From contig JAHDOA010000018.1 of NCBI GenBank assembly GCA_018435055.1, forward strand, positions 276,699 to 340,698: 64,000 bases of DNA, given 5' to 3'. This DNA comes from Pelotomaculum sp. (GTDB taxonomy: Bacteria > Bacillota > Desulfotomaculia > Desulfotomaculales > Pelotomaculaceae). Of the stretch, positions 1-64,000 are shown in pieces; within the stretch, counting starts at the first letter, position 1, and every line of letters begins with the position of its first letter. Both the position numbers and the translations under genes were made by a program. The notes beneath the pieces are model-generated. The model had not been told where the DNA came from. It did no database searches and was given only the letters and a program-made list of their open reading frames with translations.

Positions 1-92
1 AGCACTTCACCAGCTGCAATTTCAAGCCTTTGAACCTTCTCCGGCATGCCGTTTTTATCCAGACCGCCCAGAATAGTGATTTTATCCAGCAT
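1..92 (-). CDS. Partial protein of unknown function (N-terminus only)
   Basis: An ATG at 92-90 opens a frame that runs off the left edge. It reads MLDKITILGGLDKNGMPEKV and continues with about ten more residues. The ATG overlaps the stop of the GTPase gene by one base (TAATG), so the two are translationally coupled and probably act together. About 30 residues are too few to name a family; the overlap is direct evidence for an operon, the function is unknown. Confidence 0.6.
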   Translation of the reverse strand, partial: MLDKITILGGLDKNGMPEKVQRLEIAAGEV

Positions 93-796
93 TAATTACC
101 TCTCCCAAAATCCACTTTTTTTATAATTCCCATCTGGTGGCTTTTGCCAATAATGGTTTCCCCGGCGCAGTAAGAACAGCTGGCCGCCGGCATAGGGTTT
201 CTCAGCTCTCTGCCGCTGATGCCCTCAAGCGGCCTGCAGTTCAAAATCTCATTCTTCAACGCCAGCGCCCCCTGGCCTGTCAGCCCGTTAAAATCTAAAA
301 TGCGGGCCTGCGGGTTCTCCATTTCGACCTTATAGCGAAACACCTCCCGCTCAGCCTGGGAAACAATATCACCCTTGGTAATAACCACAATATCCGCTGA
401 GCTTAACATCGGCCCCACTTTCCTGGGAGTATCGACACCAACCAAATTGTCGATGACGCAAACAGACAGGCAGTCATATACTGCCGGCGCACAGCGGTGA
501 CATAGTCCCGCAGTTTCCAAAACCAACACATCCGCTTTCTGGCCCTGGGCCCAGGTTTCAATTTCCTCCAGGTTGGCCACATAAAAATGGTCCGGGCAAA
601 TATAGTCACTGAGACCCACAGCCACCGGTATGCCAAGCCGGCTGTATCTCGCATCATCTGAAGTCTGCAGGCAGTCAATTTTACAAGCTGCAACCGCAAG
701 ATTGCTTCTTAACAGATGACGGATGGTGTGCACCATTACCGATGTCTTGCCCGACGAAGGCGTCCCGGCGACAATAACAAAACGCATCTTCAACAC
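92..796 (-). CDS. SIMIBI-type GTPase (CobW/HypB/UreG-like) with Cys pairs
   Basis: This 234-residue P-loop protein has a Walker A motif GTPSSGKT at residues 11-18, a G3-like ETAG near 94-97 and TKGD at 140-143 in the place of the N/TKxD guanine-specificity motif. That layout fits metallocentre-insertion or corrinoid-activation GTPases of the HypB/UreG/CobW group. Two Cys pairs stand out: C99/C102 directly after the ETAG motif and C207/C210 near the C-terminus; they may bind metal or an Fe-S cluster. It is coupled by a one-base overlap to the next gene, which leaves the window. The start is either the GTG at 796 or the ATG three codons later; neither has a strong ribosome site. Substrate and partner cannot be read from the sequence. 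Confidence 0.7.
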   Translation of the reverse strand: MLKMRFVIVAGTPSSGKTSVMVHTIRHLLRSNLAVAACKIDCLQTSDDARYSRLGIPVAVGLSDYICPDHFYVANLEEIETWAQGQKADVLVLETAGLCHRCAPAVYDCLSVCVIDNLVGVDTPRKVGPMLSSADIVVITKGDIVSQAEREVFRYKVEMENPQARILDFNGLTGQGALALKNEILNCRPLEGISGRELRNPMPAASCSYCAGETIIGKSHQMGIIKKVDFGRGN

Positions 797-1052
797 ATTC
801 TTTCGTAAATAATTTTAGTTTCATTGCTAATTGAGCTTTTTAAATTCCGGCTCCCCTCAAAAATATATTAATTAAGCAATTACCAAGCAACCAGGCCCCC
901 ACGGGCATAACTGCACATAAGAATACAAGACTAAACAATACATTTACCACGACCAATGATAAATAACTCCGCTAATTAAAAAGTATAATACATAATCTCC
1001 CTCCAGTCTATGCCTGGCCGGCAAAATTATATCGAAAATCTACATAAACCAA

Positions 1053-1090
1053 CACAGGGACACAGGGAAAGGTTCCTTGTCCCGTCCCGG
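1053..1090. repeat. GGGACA-type intergenic palindrome
   Basis: Imperfect inverted repeat built from ACAGGGA and TCCTTGTCCC words. It belongs to the same word family as the elements at 1312-1337 and 3858-3921. It lies in the 550-bp gap between the GTPase gene and the M28 gene, where I see no convincing coding frame (the 92-residue minus-strand frame at 1040-1318 has no recognisable features). Confidence 0.55.
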
Positions 1091-1302
1091 AGAAAAGCGT
1101 AATATCATCAGAGTAACAACTGCCTGTTCTTTGTTTTTCTTTTCTAGCGACAAACCTTTGTCATGCTTATAAAAATCTGTTTTTAGGACTAACCTGACCA
1201 ACAGCAACATTCGCATTGACGTGGAGCGCTGTTGGATCAAGCTGCCAAAACTGGGCTGGGTAAAATACGCAAATGATAAAAGAGAAAACTGGAGATAAGA
1301 AA

Positions 1303-1338
1303 AAAAAGATTGGAACAAGGGAGCTGTCCCTTGTCCCG
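1303..1338 (-). terminator. Repeat-derived intrinsic terminator after M28 gene
   Basis: On the minus strand a stem GGGACAAGGGA / TCCCTTGTTCC with loop CAGC is followed by AATC and a run of eight T. It sits immediately after the stop of the M28 peptidase gene. The stem is one of the GGGACAAGGGA repeats, so a mobile-looking repeat appears to serve as the terminator. Confidence 0.65.
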
Positions 1339-1345
1339 AATTCCC

Positions 1346-2527
1346 CTATTCATCGAACATCTTTACAATTTCCAGAGCCAGGCCCGCTGTATGCCCTATC
1401 TTGCTGATGTCCAACAAATCCATGGTGTCATTTACAGTGTGCGTGACCTTGCCCAGAAGTTCCATACACATGGACGTGAAGGCAAGAGTCGGAATCCCCA
1501 GCGGCCAGAAGAAGCCGTGATCGCTCTCGTAAAACGGTCCTTCGATGAAATTCCCGAACCTTTTGGCGGTCTCTGTGATCCGGGATACCAGCTCATCCGG
1601 ACATCCAAAAAACGCCGCCATCCTGTTTGCATCCTTAAATCCTATGCCGTCAATGTTGATCGCCGCGATGAGATCATCCGGCGGATACTCCTGTATGTAC
1701 AGGGCGTCCCCGGGAAACCAGCTGTCCTCACCGCCGTAGGCCACCAGCTCGATTGCCGCTTTGGTTTCCACTTCCCTGAGGTTGCGGGCCAGCAGCAGCA
1801 AAGCCGCAATCCCGGCAGCATTGTCCATGGCTCCCGGCGTTCCGGGAAATGAGTCGTAATGAGCGCATAAGAGGATCTTTTTTTCACCGTTCCCGCGCCG
1901 CCCAATCAAATTGGAACCGGTGCTCTCTCTGCTTTCAGCGACTATTTTCAGCCTGGCCGCAGAGCCGGAATTCCCCAGCAGGAGCGGTACCTCATCCCTG
2001 TGTACCGAAACCGAAGGGATGTCCAATTCGCTGTCCTGCAGCACCGGCAGCGGAATATCATAGTGACTCACCGCAATAATAGCAACCGGTCTGCTCCTAA
2101 CCAGAAGTTCGATGAAGCGGTCCTTTATCTCATCAAAATAATAACGGCGGTCGAAGTTCCTGGGCATAAAACCGCCGCGGGTGATATCACCATGCACCAG
2201 CGCGATTTTGCCGGTCAGGTCGATGTCCCGCAGGTCCTCAGCCGACGAAACCGGAACCAGTACGCCTTCGGTATCGCAGGACGGTGAATGGGTGTTCACG
2301 ATAGCAGGCACCTTTTTCCCGGCCACCGTCAGCTCGACTGATAATGCCCGCCAATCGGGACAGGGGTATTCCTGTACTGTCACTTTATACCCCGCCTGCT
2401 CCATCTCTCCGGCAATAAAATCCGCCGCCGTCCGGTTAGCCCGGGACCCTGCCGGCCGCTGCCCGATCTCCACCGAAAGCTTCTTCAGACAGCGCTCAAT
2501 ATACTCATCCTGGTTAAAGATGACCAT
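1346..2527 (-). CDS. M28 family zinc aminopeptidase
   Basis: A 393-residue metallopeptidase. The M28 zinc ligands are visible (numbered from the chosen start): H223 and the following Asp in AHYDS, D235 in DNAAG, E267 in GGEDS, D293 in NIDG and H363 near the C-terminus. A PA-like inserted region lies around residues 85-190. The frame stays open to 2686, but the ATG at 2527 is preceded by a strong AAGGAGGG ribosome site at good spacing, so I start here and treat the upstream MerR-like piece as a remnant. No signal peptide is seen, which suggests a cytoplasmic peptidase. It is monocistronic, with a repeat-derived terminator after the stop. The exact peptide substrate is unknown. Confidence 0.85.
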   Translation of the reverse strand: MVIFNQDEYIERCLKKLSVEIGQRPAGSRANRTAADFIAGEMEQAGYKVTVQEYPCPDWRALSVELTVAGKKVPAIVNTHSPSCDTEGVLVPVSSAEDLRDIDLTGKIALVHGDITRGGFMPRNFDRRYYFDEIKDRFIELLVRSRPVAIIAVSHYDIPLPVLQDSELDIPSVSVHRDEVPLLLGNSGSAARLKIVAESRESTGSNLIGRRGNGEKKILLCAHYDSFPGTPGAMDNAAGIAALLLLARNLREVETKAAIELVAYGGEDSWFPGDALYIQEYPPDDLIAAINIDGIGFKDANRMAAFFGCPDELVSRITETAKRFGNFIEGPFYESDHGFFWPLGIPTLAFTSMCMELLGKVTHTVNDTMDLLDISKIGHTAGLALEIVKMFDE

Positions 2528-2686
2528 AACAAAACCCTCCTTCACAAGATGGATTTCACCGTACACCCGGTAGCCGTTCTCCGCCCTTGGGACCGGCGGT
2601 ATGTAATCAAGTTCTTCATACAGCCTCACCGTATTCGGATGTACTCCGCATAAAGCCGCAATTTGCGATGTTTTGTAAGTTTTCAT
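2528..2686 (-). pseudogene. Truncated MerR-type DNA-binding domain fused in frame to M28
   Basis: The first 47 residues of the long frame read as the start of a MerR helix-turn-helix: KTSQIAALCGVHPNTVRLYE, then a short wing ending in GYRVY. A normal MerR protein continues with more helices, a dimerisation coiled coil and an effector domain; here all that is missing and the M28 gene begins. Because M28 has its own ribosome site inside the frame, the MerR piece is probably the stump of a deleted regulator. A true MerR-M28 fusion protein is the alternative. Confidence 0.6.
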
Positions 2687-3063
2687 TAGATTACTTCACT
2701 CTAGTTTTAATTTGACCAGGCAGATCAGCCAGAGCATTTACAGACATGCCCTCCTGCTTTTTCCCATATTTTACTGCAATACACCTGTTAAACACAATAG
2801 AACCATGAACTGTCCGTTAATTAGAGTGTTTGACTGTACTGTCAGGTTATATTATAATTCCAACATGTGTTAAAATGCTGAACCTGCTTATTACACATCT
2901 TAAGACCAGCAAAACTTATTCGCCACTAAATTTAATTCTTCCTATGAGATGGGGGCCCTAACCGGGGAATTTTGCCTCACTCCAGGCTGGGAAAGAGCGG
3001 CAGCCTACTGGCTCGTTCATCAAGTACAAATCCCTAGCTAGGATTAAAAATAATGAAAGTGAG
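2687..3063. other. Divergent intergenic region, M28/MerR to dedA
   Basis: About 375 bp separating divergent genes. The left 250 bp are AT-rich and could hold promoters. The stretch 2945-3045 is clearly GC-richer, with several CCGGGG, CCAGGCTGG and CCTAGCTAGG palindromic words; it may be a structured leader of dedA, but I could not match it to a riboswitch class. No open frame of note. Confidence 0.4.
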
Positions 3064-3741
3064 TTGTCCAACTTAACAATGTTTCACTCAATAGTTGAAC
3101 AGTTAACCCATATAGCCATTACCTTAACGGAAACTCTCGGTTACTGGGGTATCTATATCGGCATGATCATTGAAAGCTCCTGCATCCCGCTGCCGAGCGA
3201 GGCAATTATGCTGTTTGGCGGCTTCATGGTAGCTGTTGGATTGTTAAACTTCTGGATTGTTGTAGCCGCGGGGGTGCTGGGCAACCTTACCGGCTCTGTC
3301 CTCACATACTGGTTCGGCGCCAGCGGCGGCCGCGCCCTCCTGCTGAAATACGGCAGGTACGTTTTGATCAATGCGGAACACGTGGAAAAGGCGGAGCGGT
3401 GGTTTAACCGCTACGGGGACTGGACGGTTTTTTTCACCCGTAACCTGCCGGTTATCCGGACTTTTATCTCCCTGCCGGCGGGTATAGCCAGGATGAATTT
3501 CGTCAAGTTTTTTATCTATACCCTGGTAGGCTGTATACCCTGGAATATCGCTTTAACATACCTGGGTTTTAAGCTGGGGAAGAACTGGCATTGGATCGAA
3601 CCTTATTTCCGCCCGGTAAGCTATGCAATACTGGCAGCCCTTATCGCAGGCGCAGTTTGGTTCTTTGTTAAAAGTTTCCGTAACCGAAAAGAGCCACGCA
3701 AAAATAAGAGTGAGGTACTAAACCAGGCTAATCCCGATTAA
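3064..3741 (+). CDS. DedA family membrane protein
   Basis: 225 residues of the DedA (VTT/SNARE-associated) family, polytopic proteins of the cytoplasmic membrane linked to lipid-carrier flipping, envelope integrity and proton-motive-force maintenance. Family marks seen: the re-entrant loop region ESSCIPLPSEAIMLFGGFMV near residues 36-55, the YWFGASGGR stretch, FFTRNLPVIRTFISLPAGIARM around 121-142, and a C-terminal membrane helix followed by a basic tail. The start is a TTG with a weak AAAGTGAG site; an ATG five codons in has no better site. It is a single gene, opposite in direction to nearly everything else in the window. Substrate unknown. Confidence 0.88.
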   Translation: MSNLTMFHSIVEQLTHIAITLTETLGYWGIYIGMIIESSCIPLPSEAIMLFGGFMVAVGLLNFWIVVAAGVLGNLTGSVLTYWFGASGGRALLLKYGRYVLINAEHVEKAERWFNRYGDWTVFFTRNLPVIRTFISLPAGIARMNFVKFFIYTLVGCIPWNIALTYLGFKLGKNWHWIEPYFRPVSYAILAALIAGAVWFFVKSFRNRKEPRKNKSEVLNQANPD

Positions 3742-3750
3742 AAAGACAAG

Positions 3751-3774
3751 CACACAGGGACAATTCCCGTGTGT
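3751..3774. repeat. ACACAGGGA inverted repeat behind dedA
   Basis: Stem CACACAGGGA / TTCCCGTGTG with a three-base loop, 10 bp after the dedA stop. It may act as a weak terminator (only three T follow) and shares its GGGACA word with the other intergenic palindromes. Confidence 0.5.
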
Positions 3775-3857
3775 TTCCATAACATATATCAAAAAAACAG
3801 GGTCTTTTTTTGCCGGAAAGCCCCATTTTTGGCAGACATGCCGGGCCCACCAAGACT

Positions 3858-3921
3858 GGGACAAGGGACCTGTCCCCTTGTCCCGTCTCCGCGCCCTTGT
3901 GCCGGTATCCCCTTGTCCCGG
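3858..3921. repeat. Double GGGACAAGGGGAC palindrome
   Basis: Two neighbouring palindromic blocks: GGGACAAGGGACCTGTCCCC followed by TTGTCCC, then a CCCCTTGTCCCGG block. They lie between convergent dedA and the ferritin-like gene and resemble the elements at 1053-1090 and 1312-1337. Repeats of this form are typical of REP-like elements spread by Y1 (RAYT) transposases; no RAYT gene is in the window. Confidence 0.6.
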
Positions 3922-3928
3922 ACGACTA

Positions 3929-4420
3929 TTAAAGGGTGTTGTAAAGAACGCCAAATTGTGTGGCGTGCTCCAATTCATCAACCATTGCCAGGTAAAACGT
4001 ATCTCTAACCAGTTGATCTGTGGTGGAAAGCTGTACATCACGGTAAAATCCTCCAGCTTCCAGCTCGCCTTTTAAAGCCATCAGTATGCCTTCTTTGTAT
4101 GTCCGATACTGTATGGGCTGGATAGTGTACCGGGGGCTCTGTCCGGTAAAATGCCGGTACAGCCTGGTAAAGGCATCCAGATGTTCCAGTTCGTCCTGGT
4201 AGGCATGCTGGATAAACTCTCTGTGCAGGCTGTCCGGCGCTTCTCTTAACAGTCGGGAGTAAAATTCCGCCGCAGTCGCCTCATCCACTATGGAGTCGTA
4301 TATATTCCTCAGCAGTCTCCCAAAATCGTTAGGCCCAAGGAGCGGCAGTTGAGGGGTCTGAATTTTAAAAGCTGTATTACCGTTAGGAATGCCTGACCCG
4401 GGCGGCTGATGGTAATTCAT
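3929..4420 (-). CDS. Ferritin-like di-iron protein (rubrerythrin/ferritin-like fold)
   Basis: 163 residues with the ligand spacing of a four-helix di-iron carboxylate protein: E52 in helix 1, D76-E77-x-x-H80 in helix 2, E121 in helix 3 and D148-E149-x-x-H152 in helix 4. The two DELEH repeats are the signature. There is no C-terminal rubredoxin domain, so it is not a classical rubrerythrin. The first 30 residues are Pro/Gly-rich and probably disordered. Related small ferritin-like proteins in anaerobic spore formers are linked to peroxide protection or spore coats; here the role is not established. Single gene, convergent with dedA. Confidence 0.75.
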   Translation of the reverse strand: MNYHQPPGSGIPNGNTAFKIQTPQLPLLGPNDFGRLLRNIYDSIVDEATAAEFYSRLLREAPDSLHREFIQHAYQDELEHLDAFTRLYRHFTGQSPRYTIQPIQYRTYKEGILMALKGELEAGGFYRDVQLSTTDQLVRDTFYLAMVDELEHATQFGVLYNTL

Positions 4421-4561
4421 GTAATCACCCCTGAATTTAATTTATAATTCAGGGTATTATACAACCAGACAAAGTGTCCCAAAAAAAGTCGTGAAAATAA
4501 ACAACCCTTCGTACATTTATGACTTGTGGGACTTCAAAGAAATAAATAACGACATAAACAG

Positions 4562-4590
4562 TTAACCTCCCGACTAATTGGGAAGGTTAA
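4562..4590 (-). terminator. Hairpin downstream of the ligase gene
   Basis: Inverted repeat TTAACCT-CCC / GGG-AGGTTAA with an 8-base loop. It lacks a clear T tract in either direction, so it is a weak candidate for the end of the ku-ligase transcripts or simply a structured spacer. The rest of the 4421-4707 gap holds nothing recognisable. Confidence 0.4.
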
Positions 4591-4707
4591 TTATTGGCCC
4601 CCCTGTCACACTCTACATACGGATTAAGGAGTTATTGCTAACGTTCCTTTTCCCCCATGGCTTCAGGTAAGAGATAATCAATTATGACTCTGGAAACCAA
4701 ATCCTCC

Positions 4708-5664
4708 TTAATTGCCCTCGACAGCCACACACTCTTCCGGTGGTTTGTCCCGGCGTATGCCGCGGTATACCGGGTGGCGTAGGTAGCCTTCACTGGTGGT
4801 GGTGAGATAATCCACGATGCAGACCAGCATCGGCCGCACAAAGATGGTGCGCCTTCTTTCCTCCTGTGGGACCTTGACTATCTCCCGCGACAACTCAATT
4901 TTTTGCAGCGCTTCCAGCAGAGCTGCCGCTTCACGTTCACTAAAACCAGTCCCGACCTTTCCCTGGAAAACCAGATTTCCGTCCCGGTAGCCGCCCAGCA
5001 CCAGAGAACCAAGTCCCCTGCCGGAAGATCCGCGCTGATATCCGCAGATAACCAGGTCCACCTCCCTGGTATGCCTGAACTTATGCCAGTATGGTGAACG
5101 CCTGCCAGGCAGGTAGGCGCTGTCAAGTTTCTTAGCCATAACACCTTCCAGTCCTTGAGCAACACACGCGCTGTATAAATCCAGTCCGTTCTTGTGCACG
5201 TACTGAGAGATGGAAATTTCTTCAGCGCCTTGATCGACCATTTCCTCAAGCAGTCCCTTGCGCTTTTCCAACGGCAAATCCATAACACTCTTACCGCCTG
5301 AATATAGCACGTCAAAAACTATAAAAACAGCCGGACGCTCCAGGGAAGTCCGGCCGATTGTTTTGATGTTTTTCATCCTGCCCCGGGATTGGAGAGCGGC
5401 AAAGGAAGGCTTCCCTTCTTTAAAGACAACAATTTCCCCGTCAAGTATTGCCGGCGCGCTGTTAACCCTCCCGTGCAGTTTGACCAGTTCCGGAAATTTT
5501 GCGCTCAGATCAATGCCGTTCCTCGAGTACAGGACCGTAGTGTTCCCCTCCAGGTAGGACAAACAGCGGTAACCGTCCCACTTCACTTCAAAAAGATGTT
5601 CCCCGCTGTCATATGGCTTAGAGCTTGTAGCCAGCATGGGGCGAAGAAGCGGCAAGTTTTCCAT
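4708..5664 (-). CDS. ligD: ATP-dependent DNA ligase (LigD ligase domain)
   Basis: 318 residues matching the stand-alone ligase domain of bacterial NHEJ. Motif I is KWDGYR with the adenylated lysine at residue 28; DGEIVV, EGVMAK and WHKFR correspond to motifs III-V, and an OB-fold follows from about residue 205. It seals double-strand breaks held by Ku. Ku lies 294 bp upstream on the same strand, so the pair forms a minimal NHEJ module. The polymerase/primase and phosphoesterase parts found in large LigD proteins are absent here and must be encoded elsewhere, if at all. In spore formers this pathway protects the spore genome during dormancy and germination (family knowledge). Confidence 0.9.
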   Translation of the reverse strand: MENLPLLRPMLATSSKPYDSGEHLFEVKWDGYRCLSYLEGNTTVLYSRNGIDLSAKFPELVKLHGRVNSAPAILDGEIVVFKEGKPSFAALQSRGRMKNIKTIGRTSLERPAVFIVFDVLYSGGKSVMDLPLEKRKGLLEEMVDQGAEEISISQYVHKNGLDLYSACVAQGLEGVMAKKLDSAYLPGRRSPYWHKFRHTREVDLVICGYQRGSSGRGLGSLVLGGYRDGNLVFQGKVGTGFSEREAAALLEALQKIELSREIVKVPQEERRRTIFVRPMLVCIVDYLTTTSEGYLRHPVYRGIRRDKPPEECVAVEGN

Positions 5665-5877
5665 AGTACTTTTTAAGCCTCCGGGTTAACTGTTTCAGGC
5701 AAATCACAGCACCGCACTGGCACGCGACACAGCGATGAATCTGGAACTTCAGCACAAGTTTGGGGGATAACTCCCTCCCTGCAAACCGTGGGATTAATGT
5801 AACTCCAGTGCTATTTGACGGGATTAAAACCGCCCAGCTTTTGTCGCAGGAAGAGGATTACACTAATGAGATTAACG

Positions 5878-5950
5878 GGCACACCTCTCTCACAAGCATT
5901 TCTGCATGCAAGGTAATGTCCCCCGATTGGAAATACCGGGTGGTATCATA
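5878..5950. repeat. ACACCTC...GCATTTCTGCATGC...AATGTCCCC repeat, copy 1
   Basis: Intergenic element between ku and the ligase gene. It shares the words CACACCTC, AAGCATTTCTGCATGC and AATGTCCCC in the same order and spacing with 57668-57730. Its ACACCTC end is the complement of the GAGGTGT end of the elements inside the spoIIIA operon, so all are one dispersed family. The rest of the 294-bp gap has no gene. Confidence 0.65.
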
Positions 5951-5958
5951 GTAAATAC

Positions 5959-6852
5959 TTATGATGTTTTTCTGCGGGCACGGGTTTTTGCTGCCTTTAA
6001 TTCTACATCAGCGGCAGCATCCGCAGGCTTGTTCCCCTTTGGCGCCTTTTTCTGTTCTCTTTCTTCCTTGGCCAGGTTGATACTGGCTTTCAGAGCCTCC
6101 ATGAGGTCGACAACTTTACCGCTTTCCGGCCTGGCGGGAGTTGCTATCACTTCTCCGGCTATTTTCGCCTGGATTTTTTCCATCAGGCTCTGCCTGTATG
6201 TGTCGGTGTATTTTTCAGGCTGGAATTTCGCCGACAGGCTGTTGATCAGGTTTACCGCCATTTTAACTTCGTTATCGTGCAGGCTGACCTGGTAACCCAA
6301 TTCGGTCAGCGCGCCGGGATGCCTGATCTCGTCCGGATAATGCATGGCGCTCATCACAATGGTACCGCCGCTGACCCTGATCGCCGCCAGGCTCTCGCGG
6401 CTGCGGATCATCACCCTGGCTATGGCTACCTTGCCGGTCTGATCCATAGCCCTTTTCAATAGTTCGTACACCTTGGCCCCCCCGTCGCCCGGCGCCAGGT
6501 AATATGATTTTTCGTAATAGACCGGGTCAATCTCAGAGAGGTCGACAAAATCCAGGATTTCAATGTTTTTTCCCGGACCGTTCGCCGCGCCATGGGCAAA
6601 GTCTTCATCCTCAAGGATTACATACTTGCCTTTTTCATATTCATACCCGCGCACGATGTCGTCCATGGCTACCTCTGTCTGGCAGTATGGACAATATTTC
6701 CTGTACTGCACAGGGTTTTTACATTTTTTATGAAGGTAATTAAACCTGATGTCTTTCTGCTCGGTTGCGGCGTAAAGTTTAACCGGCACGTAAACCAGAC
6801 CAAAACTTATGGCGCCTTTCCACATGGAGCGCATCATTTCACCCCAAATCAT
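5959..6852 (-). CDS. ku: Ku DNA end-binding protein
   Basis: 297-residue bacterial Ku, the homodimeric ring that loads on double-strand DNA ends and recruits the NHEJ ligase. The hallmark N-terminus MWKGAISFGLVYVPVKLY starts at about residue 10, and the beta-barrel core runs to about residue 240. The Ala/Lys-rich tail from about 255 is the extended C-terminus seen in many bacterial Ku proteins, with a role in DNA binding and ligase stimulation. A CxxC-type cluster (C39, C51, C54) is present near residues 39-54. The start is either the ATG at 6852 or one of two adjacent ATGs after a GGGGTGA site; the latter pair is closer to the conserved core. Confidence 0.92.
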   Translation of the reverse strand: MIWGEMMRSMWKGAISFGLVYVPVKLYAATEQKDIRFNYLHKKCKNPVQYRKYCPYCQTEVAMDDIVRGYEYEKGKYVILEDEDFAHGAANGPGKNIEILDFVDLSEIDPVYYEKSYYLAPGDGGAKVYELLKRAMDQTGKVAIARVMIRSRESLAAIRVSGGTIVMSAMHYPDEIRHPGALTELGYQVSLHDNEVKMAVNLINSLSAKFQPEKYTDTYRQSLMEKIQAKIAGEVIATPARPESGKVVDLMEALKASINLAKEEREQKKAPKGNKPADAAADVELKAAKTRARRKTS

Positions 6853-6906
6853 TTTGCTATATTTACACTATTATTTCCTTCGCCGGCAAAGTAATGCGGC
6901 TGTGGC

Positions 6907-6940
6907 AAAAAGTAAACCCGGGTTTTTTAGATACCCGGGT
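6907..6940 (-). terminator. Intrinsic terminator after gerW
   Basis: Minus-strand stem ACCCGGGT / ACCCGGGTT with an A-rich loop, followed by TTACTTTTT. It lies 9 bp past the gerW stop and closes the ytfI-gerW unit. Confidence 0.75.
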
Positions 6941-6948
6941 GTAGTTTA

Positions 6949-7404
6949 TCAGGATAATACCGGAGGCGCGGCGCCCGGCGCCTGCGGCGCGGTCTGTGTT
7001 TGCGTCTTGTCCCCGCCGCCTCCGAACATGGATTGGATCTGTGCAATTACCTGCGGCGCAACATCTATTAACCGGTCATATATGGCGTTCCCATCTACCG
7101 GAAGCAGGCGGATCTGTCCGTTGCCCGCTACCAGGAAACCAATAGGCTTTACAGATACACCTGCCCCGCTGCCGCCGCCAAAAGCCGGCATCTGGGACTC
7201 CTTACCTTTTTCCCCGCGGGTGGCGCTGATTTCAAACTCGCCGCCGCCGGCGGCAAAACCGCAGGCTACACGGGAAATTGGAATTATCACGGTACCGTCC
7301 GGAGCTTCAACCGGATCCCCGACTACAGTGTTCACGTCTACCATTTCTTTAATGCTTTCCATCGCCGTTTTCATTAAACCTTCTATCGGATGCTGCTCAG
7401 GCAA
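6949..7404 (-). CDS. gerW: GerW/YtfJ family sporulation protein
   Basis: 151 residues of the YtfJ (GerW) family. In B. subtilis the homologue is a forespore protein needed for germination responses. Family features: the N-terminal MKTAMESIKEMVDVNTVVG segment, GTVIIPISRVACGFAAGGGE near residues 38-57, a Gly-rich central part and VKPIGFLVAGNGQIRLLPVD near 85-104. The C-terminal tail from 128 is Gly/Pro/Gln-rich and low complexity. The start is TTG with a GGTGGGTGA site. It follows ytfI by 18 bp, the same pair order as in B. subtilis, which supports both calls. Confidence 0.9.
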   Translation of the reverse strand: MPEQHPIEGLMKTAMESIKEMVDVNTVVGDPVEAPDGTVIIPISRVACGFAAGGGEFEISATRGEKGKESQMPAFGGGSGAGVSVKPIGFLVAGNGQIRLLPVDGNAIYDRLIDVAPQVIAQIQSMFGGGGDKTQTQTAPQAPGAAPPVLS

Positions 7405-7422
7405 GCCATATCACCCACCTTT

Positions 7423-8106
7423 TCATTTTAATCTTATTGCCAGAGCCTTAAGACTTGTGAAGATAATATAGCCAAATCTTACTTCAAATATGCAATCGAG
7501 ACTGGTGTTAAAACAGGCCGTTTTAAAATTCGGCTTGACATTTATGACTGGATTTGCCTCACCGGCTGTAAACATACGGTAAACATAACTAAAAACAAAA
7601 CCCTTTAATCCCCAGGCCGTGCCCGTTAAGATTCCGGTCTGGGAAGGTTCTGCCATGCCTATTTCAGTACACCAGCAAAAACGTCTAAGTTTAATATGCT
7701 TGAGCAGGTATCGCACCACGGGGTAATATTTTTTAATCTTTAAAATCGCCCAGTATAAAATATTAAATAAATTGGCCACCCCGGTGAGTTGGAATCTTTT
7801 TTTTTCTTTTGCTATCAGCCTGTCGCCCTTCCCCCTTATTTCTGTCTGAATTTTATAAGCGGGCTGCGGCCATAGCAGCGGTCTTAGTCCCGGCTGCTTT
7901 TTTTTCTGTTGCTTATCTAATGCCTGTGTTTTCATGACCGGTATTTCCAGCTTATAATGAATAAAACCACGCCAGAGTGTTAAATCAAGCGCGAAATGAT
8001 CATTCCTTCCCTGTTTCCGGTAACGCAGCCGCATGGTTATATTTGTGAGAAAAATGACAAGTAGAAAGATTGTAGCGATTATGACCAGTAGATATGCCCT
8101 GCCCAC
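7423..8106 (-). CDS. ytfI: DUF2953 membrane-anchored protein (YtfI)
   Basis: 227 residues. A single N-terminal transmembrane helix (about residues 5-24) is followed by a basic, probably peripheral region. Length, architecture and the position immediately upstream of gerW match DUF2953/YtfI, a sporulation-associated protein of unknown biochemistry. The GTG start at 8106 has a good GGGAGGG site eight bases upstream. Lys/Arg are abundant in the middle third, consistent with a membrane-surface or nucleic-acid-facing domain. Function is inferred only from family and neighbour. Confidence 0.75.
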   Translation of the reverse strand: MGRAYLLVIIATIFLLVIFLTNITMRLRYRKQGRNDHFALDLTLWRGFIHYKLEIPVMKTQALDKQQKKKQPGLRPLLWPQPAYKIQTEIRGKGDRLIAKEKKRFQLTGVANLFNILYWAILKIKKYYPVVRYLLKHIKLRRFCWCTEIGMAEPSQTGILTGTAWGLKGFVFSYVYRMFTAGEANPVINVKPNFKTACFNTSLDCIFEVRFGYIIFTSLKALAIRLK

Positions 8107-8307
8107 CCGCTTCCCTCCCGGTCATATTTTTCCACCTTTTGGCGGGAATATACTGCGACATTTTTTGCCGTACCTGCTGGGAAGCGTAATGCTGGCCGTA
8201 GTCCTATTTGCGGCGAAGGAGAAGATATCACGATATAACCCGGCAACCAACCTGCGATAAGTGCAGGGCTTCCCGGAATTCATGTCATTACAGCAGGCGT
8301 TGCCCCA

Positions 8308-8350
8308 ATAAAGCAAACAGCCGCCGTTCTAATACCCGGCGGCTGTTCTT
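8308..8350 (-). terminator. Bidirectional hairpin after trpS
   Basis: Perfect 9-bp stem ACAGCCGCC / GGCGGCTGT (8317-8325 and 8338-8346). Minus-strand reading gives TTTGCTTTATT after the stem, plus-strand reading gives TCTTTTTATTC. It directly follows the trpS stop and separates it from ytfI. Confidence 0.8.
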
Positions 8351-8351
8351 T

Positions 8352-9326
8352 TTATTCTTTCCAGTAATCCAGCCCGACGTTGCGCCTGGCTTTTTCCAGG
8401 TATACGGAGGCAACCTGTCTCGCCTTATAAGCGCCTTTCTTCATGGTGTCAACCACAAACTCCCTGTCTGAGGCCAGCCTTTTCCGCTCATTCCTGTAGG
8501 GTTCGAAGTAATCCCAGATGACGCTAAATATTTCTTTTTTCAAGTCGCCGTATTTAAGTCCCGGGGTGAGAAACCTCTCCTTGAGCTCTGTCCTGCCCTT
8601 TGTGTCTAAAAAAAGCGCATAAATATCATAAAGGGGATTCCCCTCTACCGGCTTTGGCTGGTCAACCGGCGTGGAGTCCGTCTTAATGCTCATAACTTTC
8701 TTTTTTAACAACTTCTCATCGCTGAAAATTTCGATGGCGTTGCCGTATGACTTGGACATTTTCTGGCCGTCGATGCCCGGCACAACCGCCAGTTCGTCCT
8801 CTATGTCCGGCTCCGGCGCCACAAAGGTCTCGCCGTAAGTGGAGTTGAAGCGAATGGCGATATCCCTGGCGATTTCCAGGTGCTGTTTCTGATCCTTACC
8901 CACCGGGACCTTATCCGCCCCGTACAGCAGGATATCCGCCGCCATCAGCACCGGATAGGAAAACAGGCCATGGCTGGCGGGGATGCCCTTGACCACTTTG
9001 TCCTTGTAGGAATGGTTGCGCTCGAGCAAACCCATGCCGGTAACGTTGGAAAGAAGCCATGTCAATTCGGTTACCTCCGGCACATCGGACTGGATATAGA
9101 AAACTGATTTGTCAGGATCGAGCCCCAGGGCTAAAAAATCACAGGCCGCCTCGTAGGTCTGCCGCCTTAAAAAAGGCGCGTCGAAAACAGAGGTAAGGGC
9201 GTGGTAATTTACCAGGAAACAAAACAGCTCATTGTTTTCCTGGTAGTCCACCATCCTTTTCATCATCCCGAAATAATTGCCCAGGTGCAGGGAACCCGAG
9301 GGTTGAATGCCTGAAAGAATACGCAT
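8352..9326 (-). CDS. trpS: Tryptophan-tRNA ligase
   Basis: 324-residue class I tryptophanyl-tRNA synthetase, charging tRNA-Trp in the cytoplasm. The HIGH-type motif appears as GSLHLGNY near residue 10-17 and the KMSKS loop is exact near residue 190. Length is normal for bacterial TrpS. I start at the ATG at 9326 (MRILSGIQPSG), which matches the family N-terminus and has a GGAGG site six bases upstream; the longer frame to 9362 adds 12 unsupported residues. No T-box was found in the short upstream gap. It is followed by a strong hairpin and preceded by the M50 protease gene 50 bp away. Confidence 0.95.
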   Translation of the reverse strand: MRILSGIQPSGSLHLGNYFGMMKRMVDYQENNELFCFLVNYHALTSVFDAPFLRRQTYEAACDFLALGLDPDKSVFYIQSDVPEVTELTWLLSNVTGMGLLERNHSYKDKVVKGIPASHGLFSYPVLMAADILLYGADKVPVGKDQKQHLEIARDIAIRFNSTYGETFVAPEPDIEDELAVVPGIDGQKMSKSYGNAIEIFSDEKLLKKKVMSIKTDSTPVDQPKPVEGNPLYDIYALFLDTKGRTELKERFLTPGLKYGDLKKEIFSVIWDYFEPYRNERKRLASDREFVVDTMKKGAYKARQVASVYLEKARRNVGLDYWKE

Positions 9327-9375
9327 TATTTGCCTCCTTGCTGGTGATATAAGCCCGGCCAAATCAAATAAATCA

Positions 9376-9993
9376 TCAAAAGATTCCGGCCAATCTCAAT
9401 AAAACGTTAACTATAGGTATGACAAAAATTTTAAAGATATAGCCTATTGCCCCGGAAAACACCAGCAGGATCAATATAATCATCCCATACGCTTCAAGGT
9501 GATACAGCCACTCCTGCCGGCCGGGCAGAATGCCCGCCAGTATTTTTGATCCATCCAGGGGTGGTATCGGGAGCAGGTTAAAGATAGCTAATACTACGTT
9601 GATATAAATGATGTAAAACATGATCTCAGTAAAATAAGGAAGCCGCAGGTCTACCAGAGCGAGATGGATTACCACAGCCGCTATGGCCATCAGCAGATTC
9701 GTAGCCGGTCCGGCCAGGGATACCAGGAGCATGCCCCTGCGCATATCTCCCGTGAAACTCAGGGGATTTACCGGTACCGGTTTGGCCCAGCCAAACCCGG
9801 CCAAAAAAAGCAGGACCAGCCCCACTGGATCGACATGCGCCGCCGGGTTAATCGTCAGCCGGCCCTGCAGGCGGGCAGTGTCGTCTCCCAGCCTGTAGGC
9901 CACCAGGCCGTGCGCATACTCGTGAAATGTGAGCCCGATAACTATGGCCGGCAGCATTAAAGCTATTTGGTGCAGGCTTGGCAAATTAAACAC
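9376..9993 (-). CDS. Site-2 protease family membrane metalloprotease (M50)
   Basis: 205-residue integral membrane protein of the M50B/YwhC type. The zinc motif HEYAH lies at about residues 24-28 in the first membrane helix, and the third ligand is in NLLPIPPLDGSKI near residues 139-151. Four or five further hydrophobic helices are present and no PDZ domain, so it is a compact intramembrane protease of unknown substrate. The GTG start overlaps the stop of the upstream CCA-transferase fusion gene by 8 bp, indicating translational coupling; this pairing recurs in related spore formers as far as I know. Confidence 0.88.
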   Translation of the reverse strand: MFNLPSLHQIALMLPAIVIGLTFHEYAHGLVAYRLGDDTARLQGRLTINPAAHVDPVGLVLLFLAGFGWAKPVPVNPLSFTGDMRRGMLLVSLAGPATNLLMAIAAVVIHLALVDLRLPYFTEIMFYIIYINVVLAIFNLLPIPPLDGSKILAGILPGRQEWLYHLEAYGMIILILLVFSGAIGYIFKIFVIPIVNVLLRLAGIF

Positions 9994-12634
9994 TATCTAT
10001 CGCTCCTTCATAGCCGGAAAAAAATTCTTTCACGTAGCTGAGTTCTTCCTCCCTGGTCCGCACTACACCATCCAGCCGGGCTTGCCATACCGCGTCTAAT
10101 GCTTTCTTGAAAGCGGGGCCCGGCTTAAAGCCAAGTTTGCGCAGATCTTTTCCGTTAATGGACGGCTTATCGTAACAAATGGCGGTAAGCACCTGCCGGA
10201 ATCTCCGCCTGGCCGTATTGTTTGGTAAATAGGTCAGAATCAGCGGGTAAGATTCTCTGGGCACGGCCATCACGCGCCTGGCCAGTTCACTCGTAGAAAG
10301 ATCTGCGGGGTTTTCCAGACCTTCCACAGCCCGTTCCCATTCATTCAGCGCCGCCGCCACTTTTTCCACCTGTCGTTTGTTAAGATTATACTGCGTGCTG
10401 ATCGCCAGGGCTGTTTCCCAGTTCGTCCGGTGCAGCGCCGCAATGAAATAAACCATCCACGGCTCGTCAGGCTCAGCCATGTCCCAGGATCTGAGCGCTT
10501 TGATCGAACAGTGTATGTCGTTCAGCGCATCTTTAATTTTTTCATAATCCACATCCGCAAAAATGCTGTCCCACAGCTGCAGTTCCTCGAGGCGTGAAAG
10601 CACGGCGCTCGGGCGCGGTTCCAGGAGGATATATTTTAATTCTTCCCATACCCTCTCTTTGGAAACCCTGGCGAGCATATTGTTACACACAGCCTCATTG
10701 ACCAACTTCAGGGTCTGCGGCTCCAGTGTAATACTATATCTTTTTTCAAACCTGATTCCCCTCAAGATCCGGGTTGGGTCTTCCACGAAACTCAAATTGT
10801 GCAGTACCCGCAGCAAGCCTTCCCTCAGGTCTTCCCGGCCGCCGAAATAGTCGACAATATCCCCGAAATCATCACTGTTCAGCGATACTGCCATGGCGTT
10901 GATAGTGAAATCCCGCCTGTAAAGATCCTGGTGCAATGACGATGCTTCTATTTGCGGCATAGCTGCCGGATACTGGTAAAATTCCACCCGCGCCGTGGCC
11001 ACATCCACCTGCCGTCCAGGGGAAAAATGGACAGTGGCGGTAAAAAATTTCGGGTGGACCCTGACCCTTCCGCCCAAATCCCTGCCAAGATTTCTGGCCA
11101 GCTCAATACCGTCCCCTTCCACTACCAGGTCTATGTCGCTGCAGTCCATGCCAAGCAGCAGGTCGCGTACTATACCGCCGGCCGCGTATATTTTATAACC
11201 CATGGAGGAGGCTATTTTGCCGGCATGCTCCATGATCTCCATATATTCCGGCGCAAGCCCCCGGCGCATCAATTCCCGGATATTTGTGTGGGAATGTCCG
11301 GCGTTACTGCCGCCGCAAACCTTTTTGTGCCTGGCCTGGACCTCGCCGTGCAGGGTGCGCAGTACGTCCGTGCGGGATACTATCCCCACCAGTTTACCCT
11401 CTTTCAGTACAGGAAGCCGTCCAATGTCATGCCGGATCATCAATTCCCGCACTAGTGACACAGGAGTTGCGGGGCTGACAGTAATCATGTTGCTGGTCAT
11501 AAACCCTTTGGCGGGAGCGTGCCCCAGGCCGTGGTGGGTGGCTTTCTCAACATCGCGGCGGGAGATTACGCCCACCACCTGCTCGCCCCTTACCACCGGC
11601 AGGCCGGTATGGCCGTATCGCAGCATCAGCCGCCCCGCTTCCTCAATTATTGTTTCCGGGGTTATTGTCTTCACCGGGCTGGACATAATTTCTGCGGCCG
11701 TCGCCGGCGGCCTGACCTTTGAGCGGATAGCCTCCAAAAGTAGTTCAGCCACCTCATCGACTTTCGCCTTTTTTATAATGGCCGAGGCAGCGGCAGGATG
11801 TCCCCCGCCACCCAGCCCTTCAAGTACCTCTTTAACACTGAGCTCGGCTATGCTGCTGCGGGCGACGATATGAACACGGTCATCCATCTCCACCACGGTA
11901 AAAACCGCATCCAGGTGGGCAAAATCCACCAGTTTGTGGGTCAGCAGGTCGAGACCGCCGACAAATTCGTCTACATTTCCTTTTGCGATCAGGATATTAA
12001 CCCCATTTATTTCATATTGCTCGGCTGATACCAGCAGGGCTTTTAAAAGGGCACGCTGTCCTGCGGAAAGAGGCCTTTCCAAAAACTCCGCGACCACGGC
12101 CAGGTTGGCTCCCTGCTCCAGCAAGTAGGCTACCGCCCCGGCGTCTCTGGCTGTGGTGCTTGGGAAAACAAGAGAGCCGGTATCTTCATAAATACCAAGC
12201 GAAAATACCGTCGCCTCCATCGGGGTTATAAAAATGTTCAGTTCTCTCATCTTCTCCACGAGTAAAGTGGTAGTCGCCCCGACCATTTCTACAACCTCTA
12301 ATTTACCAGTAGCGTCACCTTCACCCCGCGGGTGGTGATCATAAATATGTATTTCAATGCCGGTCTTTTCCAATAAACCCGCCAGCCTGTCCAGGCGTCC
12401 TGCTGTTTTCGTATCGACCAGAATGATCCTTTTGACCAAATCCCGGTCAATGTCTTTGACTGTCCTTACATTAAGCGTGTCTTTATGCAGGGCCATGAAT
12501 TCTTCTACGTTTTTTAAAAGGGGCCCGGGGAAAACCATTACGGCGCCCGGGTAGATTTTTTGGGCAGCTACCATGGAAGCAAGAGCGTCCATATCTGTGT
12601 TGGTATGACTTGTGATAATTTCCACGGCCTGCAC
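9986..12634 (-). CDS. DHH phosphoesterase - CBS pair - CCA/poly(A) nucleotidyltransferase fusion
   Basis: 882 residues with four modules in order. Residues 1-310 are a DHH-DHHA1 phosphoesterase (SHTNTDMDALAS, YDHHPRG and GGGGHPAAAS motifs), as in nanoRNases/NrnA-like enzymes. About 315-435 are two CBS domains (adenine-nucleotide sensing). About 465-640 are a class II tRNA nucleotidyltransferase/poly(A) polymerase head with AAGGIVRDLLLG and the DIDLVVEGDG metal-binding Asp pair, followed by an RNA-binding helical region to about 850. The enzyme could add CCA or A residues and degrade short RNAs under nucleotide control; which activity dominates cannot be told from sequence. The start is GTG at 12634; a second GTG four codons later is possible. 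Confidence 0.9.
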   Translation of the reverse strand: MQAVEIITSHTNTDMDALASMVAAQKIYPGAVMVFPGPLLKNVEEFMALHKDTLNVRTVKDIDRDLVKRIILVDTKTAGRLDRLAGLLEKTGIEIHIYDHHPRGEGDATGKLEVVEMVGATTTLLVEKMRELNIFITPMEATVFSLGIYEDTGSLVFPSTTARDAGAVAYLLEQGANLAVVAEFLERPLSAGQRALLKALLVSAEQYEINGVNILIAKGNVDEFVGGLDLLTHKLVDFAHLDAVFTVVEMDDRVHIVARSSIAELSVKEVLEGLGGGGHPAAASAIIKKAKVDEVAELLLEAIRSKVRPPATAAEIMSSPVKTITPETIIEEAGRLMLRYGHTGLPVVRGEQVVGVISRRDVEKATHHGLGHAPAKGFMTSNMITVSPATPVSLVRELMIRHDIGRLPVLKEGKLVGIVSRTDVLRTLHGEVQARHKKVCGGSNAGHSHTNIRELMRRGLAPEYMEIMEHAGKIASSMGYKIYAAGGIVRDLLLGMDCSDIDLVVEGDGIELARNLGRDLGGRVRVHPKFFTATVHFSPGRQVDVATARVEFYQYPAAMPQIEASSLHQDLYRRDFTINAMAVSLNSDDFGDIVDYFGGREDLREGLLRVLHNLSFVEDPTRILRGIRFEKRYSITLEPQTLKLVNEAVCNNMLARVSKERVWEELKYILLEPRPSAVLSRLEELQLWDSIFADVDYEKIKDALNDIHCSIKALRSWDMAEPDEPWMVYFIAALHRTNWETALAISTQYNLNKRQVEKVAAALNEWERAVEGLENPADLSTSELARRVMAVPRESYPLILTYLPNNTARRRFRQVLTAICYDKPSINGKDLRKLGFKPGPAFKKALDAVWQARLDGVVRTREEELSYVKEFFSGYEGAIDSV

Positions 12635-12702
12635 CCGCCTTACAAAATATGCATTTTATTATATCACACCGGCACATACAAAAAAAGCGTCCTGATAAAT
12701 TA

Positions 12703-12733
12703 GAAAGGGGCGCCCCTTGCAGGCGCCCCTTTC
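12703..12733 (-). terminator. GC-rich hairpin after trpB2
   Basis: Perfect 12-bp stem GAAAGGGGCGCC / GGCGCCCCTTTC with a 7-base loop, between the trpB2 stop and the DHH-CBS fusion gene. T tracts on either side are weak, so read-through is possible. Confidence 0.65.
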
Positions 12734-12760
12734 GGATCATTTAGCGTCCATTCTAAATTT

Positions 12761-14116
12761 TTATATTTGCGGCAGCCCGGCCAGCGCTTGTTTCAAGCTT
12801 TCTTCAGATAGGGGTTGGTCTACCAGCTTTTGATTAAGGTAGAACTCATATGACGGTAAATCCAGCAGGCCGTGTCCGCTCAGGTTAAACAGGATTGTCC
12901 GCGCCTCGCCGGCTTCTTTGGCGGCCAGGGCTTCCTTCACGGCGCCGTGGATGGCGTGTGACGATTCAGGCGCCGGTATGATACCTTCGCACCTGGCGAA
13001 TAGGACGCCGGAATCAAATACAGCGGTTTGTCCATATGACTGCGCTTCGGCAATGCCATCCTTTACCAGCTGGCTGACCAGGGGGGAGGCGCCGTGGTAG
13101 CGCAGCCCGCCGGCATGAATACCGGGAGGCATAAAATCCTTGCCGAGTGAATACATACACAGCAGCGGTGTAAATCCTGCCACATCGCCAAAGTCATAAC
13201 CATGATGACCCCTGGTAAGTGTAGGGCAGGCGCTGGGCTCTACAGCAACCAGCCTTACCTTGGATTCTTTTTTAATTTTGTCGTAGGCAAAGGGGAAGGC
13301 GATTCCGCCAAAATTGCTGCCGCCGCCGCAGCAAGCAATAACCACATCGGGATACTCTTCAACCATTTCCAGCTGTTTTTTGGCTTCCAACCCGATCACT
13401 GTTTGGTGTAATAAAACGTGGTTCAAAACACTCCCCAGCGCATAGTGGGTATCGTCGCGCCCGATAGCGTCCTCCACCGCCTCACTGATGGCCATGCCAA
13501 GGCTGCCCATGTTATCCGGATCCTCCCGCAGGATTTGCCGGCCGGTATCCGTGTTGTCACTGGGACTGGCATACATCCGGGCGCCAAAAGCCTCCATCAT
13601 GGTACGGCGGTAAGGTTTCTGCTGAAAACTTATCTTGACCATGTATACGATACATTCCAACCCGAAGAAATTACAGGCCTGGGACAGAGCTATACCCCAT
13701 TGGCCCGCCCCCGTCTCGGTGGTAAGCCTTTTCATCCCCTCGATTTTATTATAGTAAACCTGTGGAACGGCAGTGTTCAGCTTATGGCTGCCGGCAGGGC
13801 TGACGCCCTCGTGCTTATAGTAAATTTTCGCCGGGGTATCAAGCGCCTTCTCCAGGCGGCGCGCCCTGATTAGCGGCGATGGTCTCCAGAGTTTGTAGAT
13901 TTCCATTACCTCATCGGGTATTTCTATCCACCGTTCCGTGGTGACTTCCTGCATAATCAAGGCCATGGGGAAAATTGGCGCCAGATCTCCGGGGCCAACC
14001 GGCTCCTTTGTGTCCGGGTTCATCGCCGGCCTGGGCAGGTTCGGCATGTCGGCCTGGATGTTGTACCATGCCCGCGGCATGTCTTTCTCTTCCAGAAAAA
14101 TTTTAACTTTACTCAA
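12761..14116 (-). CDS. TrpB2-type tryptophan synthase beta-like protein
   Basis: 451-residue PLP enzyme of the TrpB2 subfamily, longer than TrpB1 (about 400). The PLP lysine is in GSHKLNTA near residue 113, the phosphate-binding loop is [10 protein letters not shown] near 240, and the N-terminal extension ending in [15 protein letters not shown] is typical of TrpB2. It condenses L-serine with indole; TrpB2 often acts without a TrpA partner as an indole-salvage enzyme. Neither trpA nor other trp genes are nearby, which fits a stand-alone role. Single gene with its own downstream hairpin. Confidence 0.9.
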
Positions 14117-14219
14117 CTCTTCTTTCTCCTCTCTGCTCTGGTATTTTTAAAACACTAAACACATTTTAACCGAAGGACAATTATTTTGGCAATATGTAAT
14201 ATTGTATCAGGCCATTGTG

Positions 14220-15200
14220 TCAACTTATTTTTTCTTCTCTTAACGCATTCGACCACTTGCCGCAGCGGTCCCCCCAGCGAGCGATTATTCTGCCATCTTC
14301 TGTAACCTGAATCACTTCACAGAGGTTGGAACACCCCGGGCATTCAAAACTGCCGGTCTTGTACTCCATATCCGATATCCCAAACCCTTTAAAAAGGCTA
14401 TAGCCTTTTTTTGCCGCGGTTTCGCGGGCCAGCAGGGCCGCTCCTACAGCCCCCATGACATTATAGTATGGCGGCACCTTTATCGGCAGTCCAAGGGCTT
14501 GTTCAAATGCCCTGATCATACCCACATTGGCGGCCACACCGCCCTGAAAGACTACCGGCGCTAAAATTTCTTTGCCCTTGCCGACATTGTTGAGGTAGTT
14601 GCGCACCAGAGCCTCACACAGTCCCGCCAGTATATCAGGCAGTCCGCATCCCATTTGCTGTTTGTGGATCATATCCGACTCCGCGAAAACAGCGCACCTG
14701 CCGGCAATTCTAACCGAAGACCCGGACTGCAGGGCGATCTCCCCGAATTGATCAATGGAAATATTCAGGCGGGCAGCCTGCTGATCCAGAAAAGATCCCG
14801 TACCTGCCGCGCACACCGTGTTCATGGCAAAATCCGTGACTACTCCGTTGCGCAGTATTATAATCTTGGAGTCCTGTCCCCCGATCTCTAAAATCGTCTG
14901 TACACCGGGGACTACCTGGGAAGTAGCAATGGCATGCGCGGTAATTTCATTTTTAACAGCATCCGCCCCCACGATAATCCCGGCCAGGTTCCTGCCGCTG
15001 CCGGTGGCGCCCACTCCTCTTACTTTGCTACCTGCGGGCAGCCTGCCGCTTAGTTCCTTCAACCCTTTTTGCACCATGGCGATGGGCTGACCCTGTGTCC
15101 TCAGGTAAATTGCATCGGCTACAACCCCGCCGTCATCTATAAAAATAATATTAATGCTGACTGAACCAACATCTATACCAATATACCCTTTCATTCGCAT
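14220..15200 (-). CDS. 2-hydroxyacyl-CoA dehydratase activator (BadF/BadG/BcrA/BcrD ATPase)
   Basis: 326 residues of the ASKHA-fold activase family (HgdC-like). ATP motifs: IGIDVGSVS near residue 6-14, GATGSGR near 64-70 and GGQDSKI near 106-112. The two cysteines expected to hold the bridging [4Fe-4S] cluster of the homodimer are in NTVCAAGTG and IAGRCAVFAESD. A C-terminal extension from about 285 carries four more Cys (CPGCSNLC and DRCGKW), absent from classical HgdC. It injects electrons into a 2-hydroxyacyl-CoA dehydratase at the cost of ATP. The start overlaps the end of the next upstream gene by 10 bp; the dehydratase subunits themselves are not in the window. Confidence 0.85.
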   Translation of the reverse strand: MRMKGYIGIDVGSVSINIIFIDDGGVVADAIYLRTQGQPIAMVQKGLKELSGRLPAGSKVRGVGATGSGRNLAGIIVGADAVKNEITAHAIATSQVVPGVQTILEIGGQDSKIIILRNGVVTDFAMNTVCAAGTGSFLDQQAARLNISIDQFGEIALQSGSSVRIAGRCAVFAESDMIHKQQMGCGLPDILAGLCEALVRNYLNNVGKGKEILAPVVFQGGVAANVGMIRAFEQALGLPIKVPPYYNVMGAVGAALLARETAAKKGYSLFKGFGISDMEYKTGSFECPGCSNLCEVIQVTEDGRIIARWGDRCGKWSNALREEKIS

Positions 15201-16291
15201 GAAGCCTCCTTAATTTCCTTTTTCCTGGCCAGCAGGTCGACGAAAGCTTCAAGACGGGTTAGTGTGCCAGCCTCGCCGGTATGCTCGTCCATGATCATCG
15301 TCATGACCGGCGTACCATAGTCATCTCTCATTTTTGGCAAAATGCTTTCTGCTACTATTTCCGGCATGCAGGTAAAGGGAAAAACCTGAATGATGCCATC
15401 GTAGCCCGCCCGGGAATAATTAACAGCGTTCCCGACGCTTTCCTGCCCGTGACCGCCGACAAAATGCCGCAGGTAGGGTTGCGCCGCTTCACATGCTTCT
15501 TTTCTTGACCTAATCCCCTTGACCAGTCCCATAAATATGTGTTCGTTTACCCACTCACTCAAGTATATCGAACGATCCACCTCAACCCCCAAATGGCCCA
15601 GTTTTCTTTCCAGGTATTGATTGGAAAAGGGATCCAGCACGGTATAAATTTCACCGATCAACCCTATCTTAACAACCTCTTTTTTACTATCCACGGCAAC
15701 AGCGGACATTAATTCATCCGCATTTCTTTTGGCCTCAGCAAGCGTTATCTGAGAGACGGACCTGTCTAACATCTCCAGCGATCTAACATAGGCTTTTTCC
15801 GTTGAGCCAGGCGTCAATTCCCTCGGTCTGGCCCAAAAGGCGGCCTTTTCCACCTTGTCCACAGCCTTTGCTTTCTGGTAGCCAAAGCGTATGGACTGAA
15901 AAATATGCCACCAGGAGCTGTTTCCCGACAACTCCTTTATTTTGGCCAGCAACTCGGATAAATACTCTTGCGGCGGCTCCAAAACAATTAATTTCATGTC
16001 ATAGCCCAAATCTTCCAGAATAGCATGTTCTATTTGGGCATAGTAACCAAAACGGCACGGCCCGCATCCGCCGGCCATAATAATCGTGTCCGCCCCCTTT
16101 TCGCTGGCCTCAATAAAGTTGCCAAGGTTTAATTTTAACGGCAGACAGGCGAATTCTGGTCCATATTTGGCCCCGATGGTCAGGGTTCTTTTACTGGAAG
16201 GCGGCGGCACTACTACATCAACCCCCAGGTATTGCAGCATTCCCTTAACAGGAATAAATAAATTCCCCATATGAGGAAAAGTAACGCGCAT
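15191..16291 (-). CDS. Acyl-CoA dehydratase activase-related protein (HgdB/C-like subunit)
   Basis: 366 residues with conserved Cys in EFACLPLKLNLGN (about residue 50), GGCGPCRFGYY (about 75-85) and FPFTCMPEIVAES (about 292), the pattern of CoA-substrate enzyme activases and dehydratase-like proteins that bind Fe-S clusters. The C-terminal MTMIMDEHTGEAGTLTRLEAF motif recurs in the next gene upstream as NLTLDEHTGEAGVMTRLEAF, so the two are paralogous halves of one architecture. It overlaps the activator gene by 10 bp. In many bacteria these parts are fused into one giant protein; here they are separate genes. Biochemical role unproven. Confidence 0.78.
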   Translation of the reverse strand: MRVTFPHMGNLFIPVKGMLQYLGVDVVVPPPSSKRTLTIGAKYGPEFACLPLKLNLGNFIEASEKGADTIIMAGGCGPCRFGYYAQIEHAILEDLGYDMKLIVLEPPQEYLSELLAKIKELSGNSSWWHIFQSIRFGYQKAKAVDKVEKAAFWARPRELTPGSTEKAYVRSLEMLDRSVSQITLAEAKRNADELMSAVAVDSKKEVVKIGLIGEIYTVLDPFSNQYLERKLGHLGVEVDRSIYLSEWVNEHIFMGLVKGIRSRKEACEAAQPYLRHFVGGHGQESVGNAVNYSRAGYDGIIQVFPFTCMPEIVAESILPKMRDDYGTPVMTMIMDEHTGEAGTLTRLEAFVDLLARKKEIKEASCE

Positions 16292-16354
16292 AACTCTCTC
16301 CTTTTACTTGACCGGATTTTGAGATACAAGGGGAGACAAGGGGACGTTCTTTTT

Positions 16355-16447
16355 GTCTCACTTCACGTCTCACGTCTGTCATGCGACAAATAAGGAATAC
16401 CCCGGTTCTCACGTCCCATGTCTCATGTCTCATGTCCCACGTCTCAC
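16355..16447 (-). repeat. Degenerate 7-bp tandem repeat at a stop codon
   Basis: From 16406 to 16447 six contiguous 7-mers occur: TTCTCAC, GTCCCAT, GTCTCAT, GTCTCAT, GTCCCAC, GTCTCAC (plus strand). Two or three more GTCTCAC-like units lie at 16355-16375. The minus-strand unit is RTGRGAC. The last unit supplies the TGA stop of the DUF2229 gene at 16444-16446. A second array with the same units abuts the xerD stop. Confidence 0.8.
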
Positions 16448-17418
16448 GAGCCGAATGCGGCTTTCCGCCAGCGCACCATATCTAAAAAGGCCTCCAACCT
16501 GGTCATTACCCCGGCCTCCCCGGTATGTTCGTCCAGGGTCAGGTTTAAAAACGGTATGCCGGAGCTGTGAGCGTATCTTTCTATAATCCCGCCTGTCATA
16601 GAATCGGGACCACAGCCAAAAGCTGCGACATGTACCATGCCGGAGATACCGGGTTGTTCTAGATAATGAAATGCCGCCCCGATCATCCGGTTACCCAGGC
16701 TCCAGAAAAGTTTTTTTGGCAGGCGTGCAGCATAATTCCTGACAATTTTTCCAGAAACATGTTCCGCTGTGGCTACCACAGCGCCCATTGCGCGAAAGCG
16801 GTTGATTATGTCCATGCTTATATAAGGGTCGTAAATATTATAGGGGTGACCGAGCAGGGCAATATTCATTTTCTCCCCGTCAGGCAGAGATTTATCTTCC
16901 ACCCTGCCTTCGATCAAGGCCAGGGCTTCAGATGGCATCAAACCCATCTGCATCAGCTTAAAATATTTTTTCTGGGCCTTAAGCGCTTTGAGACAGGCGC
17001 CCCATATATCAAGGTGGTTTTTAGTGAAAATGTTACCTATGTTTTTTACTGCACTATAAAAATCCTTATTATTTTTATAAAGGTTTATATCTACTTCGAT
17101 CAGGGGAGGCAGGTTTTTGAGACAGCGGATCATATCAGGCAGGCCTAAAAATTTAGGGCAGATATATTCCCGCTTTTCCACACTGACGATCCTTGGCAGA
17201 AAAATCATGTCCGCCTTTCCCACCAGATCCAGCACATGGCCGTAGAACATTTTAACCGGCAAGCATACTTCATCCACAGCGTTTTTCAATCCTGCGGCCA
17301 AAATCCCCTTGGCCGAGTGGGATGATAGCACAACCTCAGCTCCCAATTCCTCAAAAAAAACCCGCCATAATGGATAATAATAATAATACAAAAGCGATCT
17401 GGGGATGCCAATTTTCAT
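16444..17418 (-). CDS. Acyl-CoA dehydratase activase-related protein (DUF2229)
   Basis: 324 residues of the DUF2229 family. Seen: N-terminal MKIGIPRSLLYYYYYPLWRV, conserved Cys in DEVCLPVKMFYGH (about 52), EYICPKFLG (about 88) and FGCGPDSMTGG (about 270), and C-terminal DEHTGEAGVMTRLEAF shared with its neighbour. It is the first gene of the three-gene activase set (152 bp to the next, which holds the heptad repeat). DUF2229 normally forms part of large activase fusions; its job, perhaps Fe-S delivery or protein reductive activation, is not established. The TGA stop is part of a 7-bp repeat unit. Confidence 0.8.
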   Translation of the reverse strand: MKIGIPRSLLYYYYYPLWRVFFEELGAEVVLSSHSAKGILAAGLKNAVDEVCLPVKMFYGHVLDLVGKADMIFLPRIVSVEKREYICPKFLGLPDMIRCLKNLPPLIEVDINLYKNNKDFYSAVKNIGNIFTKNHLDIWGACLKALKAQKKYFKLMQMGLMPSEALALIEGRVEDKSLPDGEKMNIALLGHPYNIYDPYISMDIINRFRAMGAVVATAEHVSGKIVRNYAARLPKKLFWSLGNRMIGAAFHYLEQPGISGMVHVAAFGCGPDSMTGGIIERYAHSSGIPFLNLTLDEHTGEAGVMTRLEAFLDMVRWRKAAFGS

Positions 17419-17511
17419 CGATATTAAACTCCTCAGGAGATTTCTTTTAATTATGGGCCAGGATAAAAGAAATGCTGATTATTGACTGGAATAAAACATC
17501 ATGCCGCGCTG

Positions 17512-18069
17512 TTAATGGTTTTTGGCCAGAATGCTTTGCAAAGCCCTTGTTGTCAGCGGCGCCCCTTTATCCACGTCGTCCGCTCCGTCCATTTTGCCGA
17601 TATCACCGATGCCCACAATCAATGGTATATCCAGCTTGTCAATAATCTCCACAGTGTCGCCTTTCAGCAAATCGTCCCCGGGCCGTCCCAGCTTATCAAC
17701 CGGTTTTTCAATAATTTCACCGTCCCTGGACACTGACAGATCAACCGTACAGCCGCATGTTTGCGCGGTATTTGAGGCCACCGCCAGGACCCCGAGCACC
17801 TGTATATCCGGGTGCCTGGCGATGTAGGCCATAGCTTTCTCACCGCAACCCGCGCCGTTATATCCCCGGTCATCAAGCATAACTACAACAGGATCTTTCG
17901 GCGCTGTTTTGATTAAATCTACCAGTTCTTGTCCCGATTGAGTGGTCGGGTTGCCTGCTGAGCGGGAAATACAGCGGGCTCCGATATTTCGGGCGGCTGC
18001 CTCAACCGCCCTTTTGGCGATCATGTCACCGTCGGTGACAAGGATTACTTTTCTTTTTTTGGCAGACAT
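17512..18069 (-). CDS. SpoVAE-type stage V sporulation protein (SpoVAEa-like)
   Basis: 185-residue soluble protein. The features KRKVILVTDGD near residues 5-15, SRSAGNPTTQSGQELVDLI near 35-53, DDRGYNGAGCGEKAM and the Gly/Asp-rich C-terminus match the SpoVAEa family, which in Bacillus is a germination protein encoded in the spoVA operon and thought to associate with the spore inner membrane through SpoVA channel partners. Here it stands alone next to the sigF block, without spoVAC/AD/AEb. A possible structured leader lies upstream. Role inferred from family only. Confidence 0.75.
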   Translation of the reverse strand: MSAKKRKVILVTDGDMIAKRAVEAAARNIGARCISRSAGNPTTQSGQELVDLIKTAPKDPVVVMLDDRGYNGAGCGEKAMAYIARHPDIQVLGVLAVASNTAQTCGCTVDLSVSRDGEIIEKPVDKLGRPGDDLLKGDTVEIIDKLDIPLIVGIGDIGKMDGADDVDKGAPLTTRALQSILAKNH

Positions 18070-18079
18070 ATTATACCTA

Positions 18080-18270
18080 TCCCCTCGGCTTGGAGGTCAG
18101 CGCCGTGAGGCAACCGAAAACTACAGCATGTTATCCCTGCGGCGGTGGTAACTCCCCCGGTAAAAGCGCTCAGGATTCTTTTTTGGGACGTTCCGTTGAT
18201 CGCTCCCCGGGCCTGCAGGCGCCCGTTACCGGCCAGGGTTCACCTCATTTTCATTGTTTCCCCGTTTATT
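18080..18270 (-). promoter_or_regulatory. Candidate ydaO-type (c-di-AMP) riboswitch leader
   Basis: The GC-rich leader of the SpoVAE-type gene contains, on the minus strand, CGGGGAAACAAT, then GAGGTGAACCC (18264-18236), and near its 3' end GCGCTGACCTCCAAGCC (18103-18087). These resemble the ydaO landmarks GGGGGAACCA, GGGGUGAAUC and CAGCUAACCUCGUAGGC, in the right order but with a longer variable middle. Match made by eye; a covariance-model search is needed. Alternative: an unrelated structured 5' leader. Confidence 0.35.
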
Positions 18271-18280
18271 CGGTGTTATA

Positions 18281-18305
18281 CAAAAAGGACACCTTACGGT
18301 GCCCC
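18281..18305 (-). terminator. Intrinsic terminator after dodecin
   Basis: Minus-strand stem GGGCACC / GGTGTCC with GTAA loop followed by TTTTTG, 10 bp past the dodecin stop. Confidence 0.75.
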
Positions 18306-18314
18306 GGTGTGTTA

Positions 18315-18506
18315 CTAGGTGTGGGCTATTTTGACATTTGCCTTATATTCAACCAGATGACCGTCTTCAACATTAGCTGTAAAATTTACAATTTCTACGG
18401 CAACAATATTATTCATCGTTTTTGAAGCCTCTGTTATAGCTGATTGGACGGCTCCCTTCCAACTGTCAGCCGAGCCTCCGACCATTTCGGATACTTTAAC
18501 GTGCAC
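18315..18506 (-). CDS. Dodecin flavin-binding protein
   Basis: 63-residue dodecin. The family pattern is clear: VHVKVSEMVGGSADSWKGAV at the N-terminus, with the Trp that stacks on flavin, then AITEASKTMNNIVAVEIVNF and the C-terminal strand GHLVEYKANVKIAHT. Dodecins assemble as dodecamers that store or buffer FMN/FAD. I chose the GTG at 18506, which has a GGGGGG ribosome site seven bases upstream and gives the usual family length; the longer frame to 18569 adds a non-family basic stretch. Single gene with its own terminator. Confidence 0.93.
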   Translation of the reverse strand: MHVKVSEMVGGSADSWKGAVQSAITEASKTMNNIVAVEIVNFTANVEDGHLVEYKANVKIAHT

Positions 18507-18593
18507 AATTTTACCCCCCTTTTTATTTTTGCAATCTGTATTATGTGTAAATAAACGTTTTTTATGCAAACACCTTCATTTACTGGAGCAAAT

Positions 18594-18614
18594 AAAAAAA
18601 GGACCGGCCAGTCC
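18594..18614 (-). terminator. Terminator of the spoIIA operon
   Basis: Palindrome GGACTGGCCGGTCC followed by seven T on the minus strand, 21 bp after the sigF stop. Confidence 0.8.
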
Positions 18615-18635
18615 AAGTAAATTTGACAAACTACA

Positions 18636-19412
18636 CTAAGTATTGCCGCCAAGTAAATCTTTCAGCTTTTTTAAAGCCTGCCTTTCCAGGCGGGAGACCT
18701 GGACCTGTGACAGACCAAGCTTACCGGCGATCTCTGACTGCGTTTTATCCTCAAAAAACCGCCATGATATTATATTTCTGTCACGTTCCGGCAGGTTGTC
18801 CAGGAGTTCTTTGATAGATAAGCTTTCCAGCCACGGCACATCCCCATTTTCATCACCTTTTAACTGATCAAGCAGATAAATCGGATCTCCGTCCTCCTGG
18901 TGCAGCGTTTCATATATAGAAGTTGGAGACTGGGTGGCCTCCATGGCGTTTACAACTTCTTCCCTGGACAAACCTAGTTCAGACGCTACTTCACTTATCG
19001 AAGGCTCCCTGCCCAGGCGCGCTGTCAGCAACTCTCTGATCTGCTGTATCTTATAGGCGGTTTCCTTAACAGAGCGGCTTACTTTAACCGGGCTGTCATC
19101 TCGCAGAAACCTCCTGATCTCACCTACGATCATCGGCACGGCATAGGTCGAAAACTTGACCTCATAACTGAGATCAAATTTATCGATAGCTTTCATCAAG
19201 CCGATACAGCCAATTTGGAATAAATCTTCCAGCTCGTAGCCCCTGTTCTGAAAACGCCGCACGATATTAAACACCAGCTTCAAATTGCAGTTAACCAGTT
19301 TATCCCGGGCAAAACTGTCACCATCTTTTGACCTGATCAGCAATTCGCGTATCTCTTTATCCTTCAATAGCGGAAAGCGGGGCAGGTTCATATCCACCAA
19401 CCTGCTGCTCAT
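18636..19412 (-). CDS. sigF: RNA polymerase sporulation sigma factor F
   Basis: 258 residues with sigma-70 regions 2 to 4. Region 2 contains ELEDLFQIGCIGLMKAIDKFDLSYEVKFSTYAVPMIVGEIRRFLRD-type sequence (about 60-105), region 3 follows, and region 4 ends with KTQSEIAGKLGLSQVQVSRL as the helix-turn-helix. It is the first forespore-specific sigma factor, held inactive by SpoIIAB. Gene order spoIIAA-spoIIAB-sigF is the canonical tricistronic operon, here with 82 bp between spoIIAB and sigF, and a terminator after sigF. Confidence 0.96.
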   Translation of the reverse strand: MSSRLVDMNLPRFPLLKDKEIRELLIRSKDGDSFARDKLVNCNLKLVFNIVRRFQNRGYELEDLFQIGCIGLMKAIDKFDLSYEVKFSTYAVPMIVGEIRRFLRDDSPVKVSRSVKETAYKIQQIRELLTARLGREPSISEVASELGLSREEVVNAMEATQSPTSIYETLHQEDGDPIYLLDQLKGDENGDVPWLESLSIKELLDNLPERDRNIISWRFFEDKTQSEIAGKLGLSQVQVSRLERQALKKLKDLLGGNT

Positions 19413-19494
19413 ATATCCATCTCCTGTCTATGGCCCCAAAAATGCTAAACCTTTTCAATGGGTCCGGCAAATAATGGCTTTTTACACCTGTGAA

Positions 19495-19944
19495 CTATGT
19501 TGCCTCACTGGCCCGGACCATATTGTTGCCAGTGCTTTTGCTCATAATAACCGTGGTGCCGCGGCCCCTTGTTGACTCAACCCGAAAATTTTCCATAAAA
19601 GACTGCATAAAGACAAAACCAAGGCCCAGGCGTTCCGCATCTGTGGAAAACGCCGGCTGGACCGCCTTTTCTATGTCCTCAATACCCTTGCCGTCGTCTT
19701 CCACTCTTATTTCCAGGGTATCCAGCGTCAGCGCGGCATACACCCTGACAAAACGGTCAGGCACATGCTCATAACCATGAATAATTGCATTGCCCACTGC
19801 CTCTGACACGGCCACCTTAATTTCTTCCAGGTCGGCCAGTGTAAAATCAAGCTGGGAAGCAAAAGCGGCTACCGTCACCCGGGCAAAGGCTACATTGGCT
19901 GGTATGCTAAGAAATTCAAGCCTCATCTGGTTTATTAACTGCAT
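19495..19944 (-). CDS. spoIIAB: Anti-sigma F factor, serine kinase SpoIIAB
   Basis: 149-residue GHKL kinase. The N box is EAVGNAIIHGYE (about 48-59), the G1 box is VEDDGKGI (about 82-89), and LGLGFVFMQSF (about 104-114) is the G2 region. It binds and silences SigF and phosphorylates SpoIIAA. ATG at 19944 with a GGGAGG site nine bases away; spoIIAA ends 14 bp upstream, inside the same ribosome-site stretch, so the two are coupled. Confidence 0.96.
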   Translation of the reverse strand: MQLINQMRLEFLSIPANVAFARVTVAAFASQLDFTLADLEEIKVAVSEAVGNAIIHGYEHVPDRFVRVYAALTLDTLEIRVEDDGKGIEDIEKAVQPAFSTDAERLGLGFVFMQSFMENFRVESTRGRGTTVIMSKSTGNNMVRASEAT

Positions 19945-19958
19945 TTAAGTCATCCTCC

Positions 19959-20297
19959 CTACCCAATCTTCTCCAGCGCCTCGTTCTCATTTGGATACTC
20001 ATTCATGATCCGCAGCAGTCCTGACAGATCGAGGACCTTTCTTACCTGGGGCTGCGGCGCCACAATAAATACTTTTCCACCATTTTTGGACACCCGGTTA
20101 TAGCGCCCCAGGAGCACACCCAACCCTGAGCTGTCTACAAAAGAAACCTTTGTCAGGTTGATAACCAGATTCTTTGCCTTCCCCTTTTCAATGGTCTCAT
20201 CCAGAGCCCTCCTGAAGCGGTCGGCCACTCCCAGATCAAGTTCCCCGTTAGGCCTTACAAACAGGGTGTCCTTTTTAATTTCAATGTCCAGAAGCAC
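19959..20297 (-). CDS. spoIIAA: Anti-anti-sigma factor SpoIIAA
   Basis: 112-residue STAS-domain protein. The conserved phosphorylation loop is FVDSSGLGVLLGRY (about 52-65), with the serine that SpoIIAB phosphorylates and SpoIIE dephosphorylates. I prefer the GTG at 20297, which has a textbook AGGAGG site six bases upstream; the longer TTG frame to 20327 has no site and adds ten basic residues outside the family. First gene of the spoIIA operon; it frees SigF by capturing SpoIIAB in the forespore. Confidence 0.95.
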   Translation of the reverse strand: MLLDIEIKKDTLFVRPNGELDLGVADRFRRALDETIEKGKAKNLVINLTKVSFVDSSGLGVLLGRYNRVSKNGGKVFIVAPQPQVRKVLDLSGLLRIMNEYPNENEALEKIG

Positions 20298-20389
20298 AGG
20301 ACTCCTCCTTTTCTTCCCGTCAATCAACTGTACTGTATTATTGCCCTTTTGCTAAATCTTACCAAAAATATTTTTAAAAGGCAAGCAGT

Positions 20390-20418
20390 ATAAAACGGGC
20401 CTTTTCACAAGACCCGTT
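20390..20418 (-). terminator. Intrinsic terminator after dacF
   Basis: Minus-strand stem AACGGGTC / GGCCCGTT with an A-rich loop and TTATAC tail, between the dacF stop and spoIIAA. Confidence 0.6.
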
Positions 20419-20500
20419 CCCCTGGATTTTGAGATTCCTCTGTTCCTTCTAATCAGGATATGCAAGTGAAGCCGCACCTGCATTACCCACATCTTACATC

Positions 20501-21685
20501 TCAATAAACGCTGTCTAAAAATTTCCTCATCTGCTGGCCCAGCGACGCCTTTGGTATGTCTGCCCCGGCCACCAGTTTTACCCGCAATGCCTCCTGCCCA
20601 TTTTTGGTGACAACATATGATCCAACTTCCTGACCTTTTTGCACCGGCGCGTTGATGCTGCCTGGCAGTTCCATGCCAGTTTCAAATCCTTTTTCCTCAC
20701 CTTTTGGCACAACCACGCTAATCTTATCCAGGGCTAAAACTTCCACCTGTTCGGATTGTCCTTTGCTCACCCTGAGTTGCCCGACTACCTCCCCCTGTTC
20801 AGCAAAATTTACAGACTTATACCTGGCAAAACCATAGTCGAAAATTTTCATTGATTCACTAAAGTGACTTTTCACTTGTTCAGTACCGAGGACCACGCAG
20901 ATAAACCTGAGGCCATTTCTCTCCGCTGACGAGGCCAGGCAGTATTTGGCCGCCTCCGTCCAGCCGGTTTTGCCGGCGTCAGCCCCATCATACCACCAGA
21001 GAAGTTTATTTGTATTCCAGAGCTTGAAGGCGCCGCCCCGCAGGTCATATTCCTGCATGGCGCTTATCTTTTTGAAAAGCGGGTTTTTCAGGCCTTCTTT
21101 TAAAATTTGCGCCAGGTCATAGGCGCTGGTGTAATGGTTATCTGCGGTAAGCCCATGGCAGTTAACAAAGTTTGTATTTTGCAATCCAAGGGACCTGGCC
21201 CGTTCATTCATGTTTTCGACAAAGGCCTCTTCAGAACCCGAGATATGTTCGGCAACAGCCACACTGGCGTCATTGGCGGACTGCAACCCAATGGCCGTAA
21301 GCAGATCCCACAGGCTCATCTCTTCTTCAGGTTCAAGGTAAATCTGTGAGCCACCCATTTCCCAGGCGTTTTCGCTGGTAACTACGTTATCATTTAGCTT
21401 AAAATCCCCCTTTTCCACAGCTTCGGTAGCCAGTAAAAGGGTCATCAGCTTGGTTACGCTGGCCATGGGCAGCCTCTTGTCCTTTTCTTTTTCGTAAACA
21501 ATTACGCCTGTTAGCGGTTCTAATAGCACTGCCGCTTCAGCGGTAGTTTCCAAACCTGCCGGCGCAGTCCCACTGACGGCGGGTTTTTCCTTTGGCGCTT
21601 CCGGCGCCGCCCATGCCGCCCGGGCTATGGCCATACTGAAAACCAGAGCTGCAACCAATACGATAACCAACCGTTTTTTACTCAA
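20501..21685 (-). CDS. dacF: D-alanyl-D-alanine carboxypeptidase (PBP5/DacF type)
   Basis: 394-residue penicillin-binding carboxypeptidase that trims pentapeptide side chains of peptidoglycan. An N-terminal signal sequence (about 1-27, cleavage near AWA) is followed by the serine-peptidase domain: S76-V-T-K79, S136-A-N138 and K239-T-G241 are the three active-site motifs. A C-terminal beta-sandwich domain from about 290 and a final amphipathic stretch follow. It lies just upstream of spoIIAA, the position of dacF in B. subtilis, where it helps set spore-cortex crosslinking. Confidence 0.93.
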   Translation of the reverse strand: MSKKRLVIVLVAALVFSMAIARAAWAAPEAPKEKPAVSGTAPAGLETTAEAAVLLEPLTGVIVYEKEKDKRLPMASVTKLMTLLLATEAVEKGDFKLNDNVVTSENAWEMGGSQIYLEPEEEMSLWDLLTAIGLQSANDASVAVAEHISGSEEAFVENMNERARSLGLQNTNFVNCHGLTADNHYTSAYDLAQILKEGLKNPLFKKISAMQEYDLRGGAFKLWNTNKLLWWYDGADAGKTGWTEAAKYCLASSAERNGLRFICVVLGTEQVKSHFSESMKIFDYGFARYKSVNFAEQGEVVGQLRVSKGQSEQVEVLALDKISVVVPKGEEKGFETGMELPGSINAPVQKGQEVGSYVVTKNGQEALRVKLVAGADIPKASLGQQMRKFLDSVY

Positions 21686-21762
21686 ATAGTTTACCTCCTC
21701 CTGTCTTCTTGGTCATTTTCTATTATGTTTACAATAATTAAAGTTATACACTTAAAGTGATT

Positions 21763-21796
21763 TAAACAGAGAAGGAACCAAGCGGTCCCTTCTCTG
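21763..21796 (-). terminator. Intrinsic terminator after pdp
   Basis: Perfect 9-bp stem CAGAGAAGG / CCTTCTCTG (21767-21775, 21788-21796) followed on the minus strand by TTTAAAT. It separates deoB-pdp from dacF. Confidence 0.7.
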
Positions 21797-21845
21797 TTTC
21801 CCTATATACTCTCCCCCCAAAGCCATATTTTCATGAGTCCTGCCT

Positions 21846-23159
21846 TTATAGCTCCCCCGGTATTGAACCCAGTATAAGCCGTACAGGCTCTGGTTTGTTA
21901 TCACCAATTTGATAGGCGCTCCAGACATGCTCCTTGACCTGGTCCAGCCGCTCTGTGCCGTTGGCGTGTATCAGCGCCAGGGTTTCCCCTGACTTTACAG
22001 CATCGCCCACCTTTTTTTGCAATATGATACCGGCAGATGGATCGATCTGTGATTCTTTATTCTCCCTGCCGGCGCCCAGCAACATGGCTGAGTGACCAAT
22101 AATCGCCGCATTAATCGCCTTGATATAACCCGAAGCAGACGCGGGAACGGCTACAGTTAATTTAGCCGCCGGCAGCACACCGTCCCGCCGGGCTACCTGC
22201 GGGTCACCGCCCTGGGCGGAAATAAACTCGATAAATTTATTAAGAGCCCGGCCGCTTTTCAGCAGATCAAGCAGTTTTCTTTTTCCGCCCTGGACGTTAT
22301 CCACCATTCCCGCCAGCAACAGCATAGTCGCCCCCAGTTCCAGGCAGATTTCCAACAGGTCCGGAGGTCCTTGACCTTTCAATGTATCTATTGCCTCTTG
22401 CACTTCCAGGGCATTGCCGACGGCATAACCCAGAGGCTGATTCATATCTGTAATTACGGCAACGGTCCGCCGTCCTGCCCGGCTGCCGATATCAACCATG
22501 GTCAGGGCTAGTTTTAAAGCGCTTTGTTTATCCCGCATAAAAGCGCCGCTGCCCACTTTGACATCAAGGACAATCGCATCGGCGCCGGAAGCAATTTTTT
22601 TACTCATTATACTGCTGGCTATAAGAGGGATGCTGTCTACAGTAGCAGTAACGTCCCTGAGGGCGTAAAGCTTTTTGTCCGCCGGCGCCAACAGGCCGGT
22701 AGGCGCCGCCACTGCGGCGCCTACCCTGCGGACCTGGGCGATAAACCGGGCAGGCGAAAGAACAGCTTTAAAGCCGGGTATGGATTCCAGCTTGTCTATC
22801 GTACCGCCTGTATGACCGAGGCCGCGTCCGGACATCTTGGCCACCGGCGCCCCCGCCGCCGCCACCAGTGGTACCAGTACCAGGGTGGTTTTGTCTCCCA
22901 CACCCCCGGTGCTGTGCTTGTCCACCTTGACACCGGGGATAGCGGAAAGGTCTGCCTGCTCTCCCGAGTCGCAGATTGCCATAGTAAGATCAGCGGTCTC
23001 CCTCTCATTCAGACCGCGAAAATATATGGCCATAAGCAGGGCGGACACCTGGTAATCCTGGATACCACCACCCATGTAACCGTTTACAAAATACTGAATT
23101 TCTGCAGTGGTTAACTCCCGTCCATCTTTCTTTTTTTGGATTATATCGTACATGCGCAT
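21846..23159 (-). CDS. pdp: Pyrimidine-nucleoside phosphorylase
   Basis: 437 residues of the thymidine/pyrimidine phosphorylase family, cleaving uridine, thymidine or deoxyuridine with phosphate. Seen: KKKDGRELTTAEI at the N-terminus, KHSTGGVGDKTTL phosphate-binding loop (about 80-92), SGRGLGHTGGTIDKLESIPG (about 109-128) and a C-terminal alpha/beta domain with VKSGETLALIHANG. The ribose-1-phosphate product feeds the phosphopentomutase encoded directly upstream (35 bp), so the two form a nucleoside-salvage operon. Confidence 0.94.
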   Translation of the reverse strand: MRMYDIIQKKKDGRELTTAEIQYFVNGYMGGGIQDYQVSALLMAIYFRGLNERETADLTMAICDSGEQADLSAIPGVKVDKHSTGGVGDKTTLVLVPLVAAAGAPVAKMSGRGLGHTGGTIDKLESIPGFKAVLSPARFIAQVRRVGAAVAAPTGLLAPADKKLYALRDVTATVDSIPLIASSIMSKKIASGADAIVLDVKVGSGAFMRDKQSALKLALTMVDIGSRAGRRTVAVITDMNQPLGYAVGNALEVQEAIDTLKGQGPPDLLEICLELGATMLLLAGMVDNVQGGKRKLLDLLKSGRALNKFIEFISAQGGDPQVARRDGVLPAAKLTVAVPASASGYIKAINAAIIGHSAMLLGAGRENKESQIDPSAGIILQKKVGDAVKSGETLALIHANGTERLDQVKEHVWSAYQIGDNKPEPVRLILGSIPGEL

Positions 23160-23194
23160 TTTGTCATATTCCCTTTTAGCTGGACTGCCGTCAA

Positions 23195-24367
23195 TTATCC
23201 CTTATACACCTGTTTCCAGAAGCTCTTTCCCACTTCGAACTGCAGGCCGAAAATTTCCGCGACTGTTGCTGCTATATCGGCAAAGGTCTCTCTCACACCA
23301 AGGTTTACCCCGCCTAAAACCTGCCTGCCGTATATCAGCAGGGGAACATATTCCCGGGAATGATCTGTAGAGTAAGTTGTGGGATCACAGCCGTGATCGG
23401 CGGTAATTATTAATACATCGTCTTCTTTCAGCGCGTTAAGAAGCTGGGGAAACCAGCGGTCAAACTCCTCGAGGGCGTCACCGTAACCGCGAGGGTTGTT
23501 GCGGTGACCGTACAGCATATCAAAGTCAACCAGGTTGGTAAAGACCAGACCGCTGATGTCGGATTTTATCAATTGCAAAGACTTATCCATGCCCTCGTTG
23601 TTGCCCCTGGTTAATACGGAGTTTGTTACACCCTGCCCGTCAAATATATCTTTTATTTTACCCACAGCGGTAACTTGCACGCCGTTTTCCACCAGCAAAT
23701 CCAACAGTGTGGGGCCTGTTGGTTTAAGGGAAAAGTCGTGCCTGTTCACTGTGCGGCGAAAGCGCCCCGGCTCTCCTGTAAAAGGCCTGGCGATTACCCG
23801 CCCTACAGCATGCTCGCCGGTCAGCATTTCCCTGGCTATCCGGCAGATCCTGTACAATTCTTCCAGCGGGATTATCTCTTCGTGCGCGGCCACCTGGAAT
23901 ACGCTGTCGGCGGATGTGTATACGATGGGAAAACCTGTCGCCATGTGTTCCGCGCCAAGCTCCTCAATTATAGCGGTACCGGAAGCGGCCTTATTGCCAA
24001 GCGCCTTGCGGCCTATTTTTTCTTCGTAAGATTTTATCAAGCCGGCGGGAAAACCAGCGGGATAAACCGGGAAAGGCTTTTCCATGATTATGCCGGCCAT
24101 CTCCCAGTGGCCGGTGGTGGTGTCCTTACCAGCAGACTTTTCAGCCATGCGTCCGTATGAAGCTGCCGGATCGTCCGCCGGCGGCACACCTTCTATGTGG
24201 ATTATGTTCCCAAGGCCGAGCCGGCCGAGGTTGGGCATATTAAGCCCGCCCACAGCGCGCGATATATTGCCCAGGGTGTTGCTGCCGCTGTCTCCGTAAT
24301 CTCCCGCATCCGGCAATTCACCCACACCGACGCTGTCAAGCACAAACAATGCTACTCTGTTTATCAT
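23195..24367 (-). CDS. deoB: Phosphopentomutase
   Basis: 390 residues of the alkaline-phosphatase superfamily. Metal-binding motifs: [16 protein letters not shown] (about 11-26), the phosphothreonine region [12 protein letters not shown] (about 78-89), and the C-terminal [21 protein letters not shown] (about 316-336). It interconverts (deoxy)ribose 1- and 5-phosphate. Order xerD-deoB-pdp-dacF-spoIIA is the familiar arrangement of spore formers. Confidence 0.95.
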
Positions 24368-24389
24368 ACTGCGCTTCCTTCCAAAATCA

Positions 24390-24416
24390 TGTCAAGGGGA
24401 CGGTTCTCCTGACACG
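24390..24416. repeat. TGTCAGGAGAACCGTCCCC-type palindrome
   Basis: Imperfect inverted repeat TGTCAAGGGGACGG / TCTCCTGACAC just upstream of deoB. It is of the TGTCAGGAGAACCGTCCCCTTGACA kind known as a dispersed element in clostridial genomes, and a near relative (AAGGGGACG...TTGTCTC) occurs at 16328-16360. Confidence 0.6.
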
Positions 24417-24448
24417 GTTTAATAAATAATAAATTAGGATTACCAGAA

Positions 24449-24487
24449 TTCTCACGTCCCACGTCCCACTTCTCACGTCTCATATCA
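24449..24487 (-). repeat. Degenerate 7-bp tandem repeat at the xerD stop
   Basis: Five contiguous units on the plus strand: TTCTCAC, GTCCCAC, GTCCCAC, TTCTCAC, GTCTCAT (24449-24483), ending against the xerD stop codon (24485-24487). The unit and the preceding GGATTACC-like flank match the array at 16395-16447 (GGAATACC flank), so both are copies of one element that sits at 3' ends of genes. Confidence 0.78.
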
Positions 24488-25369
24488 GGCTCTGGGGTGG
24501 GTCCGGTCATATATCTCTTTCAGTTTATTCCTGGTGAGGTGAGTGTAAATCTGGGTTGTGCTGATGTCGGCATGACCCAGCATTGCCTGCACCGATCGTA
24601 TGTCAGCGCCGTTCTCCAGCAGGTGTGTGGCAAAAGAATGCCTGATGATGTGAGGAGTTACTTCTTTTGTTATTCCCGCCTGGCCGGCGTACTTTTTAAT
24701 GATTTTCCAGAAACCCTGCCTGGTTAGCCTTCTGCCGTGCTGGTTTACAAAAAACGACGGGTTATTCTCCCTGATTAGTTTGTGCCTGCCCCCAGTCAGG
24801 TATTCCCGCAGATAACGGGCGGCTATATCACCTATTGGTACAATCCGTTCCTTTTCGCCTTTACCGAAACAGCGGATAAAACCGTTGTCGATATGGACCT
24901 GGTCCAAATTCAGAGAAACCAGTTCGGAAACCCTGATCCCGGTAGCATATAGGAGCTCGAGCATGGCTTTATCCCTTAGACCCGCCGGCTCTTCGGTTCG
25001 TGGCTGTCCAAGCAGCAGGTCCACTTCTTCGGCTGTGAGCACCCTGGGCAGTTTTTGGGGCAGTTTGGGTGATTCCAGATCCGCGGTCGGATCCTGGAGC
25101 ATCATCCCCTCACTAACCAGGAATTTATAAAATGACCGCAGGGACGCCAGGTGGCGGGATACTGTGGCGGAAGAGCGCCCGTTTATTTGAAGCGTGTATA
25201 TATACGCCATGACCGTGTCTTTGTCTGCTTTAGCGAGACATTCCACTTTCCGCTTGCGCAAATATGCAAGGTAAGCGGCCAGGTCCGCGCGGTAGGATAC
25301 CAGGGTGTTTTCAGACAGACTCCGCTCAACTGCAAGGTAATATAAAAACTCATCCAGATATCTTTCCAT
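24485..25369 (-). CDS. xerD: Tyrosine recombinase XerD
   Basis: 294-residue site-specific recombinase. N-terminal SAM-like DNA-binding domain (about 1-90), catalytic domain with the full set R146, K170, H240, R243, H266 and nucleophile Y275. Together with a XerC-like partner or alone it resolves chromosome dimers at dif near the end of replication. The length and the chromosomal position upstream of deoB are those of housekeeping XerD rather than of a phage integrase. Confidence 0.93.
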   Translation of the reverse strand: MERYLDEFLYYLAVERSLSENTLVSYRADLAAYLAYLRKRKVECLAKADKDTVMAYIYTLQINGRSSATVSRHLASLRSFYKFLVSEGMMLQDPTADLESPKLPQKLPRVLTAEEVDLLLGQPRTEEPAGLRDKAMLELLYATGIRVSELVSLNLDQVHIDNGFIRCFGKGEKERIVPIGDIAARYLREYLTGGRHKLIRENNPSFFVNQHGRRLTRQGFWKIIKKYAGQAGITKEVTPHIIRHSFATHLLENGADIRSVQAMLGHADISTTQIYTHLTRNKLKEIYDRTHPRA

Positions 25370-25474
25370 TTCCTTACCTCTACAAAATAAAAAAGTAGAG
25401 CCCTTAAATAGTCTCTATTTCCACACCGGCCAAAAGATTCCTTTTAAAACAAATAACTCATTCGGAATAATAAT

Positions 25475-25640
25475 GTGAACCACCCCTCCCTTCGCTAACG
25501 CTCAGGAAGGGGCTTCCGGAAGCATAGGCGAAGTTTAGAGCTTCCTGGTTCATCGTAGGCCCCCAAGCAGCCTAGCTCCCCAGGCATCAACTGCCGTTCC
25601 GGCAGCAGTTTATTTATGAAGCCCTTTTCAGGATATTGAC
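25475..25640 (-). ncRNA. Candidate omega RNA (reRNA) at the right end of the IS
   Basis: The 3' tail of tnpB and the right end form a GC-rich structured stretch on the minus strand: CTGCCGGAACGGCAG hairpin (25586-25600), GGAGCTAGGCTGC and GGGCCTACGATGAACCAGG, then the terminal hairpin and GGTTCAC. TnpB guide RNAs come from exactly this position in related elements. With tnpB broken, it may be a relic or act in trans with TnpB from other copies. Inference from family organisation. Confidence 0.45.
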
Positions 25641-26537
25641 TGCTGCGTTGTGGTCGCGATCGATAACGAGGCCACAGTTTTTGCAAATATGTGTCCTTAC
25701 CGACAGGTCTTTTTTCACGATAAAACTACACCTGCTGCATTCCTGCGTCGTCCCGTGAGGTGAAACTTTCTCTACTGTTCTACCGGCGCTTTCAGCCTTG
25801 TAAGTCAGCATTGAAATAAATTCACCCCACCCGGCGTCGGATATACTCTTTGCTAAACGGTGGTTTTTGAGCATGTTGGAAATTTTGCAAATCTTCTACA
25901 ACGATTTTGTCGTATTTTTTGACAAGCTCGGCGGACACCTTGTGGTGAAAGTCCCTACGTTGGTTCTTGACTTTTTCGTGCTGTCTGGCCAGTTTTAACC
26001 TAGCCTTAGTCCGGTTTTTAGAGCCTTTCTTTTTGCGGGCTAAACTTCTTTGCAGGGTTTTGAGTTTCTTCTCAATTTTTCGCAGATGTTTCGGGTTAGC
26101 GATTTCCTCACCATTAGACAGCACGGCAAATTCTTTAATTCCAACGTCTATACCAATAGACTGTTCGGACGGCGGGTACAACACGGGGGAAATTTCCACA
26201 GCTAGTATCGCATACCATTTTCCGGATTGCTCTTTCTTGATGGTACAGGTTTTAACTGTACCAAGGATTTCCCGGTGCAGTTTAATCTTTACTAGACCGA
26301 TTTTAGATAGCTTTAGTTTACCATTAACAAGCGATGCGCCCAGACCATCCCCAAATTGGGTATAGGTAATAGAATTGTACCGACCTAAACCTTTATACCT
26401 GGGATAACCGGGCTTTTCACTGGTTTTTGCGGTCGGCTAAAGCAGAATTATAGATAATCCGGCAGGATCTCCAGCCAGTTTTTTAATTTGCGTTCCTGCT
26501 TTTTGTTGGGATATATGCGAAACTTGTAGTTACGCAT
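25614..26537 (-). pseudogene. tnpB: Decayed tnpB (RuvC-like RNA-guided nuclease)
   Basis: The coding line can be followed but is broken. It starts at ATG 26537 (MRNYKFRIYPNKKQ...), shifts frame near 26450, lacks about 50 residues between YNSALADRKN and KPGYPRYKGLG, continues with the RuvC I region IGIDVGIKEFAVLSNG and VVEDL, then shifts frame again at about 25870. The last part carries the zinc finger CSRC...CKNC (C-x2-C at both halves) and the Ruv[15 protein letters not shown]. At least two frameshifts and a deletion mean no functional TnpB. Confidence 0.88.
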
Positions 26538-26934
26538 TCCCTTGAGATTGGACATATTTTTTGACATCTTCAAGCTTTACCTCCCCAACGGTGGATAAAA
26601 AATAGCTGGGAGACCAAAAACTACCGCCCCATAACTGCTTTTTAACATCCGGATAATCACGAAATATCAGCCTGGCCGTTGTAGACTTCAAAGTGTTGAT
26701 GAATTCGGAAAGCTGAACTGCTGGTTTTGAGGCAAAAATTATGTGAATGTGATCCACATCGGTTTCTTGTTCGATTATTTGTATGCCAAACTTATCGGCT
26801 ATGTTTTTATTCGTTTCTTTCAGGTACTTCGATACCTCCGGTGTAAGTGCCTTATGCCGGTATTTGACGCAGCAAACATAGTGGAACCGAAGTGAATAGA
26901 TTGAGTGACATCCTTTGTCAATAGTGTATTTCAT
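26530..26934 (-). CDS. tnpA: IS200/IS605 TnpA, Y1 HUH transposase
   Basis: 134-residue single-strand transposase. The HUH motif is H62-I-H64 in VDHIHIIF and the catalytic tyrosine is Y127 in DVKKYVQSQ; WGGSFWSPSYFLSTVG is the conserved strand before it. It appears intact, so the element could still be mobile. The stop overlaps the tnpB start by 8 bp. Confidence 0.92.
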   Translation of the reverse strand: MKYTIDKGCHSIYSLRFHYVCCVKYRHKALTPEVSKYLKETNKNIADKFGIQIIEQETDVDHIHIIFASKPAVQLSEFINTLKSTTARLIFRDYPDVKKQLWGGSFWSPSYFLSTVGEVKLEDVKKYVQSQGNA

Positions 26935-27050
26935 AACTATATTATACCAAAAGAACCGTTGTAGAACAAGTGTTTCCTATTGTTGCCTTATCCCGCCTTT
27001 CATCCCCTCCCTTCGCTAACGCTCAGGAAGGGGACTTCCCGGCGGGTGAG

Positions 27051-27680
27051 TTAAAACATATAATTAGCGGCAATCTTCACCAGAAAAGGTGTGAAATAAA
27101 CCTCCACCAGGCCGGCTGCTGCTGCACAGACCAAAACCACGATAATTAAGCCACTGTACCCTACAAAACTCGGCCAGACAATAATTTTTGAGTTATTAAA
27201 CCGCCTGGCCAGCAGCACGGCAAAGGAAAGTGAAGCTACCCCGGCCAGTAAAAGGGCTGGTATCAGTATTAGGTTCTGGGGCAGGACGGCGGCACAGACC
27301 AGAGCAATCCCCTGTAAGCTCTTCTCACCGGTCAGGAAGCTTACGGCATAACCCAGTATAAAGCCGCGGGTAAATATTATCCCCAGTATCACCGGGATGC
27401 CAATCACTGTAAGGCCAAGGAGGTAAACTGCCAGTATTACTACAATATCCCTATAGAAGACGTCATGCAGGGCTTTTGCAGTGTCAACCTCAATCACGCC
27501 GGCCTGCGCCATAAACTGATCCAGGTACATGCTTAATTCCTGCGCCTGGTCCGCATTGAGCCTCTGAACACCAAGGGCGCCCGCCGCTATACCAAGGGTA
27601 AACAGAAGCAGGATCGCCAAATAAGCAGGCCAACTCTGCCGGAGGGAACTGGCCCAGAGAACCAGAAGCCTGTTACCCAT
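27051..27680 (-). CDS. spoIIM: Stage II sporulation protein M
   Basis: 209-residue polytopic membrane protein with about five hydrophobic helices (near 18-38, 74-97, 100-125, 130-155 and 170-195). With SpoIID and SpoIIP it forms the engulfment complex that remodels septal peptidoglycan. Sequence marks include GIPVILGIIFTRGFILGYAV and PQNLILIPALLLAG. The stop TAA is immediately followed by the left end of the IS element. Position beside xerD and mciZ matches other spore formers. Confidence 0.92.
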   Translation of the reverse strand: MGNRLLVLWASSLRQSWPAYLAILLLFTLGIAAGALGVQRLNADQAQELSMYLDQFMAQAGVIEVDTAKALHDVFYRDIVVILAVYLLGLTVIGIPVILGIIFTRGFILGYAVSFLTGEKSLQGIALVCAAVLPQNLILIPALLLAGVASLSFAVLLARRFNNSKIIVWPSFVGYSGLIIVVLVCAAAAGLVEVYFTPFLVKIAANYMF

Positions 27681-27903
27681 CCCTCTACCCCCTTTACAGC
27701 AAAGATTAAATTTCCAACAGTAAACCTTATTTGCAGCCGCTGTTTATTTCTATGGCCAGGCTTGAAATTTTATGACAGCCTGTAAGATCGGGCAGCATTC
27801 ACATCGCACCGGAAGGAAAGCTTATAAAACCCGCCCGGGCCGGCATAATCTATCCTCCCTGCTCATATATTAAACATGCTTGCAGAGAGTAGGGGGATTT
27901 ATC

Positions 27904-28032
27904 ATGAGAGTATACACCCAGTATGATGGGATCTTTATCTGCGGAAAAATAAAAGAAGTCCGTCTCCTGCTCAGCGAATACAGCAGCAGGTACCGGACTG
28001 TCAGGGAACTTATAACGGAATTATTTAACTAA
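27904..28032 (+). CDS. mciZ: MciZ-like inhibitor of FtsZ ring formation
   Basis: A 42-residue gene starting at an ATG behind AGGGGG. It reads MRVYTQYDGIFICGKIKEVR, then LLLSEYSSRYRTVRELITEL and FN. The pattern G-[IV]-x-[IL]-x-GK-x-x-E-[IV]-R-x-x-L-x-E-Y-x3-[FY]-x2-V-[KR]-[DE]-x-I agrees with B. subtilis MciZ (40 aa), which caps FtsZ filaments in the mother cell during sporulation. Its place next to spoIIM, divergently transcribed, supports the call. Alignment was done from memory, so identity is probable rather than proven. Confidence 0.78.
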   Translation: MRVYTQYDGIFICGKIKEVRLLLSEYSSRYRTVRELITELFN

Positions 28033-28057
28033 AAGTGAGTTTTTGCCCACCTCGTCT

Positions 28058-28145
28058 TTTGCGATTTCCAACAGGTAAACCGCATTTTAGCTGAGGTCGA
28101 CCAGGGCTATATACTTCCCGTTCGGCGGTAAAGCGTTTCAGTAAG
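28058..28145 (-). pseudogene. Remnant of an M20 (PepT-like) peptidase 3' end
   Basis: Plus-strand 28059-28126 aligns with 31552-31620, the last codons of the intact peptidase gene, sharing TTCCAACAGGTAAAC/TTTCAACAGGTAAAC and CCAGGGCTATATACT at about 75% identity. Then, after skipping roughly 170 bp, GGTAAAGCGTTTCAGTAA at 28127-28144 matches GGTAAAGTGTTTCAGTAA at 31795-31812. It is therefore a decayed, internally deleted copy of the same gene end, on the same strand, on the far side of the por operon. Confidence 0.75.
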
Positions 28146-28167
28146 CGGATACTAAACATAGTAATTA

Positions 28168-29106
28168 CTAAATCGTAATCTTCGCCCGCTCCCGCATAAA
28201 AGCGATCTGGCGGTCGATGTCACCTTGAATTTCAGCGATGCGCTGCGCGGCGTCGGGGCCTTTAAGCAGGCGGTTAAAGCGACCCTGCTTCATTACGTAT
28301 TCATCCACCGGGTCAGCGTCTTTTATGCCGCTGACGATAAACGAGCTGGGGTTATTAAAACTGATCTTGCCGTTTTCCGCTTCCCATAACAGCCAGGCGC
28401 CGCTGCGTACAGCCATACGGCTCATCTGGACGGTATCAGGCATATCAAACTGCCAGCCTAAATAACAGGGGGCCAGAATTTCGATGTATTTCATGCCGGG
28501 GATACTTTTGGCTTTTACCACCTTGTCGTATAAATCGCCGGGGTAAGCCACAGTGGCGGTAGCCACGTAGGGAATATCGTGCTCCAGCATCAGCAGGGCC
28601 ATGTTTTTCTTGGGCTGGCGCTTGCCGCCGGGAGTAGTGGTGGTAAAGCTGCCGCGCGGGGTGGCGCCGCTGCGCTGCACGCCGGTGTTGCTGTATGCTT
28701 CGTTGTTATAGCAAAAGTGAATTATATTATCGTTGCGCTCGGCTGCGGCAGAAAGAGCCTGGAAACCGATGTCATAGGTGCCGCCATCACCTACCCAATT
28801 GAATACGGTGGGCAGTTCGCCCTGCAGGCGGCCCTTTTCCTTCAATATTTCAACCGCCTGTGCAATACCGGAGGCAGAAGAGCCGGCTGTCGCAAAGCAA
28901 ACATTAATGCAGGGCCAGTTATAGGCCAGCCTGGGGGTCATGCCCATGCTGGCTACCGCGCAGGAGGGGGTCAGCAGCATAATGGCGTTGGGACCCAAAG
29001 CTTTGCCCACGATACGCAGCGCCATTGGGGAGGGACAGCCGCCGCAGGAGCCGTTGCCGCTTAAAACCTGCTCATTATCCGGTAATTGTTTAATACTGGT
29101 AGTCAT
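28168..29106 (-). CDS. porB: 2-oxoacid:ferredoxin oxidoreductase, beta (TPP) subunit
   Basis: 312 residues of the PorB/VorC type. The thiamine-pyrophosphate site is GDGGTYDIGFQALSAAAERN followed by NNEAYSNTG (about 107-140). A GNGSCGGCPSP segment (C21, C24) and a later Cys near 215 supply the intra-subunit [4Fe-4S] ligands. With the alpha, gamma and delta subunits it interconverts a 2-oxoacid plus CoA with acyl-CoA, CO2 and reduced ferredoxin. Last gene of a four-gene operon; substrate (pyruvate or a branched 2-oxoacid) is not fixed by sequence alone. Confidence 0.92.
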   Translation of the reverse strand: MTTSIKQLPDNEQVLSGNGSCGGCPSPMALRIVGKALGPNAIMLLTPSCAVASMGMTPRLAYNWPCINVCFATAGSSASGIAQAVEILKEKGRLQGELPTVFNWVGDGGTYDIGFQALSAAAERNDNIIHFCYNNEAYSNTGVQRSGATPRGSFTTTTPGGKRQPKKNMALLMLEHDIPYVATATVAYPGDLYDKVVKAKSIPGMKYIEILAPCYLGWQFDMPDTVQMSRMAVRSGAWLLWEAENGKISFNNPSSFIVSGIKDADPVDEYVMKQGRFNRLLKGPDAAQRIAEIQGDIDRQIAFMRERAKITI

Positions 29107-29152
29107 ATCTCGTCCATTCCTTTCATGGTCTATCTTTCATGGTCTACGCTTT

Positions 29153-30283
29153 TTATTCATCCATCATGGCGCGAATCTCAGCAGCCATGTAGCGGCGGGT
29201 CAGGTCGACGCCGCCAATGCCCATGACCCGGTTTTTAACCGTGATGTCGCTGCGCCGGCCAAAGAGAACGCTTTTCAGCTCTGCAGCCAAAATGCCGCCG
29301 GGGTGGCCGAAGTTATAGTTGCGGTCCAGTACCATTACCTGCGCATTTTGCGGCAGCGCGCTGACGATATCATCGGCAGGAAATGGCAGGTACAGGCGCA
29401 GCCGCAGCAGGCCGGCTTTGATGCCCTGCTCGCGCAGGATATCGATGGAAAGTCTTAATTCCGCCGCCATACTGTTAACAGCAAAGGCTACCACTTCGGC
29501 GTCTTCCAGCCGGTAGGCGTCGATGGTATCGCCGTCCCACATGCCTGTGATATCCTTATATTCCTGCGCCGCCTGCTTTACCAGCGGGATGGACGCCATG
29601 ATATCGCTGGACAGCATCTGGCGGAAGGGCGCGTATTCGGCGGCGTTGGTCACATTACTGAAGGAAGAGGGATGAGCCGGGTCGAGCCGCCATTCCGGTT
29701 TATGCGGGGGCAGGAAACGGTCGATATCCTCCTGTGGCGGCAGGGTCAGGGGCATCAGACAATGGGAGATAGTAAAGCCGTCAAAGTTGACCATCACCGG
29801 GATATTAATCTGTTCGGCCACGCGGAAGGCCTGCAAAATGGTGTTGAACACCTCCTGGTTGGAGGAGCAATGATATTGGATCCAGCCGGTATCGCGCTGG
29901 GCAAATGAGTCCTGCTGGTCGGCCCACAGGGTCCAGGGGGCGAAAATACCGCGGTTAACGTTACACATTACCACCGGCAAACGTCCGCCGGCAGCCATAT
30001 GTAAAACTTCATGCATATAAAGCAGGCCGTTGGACGAGGTGGCTGTGAAAACGCGGGCGCCGGCGGCGGCAGCGGCCACGGCGGCGGCCAGGGTGCTGTG
30101 TTCTCCTTCCACCGGAATGAAGCGGGCGTCCAGCTCGCCATTTTCAACCATAGCGGCCACCGCTTCCATAATGCTGCTCTGGGGGGTGATAGGGTAGCCG
30201 GGCACCACGTCCACCCGGGCGCTTTTAACAGCCAGAGCGGCGGCATGGGCGCCGGTGTCCATTATAACTCGCGCTTCTTTCAT
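29153..30283 (-). CDS. porA: 2-oxoacid:ferredoxin oxidoreductase, alpha subunit
   Basis: 376 residues, starting at ATG 30283 after AAAGGAGG; the open frame to 30487 overlaps the ferredoxin gene in another frame and is not coding. The family signatures GYPITPQSSIMEAV, VEGEHSTLAAAVAAAAAGAR and FTATSSNGLLYMHE are clear, followed by domain II from about 260. The YPITPQ form and RDTGWIQ are nearest to four-subunit pyruvate:ferredoxin oxidoreductases. It lies 4 bp from the ferredoxin gene and 46 bp from porB. Confidence 0.92.
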   Translation of the reverse strand: MKEARVIMDTGAHAAALAVKSARVDVVPGYPITPQSSIMEAVAAMVENGELDARFIPVEGEHSTLAAAVAAAAAGARVFTATSSNGLLYMHEVLHMAAGGRLPVVMCNVNRGIFAPWTLWADQQDSFAQRDTGWIQYHCSSNQEVFNTILQAFRVAEQINIPVMVNFDGFTISHCLMPLTLPPQEDIDRFLPPHKPEWRLDPAHPSSFSNVTNAAEYAPFRQMLSSDIMASIPLVKQAAQEYKDITGMWDGDTIDAYRLEDAEVVAFAVNSMAAELRLSIDILREQGIKAGLLRLRLYLPFPADDIVSALPQNAQVMVLDRNYNFGHPGGILAAELKSVLFGRRSDITVKNRVMGIGGVDLTRRYMAAEIRAMMDE

Positions 30284-30287
30284 ACTG

Positions 30288-30545
30288 CTACTCCTCCTTT
30301 TCCATGCTGATCGCGCCGGTGGGGCATTCTTTGGCGCACACGCCGCAGCCCTTGCAATAGCGGTAATCAATAGTAATTTCATGGCGGTCAATGACCGCTT
30401 CGGGACAATATACCCAGCATAATTGGCATTTGGAGCATTTCTTAGTATCAACAACCGGACGGTGCGATCGCCAGGAACCGGTATCACCGCCGGACCCTTT
30501 CATCGGCCAGGAAATAGGCCGGTAGGCTTTGGTAACAGATTTCAT
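30288..30545 (-). CDS. porD: 2-oxoacid:ferredoxin oxidoreductase, delta (2[4Fe-4S]) subunit
   Basis: 85 residues with two clostridial-ferredoxin motifs: C37-S-K-C-x2-C-x3-CP and C64-K-G-C-x2-C-x3-CP, each binding a [4Fe-4S] cluster. The N-terminal 30 residues (PISWPMKGSGGDTGSWR) are the usual PorD docking segment. It passes electrons from the TPP site to free ferredoxin. Overlap-free but tightly spaced in the operon. Confidence 0.94.
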   Translation of the reverse strand: MKSVTKAYRPISWPMKGSGGDTGSWRSHRPVVDTKKCSKCQLCWVYCPEAVIDRHEITIDYRYCKGCGVCAKECPTGAISMEKEE

Positions 30546-30584
30546 TTATTTCCATTCCTTTCGCTTACCCGAATATAAAGCGCT

Positions 30585-31127
30585 CTATACGCTAATCTGC
30601 TTTACGGTGTTATAAGCCCTGGCAGCGGCGTCCAGGTTGCGCTCACCGTTTTTGCCCGGCCATTTATGCAAGATGGTTTGTTCCATAATATTTTGCGGGA
30701 TGTTCAGTACCCGGCACACCGCGCCAAACAGCGGAATATTGATAAAGAGCCCGTCGGCGGAAAACAATCCGGCTTCGCGGGCGATGGCGTCCGCGTCCAC
30801 CTGCCAGGTAGGGCGCTTCTCCACGGCTGCGGCGTGAGGAGCATTGATGATTACGGCGCCGTTCTCAGCAATGCCTTCACTGACCGCCGCTGCGGTGAGC
30901 TTTTCGCTCATCACTACCACATAATCCGGCAGCTCGCATTGACTGTGCGCGTGGATAGCCGTGGGAGACATGCGCACTGCCGCCCGCACCGGCGCCCCGC
31001 GGCGCTCCACCCCGAAAAAAGGCAAGGCCTGTCCCTGCTCACCGTTTTCCAGCGCAGCCTGCGCCAGCAGGTGAGCCAGGGTAACGGAGCCCTGCCCGCC
31101 AAACCCGTTGATTCGTAGTTCTAACAT
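30585..31127 (-). CDS. porG: 2-oxoacid:ferredoxin oxidoreductase, gamma subunit
   Basis: 180 residues with the gamma-subunit signature RINGFGGQGSVTLAHLLAQA at the N-terminus and FFGVERRGAPVRAAVRMS near 38-55. It is the first gene of the operon porG-porD-porA-porB and directly follows the T-box leader. Gene order G-D-A-B is the standard four-subunit arrangement. Confidence 0.93.
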   Translation of the reverse strand: MLELRINGFGGQGSVTLAHLLAQAALENGEQGQALPFFGVERRGAPVRAAVRMSPTAIHAHSQCELPDYVVVMSEKLTAAAVSEGIAENGAVIINAPHAAAVEKRPTWQVDADAIAREAGLFSADGLFINIPLFGAVCRVLNIPQNIMEQTILHKWPGKNGERNLDAAARAYNTVKQISV

Positions 31128-31182
31128 AGCGTTATCCTCCTTTCATGGTACTGCCATAGGCACAATGTTATCTTAAAGTATA

Positions 31183-31472
31183 AAAATATAAACCCTTCGT
31201 TCAGAACTCTGAGACGAAGGGGTTAACTCCGCGGTACCACTCAGATTAACGGCTAATGCCGTTCACTCCATCAGGAGGCGAGATCTTAAGAGCCGATATC
31301 CCTTCCTTTTAACGGTCGAAGTTCCGTCCGGGCCTACTTTCTAAAATGATTTCGGTCGGCAACTCCAGGATGAGTTCGGCTTGCCTCTTCGACCGCCTCA
31401 CAGCAAACAGCGGTTCTCTGCAGCCCAAGGATCAGCTTACTATTCCCTGTCATCGTCATTTTGCATATTGCA
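31183..31472 (-). promoter_or_regulatory. T-box leader controlling the por operon
   Basis: The 14-nt T-box GAGTGGTACCGCGG (31242-31229) matches the conserved AGGGTGGNACCGCG element that pairs with uncharged tRNA. It overlaps the antiterminator; next comes a terminator stem ACCCCTTCGT / ACGAAGGGTT followed by TATATTTTTATA (31222-31180). Upstream, stem I has the AGTA, AGAGAACC and GCTGCAG-type landmarks. The specifier region reads GCCGAACTCATCCTGGAGTTGC: the best reading is GAA-CTC-ATC, a leucine CUC codon; Ile (AUC) is the alternative. It should raise por transcription when the cognate tRNA is uncharged. Confidence 0.88.
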
Positions 31473-31475
31473 TTT

Positions 31476-31505
31476 ATTATAACTGACCAGTTATTTTTCT
31501 GTCAA
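31476..31505 (-). promoter_or_regulatory. Sigma-A promoter of the T-box/por operon
   Basis: Minus strand: consensus -35 TTGACA (31505-31500), 18-bp spacer, consensus -10 TATAAT (31481-31476). It lies just past the stop of the peptidase gene, so the por operon has its own start. Confidence 0.85.
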
Positions 31506-31521
31506 CTTATCCGGCTATGCC

Positions 31522-32652
31522 TTATGACATGCCCCTGAGACCTGTTGCTGATTCCACAATTTTCAACAGGTAAACAGCGCTACCGGTGAGATCGTCCAGG
31601 GCTATATACTCCTCGGTGGTATGCACTTTTTTCATGCCGACGCCCAACACTGCCGTGGCGATACCCCTGCTGTTAAAAATATTGGCGTCGCTGCCGCCCC
31701 CGGTTTTTTCAAGCTTCGGCGTCAGACCCAGTTTTACCGCGGCCTCAACGGCCAGCCGCACCGGCGGCGATTCTTCGCTTAAATCAAAATCATGGTAAAG
31801 TGTTTCAGTAACTATATCGAGTCCTGCGCCGAATTTGGCGGCGGCATCCCTGATCGCCCCGCACATAAGGGCGGTCTGGGCCTCTCTTTTCCCGGCGTCC
31901 AGGCTCCTGGTCTCCCCGTCCAGGGTAGCGCTGTCAGGTACAATATTGGTGGCTTTACCGCCTGTAATTATTCCTATATTGCAGGTTGTCTCATGGTCGA
32001 TGCGGCCCAGTTTCATCTGGGCGACAGCATGCGAGGCCACCTGGATGGCGTTAATTCCTTCCTCCGGGTTTATCCCGGCGTGGGCCGCCCTGCCTTTTAT
32101 AGTGGCGCCAATCCTGTCCTGGGAAGGCGCCCTGGTTATGATCGTTCCCGGCGGGCCGTCACTGTCGAGCACAAAACCGCTCCTGGCGCTCAAGTGGCCA
32201 TACTCCAGGTTCTTGGCCCCAAAAAGCCCTCCTTCTTCCCAGATGGTGAAAACAACTTCCAGCCCGGCATGGCTGATATTCTGCTCCCGGATAATCCTTA
32301 AAACCTCCAGGATGGTGACAATCCCCGCTTTATCGTCAGCCCCCAGCACCGTATCGCCGGAGGAACGGATAACGCCGCTTTCTATGCGAGGTTTTACACC
32401 ATGGCCCGGCTCAACAGTATCCATATGGGAACACAGCATCAGCACCGGCCCGCTGCCGCTCCCGGGCAGCCTGCCGATAATGTTGCCGGTGTCGGAGCCC
32501 ACCTTGCCGCCCGCTCGATCTTCCAGTACTTCAAGGCCGAGTCCTGCCAGTTTTTCTTTAAGAAGATCAGCTATCTGCCGTTCTTTTCCGGATACGCTGT
32601 CAATTTGGACCAGCTCCAGAAACTCTTCGACCATTCTTTTGGGATTGACCAA
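31522..32652 (-). CDS. M20 family metallopeptidase (PepT-like)
   Basis: 376-residue di-zinc peptidase of the M20/PepT-like group. Zinc and catalytic residues: H76 and D78 in CSHMDT, D106 in LGADDKAG, E139-E140 in WEEGG, D163 in LDSDGP, and a late His in KKVHTTEEY. The lid/dimer domain spans about 180-285 (GRAAHAGINPEEGINAI). Likely a cytoplasmic di- or tripeptidase. The start is TTG with an AAGGTGG site; an internal ATG six codons later is possible. A decayed copy of its 3' end lies at 28058-28145. Confidence 0.88.
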   Translation of the reverse strand: MVNPKRMVEEFLELVQIDSVSGKERQIADLLKEKLAGLGLEVLEDRAGGKVGSDTGNIIGRLPGSGSGPVLMLCSHMDTVEPGHGVKPRIESGVIRSSGDTVLGADDKAGIVTILEVLRIIREQNISHAGLEVVFTIWEEGGLFGAKNLEYGHLSARSGFVLDSDGPPGTIITRAPSQDRIGATIKGRAAHAGINPEEGINAIQVASHAVAQMKLGRIDHETTCNIGIITGGKATNIVPDSATLDGETRSLDAGKREAQTALMCGAIRDAAAKFGAGLDIVTETLYHDFDLSEESPPVRLAVEAAVKLGLTPKLEKTGGGSDANIFNSRGIATAVLGVGMKKVHTTEEYIALDDLTGSAVYLLKIVESATGLRGMS

Positions 32653-32790
32653 AACAGCACCACCTTATCTAAAGGTAAGGGTGGGATACACTTTCCGAGA
32701 TGTGCGGCTAAAGCTGCTTGCAAGGAAAAAACATTACAACAACTATTATATACCCTGAAGTGAATTTTTTGAATATTTAAAGTCAAACAT

Positions 32791-32839
32791 AAAAAAACAC
32801 CTCCGTTTAAATTGGCGTTACCAATTAATACGTGGTGTC
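32791..32839 (-). terminator. Branched terminator after spo0A
   Basis: Minus-strand outer stem ACACCACGT / ACGGAGGTGT enclosing an inner hairpin ATTGG-TAACG-CCAAT and followed by seven T. It lies about 80 bp beyond the spo0A stop. Confidence 0.72.
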
Positions 32840-32917
32840 AGTGGGTTTTGTCTACTAAAAATTCTAAATATAAAATGAATAATTCCGGTAATTTGTTAAA
32901 CCCTTGCCCTGCTTGCT

Positions 32918-33685
32918 CTAGCTTACCTTCTGCTCAATTCTCAGTTTATCGGCCACCATCGCGATAAATTCACTGTTGGTGGGCTTGCCGCGCTCCAGGT
33001 TGATGGTGTAACCAAAAAACTTGGCCATCATTTCCACATTGCCGCGATCCCAGGCAAGTTCAATGGCATGCCTGATTGCCCGCTCCACTCTGCTCGGAGT
33101 CGTCTGGAACCTTTGGGCAATCATCGGGTACAGTTCTTTGGTTACGGCGCCCAGCAGGCCGACTTCGCCTATGACCATTAAAATAGCATCGCGCAGGTAA
33201 TGATAACCCTTGATATGCGCTGGCACTCCCATCTCGTGAATGATATTTGTCACTGAAACGTCAAGGTTTTTCGTTTTGGCTGGAGTAATATATTGTGATA
33301 CATTGACCCCATCTGCGAGCTGGCGGATACGGGTAGCCAGAACATTAAAATCAAATGGCTTTAAAATATAATAATCCGCACCCAGTTCTACCGCCCTTTG
33401 TGTTACGCTCTCCTGACCAAAAGCTGTCAGCATAATAATTTTGGGCTTGCTGCCGGAACCTGACACAAGTTTTTCCAGGACCCCGATCCCATCGAGGTGG
33501 GGCATGATGATATCCAAAACAACCACGTCGGGGTTTGTCTCTTTTATCATTTGCAATGCTTCCAGGCCGTTATAAGCTATACCGGCAAGGCCCATGTCCT
33601 CCTGTTGGGAAAAAAATTCCTTGAGCAGCTCGCAGAAGTCTCTGTTGTCATCTGCAATTAATAGACGAATAGACTTCTTAACCAT
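32918..33685 (-). CDS. spo0A: Sporulation transcription factor Spo0A
   Basis: 255 residues. Receiver domain 1-125 with acidic pocket D12-D13, phospho-acceptor D58 (VVVLDIIMP) and conserved K near 109 (YILKPFD). The C-terminal DNA-binding domain holds the recognition-helix sequence [21 protein letters not shown] and the SNSEF-like end [16 protein letters not shown], which is diagnostic for Spo0A. It is the master switch for entry into sporulation, activated by phosphorelay or direct kinases. Downstream of spoIVB, as in nearly all spore formers. Confidence 0.97.
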
Positions 33686-33836
33686 AAAGTTCCCCGCCTC
33701 CTAAATCTTTTTCTATTTGTTAATTTATTCTATTACCTAAGATTCGACGGGTAAAATAAAACTCCTTCAGATAAATATGACAAATGGGATAAAATGGCTA
33801 TTAATTTTAGTAATGAACAGATAGGTATGATTTATC

Positions 33837-33873
33837 AAAAAAAAACAACCCCGGCCATAAAGCTAACCAGGGT
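33837..33873 (-). terminator. Intrinsic terminator after spoIVB
   Basis: Minus-strand stem ACCCTGG / CCGGGGT followed by TG and nine T, right after the spoIVB stop. Confidence 0.72.
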
Positions 33874-33883
33874 AAAATAGTAT

Positions 33884-35158
33884 TTAAGCGGCCGGTTGTT
33901 CAACAATCCGGTCATATTTATTCTGTAAACCAGATTCCTCAATCATCCATTCAGCCGGTATTCCATACCCTTTAGCCGGATCATTAACAAATACATGGGT
34001 TACCGCTCCGATAAGCCTGTTGTCCTGGATAATCGGGCTGCCGCTCATACCCTGTACAATGCCGCCGGTTTTCTCTAAAAGCCGCTGGTCGGTAACTTTT
34101 ATTACCATTGCTTTACCGTCATGTCTTGCCAGGGGGTTTATTTTAATAATTTCTATTGCAAATTTTTCAACCTTATTGTCCTCTATCACCGTTAACATCT
34201 CGGCCTGTCCTTCATGAATCTGATTAACCATAGCCACCGGTATCGGCTCAGCATAAGTATCTTTTGAGAAAACATTTTTTAAATCGCCGAAGATCCCCTG
34301 CCTGGAATTCTTGGTAATAGTGCCGCTTACTTTTTTATCACCTGGTAATAATCCTATTTTTTCGCCGGGCTGCCCTCTTTTTCCCCTGTGGATAGACTGG
34401 ACATCAGCGTTTATAATCTGACCATCCGATATCTCCACGGGACGGGTGGAATCGCTGTCTGTGACCATGTGACCCAGAGCGCCGTAAATCATACTTTTCG
34501 GCTCATAGAAAGTAAGTGTGCCGATACCTGCCATGCCGTTCCTGATCAGCAGCCCTACCTGGTAGCTCAACGTGTCTCTGCAGAATACCGGGTTAACACT
34601 GGCAACAAATGTCCGGTCGCCACGTTTTACCTCCATAGTTAGAGGTTTTCCGGCGGCGCCCGCCTCCGCAACAGCCTCGCGGAACTGCCCCTCGCTTTGC
34701 AGGACCTCGTCGTTAATCTTTAAAATAACGTCCCCTTCCTGCAGAGCTTCTGACGGATTAACATGGTTGCCGGACTGATCAAGAACTGTAGAATGCCCGG
34801 CCACTATTAGTCCCTGAGAATGGATTAAAACCCCGATTGACTGGCCGCCCGGTATAACCATTACCTGCGGGACAACACTCACCAGCACATCCCTTACCGG
34901 TATTATGCCAAACAGGCTGAGCCTTATTTGATACTGTCCCGGTTCCGTTGCGATCGGACAGGCGGCTGTAAGATTTTCATTTCTAATAAACTGTGTTTTT
35001 AGCGTCTTTTGTAACGGGGCGGGGAACTCTAGTCTTAGCGGTTCACCAACAACAACGGACTGCTTATCCGGCAGCTGCATTATACCCTGTGCCTGACAGG
35101 ATAACAAACCGGAAAAAAACAGAATACAGCATAAGAGTCCGAGAAATCTTCCCCTCAA
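33884..35158 (-). CDS. spoIVB: SpoIVB serine peptidase (S55)
   Basis: 424 residues. A signal/anchor helix (about 5-20) leads to a PDZ domain (about 100-182) and the S55 protease domain. Catalytic residues: H230 in GALGHMVTDSD and the second serine of GMSGSPI (S374). SpoIVB is secreted from the forespore into the intermembrane space and triggers SpoIVFB processing of pro-sigma K. The recN-spoIVB-spo0A order is conserved among spore formers. Confidence 0.94.
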   Translation of the reverse strand: MRGRFLGLLCCILFFSGLLSCQAQGIMQLPDKQSVVVGEPLRLEFPAPLQKTLKTQFIRNENLTAACPIATEPGQYQIRLSLFGIIPVRDVLVSVVPQVMVIPGGQSIGVLIHSQGLIVAGHSTVLDQSGNHVNPSEALQEGDVILKINDEVLQSEGQFREAVAEAGAAGKPLTMEVKRGDRTFVASVNPVFCRDTLSYQVGLLIRNGMAGIGTLTFYEPKSMIYGALGHMVTDSDSTRPVEISDGQIINADVQSIHRGKRGQPGEKIGLLPGDKKVSGTITKNSRQGIFGDLKNVFSKDTYAEPIPVAMVNQIHEGQAEMLTVIEDNKVEKFAIEIIKINPLARHDGKAMVIKVTDQRLLEKTGGIVQGMSGSPIIQDNRLIGAVTHVFVNDPAKGYGIPAEWMIEESGLQNKYDRIVEQPAA

Positions 35159-35459
35159 GCATCACTCCTCCAATTTTATTGCCAGCCACCTCCAAATAAA
35201 AAGAAAGTTCAAGAGAATTTTATTAATTCGACAATATTACGTGTAATATTAATATAACCATTGAAAAACGCTTTTATTAAGCCTAAATGTTCCTTAACTT
35301 GTCAAAACGGCGTTTTTACTGATTAAAAAGCGGTTTTGTAAGTTTTAGTTCTTTTTCCTGGTATAAAAACAAAAAACCACGTTTTTTATAAACATGATTT
35401 TATAAATAGTTAGTTAAACTACTCCATTAAGATGTGAAAGCTGGATCTCCCCAAGCTTA
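35159..35459. other. AT-rich gap between recN and spoIVB with an 18-bp palindrome
   Basis: 300 bp without a gene. A perfect palindrome AATATTAC-GT-GTAATATT lies at 35232-35249, about 75 bp upstream of the spoIVB start, in a position where an operator or promoter element could be. The rest has several related AAAACG/CGTTTT words (35263-35385) but no clear terminator for recN. Confidence 0.45.
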
Positions 35460-37148
35460 TCACTTTTCTGAAGAAGAGCGCAGCATCTGCCGCGCGTGCC
35501 GCAAGGTAATTTCAGTTACCTCACTGCCGTCCAGCATCCTGGCCAATTCCTCCAGGCGCTCTTCGGGATTGAGCTGCTCAGCCCTGGTGGCCGTGCGGGC
35601 GCCGTCATATTCCTTGACGATTCTATAGTGTGTCCGGCCCAGACAGGCCACCTGAGCGGAGTGGGTAACACATATAACCTGGCGATCACGCCCAAGTTGC
35701 AGCATTTTTTCAGCAACCGCCTGCAGGGCGCGGCCGCCGATGCCGGTATCCGCCTCATCAAAAACCAGTACCGGCACTCCATCGGCGTCTGCCAGCAAAG
35801 CTTTCAGCGCCAGCATGATCCGGGTCAGTTCCCCGCCGGAGGCTGTTTTAGACAGAGGTTTCAAGGGTTCGCCGGGGTTTGTTGAGATCATGAATGTAAG
35901 GCGCTCCAATCCCTCCCGGACAGGACCATCAACATCTGAGAAGGTGACTTTGAATTCCACCCGGCCCATCTCCAAATAAAGCAACTCTTGCTGCACCGCC
36001 GTTTCCAGCTCTTTGGCGGCTTTTCTCCGGGCGGCGCCCAAAATACCCGCAGCTTTATTGTATTCGGACTCGATCTCTTCAACCTCTTGTAAAGATTTTT
36101 CCAGTGATTGTTCCATGTTTTCCAGAAGGGCAAGCTCTTTCTGCGCTGCCTCCAGGTAATTATGTATTTCAGGAATTGTGTCGCCGTATTTCTTCTTAAG
36201 TTTTTTAATCTGCTCCAACCTTTCATCGACAGCTTCCAAACGGGAGGGGCTGAAATCCACCCCGTCCCGGTAACTGGCCAGTTCCCGGGCGGCGTCTTCG
36301 GCCTGGTAAAAGATGTTTTCCAGCGAGACCACAAGAGGCTCATTACGGCGGTCCAGAGAAACCAGGCTTCTCAGGTTGTCCACCGTCCGGGAGAGCAAAT
36401 CCAGGGCGGAGTACTGGCTGCCTTTTCCTTCATAGAGTAAAGTATATGCTTCTGTTACCAGCATGCTTATTTTTTCAGCATTTGAAAGAAATATTTTTTC
36501 ATCTTCCAATGCAATGTCTTCACCCGGAGCAAGATCCGCCTGCCGGATATCTTCGATCTGGTAACTGAGCATGTCAATCCGCCTGGCCCTGTCTCCTGCT
36601 GCAGCGTTCAGTTTTTCAAAATTGTTACGGGCATCTCTCCAACGCGTATAGAGCAGGTTAACCTGATCAAGGGCTACCAGCGCTTTTTCCCCGGCAAAAC
36701 GGTCCAACAGCTGGCGCTGCTTTTCCTGGCTGAGCAGGGAATTTGTTTCCGGCTGCATATGCATGTCCGCCAGGCTGCCGCCTACTTTTCTATAGTATCC
36801 CAGAGTGACTGTCTGACCATTAATGCGGCAGAGATTTTTACCCGCGCGGGTAATTTCCCTGGTCATTATTATTATTTCATCTTCGAGGTCGTCAAAACCC
36901 ATTTCTTCTAAAAGCAAAGCAAGTTCTTTTATGCCGCCGATAGCAAAAGTTGCTTGAATTAAAGCCTTTTCAGCTCCGGTGCGGATCTGCCCGGCTGACG
37001 GCCTGCCGCCAAGCGCTGCCTGCAGGGCGTCTATAATGATCGACTTACCGGATCCGGTTTCACCGGTGAGCACATTAAAACCATCCTGAAAGTCTATACT
37101 TAACTGGTCAATGATCCCAAAGTTTTTAATAAAAATATTGAGCAGCAT
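35460..37148 (-). CDS. recN: DNA repair protein RecN
   Basis: 562-residue SMC-like ATPase. Walker A GETGSGKS at about residues 29-36, long coiled coils (about 150-380) and the C-terminal half with SGGELTRIMLALKALL signature and Walker B VLVFDEADTGIGG. It gathers broken DNA ends for recombination. I start at the ATG at 37148 (MLLNIFIKNFG), which matches the family and has TAGGAAA/GGGGGG sites; argR ends 5 bp upstream. Length is typical. Confidence 0.95.
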   Translation of the reverse strand: MLLNIFIKNFGIIDQLSIDFQDGFNVLTGETGSGKSIIIDALQAALGGRPSAGQIRTGAEKALIQATFAIGGIKELALLLEEMGFDDLEDEIIIMTREITRAGKNLCRINGQTVTLGYYRKVGGSLADMHMQPETNSLLSQEKQRQLLDRFAGEKALVALDQVNLLYTRWRDARNNFEKLNAAAGDRARRIDMLSYQIEDIRQADLAPGEDIALEDEKIFLSNAEKISMLVTEAYTLLYEGKGSQYSALDLLSRTVDNLRSLVSLDRRNEPLVVSLENIFYQAEDAARELASYRDGVDFSPSRLEAVDERLEQIKKLKKKYGDTIPEIHNYLEAAQKELALLENMEQSLEKSLQEVEEIESEYNKAAGILGAARRKAAKELETAVQQELLYLEMGRVEFKVTFSDVDGPVREGLERLTFMISTNPGEPLKPLSKTASGGELTRIMLALKALLADADGVPVLVFDEADTGIGGRALQAVAEKMLQLGRDRQVICVTHSAQVACLGRTHYRIVKEYDGARTATRAEQLNPEERLEELARMLDGSEVTEITLRHARQMLRSSSEK

Positions 37149-37152
37149 TTTC

Positions 37153-37608
37153 CTACCCCCCGAGCAGGTCCCCAAACCTTTTTAACACCGCGTCCGCAGC
37201 TCCTTTAGGCTTTACCACCACCAGTATCGTGTCGTCCCCGCCAACTGTGCCGATGATCTCATCCCAGCCGGCCTGGTCTATGGCCGAAGCAACACCCTGC
37301 GCGCCGCCTGGATTTGTTTTTATTATGATCAGGTTCTCACTTGCATCAAACCCTATCACTGAATCAAGGAAAACCCTTTTCAAACGCTCCCCGCTGCGCG
37401 GCAGGCGGTTTTCACCCGGATGGGCGTAGTAAAATTCATTGTTTTCAAAGGGTATCTTGACTAACCCCAATTCCTTAATGTCCCTTGAAACAGTAGCCTG
37501 AGTGACCTTATATCCGCTTTTTTTCAATTCACCGGACAATTCATCCTGGGTACCGATACGCTGGCGCCTGATTATTTCGAGTATCTTATGCTGCCGCCCG
37601 GTCTTCAT
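37153..37608 (-). CDS. argR: Arginine repressor/AhrC-type regulator
   Basis: 151 residues: N-terminal winged helix ([20 protein letters not shown], then [21 protein letters not shown]) and C-terminal hexamerisation and arginine-binding domain ([19 protein letters not shown]). It controls arginine biosynthesis and catabolism genes. Tightly packed between mnmM and recN. Confidence 0.96.
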
Positions 37609-38181
37609 CTAACCCCCCGCCTTCTCAATGACAATAACAACCGGCGCGGTAGCAGCCCGGTTTAATACTACTATCTTAATCACATTAAATAGAGCGTTGT
37701 CCAGGCCGGCAGCAATTTTTTCGACAGCCTCATACTCTTCCATGCCTCCGGGATGCCCCGTATATATCACCAGGCCGGCCCGGCCGCCCGCGCGCAATAA
37801 GCGCAAGGCTGACTGAAGAGCCCGCATGGTCAAATCCGGCTTTGTTATAAAAGAGTGTTTCCCCCCGGGCAGGTAACCAAGATTGAAAATAACACTATCA
37901 ACCGGTCCGGAGACATAACGCTCCATATTCTCATGGCCGGCTTTTATTAATGTAACCCTGTCAGCCATTCCCGCGCTTTCTAGAAGCAAACGTGTGGATT
38001 GCAGCGCATCCTCTTGTATATCGAAGGAAAAAACCCTGCCTTCCGGGCCGGTCAGCCGGGCTAGAAAAAGAGTGTCATTTCCCCTGCCGGCTGTCGCGTC
38101 AACAGATGTTCCACCGCTCTGCACAGAACAGGACAAAAATTGCTGAACCAGGTGAACAGCGCTGTCCAGGCCTCTAGACAC
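37609..38181 (-). CDS. mnmM: tRNA methyltransferase MnmM (YtqB family)
   Basis: 190-residue class I SAM methyltransferase of the YtqB (rRNA_methylase) family. SAM-binding motif [14 protein letters not shown] near 28-41, an acidic SFDIQEDAL loop, and the NLGYLPGG motif near 100-107 that replaces the NPPY of N-methylases. In B. subtilis this protein makes the final methylation of mnm5s2U34 in tRNA. It abuts argR directly and overlaps nadK by 8 bp. Confidence 0.85.
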
Positions 38182-39043
38182 CGTTTCGTTCTCCTTCTTC
38201 CTTTAATTTTTTTCGCAATATTTCAAAAAAATTCCTGCCGGTAATCCGTAGAAATTTTGCCTTCCGGGAAGCCCGCCTGACCACTATTTCATCATACTGG
38301 CGCAGGCTGAACACATACTGGCCGTCTATAGTGAGCGTCACCGCGCCGCCGTCCGACAACAACGCTACCTTGATCACGCTGTCGGGCGCGGTAACCACAG
38401 GCCTGGCCCACAAGGAGTGCGGGCAGATGGGAGTAAGCAGGATTAAATCGTGCTCCGGCGAAACCAGAGGTCCGCCGGCGGACAGGGAATAGGCGGTTGA
38501 ACCGGTAGGACTTGCTATGATCAAACCATCCGCATGATATTTGTTTACAAAATTATCATTAACATATGCTTCCAGGCGGATTAGTCTGGCAATAGCGCCT
38601 TTGCTGATGACAACGTCATTCAGACCGACAGCATGTTCCACTACAGCGCCATCCCTGTAGACCGCAGCCTCCAGCATCATTCTCTCTTCCACAAAGTACT
38701 GGCCGGCTAAAATTTTTCCCAGGTCGTCCAGCGCCTCCGGCACGTCTATTTCAGTAAGGAAACCAAGGTGTCCCATGTTTATGCCGATGAGGGGCGTGCC
38801 AGCGTTAGCCACCTTCCGTGCCGTCCATAGCATGGTTCCGTCGCCGCCAAACACAATCACGCACTGCGCCTGTGCAAACAACTGCTCCTGGGGCACGCCA
38901 AGCCTGGATAGGCCAATAAGGCGGGCTGTGTCATCTTTTATCAACACATCACAGTCTCTTTCTTCGAGCCAGCGGGTGATTTGTTCAACAAACCGTTGAA
39001 CACCCTTCTTATTAAAATTTACTACCAGCCCGATTTTTTTCAT
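38174..39043 (-). CDS. nadK: NAD kinase
   Basis: 289 residues. The diagnostic G66-G-D-G69 motif in [23 protein letters not shown] near 93-102 and the adenine/ribose site [21 protein letters not shown] near 167-187 are all present. It phosphorylates NAD to NADP in the cytoplasm. Conserved operon tlyA-nadK-mnmM-argR-recN. Confidence 0.96.
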
Positions 39044-39081
39044 TTGACCAATCCTCCGCGGCAGTTTAAACGGTCTAATAT

Positions 39082-39894
39082 TTAAGCCTGCAGGTAACCA
39101 AAATTAACATGTGCTGTTTTAACGACATGATCAATATCGCCATCTACCGGCAATCCATTTTTCTTAAAATAAATTAGAAATTCGATATTTCCCTGCGGTC
39201 CGGTGACAGGAGAATAATCCAGGCCGCCAATCACCCAACCAAGATCTTTAATCACAGCCGTGACAGCATTCAGCACCGCCGCGTGGACAGCCGGGTCCCT
39301 GACAACTCCTTTTTTGCCTACCTTGTCCCGGCCCGCCTCAAACTGAGGTTTAACCAGCGCCACTCCCCCGGCATCCGCCGTGGTAAGCTCGCCAACCCTG
39401 GGCAGGACCTTCGAAAGTGATATAAAGGATACGTCAATAGTGGCAAAATCCGGGGTTTCCGGCAGGGACTCTTTGGCCAGATAACGAATATTGGTACGCT
39501 CCAATACCACCACCCGGGGATCGTTCCGCAACTGCCAGGCCAGCTGGCCGTAACCTACATCGACCGCGTATACCAGCCTGGCCCCGTTCCTGAGGGCACA
39601 GTCGGTAAACCCCCCGGTCGACGCGCCCACATCCAGGACCACGCGAGCGTTCAGTTCCAGGCCGAAAGATCTTATTGCCTTCTCCAGTTTAAGCCCGCCA
39701 CGGCTCACATAAATCAGGGAATTGCCGCGGATTTCAATATTTGACTCCGGTTTAATGAGCAAGCCCGGTTTGTCAGCCCTTTGCCCGTTAACAAAAATCA
39801 AACCGGCCATAATGGCTGCCCTTGCTTTTTCCCTGCTCGGGTAGCAGCCCTCTTCGGCCAGCCTTACATCCAATCGTTGTTTTTTTTGGGACAA
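39082..39894 (-). CDS. tlyA: TlyA family rRNA 2'-O-methyltransferase
   Basis: 270 residues: an N-terminal S4 RNA-binding domain (about 1-60, [17 protein letters not shown]) and an FtsJ-like SAM domain ([15 protein letters not shown] near 90-104; [10 protein letters not shown] near 155; [19 protein letters not shown] near 188-206). The homologue methylates 16S/23S rRNA. The start is probably TTG at 39894, after a GGGGG site; the frame to 39912 lacks one. Follows dxs in the operon order of spore formers. Confidence 0.92.
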
Positions 39895-39934
39895 AGCAAG
39901 ATACCCCCGCAAACAAGATTACTAAAACATAAAC

Positions 39935-40140
39935 AAATTGACAGGATTAACAGGATAAAAAACCGATTAACAGGATTTAAGAATAAATTGAGCTAAATAA
40001 AGATTAAACGGACGTTTAGAAAAGAAAGATAAATACTAAATATTTTATTATAATTACTCTAATTAAGATTTTTTAATTAATTATTTGTTTTTAATCCTGT
40101 AAATCCTGATTAATTTTGTAATTCCTGTCAAATTGTTTTT
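39935..40140. repeat. AT-rich spacer with inverted ACAGGATT repeats
   Basis: Between tlyA and dxs. Left side: AAATTGACAGGATTAACAGG and again GATTAACAGGATTTAAG. Right side: TTAATCCTGTAAATCCTGAT and TTCCTGTCAAATTG, the complement. The whole spacer can fold back on itself. The same 11-12-mer word (ACAGGATTTACAGG) recurs weakly at 54913-54935 (TTACAGGAATTACAGGATT) and 62445-62460, so it is a dispersed simple repeat. Confidence 0.65.
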
Positions 40141-40144
40141 ATTA

Positions 40145-42058
40145 TTACTTGTTGTCTGAAACTATTTTAAGCCTTTTGGAGCGGTTTATGTGTAATATTT
40201 TGCTGGCTACCGTCTTGACTATATGCTTTGCCGTCAGGCCATACCTGTCTCTCAGCATAGCCGGGCTGCCGTGTTCCACAAAAACGTCCGGTATGCCCAA
40301 ACAATGGACCCTGATACCCTTCAGGCCCCTGGCAGAAAGCAGTTCAAGCACCGCGCCGCCGAAGCCCCCCTGCAGGACATGCTCCTCCAGGGTAAACAGC
40401 ATATTAGTATGTTTGGCGTAGTATAATATGCATTCCTCGTCAAGCGGTTTTACAAACCGCGCGTTAATAACAGCGGCGCTAATCCCCCTCTCCTTTAAAG
40501 CAACTGCGGCTTCTACCGCCGGACGAACAGTGTTGCCTATCGCCAGAAGGGTAACATTGGATCCTTTTCTCAATACTTCAGCACGCCCGAGGGGAATTTT
40601 CATTAAGTTTTCATCCAGCGTACAGCCGGCGCCAGCCCCGCGCGGGTACCGCAAGGCAGCCGGACCGGGGTGTTTGATTGCAGTCGCCAGCATGTGCTGC
40701 AGTTCATTCTCATCTTTTGGCGCCATAATCACCATGTTTGGAATCGGCCGCAGGTAGGCAAAATCAAAGAGACCGTTGTGCGTAGAGCCGTCTTCACCCA
40801 CTATGCCCGCCCTATCTATGGCAAAGGTCACCGGGAGTTTCTGCAGGCAGACATCATGCAGAATCTGATCATATGCGCGCTGCAAAAATGTTGAGTAAAT
40901 GGCCACCACAGGATGATAGCCGCCTGCGGCCATACCGGCTGCCATAGTAACGGCGTGCTGCTCGGCTATGCCCACATCAAAAAAACGCTTGGGATAAAGC
41001 CGGGCAAAATTGGTGAGGCCTGTGCCGCTGGTCATTGCTGCAGTTATCGCAACAACACTTTCATTCCGGTGAGCCAGCTTGATCATGGTCCGGCCAAAGA
41101 TATCCGTGTACGAGGGAATATTACTATTTTTAATAACCTTCCCGCTGACCGGGTCAAACGGGCCCACACCGTGAAAACGGCCGGGGTTGTTTTCAGCCGG
41201 CTTGTAACCCCTGCCTTTCTTTGTTAATACATGGACCAAAACCGGCCCTTTCATGTTTTTGGCGCGCTGCAGGACCCCGGCTACCTGCTTGATATCATGC
41301 CCGTCAACCGGGCCAAGGTATATAAATCCCATCTCCTCAAAAATCATACCGGGCACCACCAGGTATTTCAAACTGTCCCTCAATCTCAGGCCGAGGCGAA
41401 GTAAAGCCGAACCGACAGGTATTTTGCGCATTAGCTGTTCCAGCTCTTCCTTGCCTCTGGTGTACATGGGATCAGTGCGCAGTCTGGCCAGGTACCCGGA
41501 CATGGCGCCGACGTTTTGCGCTATAGACATCTCATTATCGTTCAATATTACTATTAAATCTTTTTTCAGGTGCCCAGCGTTGTTAAGCGCTTCAAAAGCC
41601 ATGCCGCCGGTCATTGCCCCGTCACCAATAACCGCCGCTATTTTATATTTTTCGCCACTCAAATCCCGCGCTACAGCCATACCAAGCGCGGCTGAAATCG
41701 AGGTACTGCTGTGTCCGGTCCGAAAAACGTCGTGTATGCTTTCTGCGGGGCGCAAAAAACCGCTGATACCCCCCAGTTGGCGCAGTGTACTGAATTTTTC
41801 CCGCCGCCCGGTGATGATTTTGTGCGCATAGCTCTGGTGTCCCACATCCCATAAGATTTTATCCGGGGGTGTGTGAAAGGTTTTATACAAGCCCAGGGTT
41901 AGTTCAACCACACCCAAACTTGGCGCCAGATGTCCGCCGTTCTTTGCTACGGTTTCAATAATCAGCCTGCGGATTTCTCCCGCTAGTTCATTAAGCTGCG
42001 GATAACTGAGAGTGTGTATGTCATCGGGAGAGTTTATTTGCTTTAGGAGATCGCCCAT
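40145..42058 (-). CDS. dxs: 1-deoxy-D-xylulose-5-phosphate synthase
   Basis: 637-residue TPP enzyme, first step of the MEP isoprenoid pathway. TPP motif [18 protein letters not shown]...NDNEMS near 145-175, catalytic [15 protein letters not shown] near 362-376, and a transketolase C-domain. I start at ATG 42058 behind a GAGGGGTG site; a GTG at 42070 is an alternative that overlaps oapA. It is co-directional with oapA and OLE RNA upstream and ispA further up, so isoprenoid genes bracket the OLE locus. Confidence 0.95.
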
Positions 42059-42062
42059 ATCT

Positions 42063-42659
42063 TTATTCACCCCTCTTGTTCCTGGGTGCGCGTTTCTTCC
42101 TGAATGGACTGTAACCTGTTGTTTCTTCTACTCTAGCCAGGACCCTGCCGACAAAAAAAATTACATCGTTGGGGTGAGACAAAGCAATTTTTTTGGAAAA
42201 AGCTTTGCCGGAAACAATCACCGCAGCAATAAATGCGGTGACTAAAATATTCAGCCAGAATTGGCTTATAGCGGGATTCAAGCTAATGATCTGCATGGCG
42301 ATGGAGATCCCCAGCGCGCCCCCCACGGTCGTGGTAATATCACTCAACATGTCGTTAGTTAAGTTAGCCACCTTATCAGCATTCTTGATCAGCTGGAGAC
42401 CCTGGGGCGCCCCCTTGACCCGTTTGGCCGATTTGGCGTTGAAAGGGATGTGGGATGCCGCAGTAACTGCCGTACCTACCACATCCGCCGCTATATTGAT
42501 TAAAATAACAAAAACCAAAAAAACAAGAGCCAGAATAATACTGTTTAGTTTTGAGGTAAAATACTCTGAAAAAAAGGTAAAAACAATTGCCAAAAATAAT
42601 GAAGCTATTCCTACCAGAACAATATACCTACCGGAAACGGTAGATTTATTATTACCCAA
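42063..42659 (-). CDS. oapA: OLE-associated protein A (OapA) membrane protein
   Basis: 198 residues with four hydrophobic helices in two pairs (about 12-33, 40-62 and 118-142, 144-165), a basic middle ([13 protein letters not shown]) and a basic tail ([11 protein letters not shown]). Size, membrane topology and position, between OLE RNA and dxs, identify it as OapA, the protein that anchors OLE RNA in the membrane. I take the TTG at 42659, which has a TGAGGTG site six bases upstream; the frame to 42689 has none. Function in related bacteria: resistance to alcohol and cold, and Mg2+ homeostasis. Confidence 0.82.
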
Positions 42660-42739
42660 TAATTTCACCTCAAAAAACGGAATACACACAGGGTGTTATG
42701 CGAATACTTTATGTAATGATAAATGACAGCAGACCGGGT

Positions 42740-43315
42740 AAATATTGTGGCTTAGGTCTAGCAGGTTTTCCCAAACAACTACCGGCTGTCGCCAGACCGG
42801 CGGTTTCCCTTTAAAGCTGTCCCCGGCCGTCACCGGTTGCGGGGCTAGATTACCACTTAGTCCACACTGCAATCCCCGGCCTGCCCTGGAATCCCGGACA
42901 GCCTAGGAGTTTTCCCCGGCAGACTCCCCAATTCTAGCCTCTTTTGCAGAAAAGGTTTCAATCAACAAATGCCGTTCATGGGCCCATGGCCGGCCTTTGC
43001 ACACAAGAAATCCACCCAACCCACTCAAGGCAGGCTACACTGCACGCAGCGGTAACCACATGCAGGTTTAACCCCAAGCCATAGTTGACCATGTACGGCT
43101 GCCCACGAACTTGGGTCTCCACGGAAGCGGGGTCAACGCCCGCATGCCATTGCGGGTCGCCCCACGACCTTAACTCCCAGTACCAGCCCCCAACTGGGCG
43201 TCAGCAGCCAGCACCAGGAACTTCATCGATATGCCCTTGACGGATTTTTAGGCCCGCCTTCAAAAAGGATTGTCTGACTAGGATACTGCGTCATTTATCG
43301 AAAAAACTTTATATA
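42740..43315 (-). ncRNA. ole: OLE (ornate, large, extremophilic) RNA
   Basis: A 700-bp gene-free gap between ispA and oapA-dxs, with a sharply GC-rich, highly palindromic core (42740-43270) and no long open frame. The locus order ispA-OLE-oapA-dxs is the hallmark of OLE RNA in anaerobic and extremophilic Firmicutes. Internal hairpins are easy to see, e.g. GGCATGCGGGCGTTGACCCC region, GGCCGGCCATGGGCCC at about 42985-43000, and GGGGAAAACTCC/CCCCGG helices. A consensus promoter precedes it. Ends are estimates (about 20 nt); homology is inferred from position and structure, not from a covariance search. Confidence 0.85.
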
Positions 43316-43322
43316 GTCTTAA

Positions 43323-43351
43323 ATTATAACAAAACAGCGATGCATTATCAA
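43323..43351 (-). promoter_or_regulatory. Sigma-A promoter for OLE RNA
   Basis: Minus strand TTGATA (43351-43346), 17-bp spacer, TATAAT (43328-43323). Predicted start near 43316. It allows OLE-oapA-dxs transcription independent of ispA. Confidence 0.75.
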
Positions 43352-43443
43352 ACACCGCCTGTAATTATATTTAACCGCCTGGACTGATATTAAGATTATT
43401 TATAATAAATAATTTAGCAGGGTTTGAAAAGCTGGCCCAATGT

Positions 43444-44325
43444 CTAAAAATCGCGTTTAATCACGTATTCCACCAGGACCCTTAAAAAATCAGCCTCCTT
43501 GCCAAATGGCGAAAGCGCTCCTATTGCGCTTTCCACAGCAGACCGGGCCTTTTCCTTAGAAACCTTCAGGCCGAATAGAGCCGGGTAAGTGGCTTTTTTA
43601 TTTCTTATGTCGCTGCCCACAGGTTTTCCCAGCTTTTTCTCATCGCCTTCTATGTCAAGAATATCATCTTTGATCTGAAAAGCCAGGCCCAGGTATTCCG
43701 CGTATTCTGTAAGGCGCGCGAGTTCCTCCTCACCGGCGCCGGCCAGGATGGCGCCGGATCTCACCGCTACCCTGTACAGGGCCCCGGTCTTATTACGGTG
43801 GATATATTCCAGCGTTGTAGTGTCAATTTCCTTTTCCGTTGAAAAGGTATCCACAACCTGGCCGCCGATTAACCCCCCGGCGCCGGCGCCGATCGCCACC
43901 TCATGGATTACCCTGACGATATCTGCCGCTCTGCCGGTCCTGCTCTCTGTCAGCAGCTGAAAGGCCAGGGTAAGAAGGGCGTCACCAGCTAAAAGGGCTA
44001 TAGCCTCCCCATATACCTTGTGATTGGTCGGCTTGCCCCGGCGGTAATCATCGTTGTCCATAGCGGGCAGATCATCATGTATAAGGGAATACGTGTGTAT
44101 AAGTTCGACTGCGCAGGCGGCCGGCAATACATCCCGGGCTGTTCCCCCGGCCACCTCCGCCGAGGCTATAAGCAAGGCCGGCCTGAGCCTTTTCCCCCCG
44201 CCCAGCACACTGTAGCGCATGGCCTGGTGGATCAGGGGCGGGTAAGCGTCCGGCGGAGGCATAAATATTTCAAGCGCCTCATTCACAACAGCTATCTTTT
44301 TATTAAATTCCTCTTTAAAGTCCAC
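43444..44325 (-). CDS. ispA: Polyprenyl (farnesyl/geranyl) diphosphate synthase
   Basis: 293 residues. First Asp-rich motif DDLPAMDNDD near 85-94 and second KDDILD near 222-227; GGKRLRP near 42-48. Residues just before the first motif (CAVELIHTYSLIHDDLP) fit a C15-range product. The GTG at 44325 is preferred: it has a GGAAGGAAA site, overlaps the xseB stop by 11 bp and fits the family; the longer frame to 44361 is inside xseB. Makes farnesyl diphosphate from products of the MEP pathway fed by dxs. Confidence 0.94.
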   Translation of the reverse strand: MDFKEEFNKKIAVVNEALEIFMPPPDAYPPLIHQAMRYSVLGGGKRLRPALLIASAEVAGGTARDVLPAACAVELIHTYSLIHDDLPAMDNDDYRRGKPTNHKVYGEAIALLAGDALLTLAFQLLTESRTGRAADIVRVIHEVAIGAGAGGLIGGQVVDTFSTEKEIDTTTLEYIHRNKTGALYRVAVRSGAILAGAGEEELARLTEYAEYLGLAFQIKDDILDIEGDEKKLGKPVGSDIRNKKATYPALFGLKVSKEKARSAVESAIGALSPFGKEADFLRVLVEYVIKRDF

Positions 44326-44584
44326 AGCCGTTTCCTTCCAATGCGGCAGGCAGGGAATCAATATCTTTTAAAGATAACGCGCCGCCGTCATCCCTGGTGA
44401 GAATTGCTATACGCTGCTCGGCGGCTCTAAGATTCCGGCTGCATATCCGGGATAGTTCAATACCCTCGGCAAACAAGTCCAGCGCTTTCTCCAGAGGGAG
44501 GCCGCCGCCTTCCAACTCCTGTACAACTGCCTCCAGCCGTGAAATGGCTTCATCAAAACTGAGGATTTTATCTTCTCCAGCCAT
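44315..44584 (-). CDS. xseB: Exonuclease VII small subunit
   Basis: 89 residues, the size of XseB: LSFDEAISRLEAVVQELEGG near 8-27 is the family signature, followed by LPLEKALDLFAEGIELSRIC. It forms a helical coiled bundle on XseA. Start at ATG 44584 with GGAGG six bases before it. Overlaps ispA by 11 bp. Confidence 0.93.
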   Translation of the reverse strand: MAGEDKILSFDEAISRLEAVVQELEGGGLPLEKALDLFAEGIELSRICSRNLRAAEQRIAILTRDDGGALSLKDIDSLPAALEGNGCGL

Positions 44585-44686
44585 AGCCACCCTCCAGACA
44601 AATGTTTTTCTTCATTATACCTAAAAATATTAGTGTTTTAAATACAATATGTGGCATTATTAATCCTGGAAATGGGTGGAGGATTT

Positions 44687-45913
44687 CTAACCATTTCTTC
44701 CCTCTACAATACAGTCCAATATGCCCTTTTGCAGCTGCACAACCAGCTTCTCTCCTATAGCAACACTGGCGGCGTCACTGATCACGTGTTTACCATCAGG
44801 GGTGGTGCAAATGCTGTAACCCCTGGCCAGAGTGGCCAGAGGGCTTAATGCTTGCAGCTGCCCCGCCAGTACGGCCAGCCGTTTTTCTTCCTTCCCGGCC
44901 AGGTTAGTGGTGACCTGGACCAGACGGTGGCTCAAATAATCCAGGGACTGCTGCCTGGTCCCGCAGATGACATCCACCGGCCTGGTAAAAACACGGCCGG
45001 TAAGACAGGTGTTCAGCCGCTGCTTGTATCCTGCTGTTTTTTCATGCAAAGCGCTGTACAGACGGCTGTTTAAAGCCTTAATATAGCGATCCATTTCCCT
45101 TTTATCCGGCACAGCCATTTCAGCGGCCGCGGAAGGAGTCGCCGCCCGCGCGTCTGCAACAAAATCGGCAATAGTATAGTCGGTTTCGTGACCTACTGCG
45201 GAAATAACCGGTATCGTTGAGTTGTAAATGCTGCGCGCTACAATTTCGGTATTAAAAGCCCAGAGCTCTTCCAGGGAACCGCCGCCGCGGCCGGTAATAA
45301 TCAAGTCTACACCGCCCCACCTGTTTAACAGGTGGATGCCCCGGGCGATGTCCGGAGGAGCGCCTTCACCCTGCACCAGGACGGGCGCCAGGATGATCTG
45401 CAGCCCGGACCAGCGTCGCCTGATTATCTCTACAATGTCCCTCAATGCCGCTCCCGTTGGCGAAGTAACAATCCCAATCCGGCGCGGCAGCAGAGGCAAA
45501 GGTTTTTTATGCTTGGGGTCGAAAAAGCCTTCGGCCTGAAGTCTTTCTTTCAGCTGTTCAAAGGCCAGGTGAAGCGCGCCTGTCCCGTCAGGCTGCATTT
45601 CCCCGGCATAAAACTGGTACGCCCCGTCACGCTCGTAAACAGAAATGTAACCACGCACTATGACAGCCATACCGTTATTTGGACGAAAGATTAACGACCG
45701 GCTTTTTGAACGAAACATAACCACCTTCAGGGTGCCGGCGTTATCTTTCAAGGTAAAATACAAATGCCCTGAGGAGGCAGCCTTAAAATTGGATATCTCC
45801 CCTTTCACCCAAACATTTGCCAGAAGATAGTCATTGTCAATGATGTTTTTAATATGCCGGGTTAACTCCCTCACCGTCAGTATACGCAATGAATTATCTC
45901 CTTCTGGCAGCAT
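44687..45913 (-). CDS. xseA: Exonuclease VII large subunit
   Basis: 408 residues: OB-fold DNA-binding domain (about 7-105, VWVKGEISNFKAASSGHLYFTLKD), catalytic domain (IGIVTSPTGAALRDIVEIIRRR near 140-162; VISAVGHETDYTIADFVADARAATPSAAAE near 235-264) and C-terminal coiled coil. With XseB it degrades single-stranded DNA to oligonucleotides. The xseB gene is 102 bp downstream. The folD gene often found between nusB and xseA is absent here. Confidence 0.95.
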   Translation of the reverse strand: MLPEGDNSLRILTVRELTRHIKNIIDNDYLLANVWVKGEISNFKAASSGHLYFTLKDNAGTLKVVMFRSKSRSLIFRPNNGMAVIVRGYISVYERDGAYQFYAGEMQPDGTGALHLAFEQLKERLQAEGFFDPKHKKPLPLLPRRIGIVTSPTGAALRDIVEIIRRRWSGLQIILAPVLVQGEGAPPDIARGIHLLNRWGGVDLIITGRGGGSLEELWAFNTEIVARSIYNSTIPVISAVGHETDYTIADFVADARAATPSAAAEMAVPDKREMDRYIKALNSRLYSALHEKTAGYKQRLNTCLTGRVFTRPVDVICGTRQQSLDYLSHRLVQVTTNLAGKEEKRLAVLAGQLQALSPLATLARGYSICTTPDGKHVISDAASVAIGEKLVVQLQKGILDCIVEGRNG

Positions 45914-46050
45914 AATCCCCGCTTTTGCAAAAATATAAACCGGATTCTGGACATAACTATTCTATAAGTGGTTCATTAAATCCTTCTGCATTCTCTCAAT
46001 GGTATTTAAAGCTCCAGTTGCAAGATAATTTAGAAATTGTGTTTGAATTG

Positions 46051-46072
46051 AAAAAACCACCGTCAGGTGGCC
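46051..46072 (-). terminator. Short terminator between nusB and xseA
   Basis: Minus-strand stem CCACC-TGAC-GGTGG followed by six T (46061-46051), about 100 bp after the nusB stop. Nearby, at 46090-46110, are TGGGACA and TGGGACG words like the 7-bp repeats at 16.4 and 24.4 kb. Confidence 0.65.
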
Positions 46073-46172
46073 AATTTAGACGCAAGTCTTGGGACACATG
46101 GGACGTGGGTGTCCAGATATTTCTGTAGGGTGGGTTATCCCGCTATTACAGTCGGGAACATTCCCTGGGTCC

Positions 46173-46658
46173 TCAATCTAAAACCAGACTGCTGTCAGGC
46201 AGCATATTACTGTTTAAAACCTTCTCCGGAGTGTACTCCTCAATGTTTTCGATCACTTTGCCCAGAATACCGTTTATAAATTTACCCGAATCAGCCCCGC
46301 CAAATATTTTTCCCAGGTCAATAGCTTCGTTTACTGAGACATTGTTCGGAATGTCGTCGCAAAAAAACACCTCGTATAGCGCCAGTCGCATTAAATTCCG
46401 GTCCACGCCGGCCATTCTCTCAAGTCTCCAGTCTTTACTGACAGCTGCGATAACCTGGTCAATAAACACTAAATTAGCCAGTACACCATAAACAAGTTTC
46501 CCGGCAAAGTCTTCGTTATCTGTCATTTTACCAAATTCTTCATCATCCAGATGATCCATATGCTCCATCGCTTCTCCGGGGTCGGCGCCGCCGATATCAA
46601 CTTGAAAAAGCACCTGGAGCGCTCTTTTCCTGGCCTGACTCCTGTGTTTCCAGCTCAT
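46173..46658 (-). CDS. nusB: Transcription antitermination factor NusB
   Basis: 161-residue all-helical RNA-binding protein: RSQARKRALQVLFQVDIGG at the N-terminus and SVNEAIDLGKIFGGADSGKFINGILGKV-type C-terminal helices (about 110-140). It binds boxA RNA with NusE in rRNA antitermination. Start ATG with GGAGG site. Downstream of the asp23-amaP-DUF2273 genes, as in many clostridia. Confidence 0.94.
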   Translation of the reverse strand: MSWKHRSQARKRALQVLFQVDIGGADPGEAMEHMDHLDDEEFGKMTDNEDFAGKLVYGVLANLVFIDQVIAAVSKDWRLERMAGVDRNLMRLALYEVFFCDDIPNNVSVNEAIDLGKIFGGADSGKFINGILGKVIENIEEYTPEKVLNSNMLPDSSLVLD

Positions 46659-46723
46659 GGTACCTCCTGGCGGTCAGTGGAAATTAATAAACTATCATTG
46701 TATTATTCCCTGATACGCATTTT

Positions 46724-46939
46724 TTACTGGCGTTCTCCGAAAAATTTCGCGAACATCGTCTTGAAATCCACTTTTTCATCCAACCTCTTGCCGATGTAAT
46801 AGCCGGCAACAATACAGGCCGCGACGAAAAGTGCTTTAAACAAACCATATGTAATGGCAAACCAGCCAAAGATTAGTCCCAGCAGGATGCCAATTATCTT
46901 TCCGGGGTGTTTTTCGATAAAATCCTGAAAAATTCCCAT
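46724..46939 (-). CDS. DUF2273 small membrane protein
   Basis: 71 residues with two membrane helices (about 15-33 and 35-50) and a charged C-terminus. Sequence FIEKHPGKIIGILLGLIFGW is the DUF2273 signature. It regularly sits with amaP and asp23 and is thought to be part of the same membrane-anchored envelope-stress assembly. Spaced 23 bp from amaP. Confidence 0.88.
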   Translation of the reverse strand: MGIFQDFIEKHPGKIIGILLGLIFGWFAITYGLFKALFVAACIVAGYYIGKRLDEKVDFKTMFAKFFGERQ

Positions 46940-46962
46940 TTAACCAGCCCTTTCCTTCAGGT

Positions 46963-47499
46963 TTACTCAACTCTTGGCTTCGTCACAGAGATGCTTTGGA
47001 TATGTACTTCCACGCTGCTTACCTGCAGCCCTGTAATCTCAAATACTTTCTCTTTAATCATGTTTTGAATTTCTGCCGAAGCGTTTGGCACATTGATATC
47101 CGGCGTTACCGAAGCCTGGACCTTTAAACCCACACCCTGGGGTACCTCGACCATCTGCGAGCTGACTTCCCTCACTCCCTGAATGCGCCCCGCTACCTTG
47201 TTCGCCAGGTCTTCTACAGCGCTGAGGGATAAATTTACCTGGCCCAGGGCGTTTTCCGCCAGCACCACATGGAGAGGACGTTTTTGGCGCCTGTAAATAC
47301 TTACCCAGAATAACCTGATCCCAATTAATATTGTCACAGCCATCAAGGGCCAGAAAATCTCCGGCCGGCCGGGGTAAAAAACATCCCTCAACAAGATCCA
47401 GGGCGCCGTCCAACCAAGCATAACCGCTGAAAAAAGGATAAACAACAAGGTCACAAATAAAGAATATACTGTAAATATAAAGCGATCAAAAGGGTTCAC
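46963..47499 (-). CDS. amaP: Alkaline shock response membrane anchor protein AmaP
   Basis: 178 residues: two N-terminal membrane helices (about 8-30 and 48-66) and a cytoplasmic domain resembling the Asp23 fold (ALGQVNLSLSAVEDLANKVA; then VPQGVGLKVQASVTPDINVP). In Staphylococcus AmaP tethers Asp23 to the membrane. GTG start with GGAGG. Next to asp23 and DUF2273 genes. Confidence 0.9.
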   Translation of the reverse strand: MNPFDRFIFTVYSLFVTLLFILFSAVMLGWTAPWILLRDVFYPGRPEIFWPLMAVTILIGIRLFWVSIYRRQKRPLHVVLAENALGQVNLSLSAVEDLANKVAGRIQGVREVSSQMVEVPQGVGLKVQASVTPDINVPNASAEIQNMIKEKVFEITGLQVSSVEVHIQSISVTKPRVE

Positions 47500-47518
47500 C
47501 GGCAGACCTCCTTAAAAA

Positions 47519-47541
47519 TTAACCCCCTCGTAAGGGGGGTT
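47519..47541 (-). terminator. Attenuator-like hairpin between asp23 and amaP
   Basis: Minus-strand stem AACCCCC / GGGGGTT (loop CTTACGA region) followed by AATTTTT, placed in the 52-bp gap just before the amaP ribosome site. It could lower amaP expression relative to asp23. Confidence 0.6.
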
Positions 47542-47551
47542 GATTCCGGCA

Positions 47552-47950
47552 TTATCTAACCCTGTGCTCTTCCTCCTTTAACTCCGAAGCAAAAGCAACT
47601 CCCTGGACATTAACATTAGCCTCAACAACTACCAGCCCGGTCATCCGCTCAACCGCACTTTTAACGCTTTCCTGTACCTGGGCGGCAACATCGGGAATAC
47701 GGACCCCATAATCCATGATTACAGAAAGATCTATTGCTGCTTCTTTCTCCCCTACTTCCACCTTAATACCCTTGGACAGGTTTTTTCTGCCGAGCATTTC
47801 AGCGATACCTCCCGCGAAACCGCCGCTCATACCGGCTACTCCTTTTATTTCGATGGCGGCCAGCCCGGCAATCACTTTTACCACATCATCGGCAATTCTG
47901 ATCGTGCCCAGACCTGTATGCTCTTCACTTGCAATTTCGCCCGGATCCAT
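47552..47950 (-). CDS. Asp23/Gls24 family envelope stress protein
   Basis: 132 residues. Core pattern LGTIRIADDVVKVIAGLAAIE near 14-34, GVAGMSGGFAGGIAEMLGRKNLSKG, then DLSVIMDYGVRIPDVAAQVQ near 73-92 and GLVVVEANVNVQGVAF. Homologous to YqhY, which in B. subtilis is encoded after accBC and affects acetyl-CoA carboxylase activity. Here also directly downstream of accC, supporting the same link. Confidence 0.93.
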   Translation of the reverse strand: MDPGEIASEEHTGLGTIRIADDVVKVIAGLAAIEIKGVAGMSGGFAGGIAEMLGRKNLSKGIKVEVGEKEAAIDLSVIMDYGVRIPDVAAQVQESVKSAVERMTGLVVVEANVNVQGVAFASELKEEEHRVR

Positions 47951-48087
47951 TTTAACACCTCCAGCTGAAATATAGTTTAGATACCAAAAACTGATGAATT
48001 ATGAAAAGTTTAATAAACTTCCGGTAAAATTAGCACGTTTATTATAGCAAACATGGTAAATTAACGCAAACGGAAACTTTTTTGCTT

Positions 48088-49434
48088 CTATTCACCAAGA
48101 ATACGCCGCTGAATAAAGTTTGTGTAAATCTCACCCCGCTGGAAAAAAGCATTCTTTAAAACCTGCTGGTGAAAGGGTATGGTAGTCGGGACGCCCTTGA
48201 CCACAAACTCCTGCAGCGAGCGCTGCATACGGGCTATGGCTTCCTCCCTGTCCTGGCCCCAGACAAGCAGTTTGCCGATCAGGGAATCATAGTAGGGAGG
48301 TATTGTATATCCGGCGTAGACAACGCTGTCTACCCTGACCCCGGGCCCGCCGGGCGGTATATATGTGTCAATTTTACCAGAACACGGCCTGAAATTATTA
48401 TTAGGGTCTTCGGTGTTGATCCGGCACTCGATAGCATGGCCTTTTATTAAGACATCCTCCTGTGTAAAGCCCAGCTTTTCACCCGCGGCCACACGGATCT
48501 GCTCTTTAATCAGGTCAATACCGGTAACCAGTTCGGTGACCGGGTGCTCTACCTGGATCCTGGTGTTCATCTCCATGAAGTAAAAGTTATGGTTCTTATC
48601 AAATAAAAATTCAACGGTCCCGGTGCTGTAATAGTTTACCGCCCTGGCCGCCCGCAGAGCCGCTTTACCCATCTCCGCCCTCATTTCAGGCGTGAGGGCG
48701 ATCGACGGCGCTTCTTCGATCACTTTTTGGTTGCGCCTCTGGATCGAGCAGTCCCTTTCGCCAAGGTGTATAATGCTGCCGTGCATGTCCCCCAGGAGTT
48801 GAAACTCTATATGCCGGGGTTCTTCCAAATATTTTTCCAGGTACATCTCGTCGTTGCCAAACGCGGCTTGTGCTTCTGATTTTGCCGTGATGACGGCATT
48901 TTTCAGATCACCGGGATTCTGCACTATTCTCATGCCCCGGCCGCCCCCGCCTGCGCTGGCCTTGACCATGACCGGGTACCCGATCCTTTCAGCTGTTTCA
49001 AGGGCCTTGTCGATGTCCCGGATCACCCCGTCCGATCCCGGCACCACAGGAATGCCCGCGCGGATCATGGTTTCCCTGGCTAAAGCCTTATCCCCCATCT
49101 GCTGGATGGCGTACACGGGCGGACCGATAAAAGCAATGCCGCATTTCGCGCATACCTCAGAAAAATCAGCATTTTCGGCTAAAAAACCATAGCCGGGGTG
49201 AATAGCGTCCGCCCCGGAGATAATCGCGGCGCTGATAATGTTAGTAAAGTTCAGGTAGCTTTTGGCGGATGGCGCCGGTCCGATACAGAAGGCCTCGTCC
49301 GCCCACCACACGTGCAGGCTGTCTCGATCCGCCTCAGAAAACACGGCAACCGTGCTGATGCCCATTTCCCGGCAGGCCCTGATAATGCGGACAGCTATTT
49401 CACCCCGGTTGGCAATCAGGATTTTTTTAAACAT
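48088..49434 (-). CDS. accC: Biotin carboxylase subunit of acyl-CoA carboxylase
   Basis: 448-residue ATP-grasp enzyme: [20 protein letters not shown] at the N-terminus, Gly-rich ATP loop [14 protein letters not shown] near 159-172, catalytic [19 protein letters not shown] near 287-305. It carboxylates the biotin on the carrier encoded upstream, using bicarbonate and ATP. Acts as subunit of acetyl-CoA carboxylase or with the fused carboxyltransferase upstream in pyruvate carboxylation. Confidence 0.96.
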
Positions 49435-49473
49435 CTTTTTCCTCCGTGGAATTAATTAAACCCGGCTGCTGTT

Positions 49474-51453
49474 TTATACTTTAATCAGGAAAATAACCTG
49501 GCCGTATTCTACCGGCTGCCCTTTTTCCACCTTCACTTCCATAATCTCGCCATCAAATTCAGATTTAATCTCATTCATTAATTTCATTGCTTCAATAATA
49601 CACAGAACCTGTCCTTTTTTTACCTTGTCTCCTACTTTTACGTATGGGGCTGATTCAGGCGCCGGGGCATCATAAAATGTACCGACCATAGGCGCCGTGA
49701 CGGGTTGCAGGCCGGCCCCGGGCTCATCCTTCGCCTGTACCGCCGGAACTGCTTCAAAACCAGGTACTTCCTGATGGGAGCCATTAACCCGTGGCGCATT
49801 TCCCCGGACGGGCGTCTCAACAGCGTGAAAGCCGCCTTTTCTGACCGACAGCTTGATACCGGCGCTTTCCAGAGATACCTCAGTAATATCTGTATCCCCT
49901 ATAAACCTGATTAGATCCTTAACATCGGATATATTCAATTCCCCTACCTCCTTAGCAGTATCGGGATCTGGCGCCCTGCTTACAGTCCGCCCCGGCGGGA
50001 CTGTTTCCTCCGGGTCGCCGCCTTTACCCTGTACCGGGGCTTTCTCAGGCGCCTGTATAATATTTTCCAATTTGGGCAGGTTCTCTTTCCTGTTATCGGG
50101 CTGCGCCTCCTGGAATTTTCCGCTGCGCTTAAATTCAAAAAACCGTCTGGCAACCTGGGGAAATAAGGCGTAGGAAATAAGATCCTCTTCGCTGGTAACC
50201 TGGCCGGCCAATTCATTTCTCAGCCTTTCCATCCTTGGCTCCAGCAGGCCGGAAGGTTTGTCGTTAATAGGCGCGCGATCTCCCAGGACCTTGCGCGCTA
50301 TATCCTGGTTGATCGGGGCGGGAGGCCGGCCGTAATAGCCCTGGATGTAATCGCGGACTTCACCCGGGACCAGCTTGTAGCGTTCCCCCGTCAAAACGTT
50401 CAGCACAGCCTGTGTCCCAACAATCTGGCTGGTAGGTGTGACTAAGGGCGGGTAACCCAGGTCTTCTCTCACCCGGGGGATTTCCTCCAAAACCTCGCCC
50501 AGGCGGTAAAGAGCCTTTTGTTCTTCCAGCTGGGTTACCAGGTTGGTAATGGCGCCACCCGGCACATGGTGATCAAAAACGCGCATATCGTTTATTCTTG
50601 TTACACCCCGTTTAAAACCTTTTTCCTTCCTGATATTTTCAAAATACTCCGCTATCTCAAAAAGCTTGTGAATGTCCAGTTGCGTATCCCGGCCGGAGCC
50701 ATGCAGGGCGCGTACCACGGTTTCAACCGGCGGCTGGGAGGCGCCGAAAGCAAGAGGCACTGTGGCGGTATCGATCGCATCCGCGCCTGCTTCAGCCGCT
50801 TTCAGGTAGGTTCCCACCGCCAGGCCCCCGATATAGTGACAATGCAGTTGCACGGGGAGGTCGTGGTTTTCCTTGAGTGATTTGACAAGTTCATAAGCCC
50901 GGTAGGGGGCTAAAAGACCGGCCGTATCTTTTATGCAAATTGAATCCGCGCCCATTTCAGCGAGCTGCCGGGCCAGGTCTGTATAATGCCGGTTGGTATG
51001 GATCGGGCTTACCGTGTAGACCATCGCGGCCTGGACATGGGCGCCGGCTTTTTTCGCCGCGTGTATTGCCGTCTCCAGGTTGCGTATATCGTTTAAGGCG
51101 TCGTATATCCTGATAATACTGATGCCGTTCTCCACCGACTTGGCTATATAAGCTTCTACCACGTCGTCCGGATACTGCTGGTAACCGACCAGCGACTGGC
51201 CTCTGATCATCATTTGCAGAGGCGTGCTGCGTATCATTTTCTTCAACTGGCGGAGCCTTTCCCAGGGGTCCTCGTTCAGGTATCTTAAACCCACATCGAA
51301 GGTATTTCCACCCCATACCTCAAGGGAATGGTATCCGATGTTATCCAGTTTCTCAGCGATTGGCAGCATATCAGCAGTGCGCATCCTGGTTGCCCAGAGG
51401 CTTTGGTGGGCATCGCGCAAAGTAGTGTCGGTGATTTTTACCCCGTTTTCCAA
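49474..51453 (-). CDS. Pyruvate/oxaloacetate carboxyltransferase fused to AccB-type biotin carrier
   Basis: 659 residues, two enzymes in one frame. Residues 1-450 are a PycB/OadA carboxyltransferase: TTLRDAHQSLWATRMRT (metal-binding Asp), ICIKDTAGLL (carbamylated-Lys site), LHCHYIGG (metal His pair), followed by the PYC_OADA helical domain. After a Pro/Gly/Glu linker comes an AccB-like part: NISDVKDLIRFIGDTDITEV (about 515-535, typical AccB N-terminus) and a biotinyl domain with EAMKLMNEI, biotinylated K624. The site normally holds plain accB before accC. TTG start at 51453 follows GGGGGG; the frame to 51534 has no support. Confidence 0.9.
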   Translation of the reverse strand: MENGVKITDTTLRDAHQSLWATRMRTADMLPIAEKLDNIGYHSLEVWGGNTFDVGLRYLNEDPWERLRQLKKMIRSTPLQMMIRGQSLVGYQQYPDDVVEAYIAKSVENGISIIRIYDALNDIRNLETAIHAAKKAGAHVQAAMVYTVSPIHTNRHYTDLARQLAEMGADSICIKDTAGLLAPYRAYELVKSLKENHDLPVQLHCHYIGGLAVGTYLKAAEAGADAIDTATVPLAFGASQPPVETVVRALHGSGRDTQLDIHKLFEIAEYFENIRKEKGFKRGVTRINDMRVFDHHVPGGAITNLVTQLEEQKALYRLGEVLEEIPRVREDLGYPPLVTPTSQIVGTQAVLNVLTGERYKLVPGEVRDYIQGYYGRPPAPINQDIARKVLGDRAPINDKPSGLLEPRMERLRNELAGQVTSEEDLISYALFPQVARRFFEFKRSGKFQEAQPDNRKENLPKLENIIQAPEKAPVQGKGGDPEETVPPGRTVSRAPDPDTAKEVGELNISDVKDLIRFIGDTDITEVSLESAGIKLSVRKGGFHAVETPVRGNAPRVNGSHQEVPGFEAVPAVQAKDEPGAGLQPVTAPMVGTFYDAPAPESAPYVKVGDKVKKGQVLCIIEAMKLMNEIKSEFDGEIMEVKVEKGQPVEYGQVIFLIKV

Positions 51454-51641
51454 ATTCAACCCCCCTGCAGTCCGGAATATAAAAATCAGGTTGCTGTAGA
51501 TTTTATGACAACCTGATCTTACTATTATGCCCATAAAAACATTATATTTGATTAATCAAGGTTTGGAAACATCTTTGCCGCAAGTATACAATATATACGC
51601 TATACGTACCGGGGAACATATATGAGGTATATCCCCATTCC

Positions 51642-52220
51642 TTATATTTTCGGTATGATGACGATATGCTGGGCGTCTACACCTGTCCTGCGGGAAACCA
51701 GGTTGTTTATTTCGCTGGACTCACTGACTGAAAGTTTATCCGCTGTGACTATCACAGTCACCGCCTGTTCATCGGCCATAACAGCCGCATCTTTAAAACC
51801 TTTTGCCCTGAGCAGGCTTTCAAGCTCTATTTCTATCTCCATTTTGCTGCTAATTACCAGCAGGCTCTCCTGCGCCTTTTGCCTGGTTTCTACGGCTGAT
51901 TTGTCGTTGTTGATTACCTCTCTCAACCATTCAATCCTTTGCCCCCGGGTCCGGTCTCTCTCCAGCCGGTACTCGACGTAGAAATCGGAACTGTCATTCA
52001 CCCTTCCGGTGTTTACTTCTTCGGTCTTGTTTGCCATAAAGGGCTGCGGAGTGACCTCTTCAATGCTGACATCGTTAACAGGCCGGTTTACAGGCATACC
52101 CTGTCCGGGGTTCTTTTGTTCAAACAGGCCGCCCTTCAGGCCGGCGAGCAGGAGCAGAACACCACATATGCCCATTAAAATCAACGTCAGGGTGCGCCGC
52201 TTAATAATAACAGAGAACAT
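51642..52220 (-). CDS. spoIIIAH: Stage III sporulation protein AH
   Basis: 192 residues: N-terminal membrane helix (about 12-28), low-complexity linker, then the YscJ/FliF-like ring-building domain at the C-terminus (FKDAAVMADEQAVTVIVTAD and VSRRTGVDAQHIVIIPKI). Mother-cell protein that docks with forespore SpoIIQ to form the A-Q channel. Two bp from spoIIIAG. Confidence 0.93.
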   Translation of the reverse strand: MFSVIIKRRTLTLILMGICGVLLLLAGLKGGLFEQKNPGQGMPVNRPVNDVSIEEVTPQPFMANKTEEVNTGRVNDSSDFYVEYRLERDRTRGQRIEWLREVINNDKSAVETRQKAQESLLVISSKMEIEIELESLLRAKGFKDAAVMADEQAVTVIVTADKLSVSESSEINNLVSRRTGVDAQHIVIIPKI

Positions 52221-52222
52221 TT

Positions 52223-52861
52223 CTATCTCCTTTCCATCGGCAGGACAAGTATCTTCTGAGGCTCCACTCCGACCGCCACTCTGGTCGCTTCGTAGAGTTT
52301 TGCCTTCACCCTGGCGTCGCCGGCGCCGTCGGCCACCACCAGCACCCCGGCTATTTGTGGAGCTGTCTGCCTTTCGACCACAGGCTGTTCACCCCCGCTG
52401 CCATTGCGGTTCATAACCAACTGACTGCTGCCTGTGTCTTCCGTGGTAGTGCGCGTACCGCCTCCCTGGTCTTTTTCCTCGGTAGTTTTTTTGCCTGTGG
52501 TATCGTTAACAGCGTACTCCGACCTGGTGGTGCCCGACAGCCGCACTGAAACCTCAACCCTGCCGGCGCCCTCCACCCGCCGCAGCATTTCACAAAGTTT
52601 ACTGCCAAGCTGTTCTTCTTCTGCAGTCATTTCGCTCCTATACTGTTCAGGCGCCGCGTTAACGTTACTTTCCTGTGGCGGGGTTTGTCCGGTAGAGTAC
52701 CCTTTGTCCTGGCCGGCGCCGATGACGGCGGAAAATATTAAGATGGCGACTCCCAGAGCCCCCAGTACTACGAGCCATATGCCGCGCCTTCCCTGTTCCT
52801 TTACCGGAAATTTACTTTCGTTCCCCCTGCCAAAACCAAGGAATTCAAGTAGTTTACTCAA
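52223..52861 (-). CDS. spoIIIAG: Stage III sporulation protein AG
   Basis: 212 residues: one membrane helix (about 29-47) and a ring-building domain with a typical long insertion rich in Thr/Gly (about 120-160), ending in GVLVVADGAGDARVKAKLYE and VEPQKILVLPM. SpoIIIAG forms a large 30-fold ring in the mother-cell membrane facing the forespore. Same operon, 14 bp from spoIIIAF. Confidence 0.93.
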   Translation of the reverse strand: MSKLLEFLGFGRGNESKFPVKEQGRRGIWLVVLGALGVAILIFSAVIGAGQDKGYSTGQTPPQESNVNAAPEQYRSEMTAEEEQLGSKLCEMLRRVEGAGRVEVSVRLSGTTRSEYAVNDTTGKKTTEEKDQGGGTRTTTEDTGSSQLVMNRNGSGGEQPVVERQTAPQIAGVLVVADGAGDARVKAKLYEATRVAVGVEPQKILVLPMERR

Positions 52862-52875
52862 ATCGTCACCTCCGT

Positions 52876-53511
52876 TTATCTGTATATAACCTTGACTTGC
52901 TGCTGTCCCAGACTATAGAAATCAGCTAACGTGCCAATCAGGCCGGACACGGTCCCGCGCGGCGGCCCGGCGTCCGCTGCCGGCTCCGGTCCGGTTTCAC
53001 CGGCGCTGTTGATAGTTATAGTTACCGGCTTTACTTCTTCGATGGCGATATCGCTTTCCGACGGTGGCGTGCCGGCAGTTTGAGCAACATACAAAACTAT
53101 TTCTTTAATCTGCCCAAAGTCAGGCTCGCTGCTGTTGGACTGAATCTTTACATCAACGTCCACCACCGGTGTATCCTGATAGACGCTGGTAAGCGCTATT
53201 ATCTGTCTGGCTATGCCGTCCCCGTATTGTTCTAACGCTTTCTGCTGCTGCTCGTCCGAGATCTTTTTTCCCGCCTCTATCACACTGGAGACTTGCATTT
53301 TATCTCCTTCAGCAGTAAGTGCAGACAACTCTCCGCTGTAGTCCCACTGCACCATAGCGCCCACTGCTTGAATCACAGCTATGATAATAAGAAGGCCCAT
53401 TACCATTTTTACATACTTTTTCAGATCACCCTGCGGCAAGAACATTTCCAGGAACATTGCCAGGATCACAATAATAATAATGTTCTGCACCAGGCTGCGG
53501 ATTGCTTCCAC
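52876..53511 (-). CDS. spoIIIAF: Stage III sporulation protein AF
   Basis: 211 residues: two N-terminal membrane helices (about 8-24 and 34-52; FLPQGDLKKYVKMVMGLLII is the family mark) and a C-terminal ring-building-like domain. Part of the SpoIIIA channel. 65 bp from spoIIIAE. Confidence 0.92.
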   Translation of the reverse strand: MEAIRSLVQNIIIIVILAMFLEMFLPQGDLKKYVKMVMGLLIIIAVIQAVGAMVQWDYSGELSALTAEGDKMQVSSVIEAGKKISDEQQQKALEQYGDGIARQIIALTSVYQDTPVVDVDVKIQSNSSEPDFGQIKEIVLYVAQTAGTPPSESDIAIEEVKPVTITINSAGETGPEPAADAGPPRGTVSGLIGTLADFYSLGQQQVKVIYR

Positions 53512-53576
53512 TGGACCCCCCTTTCCCGGGCAGCGCTCTAATGCCGGACGTTAAACCGTTACAGCCGCTGCCTCGT

Positions 53577-54743
53577 TCACCTTAACATGACCGTTATGTT
53601 ACCTATGCCCACCACGATGGTAATGGTAAAAAAGAATAACAGCCCCACTGTGGCCACCGCGGCAAAAACCAGAAAAAGGCTGTTGCCGAGGCTGTTCAGG
53701 CAATCCACCATCTGTCCGTCAGCAACCGGTTGGATTAAAGAGCCCGCCAGTTTATAGGTAAAAGCCAGTGTTACTATTTTTAACAAAGGCACAATCATTA
53801 TTGCACCAATAACCCCGATCCCCGCGATTCCCAACGCATTTTTGATTAATAGCGAAGAACTGATGACAGCGTCCAGGGCGTCCGACAGCATCCCCCCCAC
53901 CATCGGCACAAAAGTTTTAACTGTAAACCTGGCTGTCCTGAACGTTACTGAATCGCTAACCGCGCCTGCCACTCCCTGTATCGCCAGCACTCCAAGAAAA
54001 ATAGTCGTAAAAACACCCATCAAACCCATAGCCACGGTCTTTAAAAGGTCAGCCAGGTTTGTCACCTTAAACCGGTCAGTCAGGTTGCTGACAACGCCCA
54101 GGATGGCGACAAAAAAGAACAGGGGCAGTATGATGTTCTTAATCATGGTACCGAATATACCCAGCGTGGTTAATATAACCGGGCTGAAAATAGCCGCTGA
54201 AGCAACACCCCCAACAGCCACCAGCAGAGTCAGCAAGACCGGCAGCAGCGCCTGCATGAACGTAACCATAGCGTCCACCACTTCCCTACCCGCGTTGACT
54301 GCCAGGGAAAACGAGCCAATAGCAATTGTTATCAGCACCAGGTAGGTAACGGAATAAGCCAGCTGTCCGGTTGTCCCCTTTTCAAAAGAACAGACCAGGT
54401 TCTGCAGCACGGCGCAAATTACCGCCAGGACCACCAGCTTGCCCAGCAGGGCAAAATTAGCCACTACCTCCTTGAAAAGCATACTTACAATATTGTTGAG
54501 GGTATCAGCCGGTTTCCAGTCCTGTTCACCCTTAACCAGCTTTATTACCATCTCTTTAAAATCAAACTGCGGCACAGCCCCTTTTACCGCGCTGTCCAGT
54601 TGGTTTATATAAGACTGCACATCTTCAAAATCAAGCGGGTCGACCGGGCTCTCCTGGGCAGTTTCGCCGGCAGGGGTCGCGATTACGCCGGCAGGCGAGA
54701 AAACAAGCAGAACAGTAAAAATCAATATCATAACCCTCATCAC
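53577..54743 (-). CDS. spoIIIAE: Stage III sporulation protein AE
   Basis: 388 residues: N-terminal signal sequence (about 1-22), a soluble stretch, and about seven membrane helices from residue 85 on (VANFALLGKLVVLAVICAVL; FGTMIKNIILPLFFFVAILG). A permease-like core of the A-Q channel. The upstream gap to spoIIIAD is unusually long (324 bp) and holds repeats. Confidence 0.93.
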   Translation of the reverse strand: MMRVMILIFTVLLVFSPAGVIATPAGETAQESPVDPLDFEDVQSYINQLDSAVKGAVPQFDFKEMVIKLVKGEQDWKPADTLNNIVSMLFKEVVANFALLGKLVVLAVICAVLQNLVCSFEKGTTGQLAYSVTYLVLITIAIGSFSLAVNAGREVVDAMVTFMQALLPVLLTLLVAVGGVASAAIFSPVILTTLGIFGTMIKNIILPLFFFVAILGVVSNLTDRFKVTNLADLLKTVAMGLMGVFTTIFLGVLAIQGVAGAVSDSVTFRTARFTVKTFVPMVGGMLSDALDAVISSSLLIKNALGIAGIGVIGAIMIVPLLKIVTLAFTYKLAGSLIQPVADGQMVDCLNSLGNSLFLVFAAVATVGLLFFFTITIVVGIGNITVMLR

Positions 54744-55067
54744 TAAACCTCACCGCCTTACATACCATCGGGGACATACCCCGGCATACCGGGGACATTC
54801 CTCCGACCCCAGAGGAATACATGTTAGAGAGGTGTGTCCCCATTCCGCTGTCTGGTATCCTTATACCATTCATTTTTTATAACAATTTTTCTTTAATAAA
54901 TTGAACCGGCGCATTACAGGAATTACAGGATTTTTCTAACCCGTTTTCAATTAGGTACATCCTTCATTCAGTAGGGCTGGATTTATCCAGCCGTGCGGTT
55001 GGGGAAATTCTCCGGCGTTTTAAGGTGGGTTGAACCTTATGTCCGTAAATGAGACTTTTTGAAAGCT
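54744..55067. repeat. Repeat-filled gap inside the spoIIIA operon (AD-AE)
   Basis: At 54788-54860: GGGGACATTCCTCCGACC, then AGAGGAATAC and GAGAGGTGTGTCCCC, ending CTGTCTGGTATCC. The same string of words is at 55541-55612. ATTCCTC/GAGGAAT forms an inner hairpin, GGGGACA/TGTCCCC an outer one. A second hairpin GGCTGGAT-TT-ATCCAGCC is at 54975-54992, and a TTACAGGAATTACAGGATT stretch at 54913-54931. No gene is present. Confidence 0.75.
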
Positions 55068-55454
55068 TTACGGTACTAGTTTCAGGAGCATCGTCAATAC
55101 CGCCACCACAATCGGCACCGCCAGCACCATGATTAGGATTTTAGCCGCAAACTCAATCTTGGAAGCAATCGCCCCTTCACCTGCATCGCGGCAGATCTGC
55201 GCGCCAAATTCCGCAATATAGGCAATGCCGATTATTTTAAGAATGGTCCCCATATATACCATATTGATGCCCGCTTTATTCGCCAGTTCCTTGATAATAT
55301 CCATGATTGAACTGATTTTCCCCAGCACCAGCAGGAAAATGATTATTCCTGCGGCAACGCTCAGGAGGACCGCCAGTTCCGGTCGCTGGCTTCTAATCAC
55401 AACTATCAGCACGGTAGCTATAAACCCGATAGCAACTATCTGCAGCACATCCAT
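55068..55454 (-). CDS. spoIIIAD: Stage III sporulation protein AD
   Basis: 128 residues with four membrane helices and the family sequence IAYIAEFGAQICRDAGEGAIASKIE near 76-100. Small membrane component of the SpoIIIA complex. It is flanked on both sides by repeat-containing gaps, which is odd for an operon usually packed end to end. Confidence 0.94.
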   Translation of the reverse strand: MDVLQIVAIGFIATVLIVVIRSQRPELAVLLSVAAGIIIFLLVLGKISSIMDIIKELANKAGINMVYMGTILKIIGIAYIAEFGAQICRDAGEGAIASKIEFAAKILIMVLAVPIVVAVLTMLLKLVP

Positions 55455-55651
55455 AAATTAACCCCTGCTTCTTAATTTCTTATTCATGCCGGGGCATTCC
55501 TCGTCCCTCGTAGGGCGGGTTTTAACCCGCCATTCCAATCGTGGGACATTCCTCCGACCAAAAAGGAATACCCGTAAGGTGAGGTGTGTCCCCGTTCCTA
55601 TGTCTGGTATCACAAAACGGTAAAAGCTACTAAATAACTACTTTGTTCCTA
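55455..55651. repeat. Repeat-filled gap inside the spoIIIA operon (AC-AD)
   Basis: A perfect hairpin GGCGGGTT-TT-AACCCGCC at 55515-55532 is followed at 55541-55612 by the second copy of the GGGACATTCCTCCGACC ... AGGAATAC ... GAGGTGTGTCCCC ... TGTCTGGTATC element. Identity with the 54788-54860 copy is high in the conserved words and low in the spacer. No gene. Confidence 0.75.
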
Positions 55652-55855
55652 TTAAAACAGCTTAAAAACTGATTTGACCTGATCAAACAGAATCGCCAGC
55701 AGCTGGATTACCCAGATGAAAACGATTGCCAGGCCGGCCAGGGTAACAATATGCCCCTGCTCTTCTTTGCCGGCTTGCTTTAATATCGCATTAAGGACTG
55801 CCACCAGGATCCCGACACCGGCTATTTTAAAAATTAAGTCAATACTGTTAACCAT
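55652..55855 (-). CDS. spoIIIAC: Stage III sporulation protein AC
   Basis: 67 residues, two membrane helices: IDLIFKIAGVGILVAVLNAI then EEQGHIVTLAGLAIVFIWVI. ATG at 55855 has an AAAGAGGTG site; the longer frame to 55927 lies in the end of spoIIIAB and is rejected. Spaced 17 bp from spoIIIAB. Confidence 0.93.
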   Translation of the reverse strand: MVNSIDLIFKIAGVGILVAVLNAILKQAGKEEQGHIVTLAGLAIVFIWVIQLLAILFDQVKSVFKLF

Positions 55856-55872
55856 TGCTGCACCTCTTTCTC

Positions 55873-56391
55873 TTAATAAAGAATAAGAACAACAAGCAGC
55901 CCGCCCAGAAAACCAAGATAGTTCCACAGCTTTACATTGCGGGCGGCTTCGCCTTCCGCTTTGGCGTTTTCTGATTTAATCTGTTCCATAGCCAGGTTCA
56001 AGTGCTTGACTTGATCGGCGCGGTCTGAAATTCCCAGAGAAGAACCCAGGCTGCGCAGAATGATCAGGTCCTGCGGATTTAAAGCGCTTTCACGGTAATA
56101 AGCGCAAAGGGAATTTTCCCAGGCAGCCGCGGCGGTAATGCCGGCAGCAGCAGAAAGTTCTGCCGCGGCCCGGCTGAACAAAGGCGCTACCGCCTGATCG
56201 CAGCGGTTGGCCACCTGCTCCAGGGCTACCTTCATGTGATTCGCCCCGTAAGAAATTTCCGTTTCCAGCATCTGCAGCGCATACCCCAGTGATTTCAGCT
56301 CTCTGGGCCTGCGGCTGTATCTGCCGGCCACGGTCATACCGCCGATACCGCTGGAAGCTACTACCATAGCGGCTCCAAGCAATTTAATCAT
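55873..56391 (-). CDS. spoIIIAB: Stage III sporulation protein AB
   Basis: 172 residues: N-terminal membrane helix, cytoplasmic helical domain (RPRELKSLGYALQMLETEIS near 28-47), C-terminal membrane helix (FLGGLLVVLILY). Resembles GspF-type platform proteins of secretion systems. Overlaps spoIIIAA by 4 bp. Confidence 0.93.
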   Translation of the reverse strand: MIKLLGAAMVVASSGIGGMTVAGRYSRRPRELKSLGYALQMLETEISYGANHMKVALEQVANRCDQAVAPLFSRAAAELSAAAGITAAAAWENSLCAYYRESALNPQDLIILRSLGSSLGISDRADQVKHLNLAMEQIKSENAKAEGEAARNVKLWNYLGFLGGLLVVLILY

Positions 56392-57404
56392 TTTCTCACC
56401 CCCACAGCCCGAAAAGTCTTGCCATCAACTATATTTTCAACCGTTCCGGCGCCACGGGAACGACCTAAAATTACATACCGCTCGATCATCTTGGAACGGA
56501 TCAACCTGCCGAGCACAGGCCTTTCAGCCAGGTCAGCCAGCGATGAGCCGTGGGCTGTAAGAAGGATTTTGACCCCGGCGTTTAAAACTTCCTCCATAGC
56601 GTCAACATCCTCCCGGCGGCCAATTTCGTCAGCCGCAATCACCTGAGGCCCCATCGAACGCAAAAGCATCATCATGCCTTCCGCTTTAGGGCAGCCGTCT
56701 AAAACATCGGTCCTTATGCCCACATCACGCTGGGGTACTCCCCTGTAACAACCCGCTATTTCAGAACGTTCGTCAACCAGCCCGACAGTAAGCCCCGGAT
56801 AAAGGAGGCCCGGGACACCGCTGCTGATCTGCCTGATTATGTCTCTCAGCATGGTCGTCTTGCCGCACCTGGGTGGTGACACCAGGATAGTATGATAAAT
56901 TCCACCATTTTTTTTATCAACAATATGAGGCAGGAGCCCTGACGCCGCCCCCGCAACCTCACGGGAGACACGCAGGTTGCAGCAGGACAGGTTTTTCAAC
57001 GTCCTGACTTTCCCCCCGTCCAATACCGCCCTGCCCGTAATGCCCGCCCTGTGACCGCCCGGCAGGGTTATAAACCCGGTCCGCAGCTCCTCCTCCAGGG
57101 CATAGAGTGAAGAACCGCTGATCAGGTCAATTAAATTCTCCATATCCGCCGCTGTAACGTGGTAAGCTTCGACAGGCTGCCGCGCCGGCTTCCCTTCCGG
57201 ATTTACAAATATATCTCCTGATGATAACCCGAGCGCCAGCGGTTTTCCCTGCCTGATCCTGATCTCTTCAACGCTGTCAAGGATCGGACCAGGCAGAGCT
57301 GAAATCATGCGCCGGATTTTCACAGGAAGCACCAGCAGGATTTCATTGCCCGCCCAGGCGCTGTAACGATCATCTTTACAGTTGATAAAATCTGCTCCAA
57401 TCAT
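56388..57404 (-). CDS. spoIIIAA: Stage III sporulation protein AA (secretion ATPase-like)
   Basis: 338 residues, AAA/GspE-like ATPase. Walker A SPPRCGKTTMLRD near 177-189, Walker B-like VIAADEIGRREDVDAM near 254-269, and an N-terminal domain beginning SALPGPILDSVEEIRIRQGKP-like near 36-55. It powers the SpoIIIA complex from the mother cell. First gene of the operon; the 83 bp upstream before the IS3 scrap should hold the mother-cell promoter but I see no clear sigma-E boxes. Confidence 0.94.
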   Translation of the reverse strand: MIGADFINCKDDRYSAWAGNEILLVLPVKIRRMISALPGPILDSVEEIRIRQGKPLALGLSSGDIFVNPEGKPARQPVEAYHVTAADMENLIDLISGSSLYALEEELRTGFITLPGGHRAGITGRAVLDGGKVRTLKNLSCCNLRVSREVAGAASGLLPHIVDKKNGGIYHTILVSPPRCGKTTMLRDIIRQISSGVPGLLYPGLTVGLVDERSEIAGCYRGVPQRDVGIRTDVLDGCPKAEGMMMLLRSMGPQVIAADEIGRREDVDAMEEVLNAGVKILLTAHGSSLADLAERPVLGRLIRSKMIERYVILGRSRGAGTVENIVDGKTFRAVGVRK

Positions 57405-57487
57405 GGACAGCCCCCCTGATAATAAATATTTACTCTAACGGTAAGTTATACCAAAATTTTAATCGCCGGACAAAAAGTAAAGCCTCC

Positions 57488-57665
57488 ATGCGGCGGCTGG
57501 AGTGTATCGACAAATATATTAAGCAAAGTCTATTGTGTTGTAGCCAAGCCTGCACGAGAGAACAGGCTAAGGCGACCTTGTTTGATTACATAGAACTATT
57601 TTATAACCGAAAAAGACTGCATTCCGGAAACGGCTATGTTGCTCCATTAAGAGCGGAAATGGGAA
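57488..57665 (+). pseudogene. Remnant of an IS3-family transposase (orfB C-terminus)
   Basis: The plus-strand frame contains TREQAKATLFDYIELFYNRK followed by RLHSGNGYVAPLR, the standard end of IS3/IS150 OrfB after the last catalytic Glu. The rest of the transposase and any terminal repeats are missing, and the frame then runs into the intergenic repeat. Dead fragment. Confidence 0.8.
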
Positions 57666-57667
57666 AC

Positions 57668-57730
57668 AAGGAACGGGGACACACCTCCATCATAAGCATT
57701 TCTGCATGCTGTAGAATGTCCCCGATACTA
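57668..57730. repeat. ACACCTC...GCATTTCTGCATGC...AATGTCCCC repeat, copy 2
   Basis: GGGGACACACCTC, then AAGCATTTCTGCATGC, then AATGTCCCCGATAC. Matches 5878-5950; outer GGGGACA/TGTCCCC arms pair. Lies right after the IS3 scrap. Confidence 0.68.
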
Positions 57731-57804
57731 GTAACCAAAGCGGCTGGTGCAGTATATGTTGTAGGTAACAAATGTTTTAATAAAAACGGGATGTGATTAA
57801 ATCC

Positions 57805-58110
57805 ATGAGAAACAATTACGAGCCGGCCGCTTTTCTTTTCCCCCTGCCGCCGGAGCTAAGGGAACAATATTATAATTGGTCCAAAACACATCAGAAAGGC
57901 GCCGGTTTTGACGGCAAAGAACCGCTTTTAATCCCGGTTTACCCGGCCTTTCCGGGGGCGGCGCCTTACCCCCCCAATTACTCATGCAAAGGTGGATTTG
58001 GCATGCCGGGTGTAAACCCGTTCATATTATTTCTCATACTGATCCTCCTCGTATTTGCCTTTAAAAAAGAGCAGATCGTGGAAGCGATCAAAAAGATGCT
58101 GATCAAATAG
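57805..58110 (+). CDS. Small Pro-rich protein with C-terminal membrane helix
   Basis: 101 residues from the ATG at 57805 (a GTG four codons upstream is also possible). The first 75 residues are Pro/Tyr/Gly-rich (FPLPPELREQYYNWSKTH; then FPGAAPYPPNYSCKGGFGMP), followed by one hydrophobic helix NPFILFLILILLVFAF and a basic amphipathic end. The layout resembles small spore-associated membrane proteins, but I recognise no family. A good terminator follows. One of very few plus-strand genes. Confidence 0.6.
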   Translation: MRNNYEPAAFLFPLPPELREQYYNWSKTHQKGAGFDGKEPLLIPVYPAFPGAAPYPPNYSCKGGFGMPGVNPFILFLILILLVFAFKKEQIVEAIKKMLIK

Positions 58111-58216
58111 CATAATTAACCCCTTACGGGCATAAAAAAGAGTGGATAGAAAAAGGCGTAGTTCTATAGGTCAACTTAATAAACAATACCAAAAACCCAA
58201 ACCAAAAAGCGAAAAA

Positions 58217-58250
58217 GAGGCACTATCTCAAACGATAGCGCCTCGTTTGT
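58217..58250 (+). terminator. Intrinsic terminator after the small membrane protein
   Basis: Stem GAGGCACTATC / GATAGCGCCTC with loop TCAAAC, followed by GTTTGTTATATT. Confidence 0.75.
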
Positions 58251-58416
58251 TATATTAATAACTATATACTCTGCCAACTTGCCTCACTCTATATTACCTA
58301 CAAGATCGGAAAATGCCCAAGCCCAAAAGTCGTATAAGGTTTTTTGAGTGCCATCTCCACCGTTTAGGAATAATTCCTTTCCGGTTTTCTTTTGCGTGAA
58401 AATGACGGGATAGCCT

Positions 58417-60117
58417 TTATTGGTCATCCGCATTACACTTATGTATTTCTTTAATCAGAAGCCTATTTTCATTCAATGCAGACTCAAGGCGTAAACAGTT
58501 TTCGTTTTTATTCCTACGTAACGTACGTATTTCATCGATTTTACTGTCCACTTTGCTAATACGCGAATCAAACTCGGCTTCGAGAAATTTATGCAGTGCA
58601 TTCACAAAATGCTTTTCAAGCTTACGAGCAGCATTGTTAAAGCCGCTCCTAATATTTTCTCTATTACTGCGCATTTCTGCATCGATTCTCTGTGCATCAG
58701 CATCCTCTTTTACCTGCATACCAACTGAGAAAACTACTCCTAATATAGAAAGTGCTTTCCCCGCAACAGCTATACCTTTGGTTATCTTAACAGCTTCCCA
58801 TGGCTTAAATTTATGACCAAAAAAATGACCAATGGTTTTAACTGCCGAATGTACTGAGCTTTCAGAAAACGAAGCTAGTTTTGTTGCATTTGTTGCGACA
58901 CCGGCTTTATATGCATTTTCTGTAACAAATTTTCCTGCCCTATTCAGAGTATCTGATTTTAGAAAGCTTATAATCTGTAGTGGCAATGTATCTTTCTTCT
59001 CCGAAAGACGTATATCAAGCTTCTTTGAGAATTCTGATTTATTTAATTGTTCTAATTCACTATCACAGTCACCGACAAGACTTTTTATTTTTTCTTGAAC
59101 ATCGGCTTCGCATTGGTTTGCTATAGCATCAACCTTTTGCGTCGCTTTTTCCAATCCCTCTTTTACATCATCTTCCTTTGCGTCACTTACAATTAAGTTT
59201 GATGCTTTAATGCCTTCATTTCTAATATCAGCGGATGCTTCAGTATAAATATTTTCAACACTTTGCTCAATGCGCCTGCGATTATCCGCCAAGATATGTC
59301 GTTCTTGTAGATATCGTTCCTCAAGCGCATCGATATCACTGTCTCCGGACGAAGGCTGAAGATGCTGTATGCCGCTCTGTAAAACCTTGTCAAGTATATA
59401 TAAGGCGGTTGTGAGCCGAGCCGGAATGTTCTTCTCTTGAATGAATTGATTTAACGTTTCGACAAACCGGCTATACCCGCTTCTTTCAAGCAACTCCTCA
59501 GCTATATCCTTATCTTCCTCTGTTAAGCTATCAATGTACGATTCAGCAGAAACAAAACATATGCGTAAATTTTCTGGTGTGTATGGGGTAGTGACTTTTC
59601 GCAGATCCTCTCGTATAATATCTTGGCGTTCCTGCGTGTTTCCGCCACGCTCCATTTTATTAACAACTAAAATCATTTCGCCAGCTTTATCTCGTTCTAT
59701 CGCTAATTTGCGAAAATGCTCAGCAAGATGTGAATCAAATAGTTCATTGGTTATGACAAATATCAACATATCTGCATTGGCGATAGCAGCATATGATATT
59801 TCATCGTGATCGGGACGAATCTTTGTATGAATGCCCGGCGTGTCTATTACACTAACACCATTCCAGCCGTATGTATGCATCTGTTGCGTGGTTATACCTT
59901 CGCCAATAGCTATATCTTTGTGACCGGTCAACATTTTCAATATTGATGATTTACCAGCACCATACTGGCCGACGAAAATAAGATTGATTGGTTTGTTGTC
60001 TGTATAAATACTAACAGGTAAGCCGGAGTATTTAACACCAGCTGCGTCAAGTAGATTCCGCACCTTTTCAATAAGCTCAGTGCTTTTTGCTGTCCATTCA
60101 GCTATTTGAACGACCAT
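58417..60117 (-). CDS. Dynamin-like GTPase A of an accessory pair
   Basis: 566 residues. G1 GQYGAGKSS at 50-58, G3 DTPGIHT near 96-102, G4 VVNKME near 154-159 (NKxE instead of NKxD), in a domain of about 230 residues. Then comes a long helical stalk (about 255-395), a hydrophobic stretch near 450-475 (GIAVAGKALSILGVVFSVGM) that may insert in membrane, and a C-terminal coiled coil (about 490-560). This is the build of bacterial dynamin-like proteins. ATG start with GGGGGAGGG site. It is 14 bp after GTPase B, so the two surely act together. Region is AT-richer than the core genes. Confidence 0.75.
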   Translation of the reverse strand: MVVQIAEWTAKSTELIEKVRNLLDAAGVKYSGLPVSIYTDNKPINLIFVGQYGAGKSSILKMLTGHKDIAIGEGITTQQMHTYGWNGVSVIDTPGIHTKIRPDHDEISYAAIANADMLIFVITNELFDSHLAEHFRKLAIERDKAGEMILVVNKMERGGNTQERQDIIREDLRKVTTPYTPENLRICFVSAESYIDSLTEEDKDIAEELLERSGYSRFVETLNQFIQEKNIPARLTTALYILDKVLQSGIQHLQPSSGDSDIDALEERYLQERHILADNRRRIEQSVENIYTEASADIRNEGIKASNLIVSDAKEDDVKEGLEKATQKVDAIANQCEADVQEKIKSLVGDCDSELEQLNKSEFSKKLDIRLSEKKDTLPLQIISFLKSDTLNRAGKFVTENAYKAGVATNATKLASFSESSVHSAVKTIGHFFGHKFKPWEAVKITKGIAVAGKALSILGVVFSVGMQVKEDADAQRIDAEMRSNRENIRSGFNNAARKLEKHFVNALHKFLEAEFDSRISKVDSKIDEIRTLRRNKNENCLRLESALNENRLLIKEIHKCNADDQ

Positions 60118-60131
60118 ATGTAACCCTCCCC

Positions 60132-62222
60132 CTATTTAGTAATAAGCAATTCGGTCAGTTGTTGTGCCAAACGCACTCTATTAACGGTTAAAGCGTTAAG
60201 CTTGTTAAGTGGTACATGTGCGATTTTCAATTTATATTCTATACTTATATTATCTTTTGCACAGCCTCGTCCAATTGCCCTTGAGAGAAGAATTTTGGGG
60301 TTGTCGTTATAGAACACAAACCACACCTGCTCTTTTAGCAGGACTGAAAGATTTCTTCTAATATCATCTGGGAATCTCTTCCCATCATCTAACATTATCA
60401 TAATAGCATTGCCGGGTATACGCGCCAAATCTCGAACGTGCCAGTCCAAGCCGCCAGCACCCACAAAACTTAATGCTTCTATAATTAACATCTTATTTAT
60501 TTCTTTCAATTTACGATTAAGACGCCATCCCAAATCTTTCTGTGCCTCAGATAATTTGAATAAGGAATCAATAACAGCGTTTATATCGTTTGCCACACCA
60601 TACAATCGTTTTTTTAGTAGTTCGTTATAAAGTATATCTAACATTTGTTTTCTTAGACTTCGTATTGTCTTGTCAATATGGTCATTCAATTTTCCTTCCA
60701 ACTTGCGCCTTGCATCCATTGCTTTATTTTCACGGCTTTTAAAAAAAAATGATCCAAAAAATCCTATTAAAACTACACCAGTTGTTGCAAACCATCCAAC
60801 TGGTCCTGTTATTAATCCTAGAATGGTTGCTATGCCGACGCCACCGCCTGCAATAGTAGAGACCCAACTCCATATACGTTTGCCGTCAATTAAGCTTGAC
60901 ATATTTATTGACTTATCGGCAAATACAGCCGCAGAAAATGAAATTTCCTGATTTATTTCACGAGTTATCTCTCTTAGTCCATCATCACAATCAGATGCCA
61001 ATTTTTTTATTAATTTATCACACCGCCCTTCAATGTTCTTTGGTTTTAATACCGCATCCCATTTTCTGTTGGCATTCGGATTATCATAGTTATCTTCGGC
61101 AAAAGATGCGATTTCGCTTATTAATGTGCTTCTAATTTTTGTAAGCATTGAATCTATTTGAATTATCCCATCATCTTTAAATTTCTTCGTCCAGTCACTT
61201 AGTGCACGGCGCTTGTTCAACAACAGGCGTCCCTGTTCACTGTTTTGAGCACTTTGCCACAATAATTTCTCCATTGTATCAAGCAATGGCTTTCCAACGC
61301 TATCGACAAAAGTCTTGACTCTATAAAACTTACCGCGAGTGATAACCTCTTGCGTAATAAATTGCTCAACATATTCGAATTTACTTAATTCCGCCAATGC
61401 CTGAGCGTATTCGTTGCATTCTGGCTGCTGCGACAGATACGCTGATTTGAGATGAACATATGCAAACCGAATATCATGCCAGTCTTGTCCATATTGGATG
61501 GCAAAGGCAAAAAATTGAGCCTTAATGCCATCCAACCGCTTAAAATCAAACCTTTTTGCTATATCTCGCAACATAAGCTTATAGCTTTTAGTTGTGTCTA
61601 TATCAACCTTTACATTAATAATTCCTAAAACTGGCTTGCCGAGATTTCGTACTTTAGCCAAGCATTCGGCTTCTGCAGCTTGCGGAGCATCATCTGTTAC
61701 GAGGAATAAAATTAAGTCTGCGGTTTTGGCTGCTTCAAAAGCGGTAGTTTCATCTTCTTCACCTTCAAAAGCAGCTATGCCTGGAACGTCTGTTATTCTG
61801 AGGCCATTCCAGCAATATGGACGAACATCACGCGTGGTTCTCTGCGAACCCTTTCCGATTGAAGCTCCGTTTCCGTGTGTAAGGATCTCCATGAGGGTAG
61901 ACTTTCCCGCCATTGTACGACCAAAAAGCGTTACGGAAAAAGAAGACATCGAATCCTTTAGCTGTTGTATATCATCTTCAACTTGTGAGGACAGATTTTT
62001 CAGCTTTAAGCTGATATCCGATAGTTGTGTTTTCAGGACATCTCTGGCATTCGGGGTATTAACTTTACTTTTGCCTAACTGCATCAAACTATCTCTTATT
62101 TGCTCTGAAGCGGTGGATACTGCCTTCTTAAGCTCATTAACGCCGTCTTCTGCAAGCCGATACCCCGTATTGGCATACCTTGTACATTCTTCTAATGCGG
62201 TTTGTAATTGTGACGAATCCAT
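60132..62222 (-). CDS. Dynamin-like GTPase B of an accessory pair
   Basis: 696 residues from the ATG at 62222 (site AAGGGA). An N-terminal coiled-coil stretch (1-95) precedes the GTPase: G1 GRTMAGKST at 101-109, G3 DVPGIAAFEG near 146, and a degenerate G4 INVKVD. The middle is helical; two adjacent hydrophobic helices at about 450-495 (GGGVGIATILGLITGPVGWF then GVVLIGFFGSFFF) look like a membrane paddle. The last 200 residues have no recognised domain. A hetero-pair of large GTPases with one membrane hairpin recalls paired bacterial dynamins and the LeoABC type. Function inferred. Confidence 0.75.
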   Translation of the reverse strand: MDSSQLQTALEECTRYANTGYRLAEDGVNELKKAVSTASEQIRDSLMQLGKSKVNTPNARDVLKTQLSDISLKLKNLSSQVEDDIQQLKDSMSSFSVTLFGRTMAGKSTLMEILTHGNGASIGKGSQRTTRDVRPYCWNGLRITDVPGIAAFEGEEDETTAFEAAKTADLILFLVTDDAPQAAEAECLAKVRNLGKPVLGIINVKVDIDTTKSYKLMLRDIAKRFDFKRLDGIKAQFFAFAIQYGQDWHDIRFAYVHLKSAYLSQQPECNEYAQALAELSKFEYVEQFITQEVITRGKFYRVKTFVDSVGKPLLDTMEKLLWQSAQNSEQGRLLLNKRRALSDWTKKFKDDGIIQIDSMLTKIRSTLISEIASFAEDNYDNPNANRKWDAVLKPKNIEGRCDKLIKKLASDCDDGLREITREINQEISFSAAVFADKSINMSSLIDGKRIWSWVSTIAGGGVGIATILGLITGPVGWFATTGVVLIGFFGSFFFKSRENKAMDARRKLEGKLNDHIDKTIRSLRKQMLDILYNELLKKRLYGVANDINAVIDSLFKLSEAQKDLGWRLNRKLKEINKMLIIEALSFVGAGGLDWHVRDLARIPGNAIMIMLDDGKRFPDDIRRNLSVLLKEQVWFVFYNDNPKILLSRAIGRGCAKDNISIEYKLKIAHVPLNKLNALTVNRVRLAQQLTELLITK

Positions 62223-62351
62223 TATCCCGTTCCCTTTACGCAATATACTAATTAGATTGTCCTAATCGTTCATTAATTTCTTCATATTGATTTTGAAACC
62301 CGACTACGATAATCATTTGCAGGTTATAATGCTTAACCCCACGTGTTACCT

Positions 62352-62413
62352 GGAGCGAGCCTTCAGTTTGAACTATTCTGAAATTACTAATAGTTGCTTC
62401 GGGTTCGAGTTCC
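62352..62413. repeat. Direct repeat flanking the VWA gene, copy 1
   Basis: GCCTTCAGTTTGAACTATT...AATAGTTGCTTCGGGTTC with inner arms AACTATT/AATAGTT. A diverged copy lies at 63349-63402, on the other side of the VWA gene. The remaining 62223-62517 gap also holds a GGGCGTGC/GCGCGCCC palindrome near 62423 and a TTAACAGGATTAACA word, but no gene. Confidence 0.72.
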
Positions 62414-62517
62414 GAACATAGGGGCGTGCATTGCGCGCCCTTGTTAACAGGATTAACAAATGTGTCTAAAATACTTACTGTCCTTTTATGACATTTATGA
62501 TTAACTTGCTTGCCTCA

Positions 62518-63189
62518 TCATTTTGAATCTTTCTTTTTATTCCCTCTGCGTTTTTCATAGTCCTCGTCGATACCCTTTTTCCAGTCGGCGCTGATGGGCG
62601 CCGCATTGGCGCGGAAACAGCACACCGCGTCACTTACAACCGCATAATTAAGGTGTATACCCTCAGGGTCAGCGTGATAATTGGCGGCACGGTCAGCTGA
62701 TATGCCAAATCGTGCGGCAGTCTCTACAGCGTCAATGTTCGCTCCCAGGAAGATGAACTCCCAGCCGTATTTTTCTTTCTGCCGTTCTATCATCTGCCGC
62801 ACTTTGTCGTAACTGTACTCGCGGCTGGCATTTTCCATGCCGTCAGTTGTGACGACAAACATAACTTTTTCTGCCCGCTCATCTTCAACCGTGTGTTTCT
62901 GCCCATTAATGATTTTATCGATGGTGCGGCCGACCGCGTCCAGGAGAGCTGTGGCGCCGAGCACGAAATACTCCCGGTCAGTTATAGTCGCGACACATTT
63001 GAGGTTGATGCGGTCGTGCAGCAGCTCATATTTGTCATCGAACAAAACCGTGGTAATGACGCACTCGCCATCTTCCTTTTTCTGCTTGTCCAGGAGCGAG
63101 TTATAGCCGCCGATGGTATCGCTCTCCAGCCCGCTCATGGAGCCGCTGCGGTCAAGTATAAATACCAATTCTGTAAGACCTTTTTTCAT
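62518..63189 (-). CDS. Von Willebrand factor A domain protein
   Basis: 223 residues, nearly all one VWA fold. MIDAS motif D-x-S-x-S in FILDRSGSMSG (about 9-19), the conserved T in LGATALLDA near 76, and TTDGMENAS (D of the third MIDAS loop) near 115. C-terminus is basic (KRRGNKKK). Such small VWA proteins organise partner proteins in AAA+ or GTPase systems. ATG 63189 with AAGGAGG nine bases before; the ATG at 63198 is too close to that site. It is 300 bp upstream of the GTPase pair and on the same strand, flanked by direct repeats. Confidence 0.85.
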   Translation of the reverse strand: MKKGLTELVFILDRSGSMSGLESDTIGGYNSLLDKQKKEDGECVITTVLFDDKYELLHDRINLKCVATITDREYFVLGATALLDAVGRTIDKIINGQKHTVEDERAEKVMFVVTTDGMENASREYSYDKVRQMIERQKEKYGWEFIFLGANIDAVETAARFGISADRAANYHADPEGIHLNYAVVSDAVCCFRANAAPISADWKKGIDEDYEKRRGNKKKDSK

Positions 63190-63242
63190 CCAAGTCATCC
63201 TCCTTGATTGTTTTTATAATCAGAGGATAACACTTTGATCTA

Positions 63243-63402
63243 TTATGGAGGTCGCCCGCCGGGCGACAAATTACGCTCCTTTCACCAATAACACCAATTA
63301 CTGCTCCAAGCATGGTCAAGCCGTCCCTTTGTAGTTAATTAGCCGGCGCTAGCCTTCAGTTTAAACTATAAGGAAATTCCTAATAGTTGCTCCGGGTTCA
63401 AT
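63243..63402. repeat. Palindrome and direct repeat copy 2 upstream of VWA gene
   Basis: GTCGCCC-GCC-GGGCGAC palindrome at 63248-63264, and at 63349-63402 the CCTTCAGTTTAAACTAT...AATAGTTGCTCCGGGTTC copy of the repeat at 62352-62413. In this copy the core AACTATAAGGAA-ATTCCTAATAGTT is a strong hairpin and may terminate the gene to the right. No gene in 63190-63413. Confidence 0.68.
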
Positions 63403-63413
63403 ACATATACTCA

Positions 63414-63899
63414 TTATGAATGACCAATTGGTACGTCAATATGGTCAATGGCAACACAGACACCATTCTTTATAATGTAGCATTCAACATAATGCGGTCC
63501 AAAGAATCTAGTAGTTTCTACTCTCTCGGGTTGGTTAGTTTTTAATATTTCGCCCCTAATATGGTTTCTTCTTTCAGCTTCTGCTCCAACGTTTCGAACT
63601 TTCCACCATATATTATATGGCCTTGGGACATTACATTCTTTTATATAAAATTTAAGGCTTAAATTGTGGGGCAAGAACTTTTTCAAAACTTTATTGATAT
63701 AAACACTGATGGGGGCTGTCCTAAAGCCTTTTCCAGAAGTTTCGCAGTCAATCACAACTTCATAAATTTCATTAATATTTACTTCATCTTCTATGAACTC
63801 CTCAGTATTTGAAAAAGTAAAAGTATTTCTACCAAATGCACTTTTACTTAGGGCGGCAGCATGCGTGATCGGTTTACCATAAATGTTAACAGTTACCAT
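63414..63899 (-). CDS. Stand-alone AGS-C-like nucleotide-sensor domain
   Basis: 161 residues resembling the AGS-C domain found at the C-terminus of CBASS CD-NTases and related cyclases: NIYGKPITHAAALSKSAFGR at the start, KKFLPHNLSLKFYIKECNVP near 92-111, WWKVRNVGAEAERRNHIRGE near 118-137 and HYVECYIIKNGVCVAIDHID near 151-155 to the end. No nucleotidyltransferase motif (GSxxxGT, DxD) is in this frame. The ATG has an AGGGGG site and overlaps the end of an upstream frame by 14 bp, so it is either a coupled separate gene or the frameshifted end of a longer protein. Family match is from memory. Confidence 0.65.
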   Translation of the reverse strand: MVTVNIYGKPITHAAALSKSAFGRNTFTFSNTEEFIEDEVNINEIYEVVIDCETSGKGFRTAPISVYINKVLKKFLPHNLSLKFYIKECNVPRPYNIWWKVRNVGAEAERRNHIRGEILKTNQPERVETTRFFGPHYVECYIIKNGVCVAIDHIDVPIGHS

Positions 63900-64000
63900 T
63901 TACCCCCTGGGAATTAACAGCCTTTACCCAGGGCGACAACAGTCGTTCCCTGTTGACGTTGGGATCAACACCCTCACTCATAAAGTAAATAATAAGCTGA
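63886..64000 (-). CDS. C-terminal end of a gene leaving the window
   Basis: An open frame from the right edge to a TAA at 63888-63886, ending SEGVDPNVNRERLLSPWVKA then VNSQGVNGNC. It overlaps the start of the AGS-C-like gene. It could be the nucleotidyltransferase part of a CD-NTase separated from its sensor by a stop or frameshift, or a different upstream gene. Too short to identify. Confidence 0.45.
   Translation of the reverse strand, partial: QLIIYFMSEGVDPNVNRERLLSPWVKAVNSQGVNGNC

What the first reader, a model, noticed from the sequence alone, without database searches (positions are those of the whole stretch)
58417..64000. Paired dynamin-like GTPases with VWA protein and an AGS-C sensor: candidate defence or stress module
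Seen: two large GTPases 14 bp apart, each with G1/G3 motifs, long helices and a hydrophobic segment; a MIDAS-intact VWA protein and an AGS-C-like protein upstream on the same strand; AT-rich base composition across the GTPase genes, repeats and an IS scrap nearby. Known: AGS-C domains sense cyclic nucleotides in CD-NTase (CBASS) proteins, and bacterial dynamins can act in membrane surveillance after phage attack. Inference: the four genes form one system where a sensor triggers membrane remodelling by the GTPase pair. I know of no described system with exactly this set.
Basis: partly seen in the sequence, partly recalled or inferred. Interest (0 to 1): 0.8.

Follow-up and report, generated by a model that had tools for sequence, protein, structure and literature searches.

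The report
Two-dynamin defence pair with NusA-like tail
The two neighbouring GTPase genes match the LeoA-LeoBC dynamin pair that is catalogued as a likely anti-phage system, one of the two proteins is predicted to end in a NusA-like RNA-binding-type fold, and the supposed sensor gene beside them is only the end of an enzyme gene cut off by a transposable element.

The parts
58417..60117 (-). leoA-like gene, dynamin-like GTPase, 566 aa
   Evidence: PADLOC LeoA 1.3e-120 over residues 4-560; Pfam DLP_helical and Dynamin_N; P-loop residue 50, DTPG residue 92
58711..58785 (-). LeoA hydrophobic segment (residues 445-469), putative membrane paddle
   Evidence: highest hydropathy windows; membrane role inferred
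60132..62222 (-). leoBC-like gene, dynamin-like GTPase, 696 aa from ATG (703 aa from an upstream TTG at 62243)
   Evidence: PADLOC LeoBC 1.1e-107; AF2 model has BDLP and LeoA 4aur among its best fold matches
61443..61940 (-). LeoBC GTPase domain (residues 95-260)
   Evidence: GRTMAGKS, DVPG, NVKVD motifs; conserved in alignment A2
60762..60827 (-). LeoBC hydrophobic segment (residues 466-487), putative membrane paddle
   Evidence: hydropathy; lies in the low-confidence part of the model, 429-496
60135..60449 (-). LeoBC C-terminal domain (residues 592-696) with a predicted NusA KH1-KH2-like fold, no GXXG in the two loops
58217..58244 (-). intrinsic-terminator-like hairpin downstream of leoA
   Evidence: 11-pair stem followed by T run; 0 of 200 shuffles fold as well, z -4.75
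62518..63198 (-). VWA protein, 226 aa; not part of the GTPase pair
   Evidence: relatives in G003, G018, G006 and a second own copy lie near ADP-ribosylglycohydrolase or macro genes
63414..63860 (-). 3' remnant of a CD-NTase gene (AGS_C domain), truncated
   Evidence: 81-82% identical to the C-terminal third of about 460-aa CD-NTases in G018 and G006; no N-terminal part elsewhere in the assembly
63861..64000 (-). end of a DDE-transposase element, source of the AGS-C ORF's start codon and first ~13 codons
   Evidence: 100% identical to the end of own contig C57 over 141 bases, 82-89% to copies in G024, G019 and G016 that end a 459-aa frame; the frame of L079 is DDE_Tnp_1 2.2e-20
62346..62406 (.). 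61-nt direct repeat, copy 1, between LeoBC and VWA
   Evidence: further copies in other genomes of the family
63339..63399 (.). 61-nt direct repeat, copy 2, between VWA and the AGS-C remnant
   Evidence: 84% identical to copy 1

Best explanation
The two GTPases are a LeoA-LeoBC dynamin pair that likely works on its own, without the VWA and AGS-C neighbours, by forming a mixed GTPase complex that would brace or reshape the cell membrane during phage attack. Shown: both proteins match the LeoA and LeoBC profiles, the gene order and tight spacing recur in related loci, and neighbouring VWA and AGS-C genes do not. Predicted: LeoBC has a BDLP-class body and a C-terminal NusA KH1-KH2-like domain. 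Inferred: LeoA and LeoBC assemble across their GTPase domains or stalks, the hydrophobic paddles enter the inner membrane when it is disturbed, GTP turnover drives tethering or remodelling that delays lysis or contains damage, and the KH-like tail serves as a docking or control module. As its two loops lack GXXG, a protein or an unusual nucleic-acid ligand is more likely than classical KH-RNA binding. The AGS-C ORF is leftover cyclase sequence from a CBASS-like operon and likely takes no part.
For: PADLOC LeoA 1.3e-120 and LeoBC 1.1e-107. Adjacent LeoBC-LeoA in 14 of 15 loci, the 15th cut by its contig end; ORF spacing 0-16 nt. VWA and AGS-C found in 0 of 15 of these loci by tblastn at 1e-5, and AGS-C in 0 of 15 by a profile whose positive control rang. 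Terminator after leoA. Sparse, accessory spread: 3 of 299 genomes of the phylum, own genome included, at 1e-25, with only 4 candidates scored per genome. Restriction, BREX or TIR genes within about 5 kb of the pair in 6 of the 15 loci, from hand-picked neighbours only. Fold: Foldseek top rows BDLP, LeoA, IniA; tail matches NusA. Precedents seen: abstract of PMC8844932 (DynA delays lysis after phage infection), abstract of PMC6104087 (a paired DLP tetramer tethers membranes), two sections of PMC4159319 (LeoA and LeoBC proposed to act as a heterodimer).
Against: No phenotype of any kind for this pair. LeoA of E. coli showed no nucleotide or lipid binding alone and was implicated in vesicle release, not defence (PMC4159319). 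The LeoBC paddle is in the low-confidence part of the model. No complex was modelled. Whole-chain TM-scores to BDLP are low (0.20-0.23), as would be expected if hinge angles differ, but they do not prove the arrangement. The neighbour scan covers short contigs for several loci (3.3-9 kb). G018, where the parts are apart, is a draft of about 190 contigs.
Confidence: 0.68

Rival explanations
1. One reading: LeoBC, LeoA, VWA and AGS-C form one system in which AGS-C senses a nucleotide signal and triggers membrane remodelling.
For: Same strand and within 5.5 kb; AGS_C is a genuine domain match; a 162-aa AGS_C protein 85% identical to this one exists in a Eubacteriales MAG (P0002), so short forms occur more than once.
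Against: AGS-C ORF starts inside a transposable element and lacks the catalytic part. P0002 begins differently, so the shared shortness is not one conserved gene start. G018 carries LeoBC-LeoA, a full-length CD-NTase and a VWA gene on three different contigs of a draft assembly. 0 of 15 related loci have VWA or AGS-C next to the pair. Gaps of 215 and 295 bp and a repeat between the genes.
Confidence: 0.03
2. The pair is a vesicle-release or membrane-maintenance system and not a defence system, as proposed for LeoABC of E. coli.
For: LeoA/LeoB deletions reduced vesicle release by roughly half in PMC4159319 (section 20 read). Defence status rests on database assignment.
Against: The host looks like a spore-former without the E. 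coli envelope type (spoIIIA-like ORFs at 51642-57404, recognised by eye), so outer-membrane vesicles may not apply in the same way. Sparse distribution and restriction, BREX and TIR genes near the pair in 6 of 15 loci fit an accessory defence gene.
Confidence: 0.2
3. A decaying island: the pair itself may be silent or non-functional, stranded among remnants.
For: Surroundings hold several remnants: IS3-like scrap, a cut CD-NTase, intergenic repeats.
Against: Both GTPase frames are full length with intact P-loop and G3 motifs, 72-87% identical full-length LeoBC homologues exist (P0037-P0039), and a terminator-like hairpin is kept.
Confidence: 0.1

Closest known systems
LeoA-LeoBC / LeoABC ('Dynamins' in PADLOC, Eleos in DefenseFinder)
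   Same: Two tandem dynamin-like GTPases in the same order; profile matches over most of each protein; LeoBC here is one continuous chain.
   Different: E. coli H10407 has LeoBC split into leoC and leoB (PMC4159319). The PADLOC LeoBC match leaves 94 C-terminal residues uncovered here and 44-114 in five other LeoBCs.
Cj-DLP1/2 pair and BDLP1/BDLP2
   Same: Tandem bacterial dynamins; BDLP is the top fold match of LeoBC; paired action shown for Cj-DLP1/2 (abstract).
   Different: No sequence-level match in the PDB for LeoBC at 0.01. Whether those proteins have a KH-like tail was not examined.
DynA of Bacillus subtilis
   Same: Dynamin with a phage phenotype (abstract of PMC8844932).
   Different: DynA is one fused chain of two dynamins (PMC4159319); this genome has a separate frame with two Dynamin_N matches of that kind.
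CBASS with a 2TM-SAVED effector and an AGS_C-bearing CD-NTase
   Same: The AGS-C remnant is 81-82% identical to such cyclases in G018 and G006; the G006 copy sits beside a PADLOC 2TM-SAVED effector, the G018 copy beside a similar ORF.
   Different: Here only the last third of the cyclase remains, ending at a transposable element, with no effector in view.
ARG-centred ADP-ribose counter-systems with vWA chaperones (PMC9503650 section 3.8)
   Same: VWA relatives lie near ADP-ribosylglycohydrolase or macro genes; section read in full.
   Different: The window's own VWA gene has no such neighbour.
NusA KH1-KH2
   Same: Predicted fold of the LeoBC tail over nearly its whole length; a distant LeoBC tail shows weak sequence-profile similarity to NusA.
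   Different: GXXG absent from both loops in 61 of 61 aligned LeoBC tails; the window's own tail is not linked to NusA by sequence profiles.

Membership tests
LeoA-LeoBC (Dynamins/Eleos) | LeoA and LeoBC profile matches over most of both proteins | tested here: met
   1.3e-120 over LeoA 4-560; 1.1e-107 over LeoBC 12-609 of the 703-aa form
LeoA-LeoBC (Dynamins/Eleos) | the two genes adjacent, same strand, LeoBC first | tested here: met
   14 bp apart; same in 14 of 15 related loci
LeoA-LeoBC (Dynamins/Eleos) | GTPase motifs in both | tested here: met
   P-loop and DxxG in both
LeoA-LeoBC (Dynamins/Eleos) | dynamin-like fold with membrane paddle | tested here: inconclusive
   LeoBC fold matches BDLP/LeoA; hydrophobic segments present but the paddle region has pLDDT under 50; LeoA was not modelled
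LeoA-LeoBC (Dynamins/Eleos) | anti-phage activity | not testable with these tools
   needs a phage challenge
CBASS | CD-NTase with a catalytic domain | tested here: not met
   only residues 311-463 of the 463-aa cyclase are found in the assembly; Pfam finds AGS_C alone
CBASS | cyclic-nucleotide-responsive effector next to the cyclase | tested here: inconclusive
   none among the ORFs from 57488 to 64000; contig ends at 64000; no effector search of the whole own genome was run
ARG/macro-VWA neighbourhood | VWA gene near an ADP-ribosylglycohydrolase or macro gene | tested here: not met
   absent around 62518-63198. Present at the four other loci read (G003, G018, G006 and the own copy on C69; two of the macro readings by eye); a fifth match, 43 residues in G005, was not read
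NusA-type tandem KH domain (LeoBC tail) | tandem KH fold | tested here: met
NusA-type tandem KH domain (LeoBC tail) | GXXG loops | tested here: not met
   0 of 61 in either loop; 29 of 29 NusA have both. A GXXG elsewhere in the tail, mostly at its start before the first strand, occurs in 32 of 61
NusA-type tandem KH domain (LeoBC tail) | sequence-profile similarity to NusA | tested here: inconclusive
   window-type tails: hhalign probability 0.1-0.4%; 18 (local) and 31 (global) of 100, then 19 of 100 column shuffles reach the score. Klebsiella/IMG LeoBC tails, which are nearly identical to each other: probability 11%, score 23.7, 0 of 100 shuffles, NCBIfam NusA 0.058 and 0.009. All tails combined: probability 1%

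The most novel reading that the evidence does not exclude
LeoBC is a fusion of a membrane-remodelling dynamin with a NusA-derived tandem KH module, so that this defence pair is wired to sense nucleic acid or the transcription machinery (for example phage antitermination complexes or aberrant transcripts) and converts that signal into membrane action: an RNA- or transcription-gated dynamin.
Probability: 0.25. Interest if true: 0.8.

Novelty: new member of a known kind. Interest (0 to 1): 0.42.

Why it matters
It removes a tempting but wrong four-gene system: an IS end supplied a false start codon to a dead cyclase fragment, which makes a convincing-looking 'stand-alone sensor'. It also gives a defence dynamin family a testable handle: a conserved C-terminal domain, mostly outside the current LeoBC profile, with a predicted NusA-like KH fold. 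In the abstracts and passages seen here I met no statement of how LeoA-LeoBC pairs are triggered; a defined input domain would make that open to a simple truncation and pull-down test.

Tried and rejected
Rejected: AGS-C as a stand-alone sensor. The 161-aa P0001 (99% identical; a listed copy that may be the window's own) and 162-aa P0002 (85%) first suggested a conserved split gene, but P0002 has a different start, P0017 begins like the 1016-aa ORF beside the CBASS pair in L057 and L058, P0031 has a SAVED-like start (by eye), and the window copy starts in an IS end: separate truncations, not one gene.

Rejected: the 61-nt repeats as part of a cassette with the GTPases. Further copies occur in G023, G010 and G018 away from LeoBC; their nature stays open.

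Led nowhere: Pfam at E 10 with the LeoBC tail (none); PDB sequence searches with the tail profile and the Klebsiella tail: no NusA or KH protein named among 4 and 4 weak rows; protein search with the tail alone (6 proteins, 50-84% identical); phage records (no match; plasmids: 6 records, 3 over most of the query).

Results against the NusA reading: and the NCBIfam scan in which 6 of 7 LeoBC tails, the window's among them, gave no KH or NusA family. The weak NCBIfam rows for the Klebsiella and IMG tails also hold families with no visible link to KH (glycogen synthase, TrbH, a retron effector). The best row there is PRK13764 (1.2e-4, 'ATPase'); that it and PRK01064 bear KH domains is recalled, not from a call. 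The full-model VIA rows were filled by GTPase domains. Absence of other families from those lists is not evidence.

Literature: seen were PMC4159319 (abstract, sections 16 and 20, passages), PMC8844932 and PMC6104087 (abstract and outline), PMC10482375, PMC11811056, PMC13335696, PMC12757443, PMC3997798, PMC7810710 (passages), PMC9503650 (passages and section 31). The first report of Eleos/Dynamins as a tested defence system (Millman 2022) is recalled, not seen. In the listings of searches (15 of 177 papers listed; 10 of 11) I found no paper that puts a NusA or KH domain on a bacterial dynamin. Two papers name such things side by side: PMC7810710 lists NusA and a dynamin-family protein as separate proteins changed in phage-resistant Proteus, and PMC3997798 cites an interaction of RNase Y with DynA. 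The labels IS4-like, IS3-like, KH1-KH2 and BDLP-class are recalled.

Full report
What is there. On the minus strand of 57.4-64 kb lie, in transcription order, an AGS-C ORF (63899-63414), a VWA ORF (63198-62518) and two large GTPases (62243 or 62222-60132, and 60117-58417) with 14 bp between the last two. The ATG at 62222 has a Shine-Dalgarno-like AAAGGG in front of it (read) and matches the start of database copies (696 aa), so I number LeoBC from there. G+C is about 39% over the GTPases against about 50% elsewhere. The window ends at the end of contig C49 of its assembly.

The GTPases. PADLOC names them LeoA (1.3e-120) and LeoBC (1.1e-107); Pfam sees MMR_HSR1, Dynamin_N and DLP_helical in LeoA. 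Both have intact P-loop and DxxG motifs and one hydrophobic segment. A terminator-like hairpin lies about 170 bp behind leoA (0 of 200 shuffles fold as well). PMC11811056 (passages) says Dynamins and Eleos hits are often found as couples and groups them; PMC4159319 (sections 16 and 20) describes LeoABC of E. coli as tandem dynamins. This is therefore a known kind.

Do the other two genes belong? LeoA lies next to LeoBC in 14; L090 is a 3.3-kb contig that ends inside the region. None has a tblastn match at 1e-5 to the window's VWA or AGS-C, to a full CD-NTase, a SAVED effector, a macro or an ADP-ribosylglycohydrolase protein (the VWA and AGS-C queries do find their relatives in other loci), and an AGS_C profile that finds its positive control (L057) finds nothing in them. 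Several of these contigs are short, so this speaks for immediate neighbours only. G018 has LeoBC-LeoA on C92, a full-length CD-NTase on C88 and a VWA gene on C143; it is a draft of about 190 contigs, so only adjacency is excluded. Among the neighbours that I picked for profile scans there are BREX BrxC (L035), type I, II and IIG restriction genes (L036, L042, L093, L094) and a TIR protein (L037): 6 of 15 loci, with most neighbours not scanned.

The AGS-C ORF. It is 81-82% identical to the C-terminal third of about 460-aa CD-NTases in G018 and G006. The G006 cyclase carries SMODS/DncV-like and AGS_C domains and sits beside a PADLOC 2TM-SAVED effector: a CBASS-like pair; G018 has a similar pair of ORFs (not scanned). 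DNA homology to the cyclases stops at window 63850; from 63860 (63858 against one copy) to 64000 the sequence is 100% identical to the end of another contig of the same genome over 141 bases, and 82-89% identical to copies in G024, G019 and G016, where it is the 3' end and terminus of a 459-aa frame (the G024 copy is DDE_Tnp_1). The ATG of the ORF lies in that element. The whole assembly holds no other part of the cyclase that the search could find. So this is a truncated gene, and its 'start' is an accident. Other truncated pieces of the same family occur in G010 and G023.

The VWA gene. Of 25 family genomes, 5 have a match, own genome included; one of them (G005) is a 43-residue match that I did not read. 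A second own copy lies on C69. In the four other loci read (L059-L062: G018, G003, own C69, G006) the gene sits beside or within a few ORFs of an ADP-ribosylglycohydrolase or macro-domain gene (domains confirmed by Pfam for L060 and L061; the macro reading of L059 and L062 is by eye). PMC9503650 section 3.8 describes such ARG-centred systems with vWA chaperones. The window's copy is alone and bracketed by a 61-nt direct repeat.

Sequence tests of that fold. For the window-type tails, profile-profile comparison with 29 and then 59 NusA proteins gives probability 0.1-0.4% and a score that 18 (local), 31 (global) and 19 of 100 column shuffles reach: no support, with shallow profiles. For the nearly identical tails of the distant Klebsiella and IMG LeoBCs, NCBIfam finds NusA at 0.058 and 0.009 and a NusA-like family at 0.011 and 0.026 among its weak rows, which also hold unrelated families, and the profile comparison has probability 11% and scores 23.7 against a shuffle mean of 12.6 (maximum 19.7, 0 of 100); they keep an IGK motif at the KH2 position. 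All tails combined give 1%. A profile of the window-type tails finds those two proteins at 2.7e-4 and 3.3e-4. I take a NusA-like tandem KH fold as likely (about 0.85, resting on the predicted structure) and RNA binding as open.

How it likely works. Inference from paired dynamins (abstracts of PMC8844932 and PMC6104087; PMC4159319 discussion): LeoA and LeoBC form a mixed complex in the cytoplasm, reach the membrane through their hydrophobic paddles when phage attack disturbs it, and by GTP turnover tether, brace or remodel it. The tail would control assembly or dock a partner. None of these steps was tested for this locus.

Verdict. The locus is a new member of a known defence kind, next to unrelated or broken genes. 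The KH-like tail is the one part that may surprise a specialist.

Noticed in passing
L060, L061, L059, L062: VWA genes of this family lie near ADP-ribosylglycohydrolase or macro-domain genes, with DUF262-like (by eye) or other accessory ORFs around; fits the ARG-centred systems of PMC9503650.
   Followed up: partly
L058 6636-7375 (G010) and proteins P0031, P0017, P0002: Several apparently independent truncations or fusions of the same CBASS-type cyclase, including a cyclase piece joined to a SAVED-like start (by eye) and one joined to the start of the ORF that flanks the CBASS pair: repeated loss of one operon.
   Followed up: partly
window 62346-62406 and 63339-63399; G023:C69, G010:C1:87742, G018:C75:3913: A 61-nt intergenic repeat brackets the VWA gene and occurs at low copy in other genomes of the family; nature unknown.
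   Followed up: partly
L092, L093, L094, L095: LeoBC-LeoA pairs on contigs classed as viral in IMG/VR; L092 has three serine recombinase-like ORFs directly upstream, L094 a terminase-like ORF downstream (both by eye): perhaps carriage on mobile elements or prophages.
   Followed up: no
G000:C11:15548-17335 (L010 7450-9873): The same genome has a frame of about 810 aa with two Dynamin_N matches, a DynA-like double dynamin, with a SIR2-like ORF nearby (by eye).
   Followed up: no
L091 4652-8252 (G051:C8): A more distant pair of adjoining GTPase-like ORFs (541 and 684 codons; the longer is 24% identical to LeoBC) in a run of large ORFs; possibly another dynamin pair type.
   Followed up: no
window 57488-57796: C-terminal scrap of an IS3-type transposase (Pfam rve_2) between the spoIIIA-like genes and the GTPase island.
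   Followed up: partly
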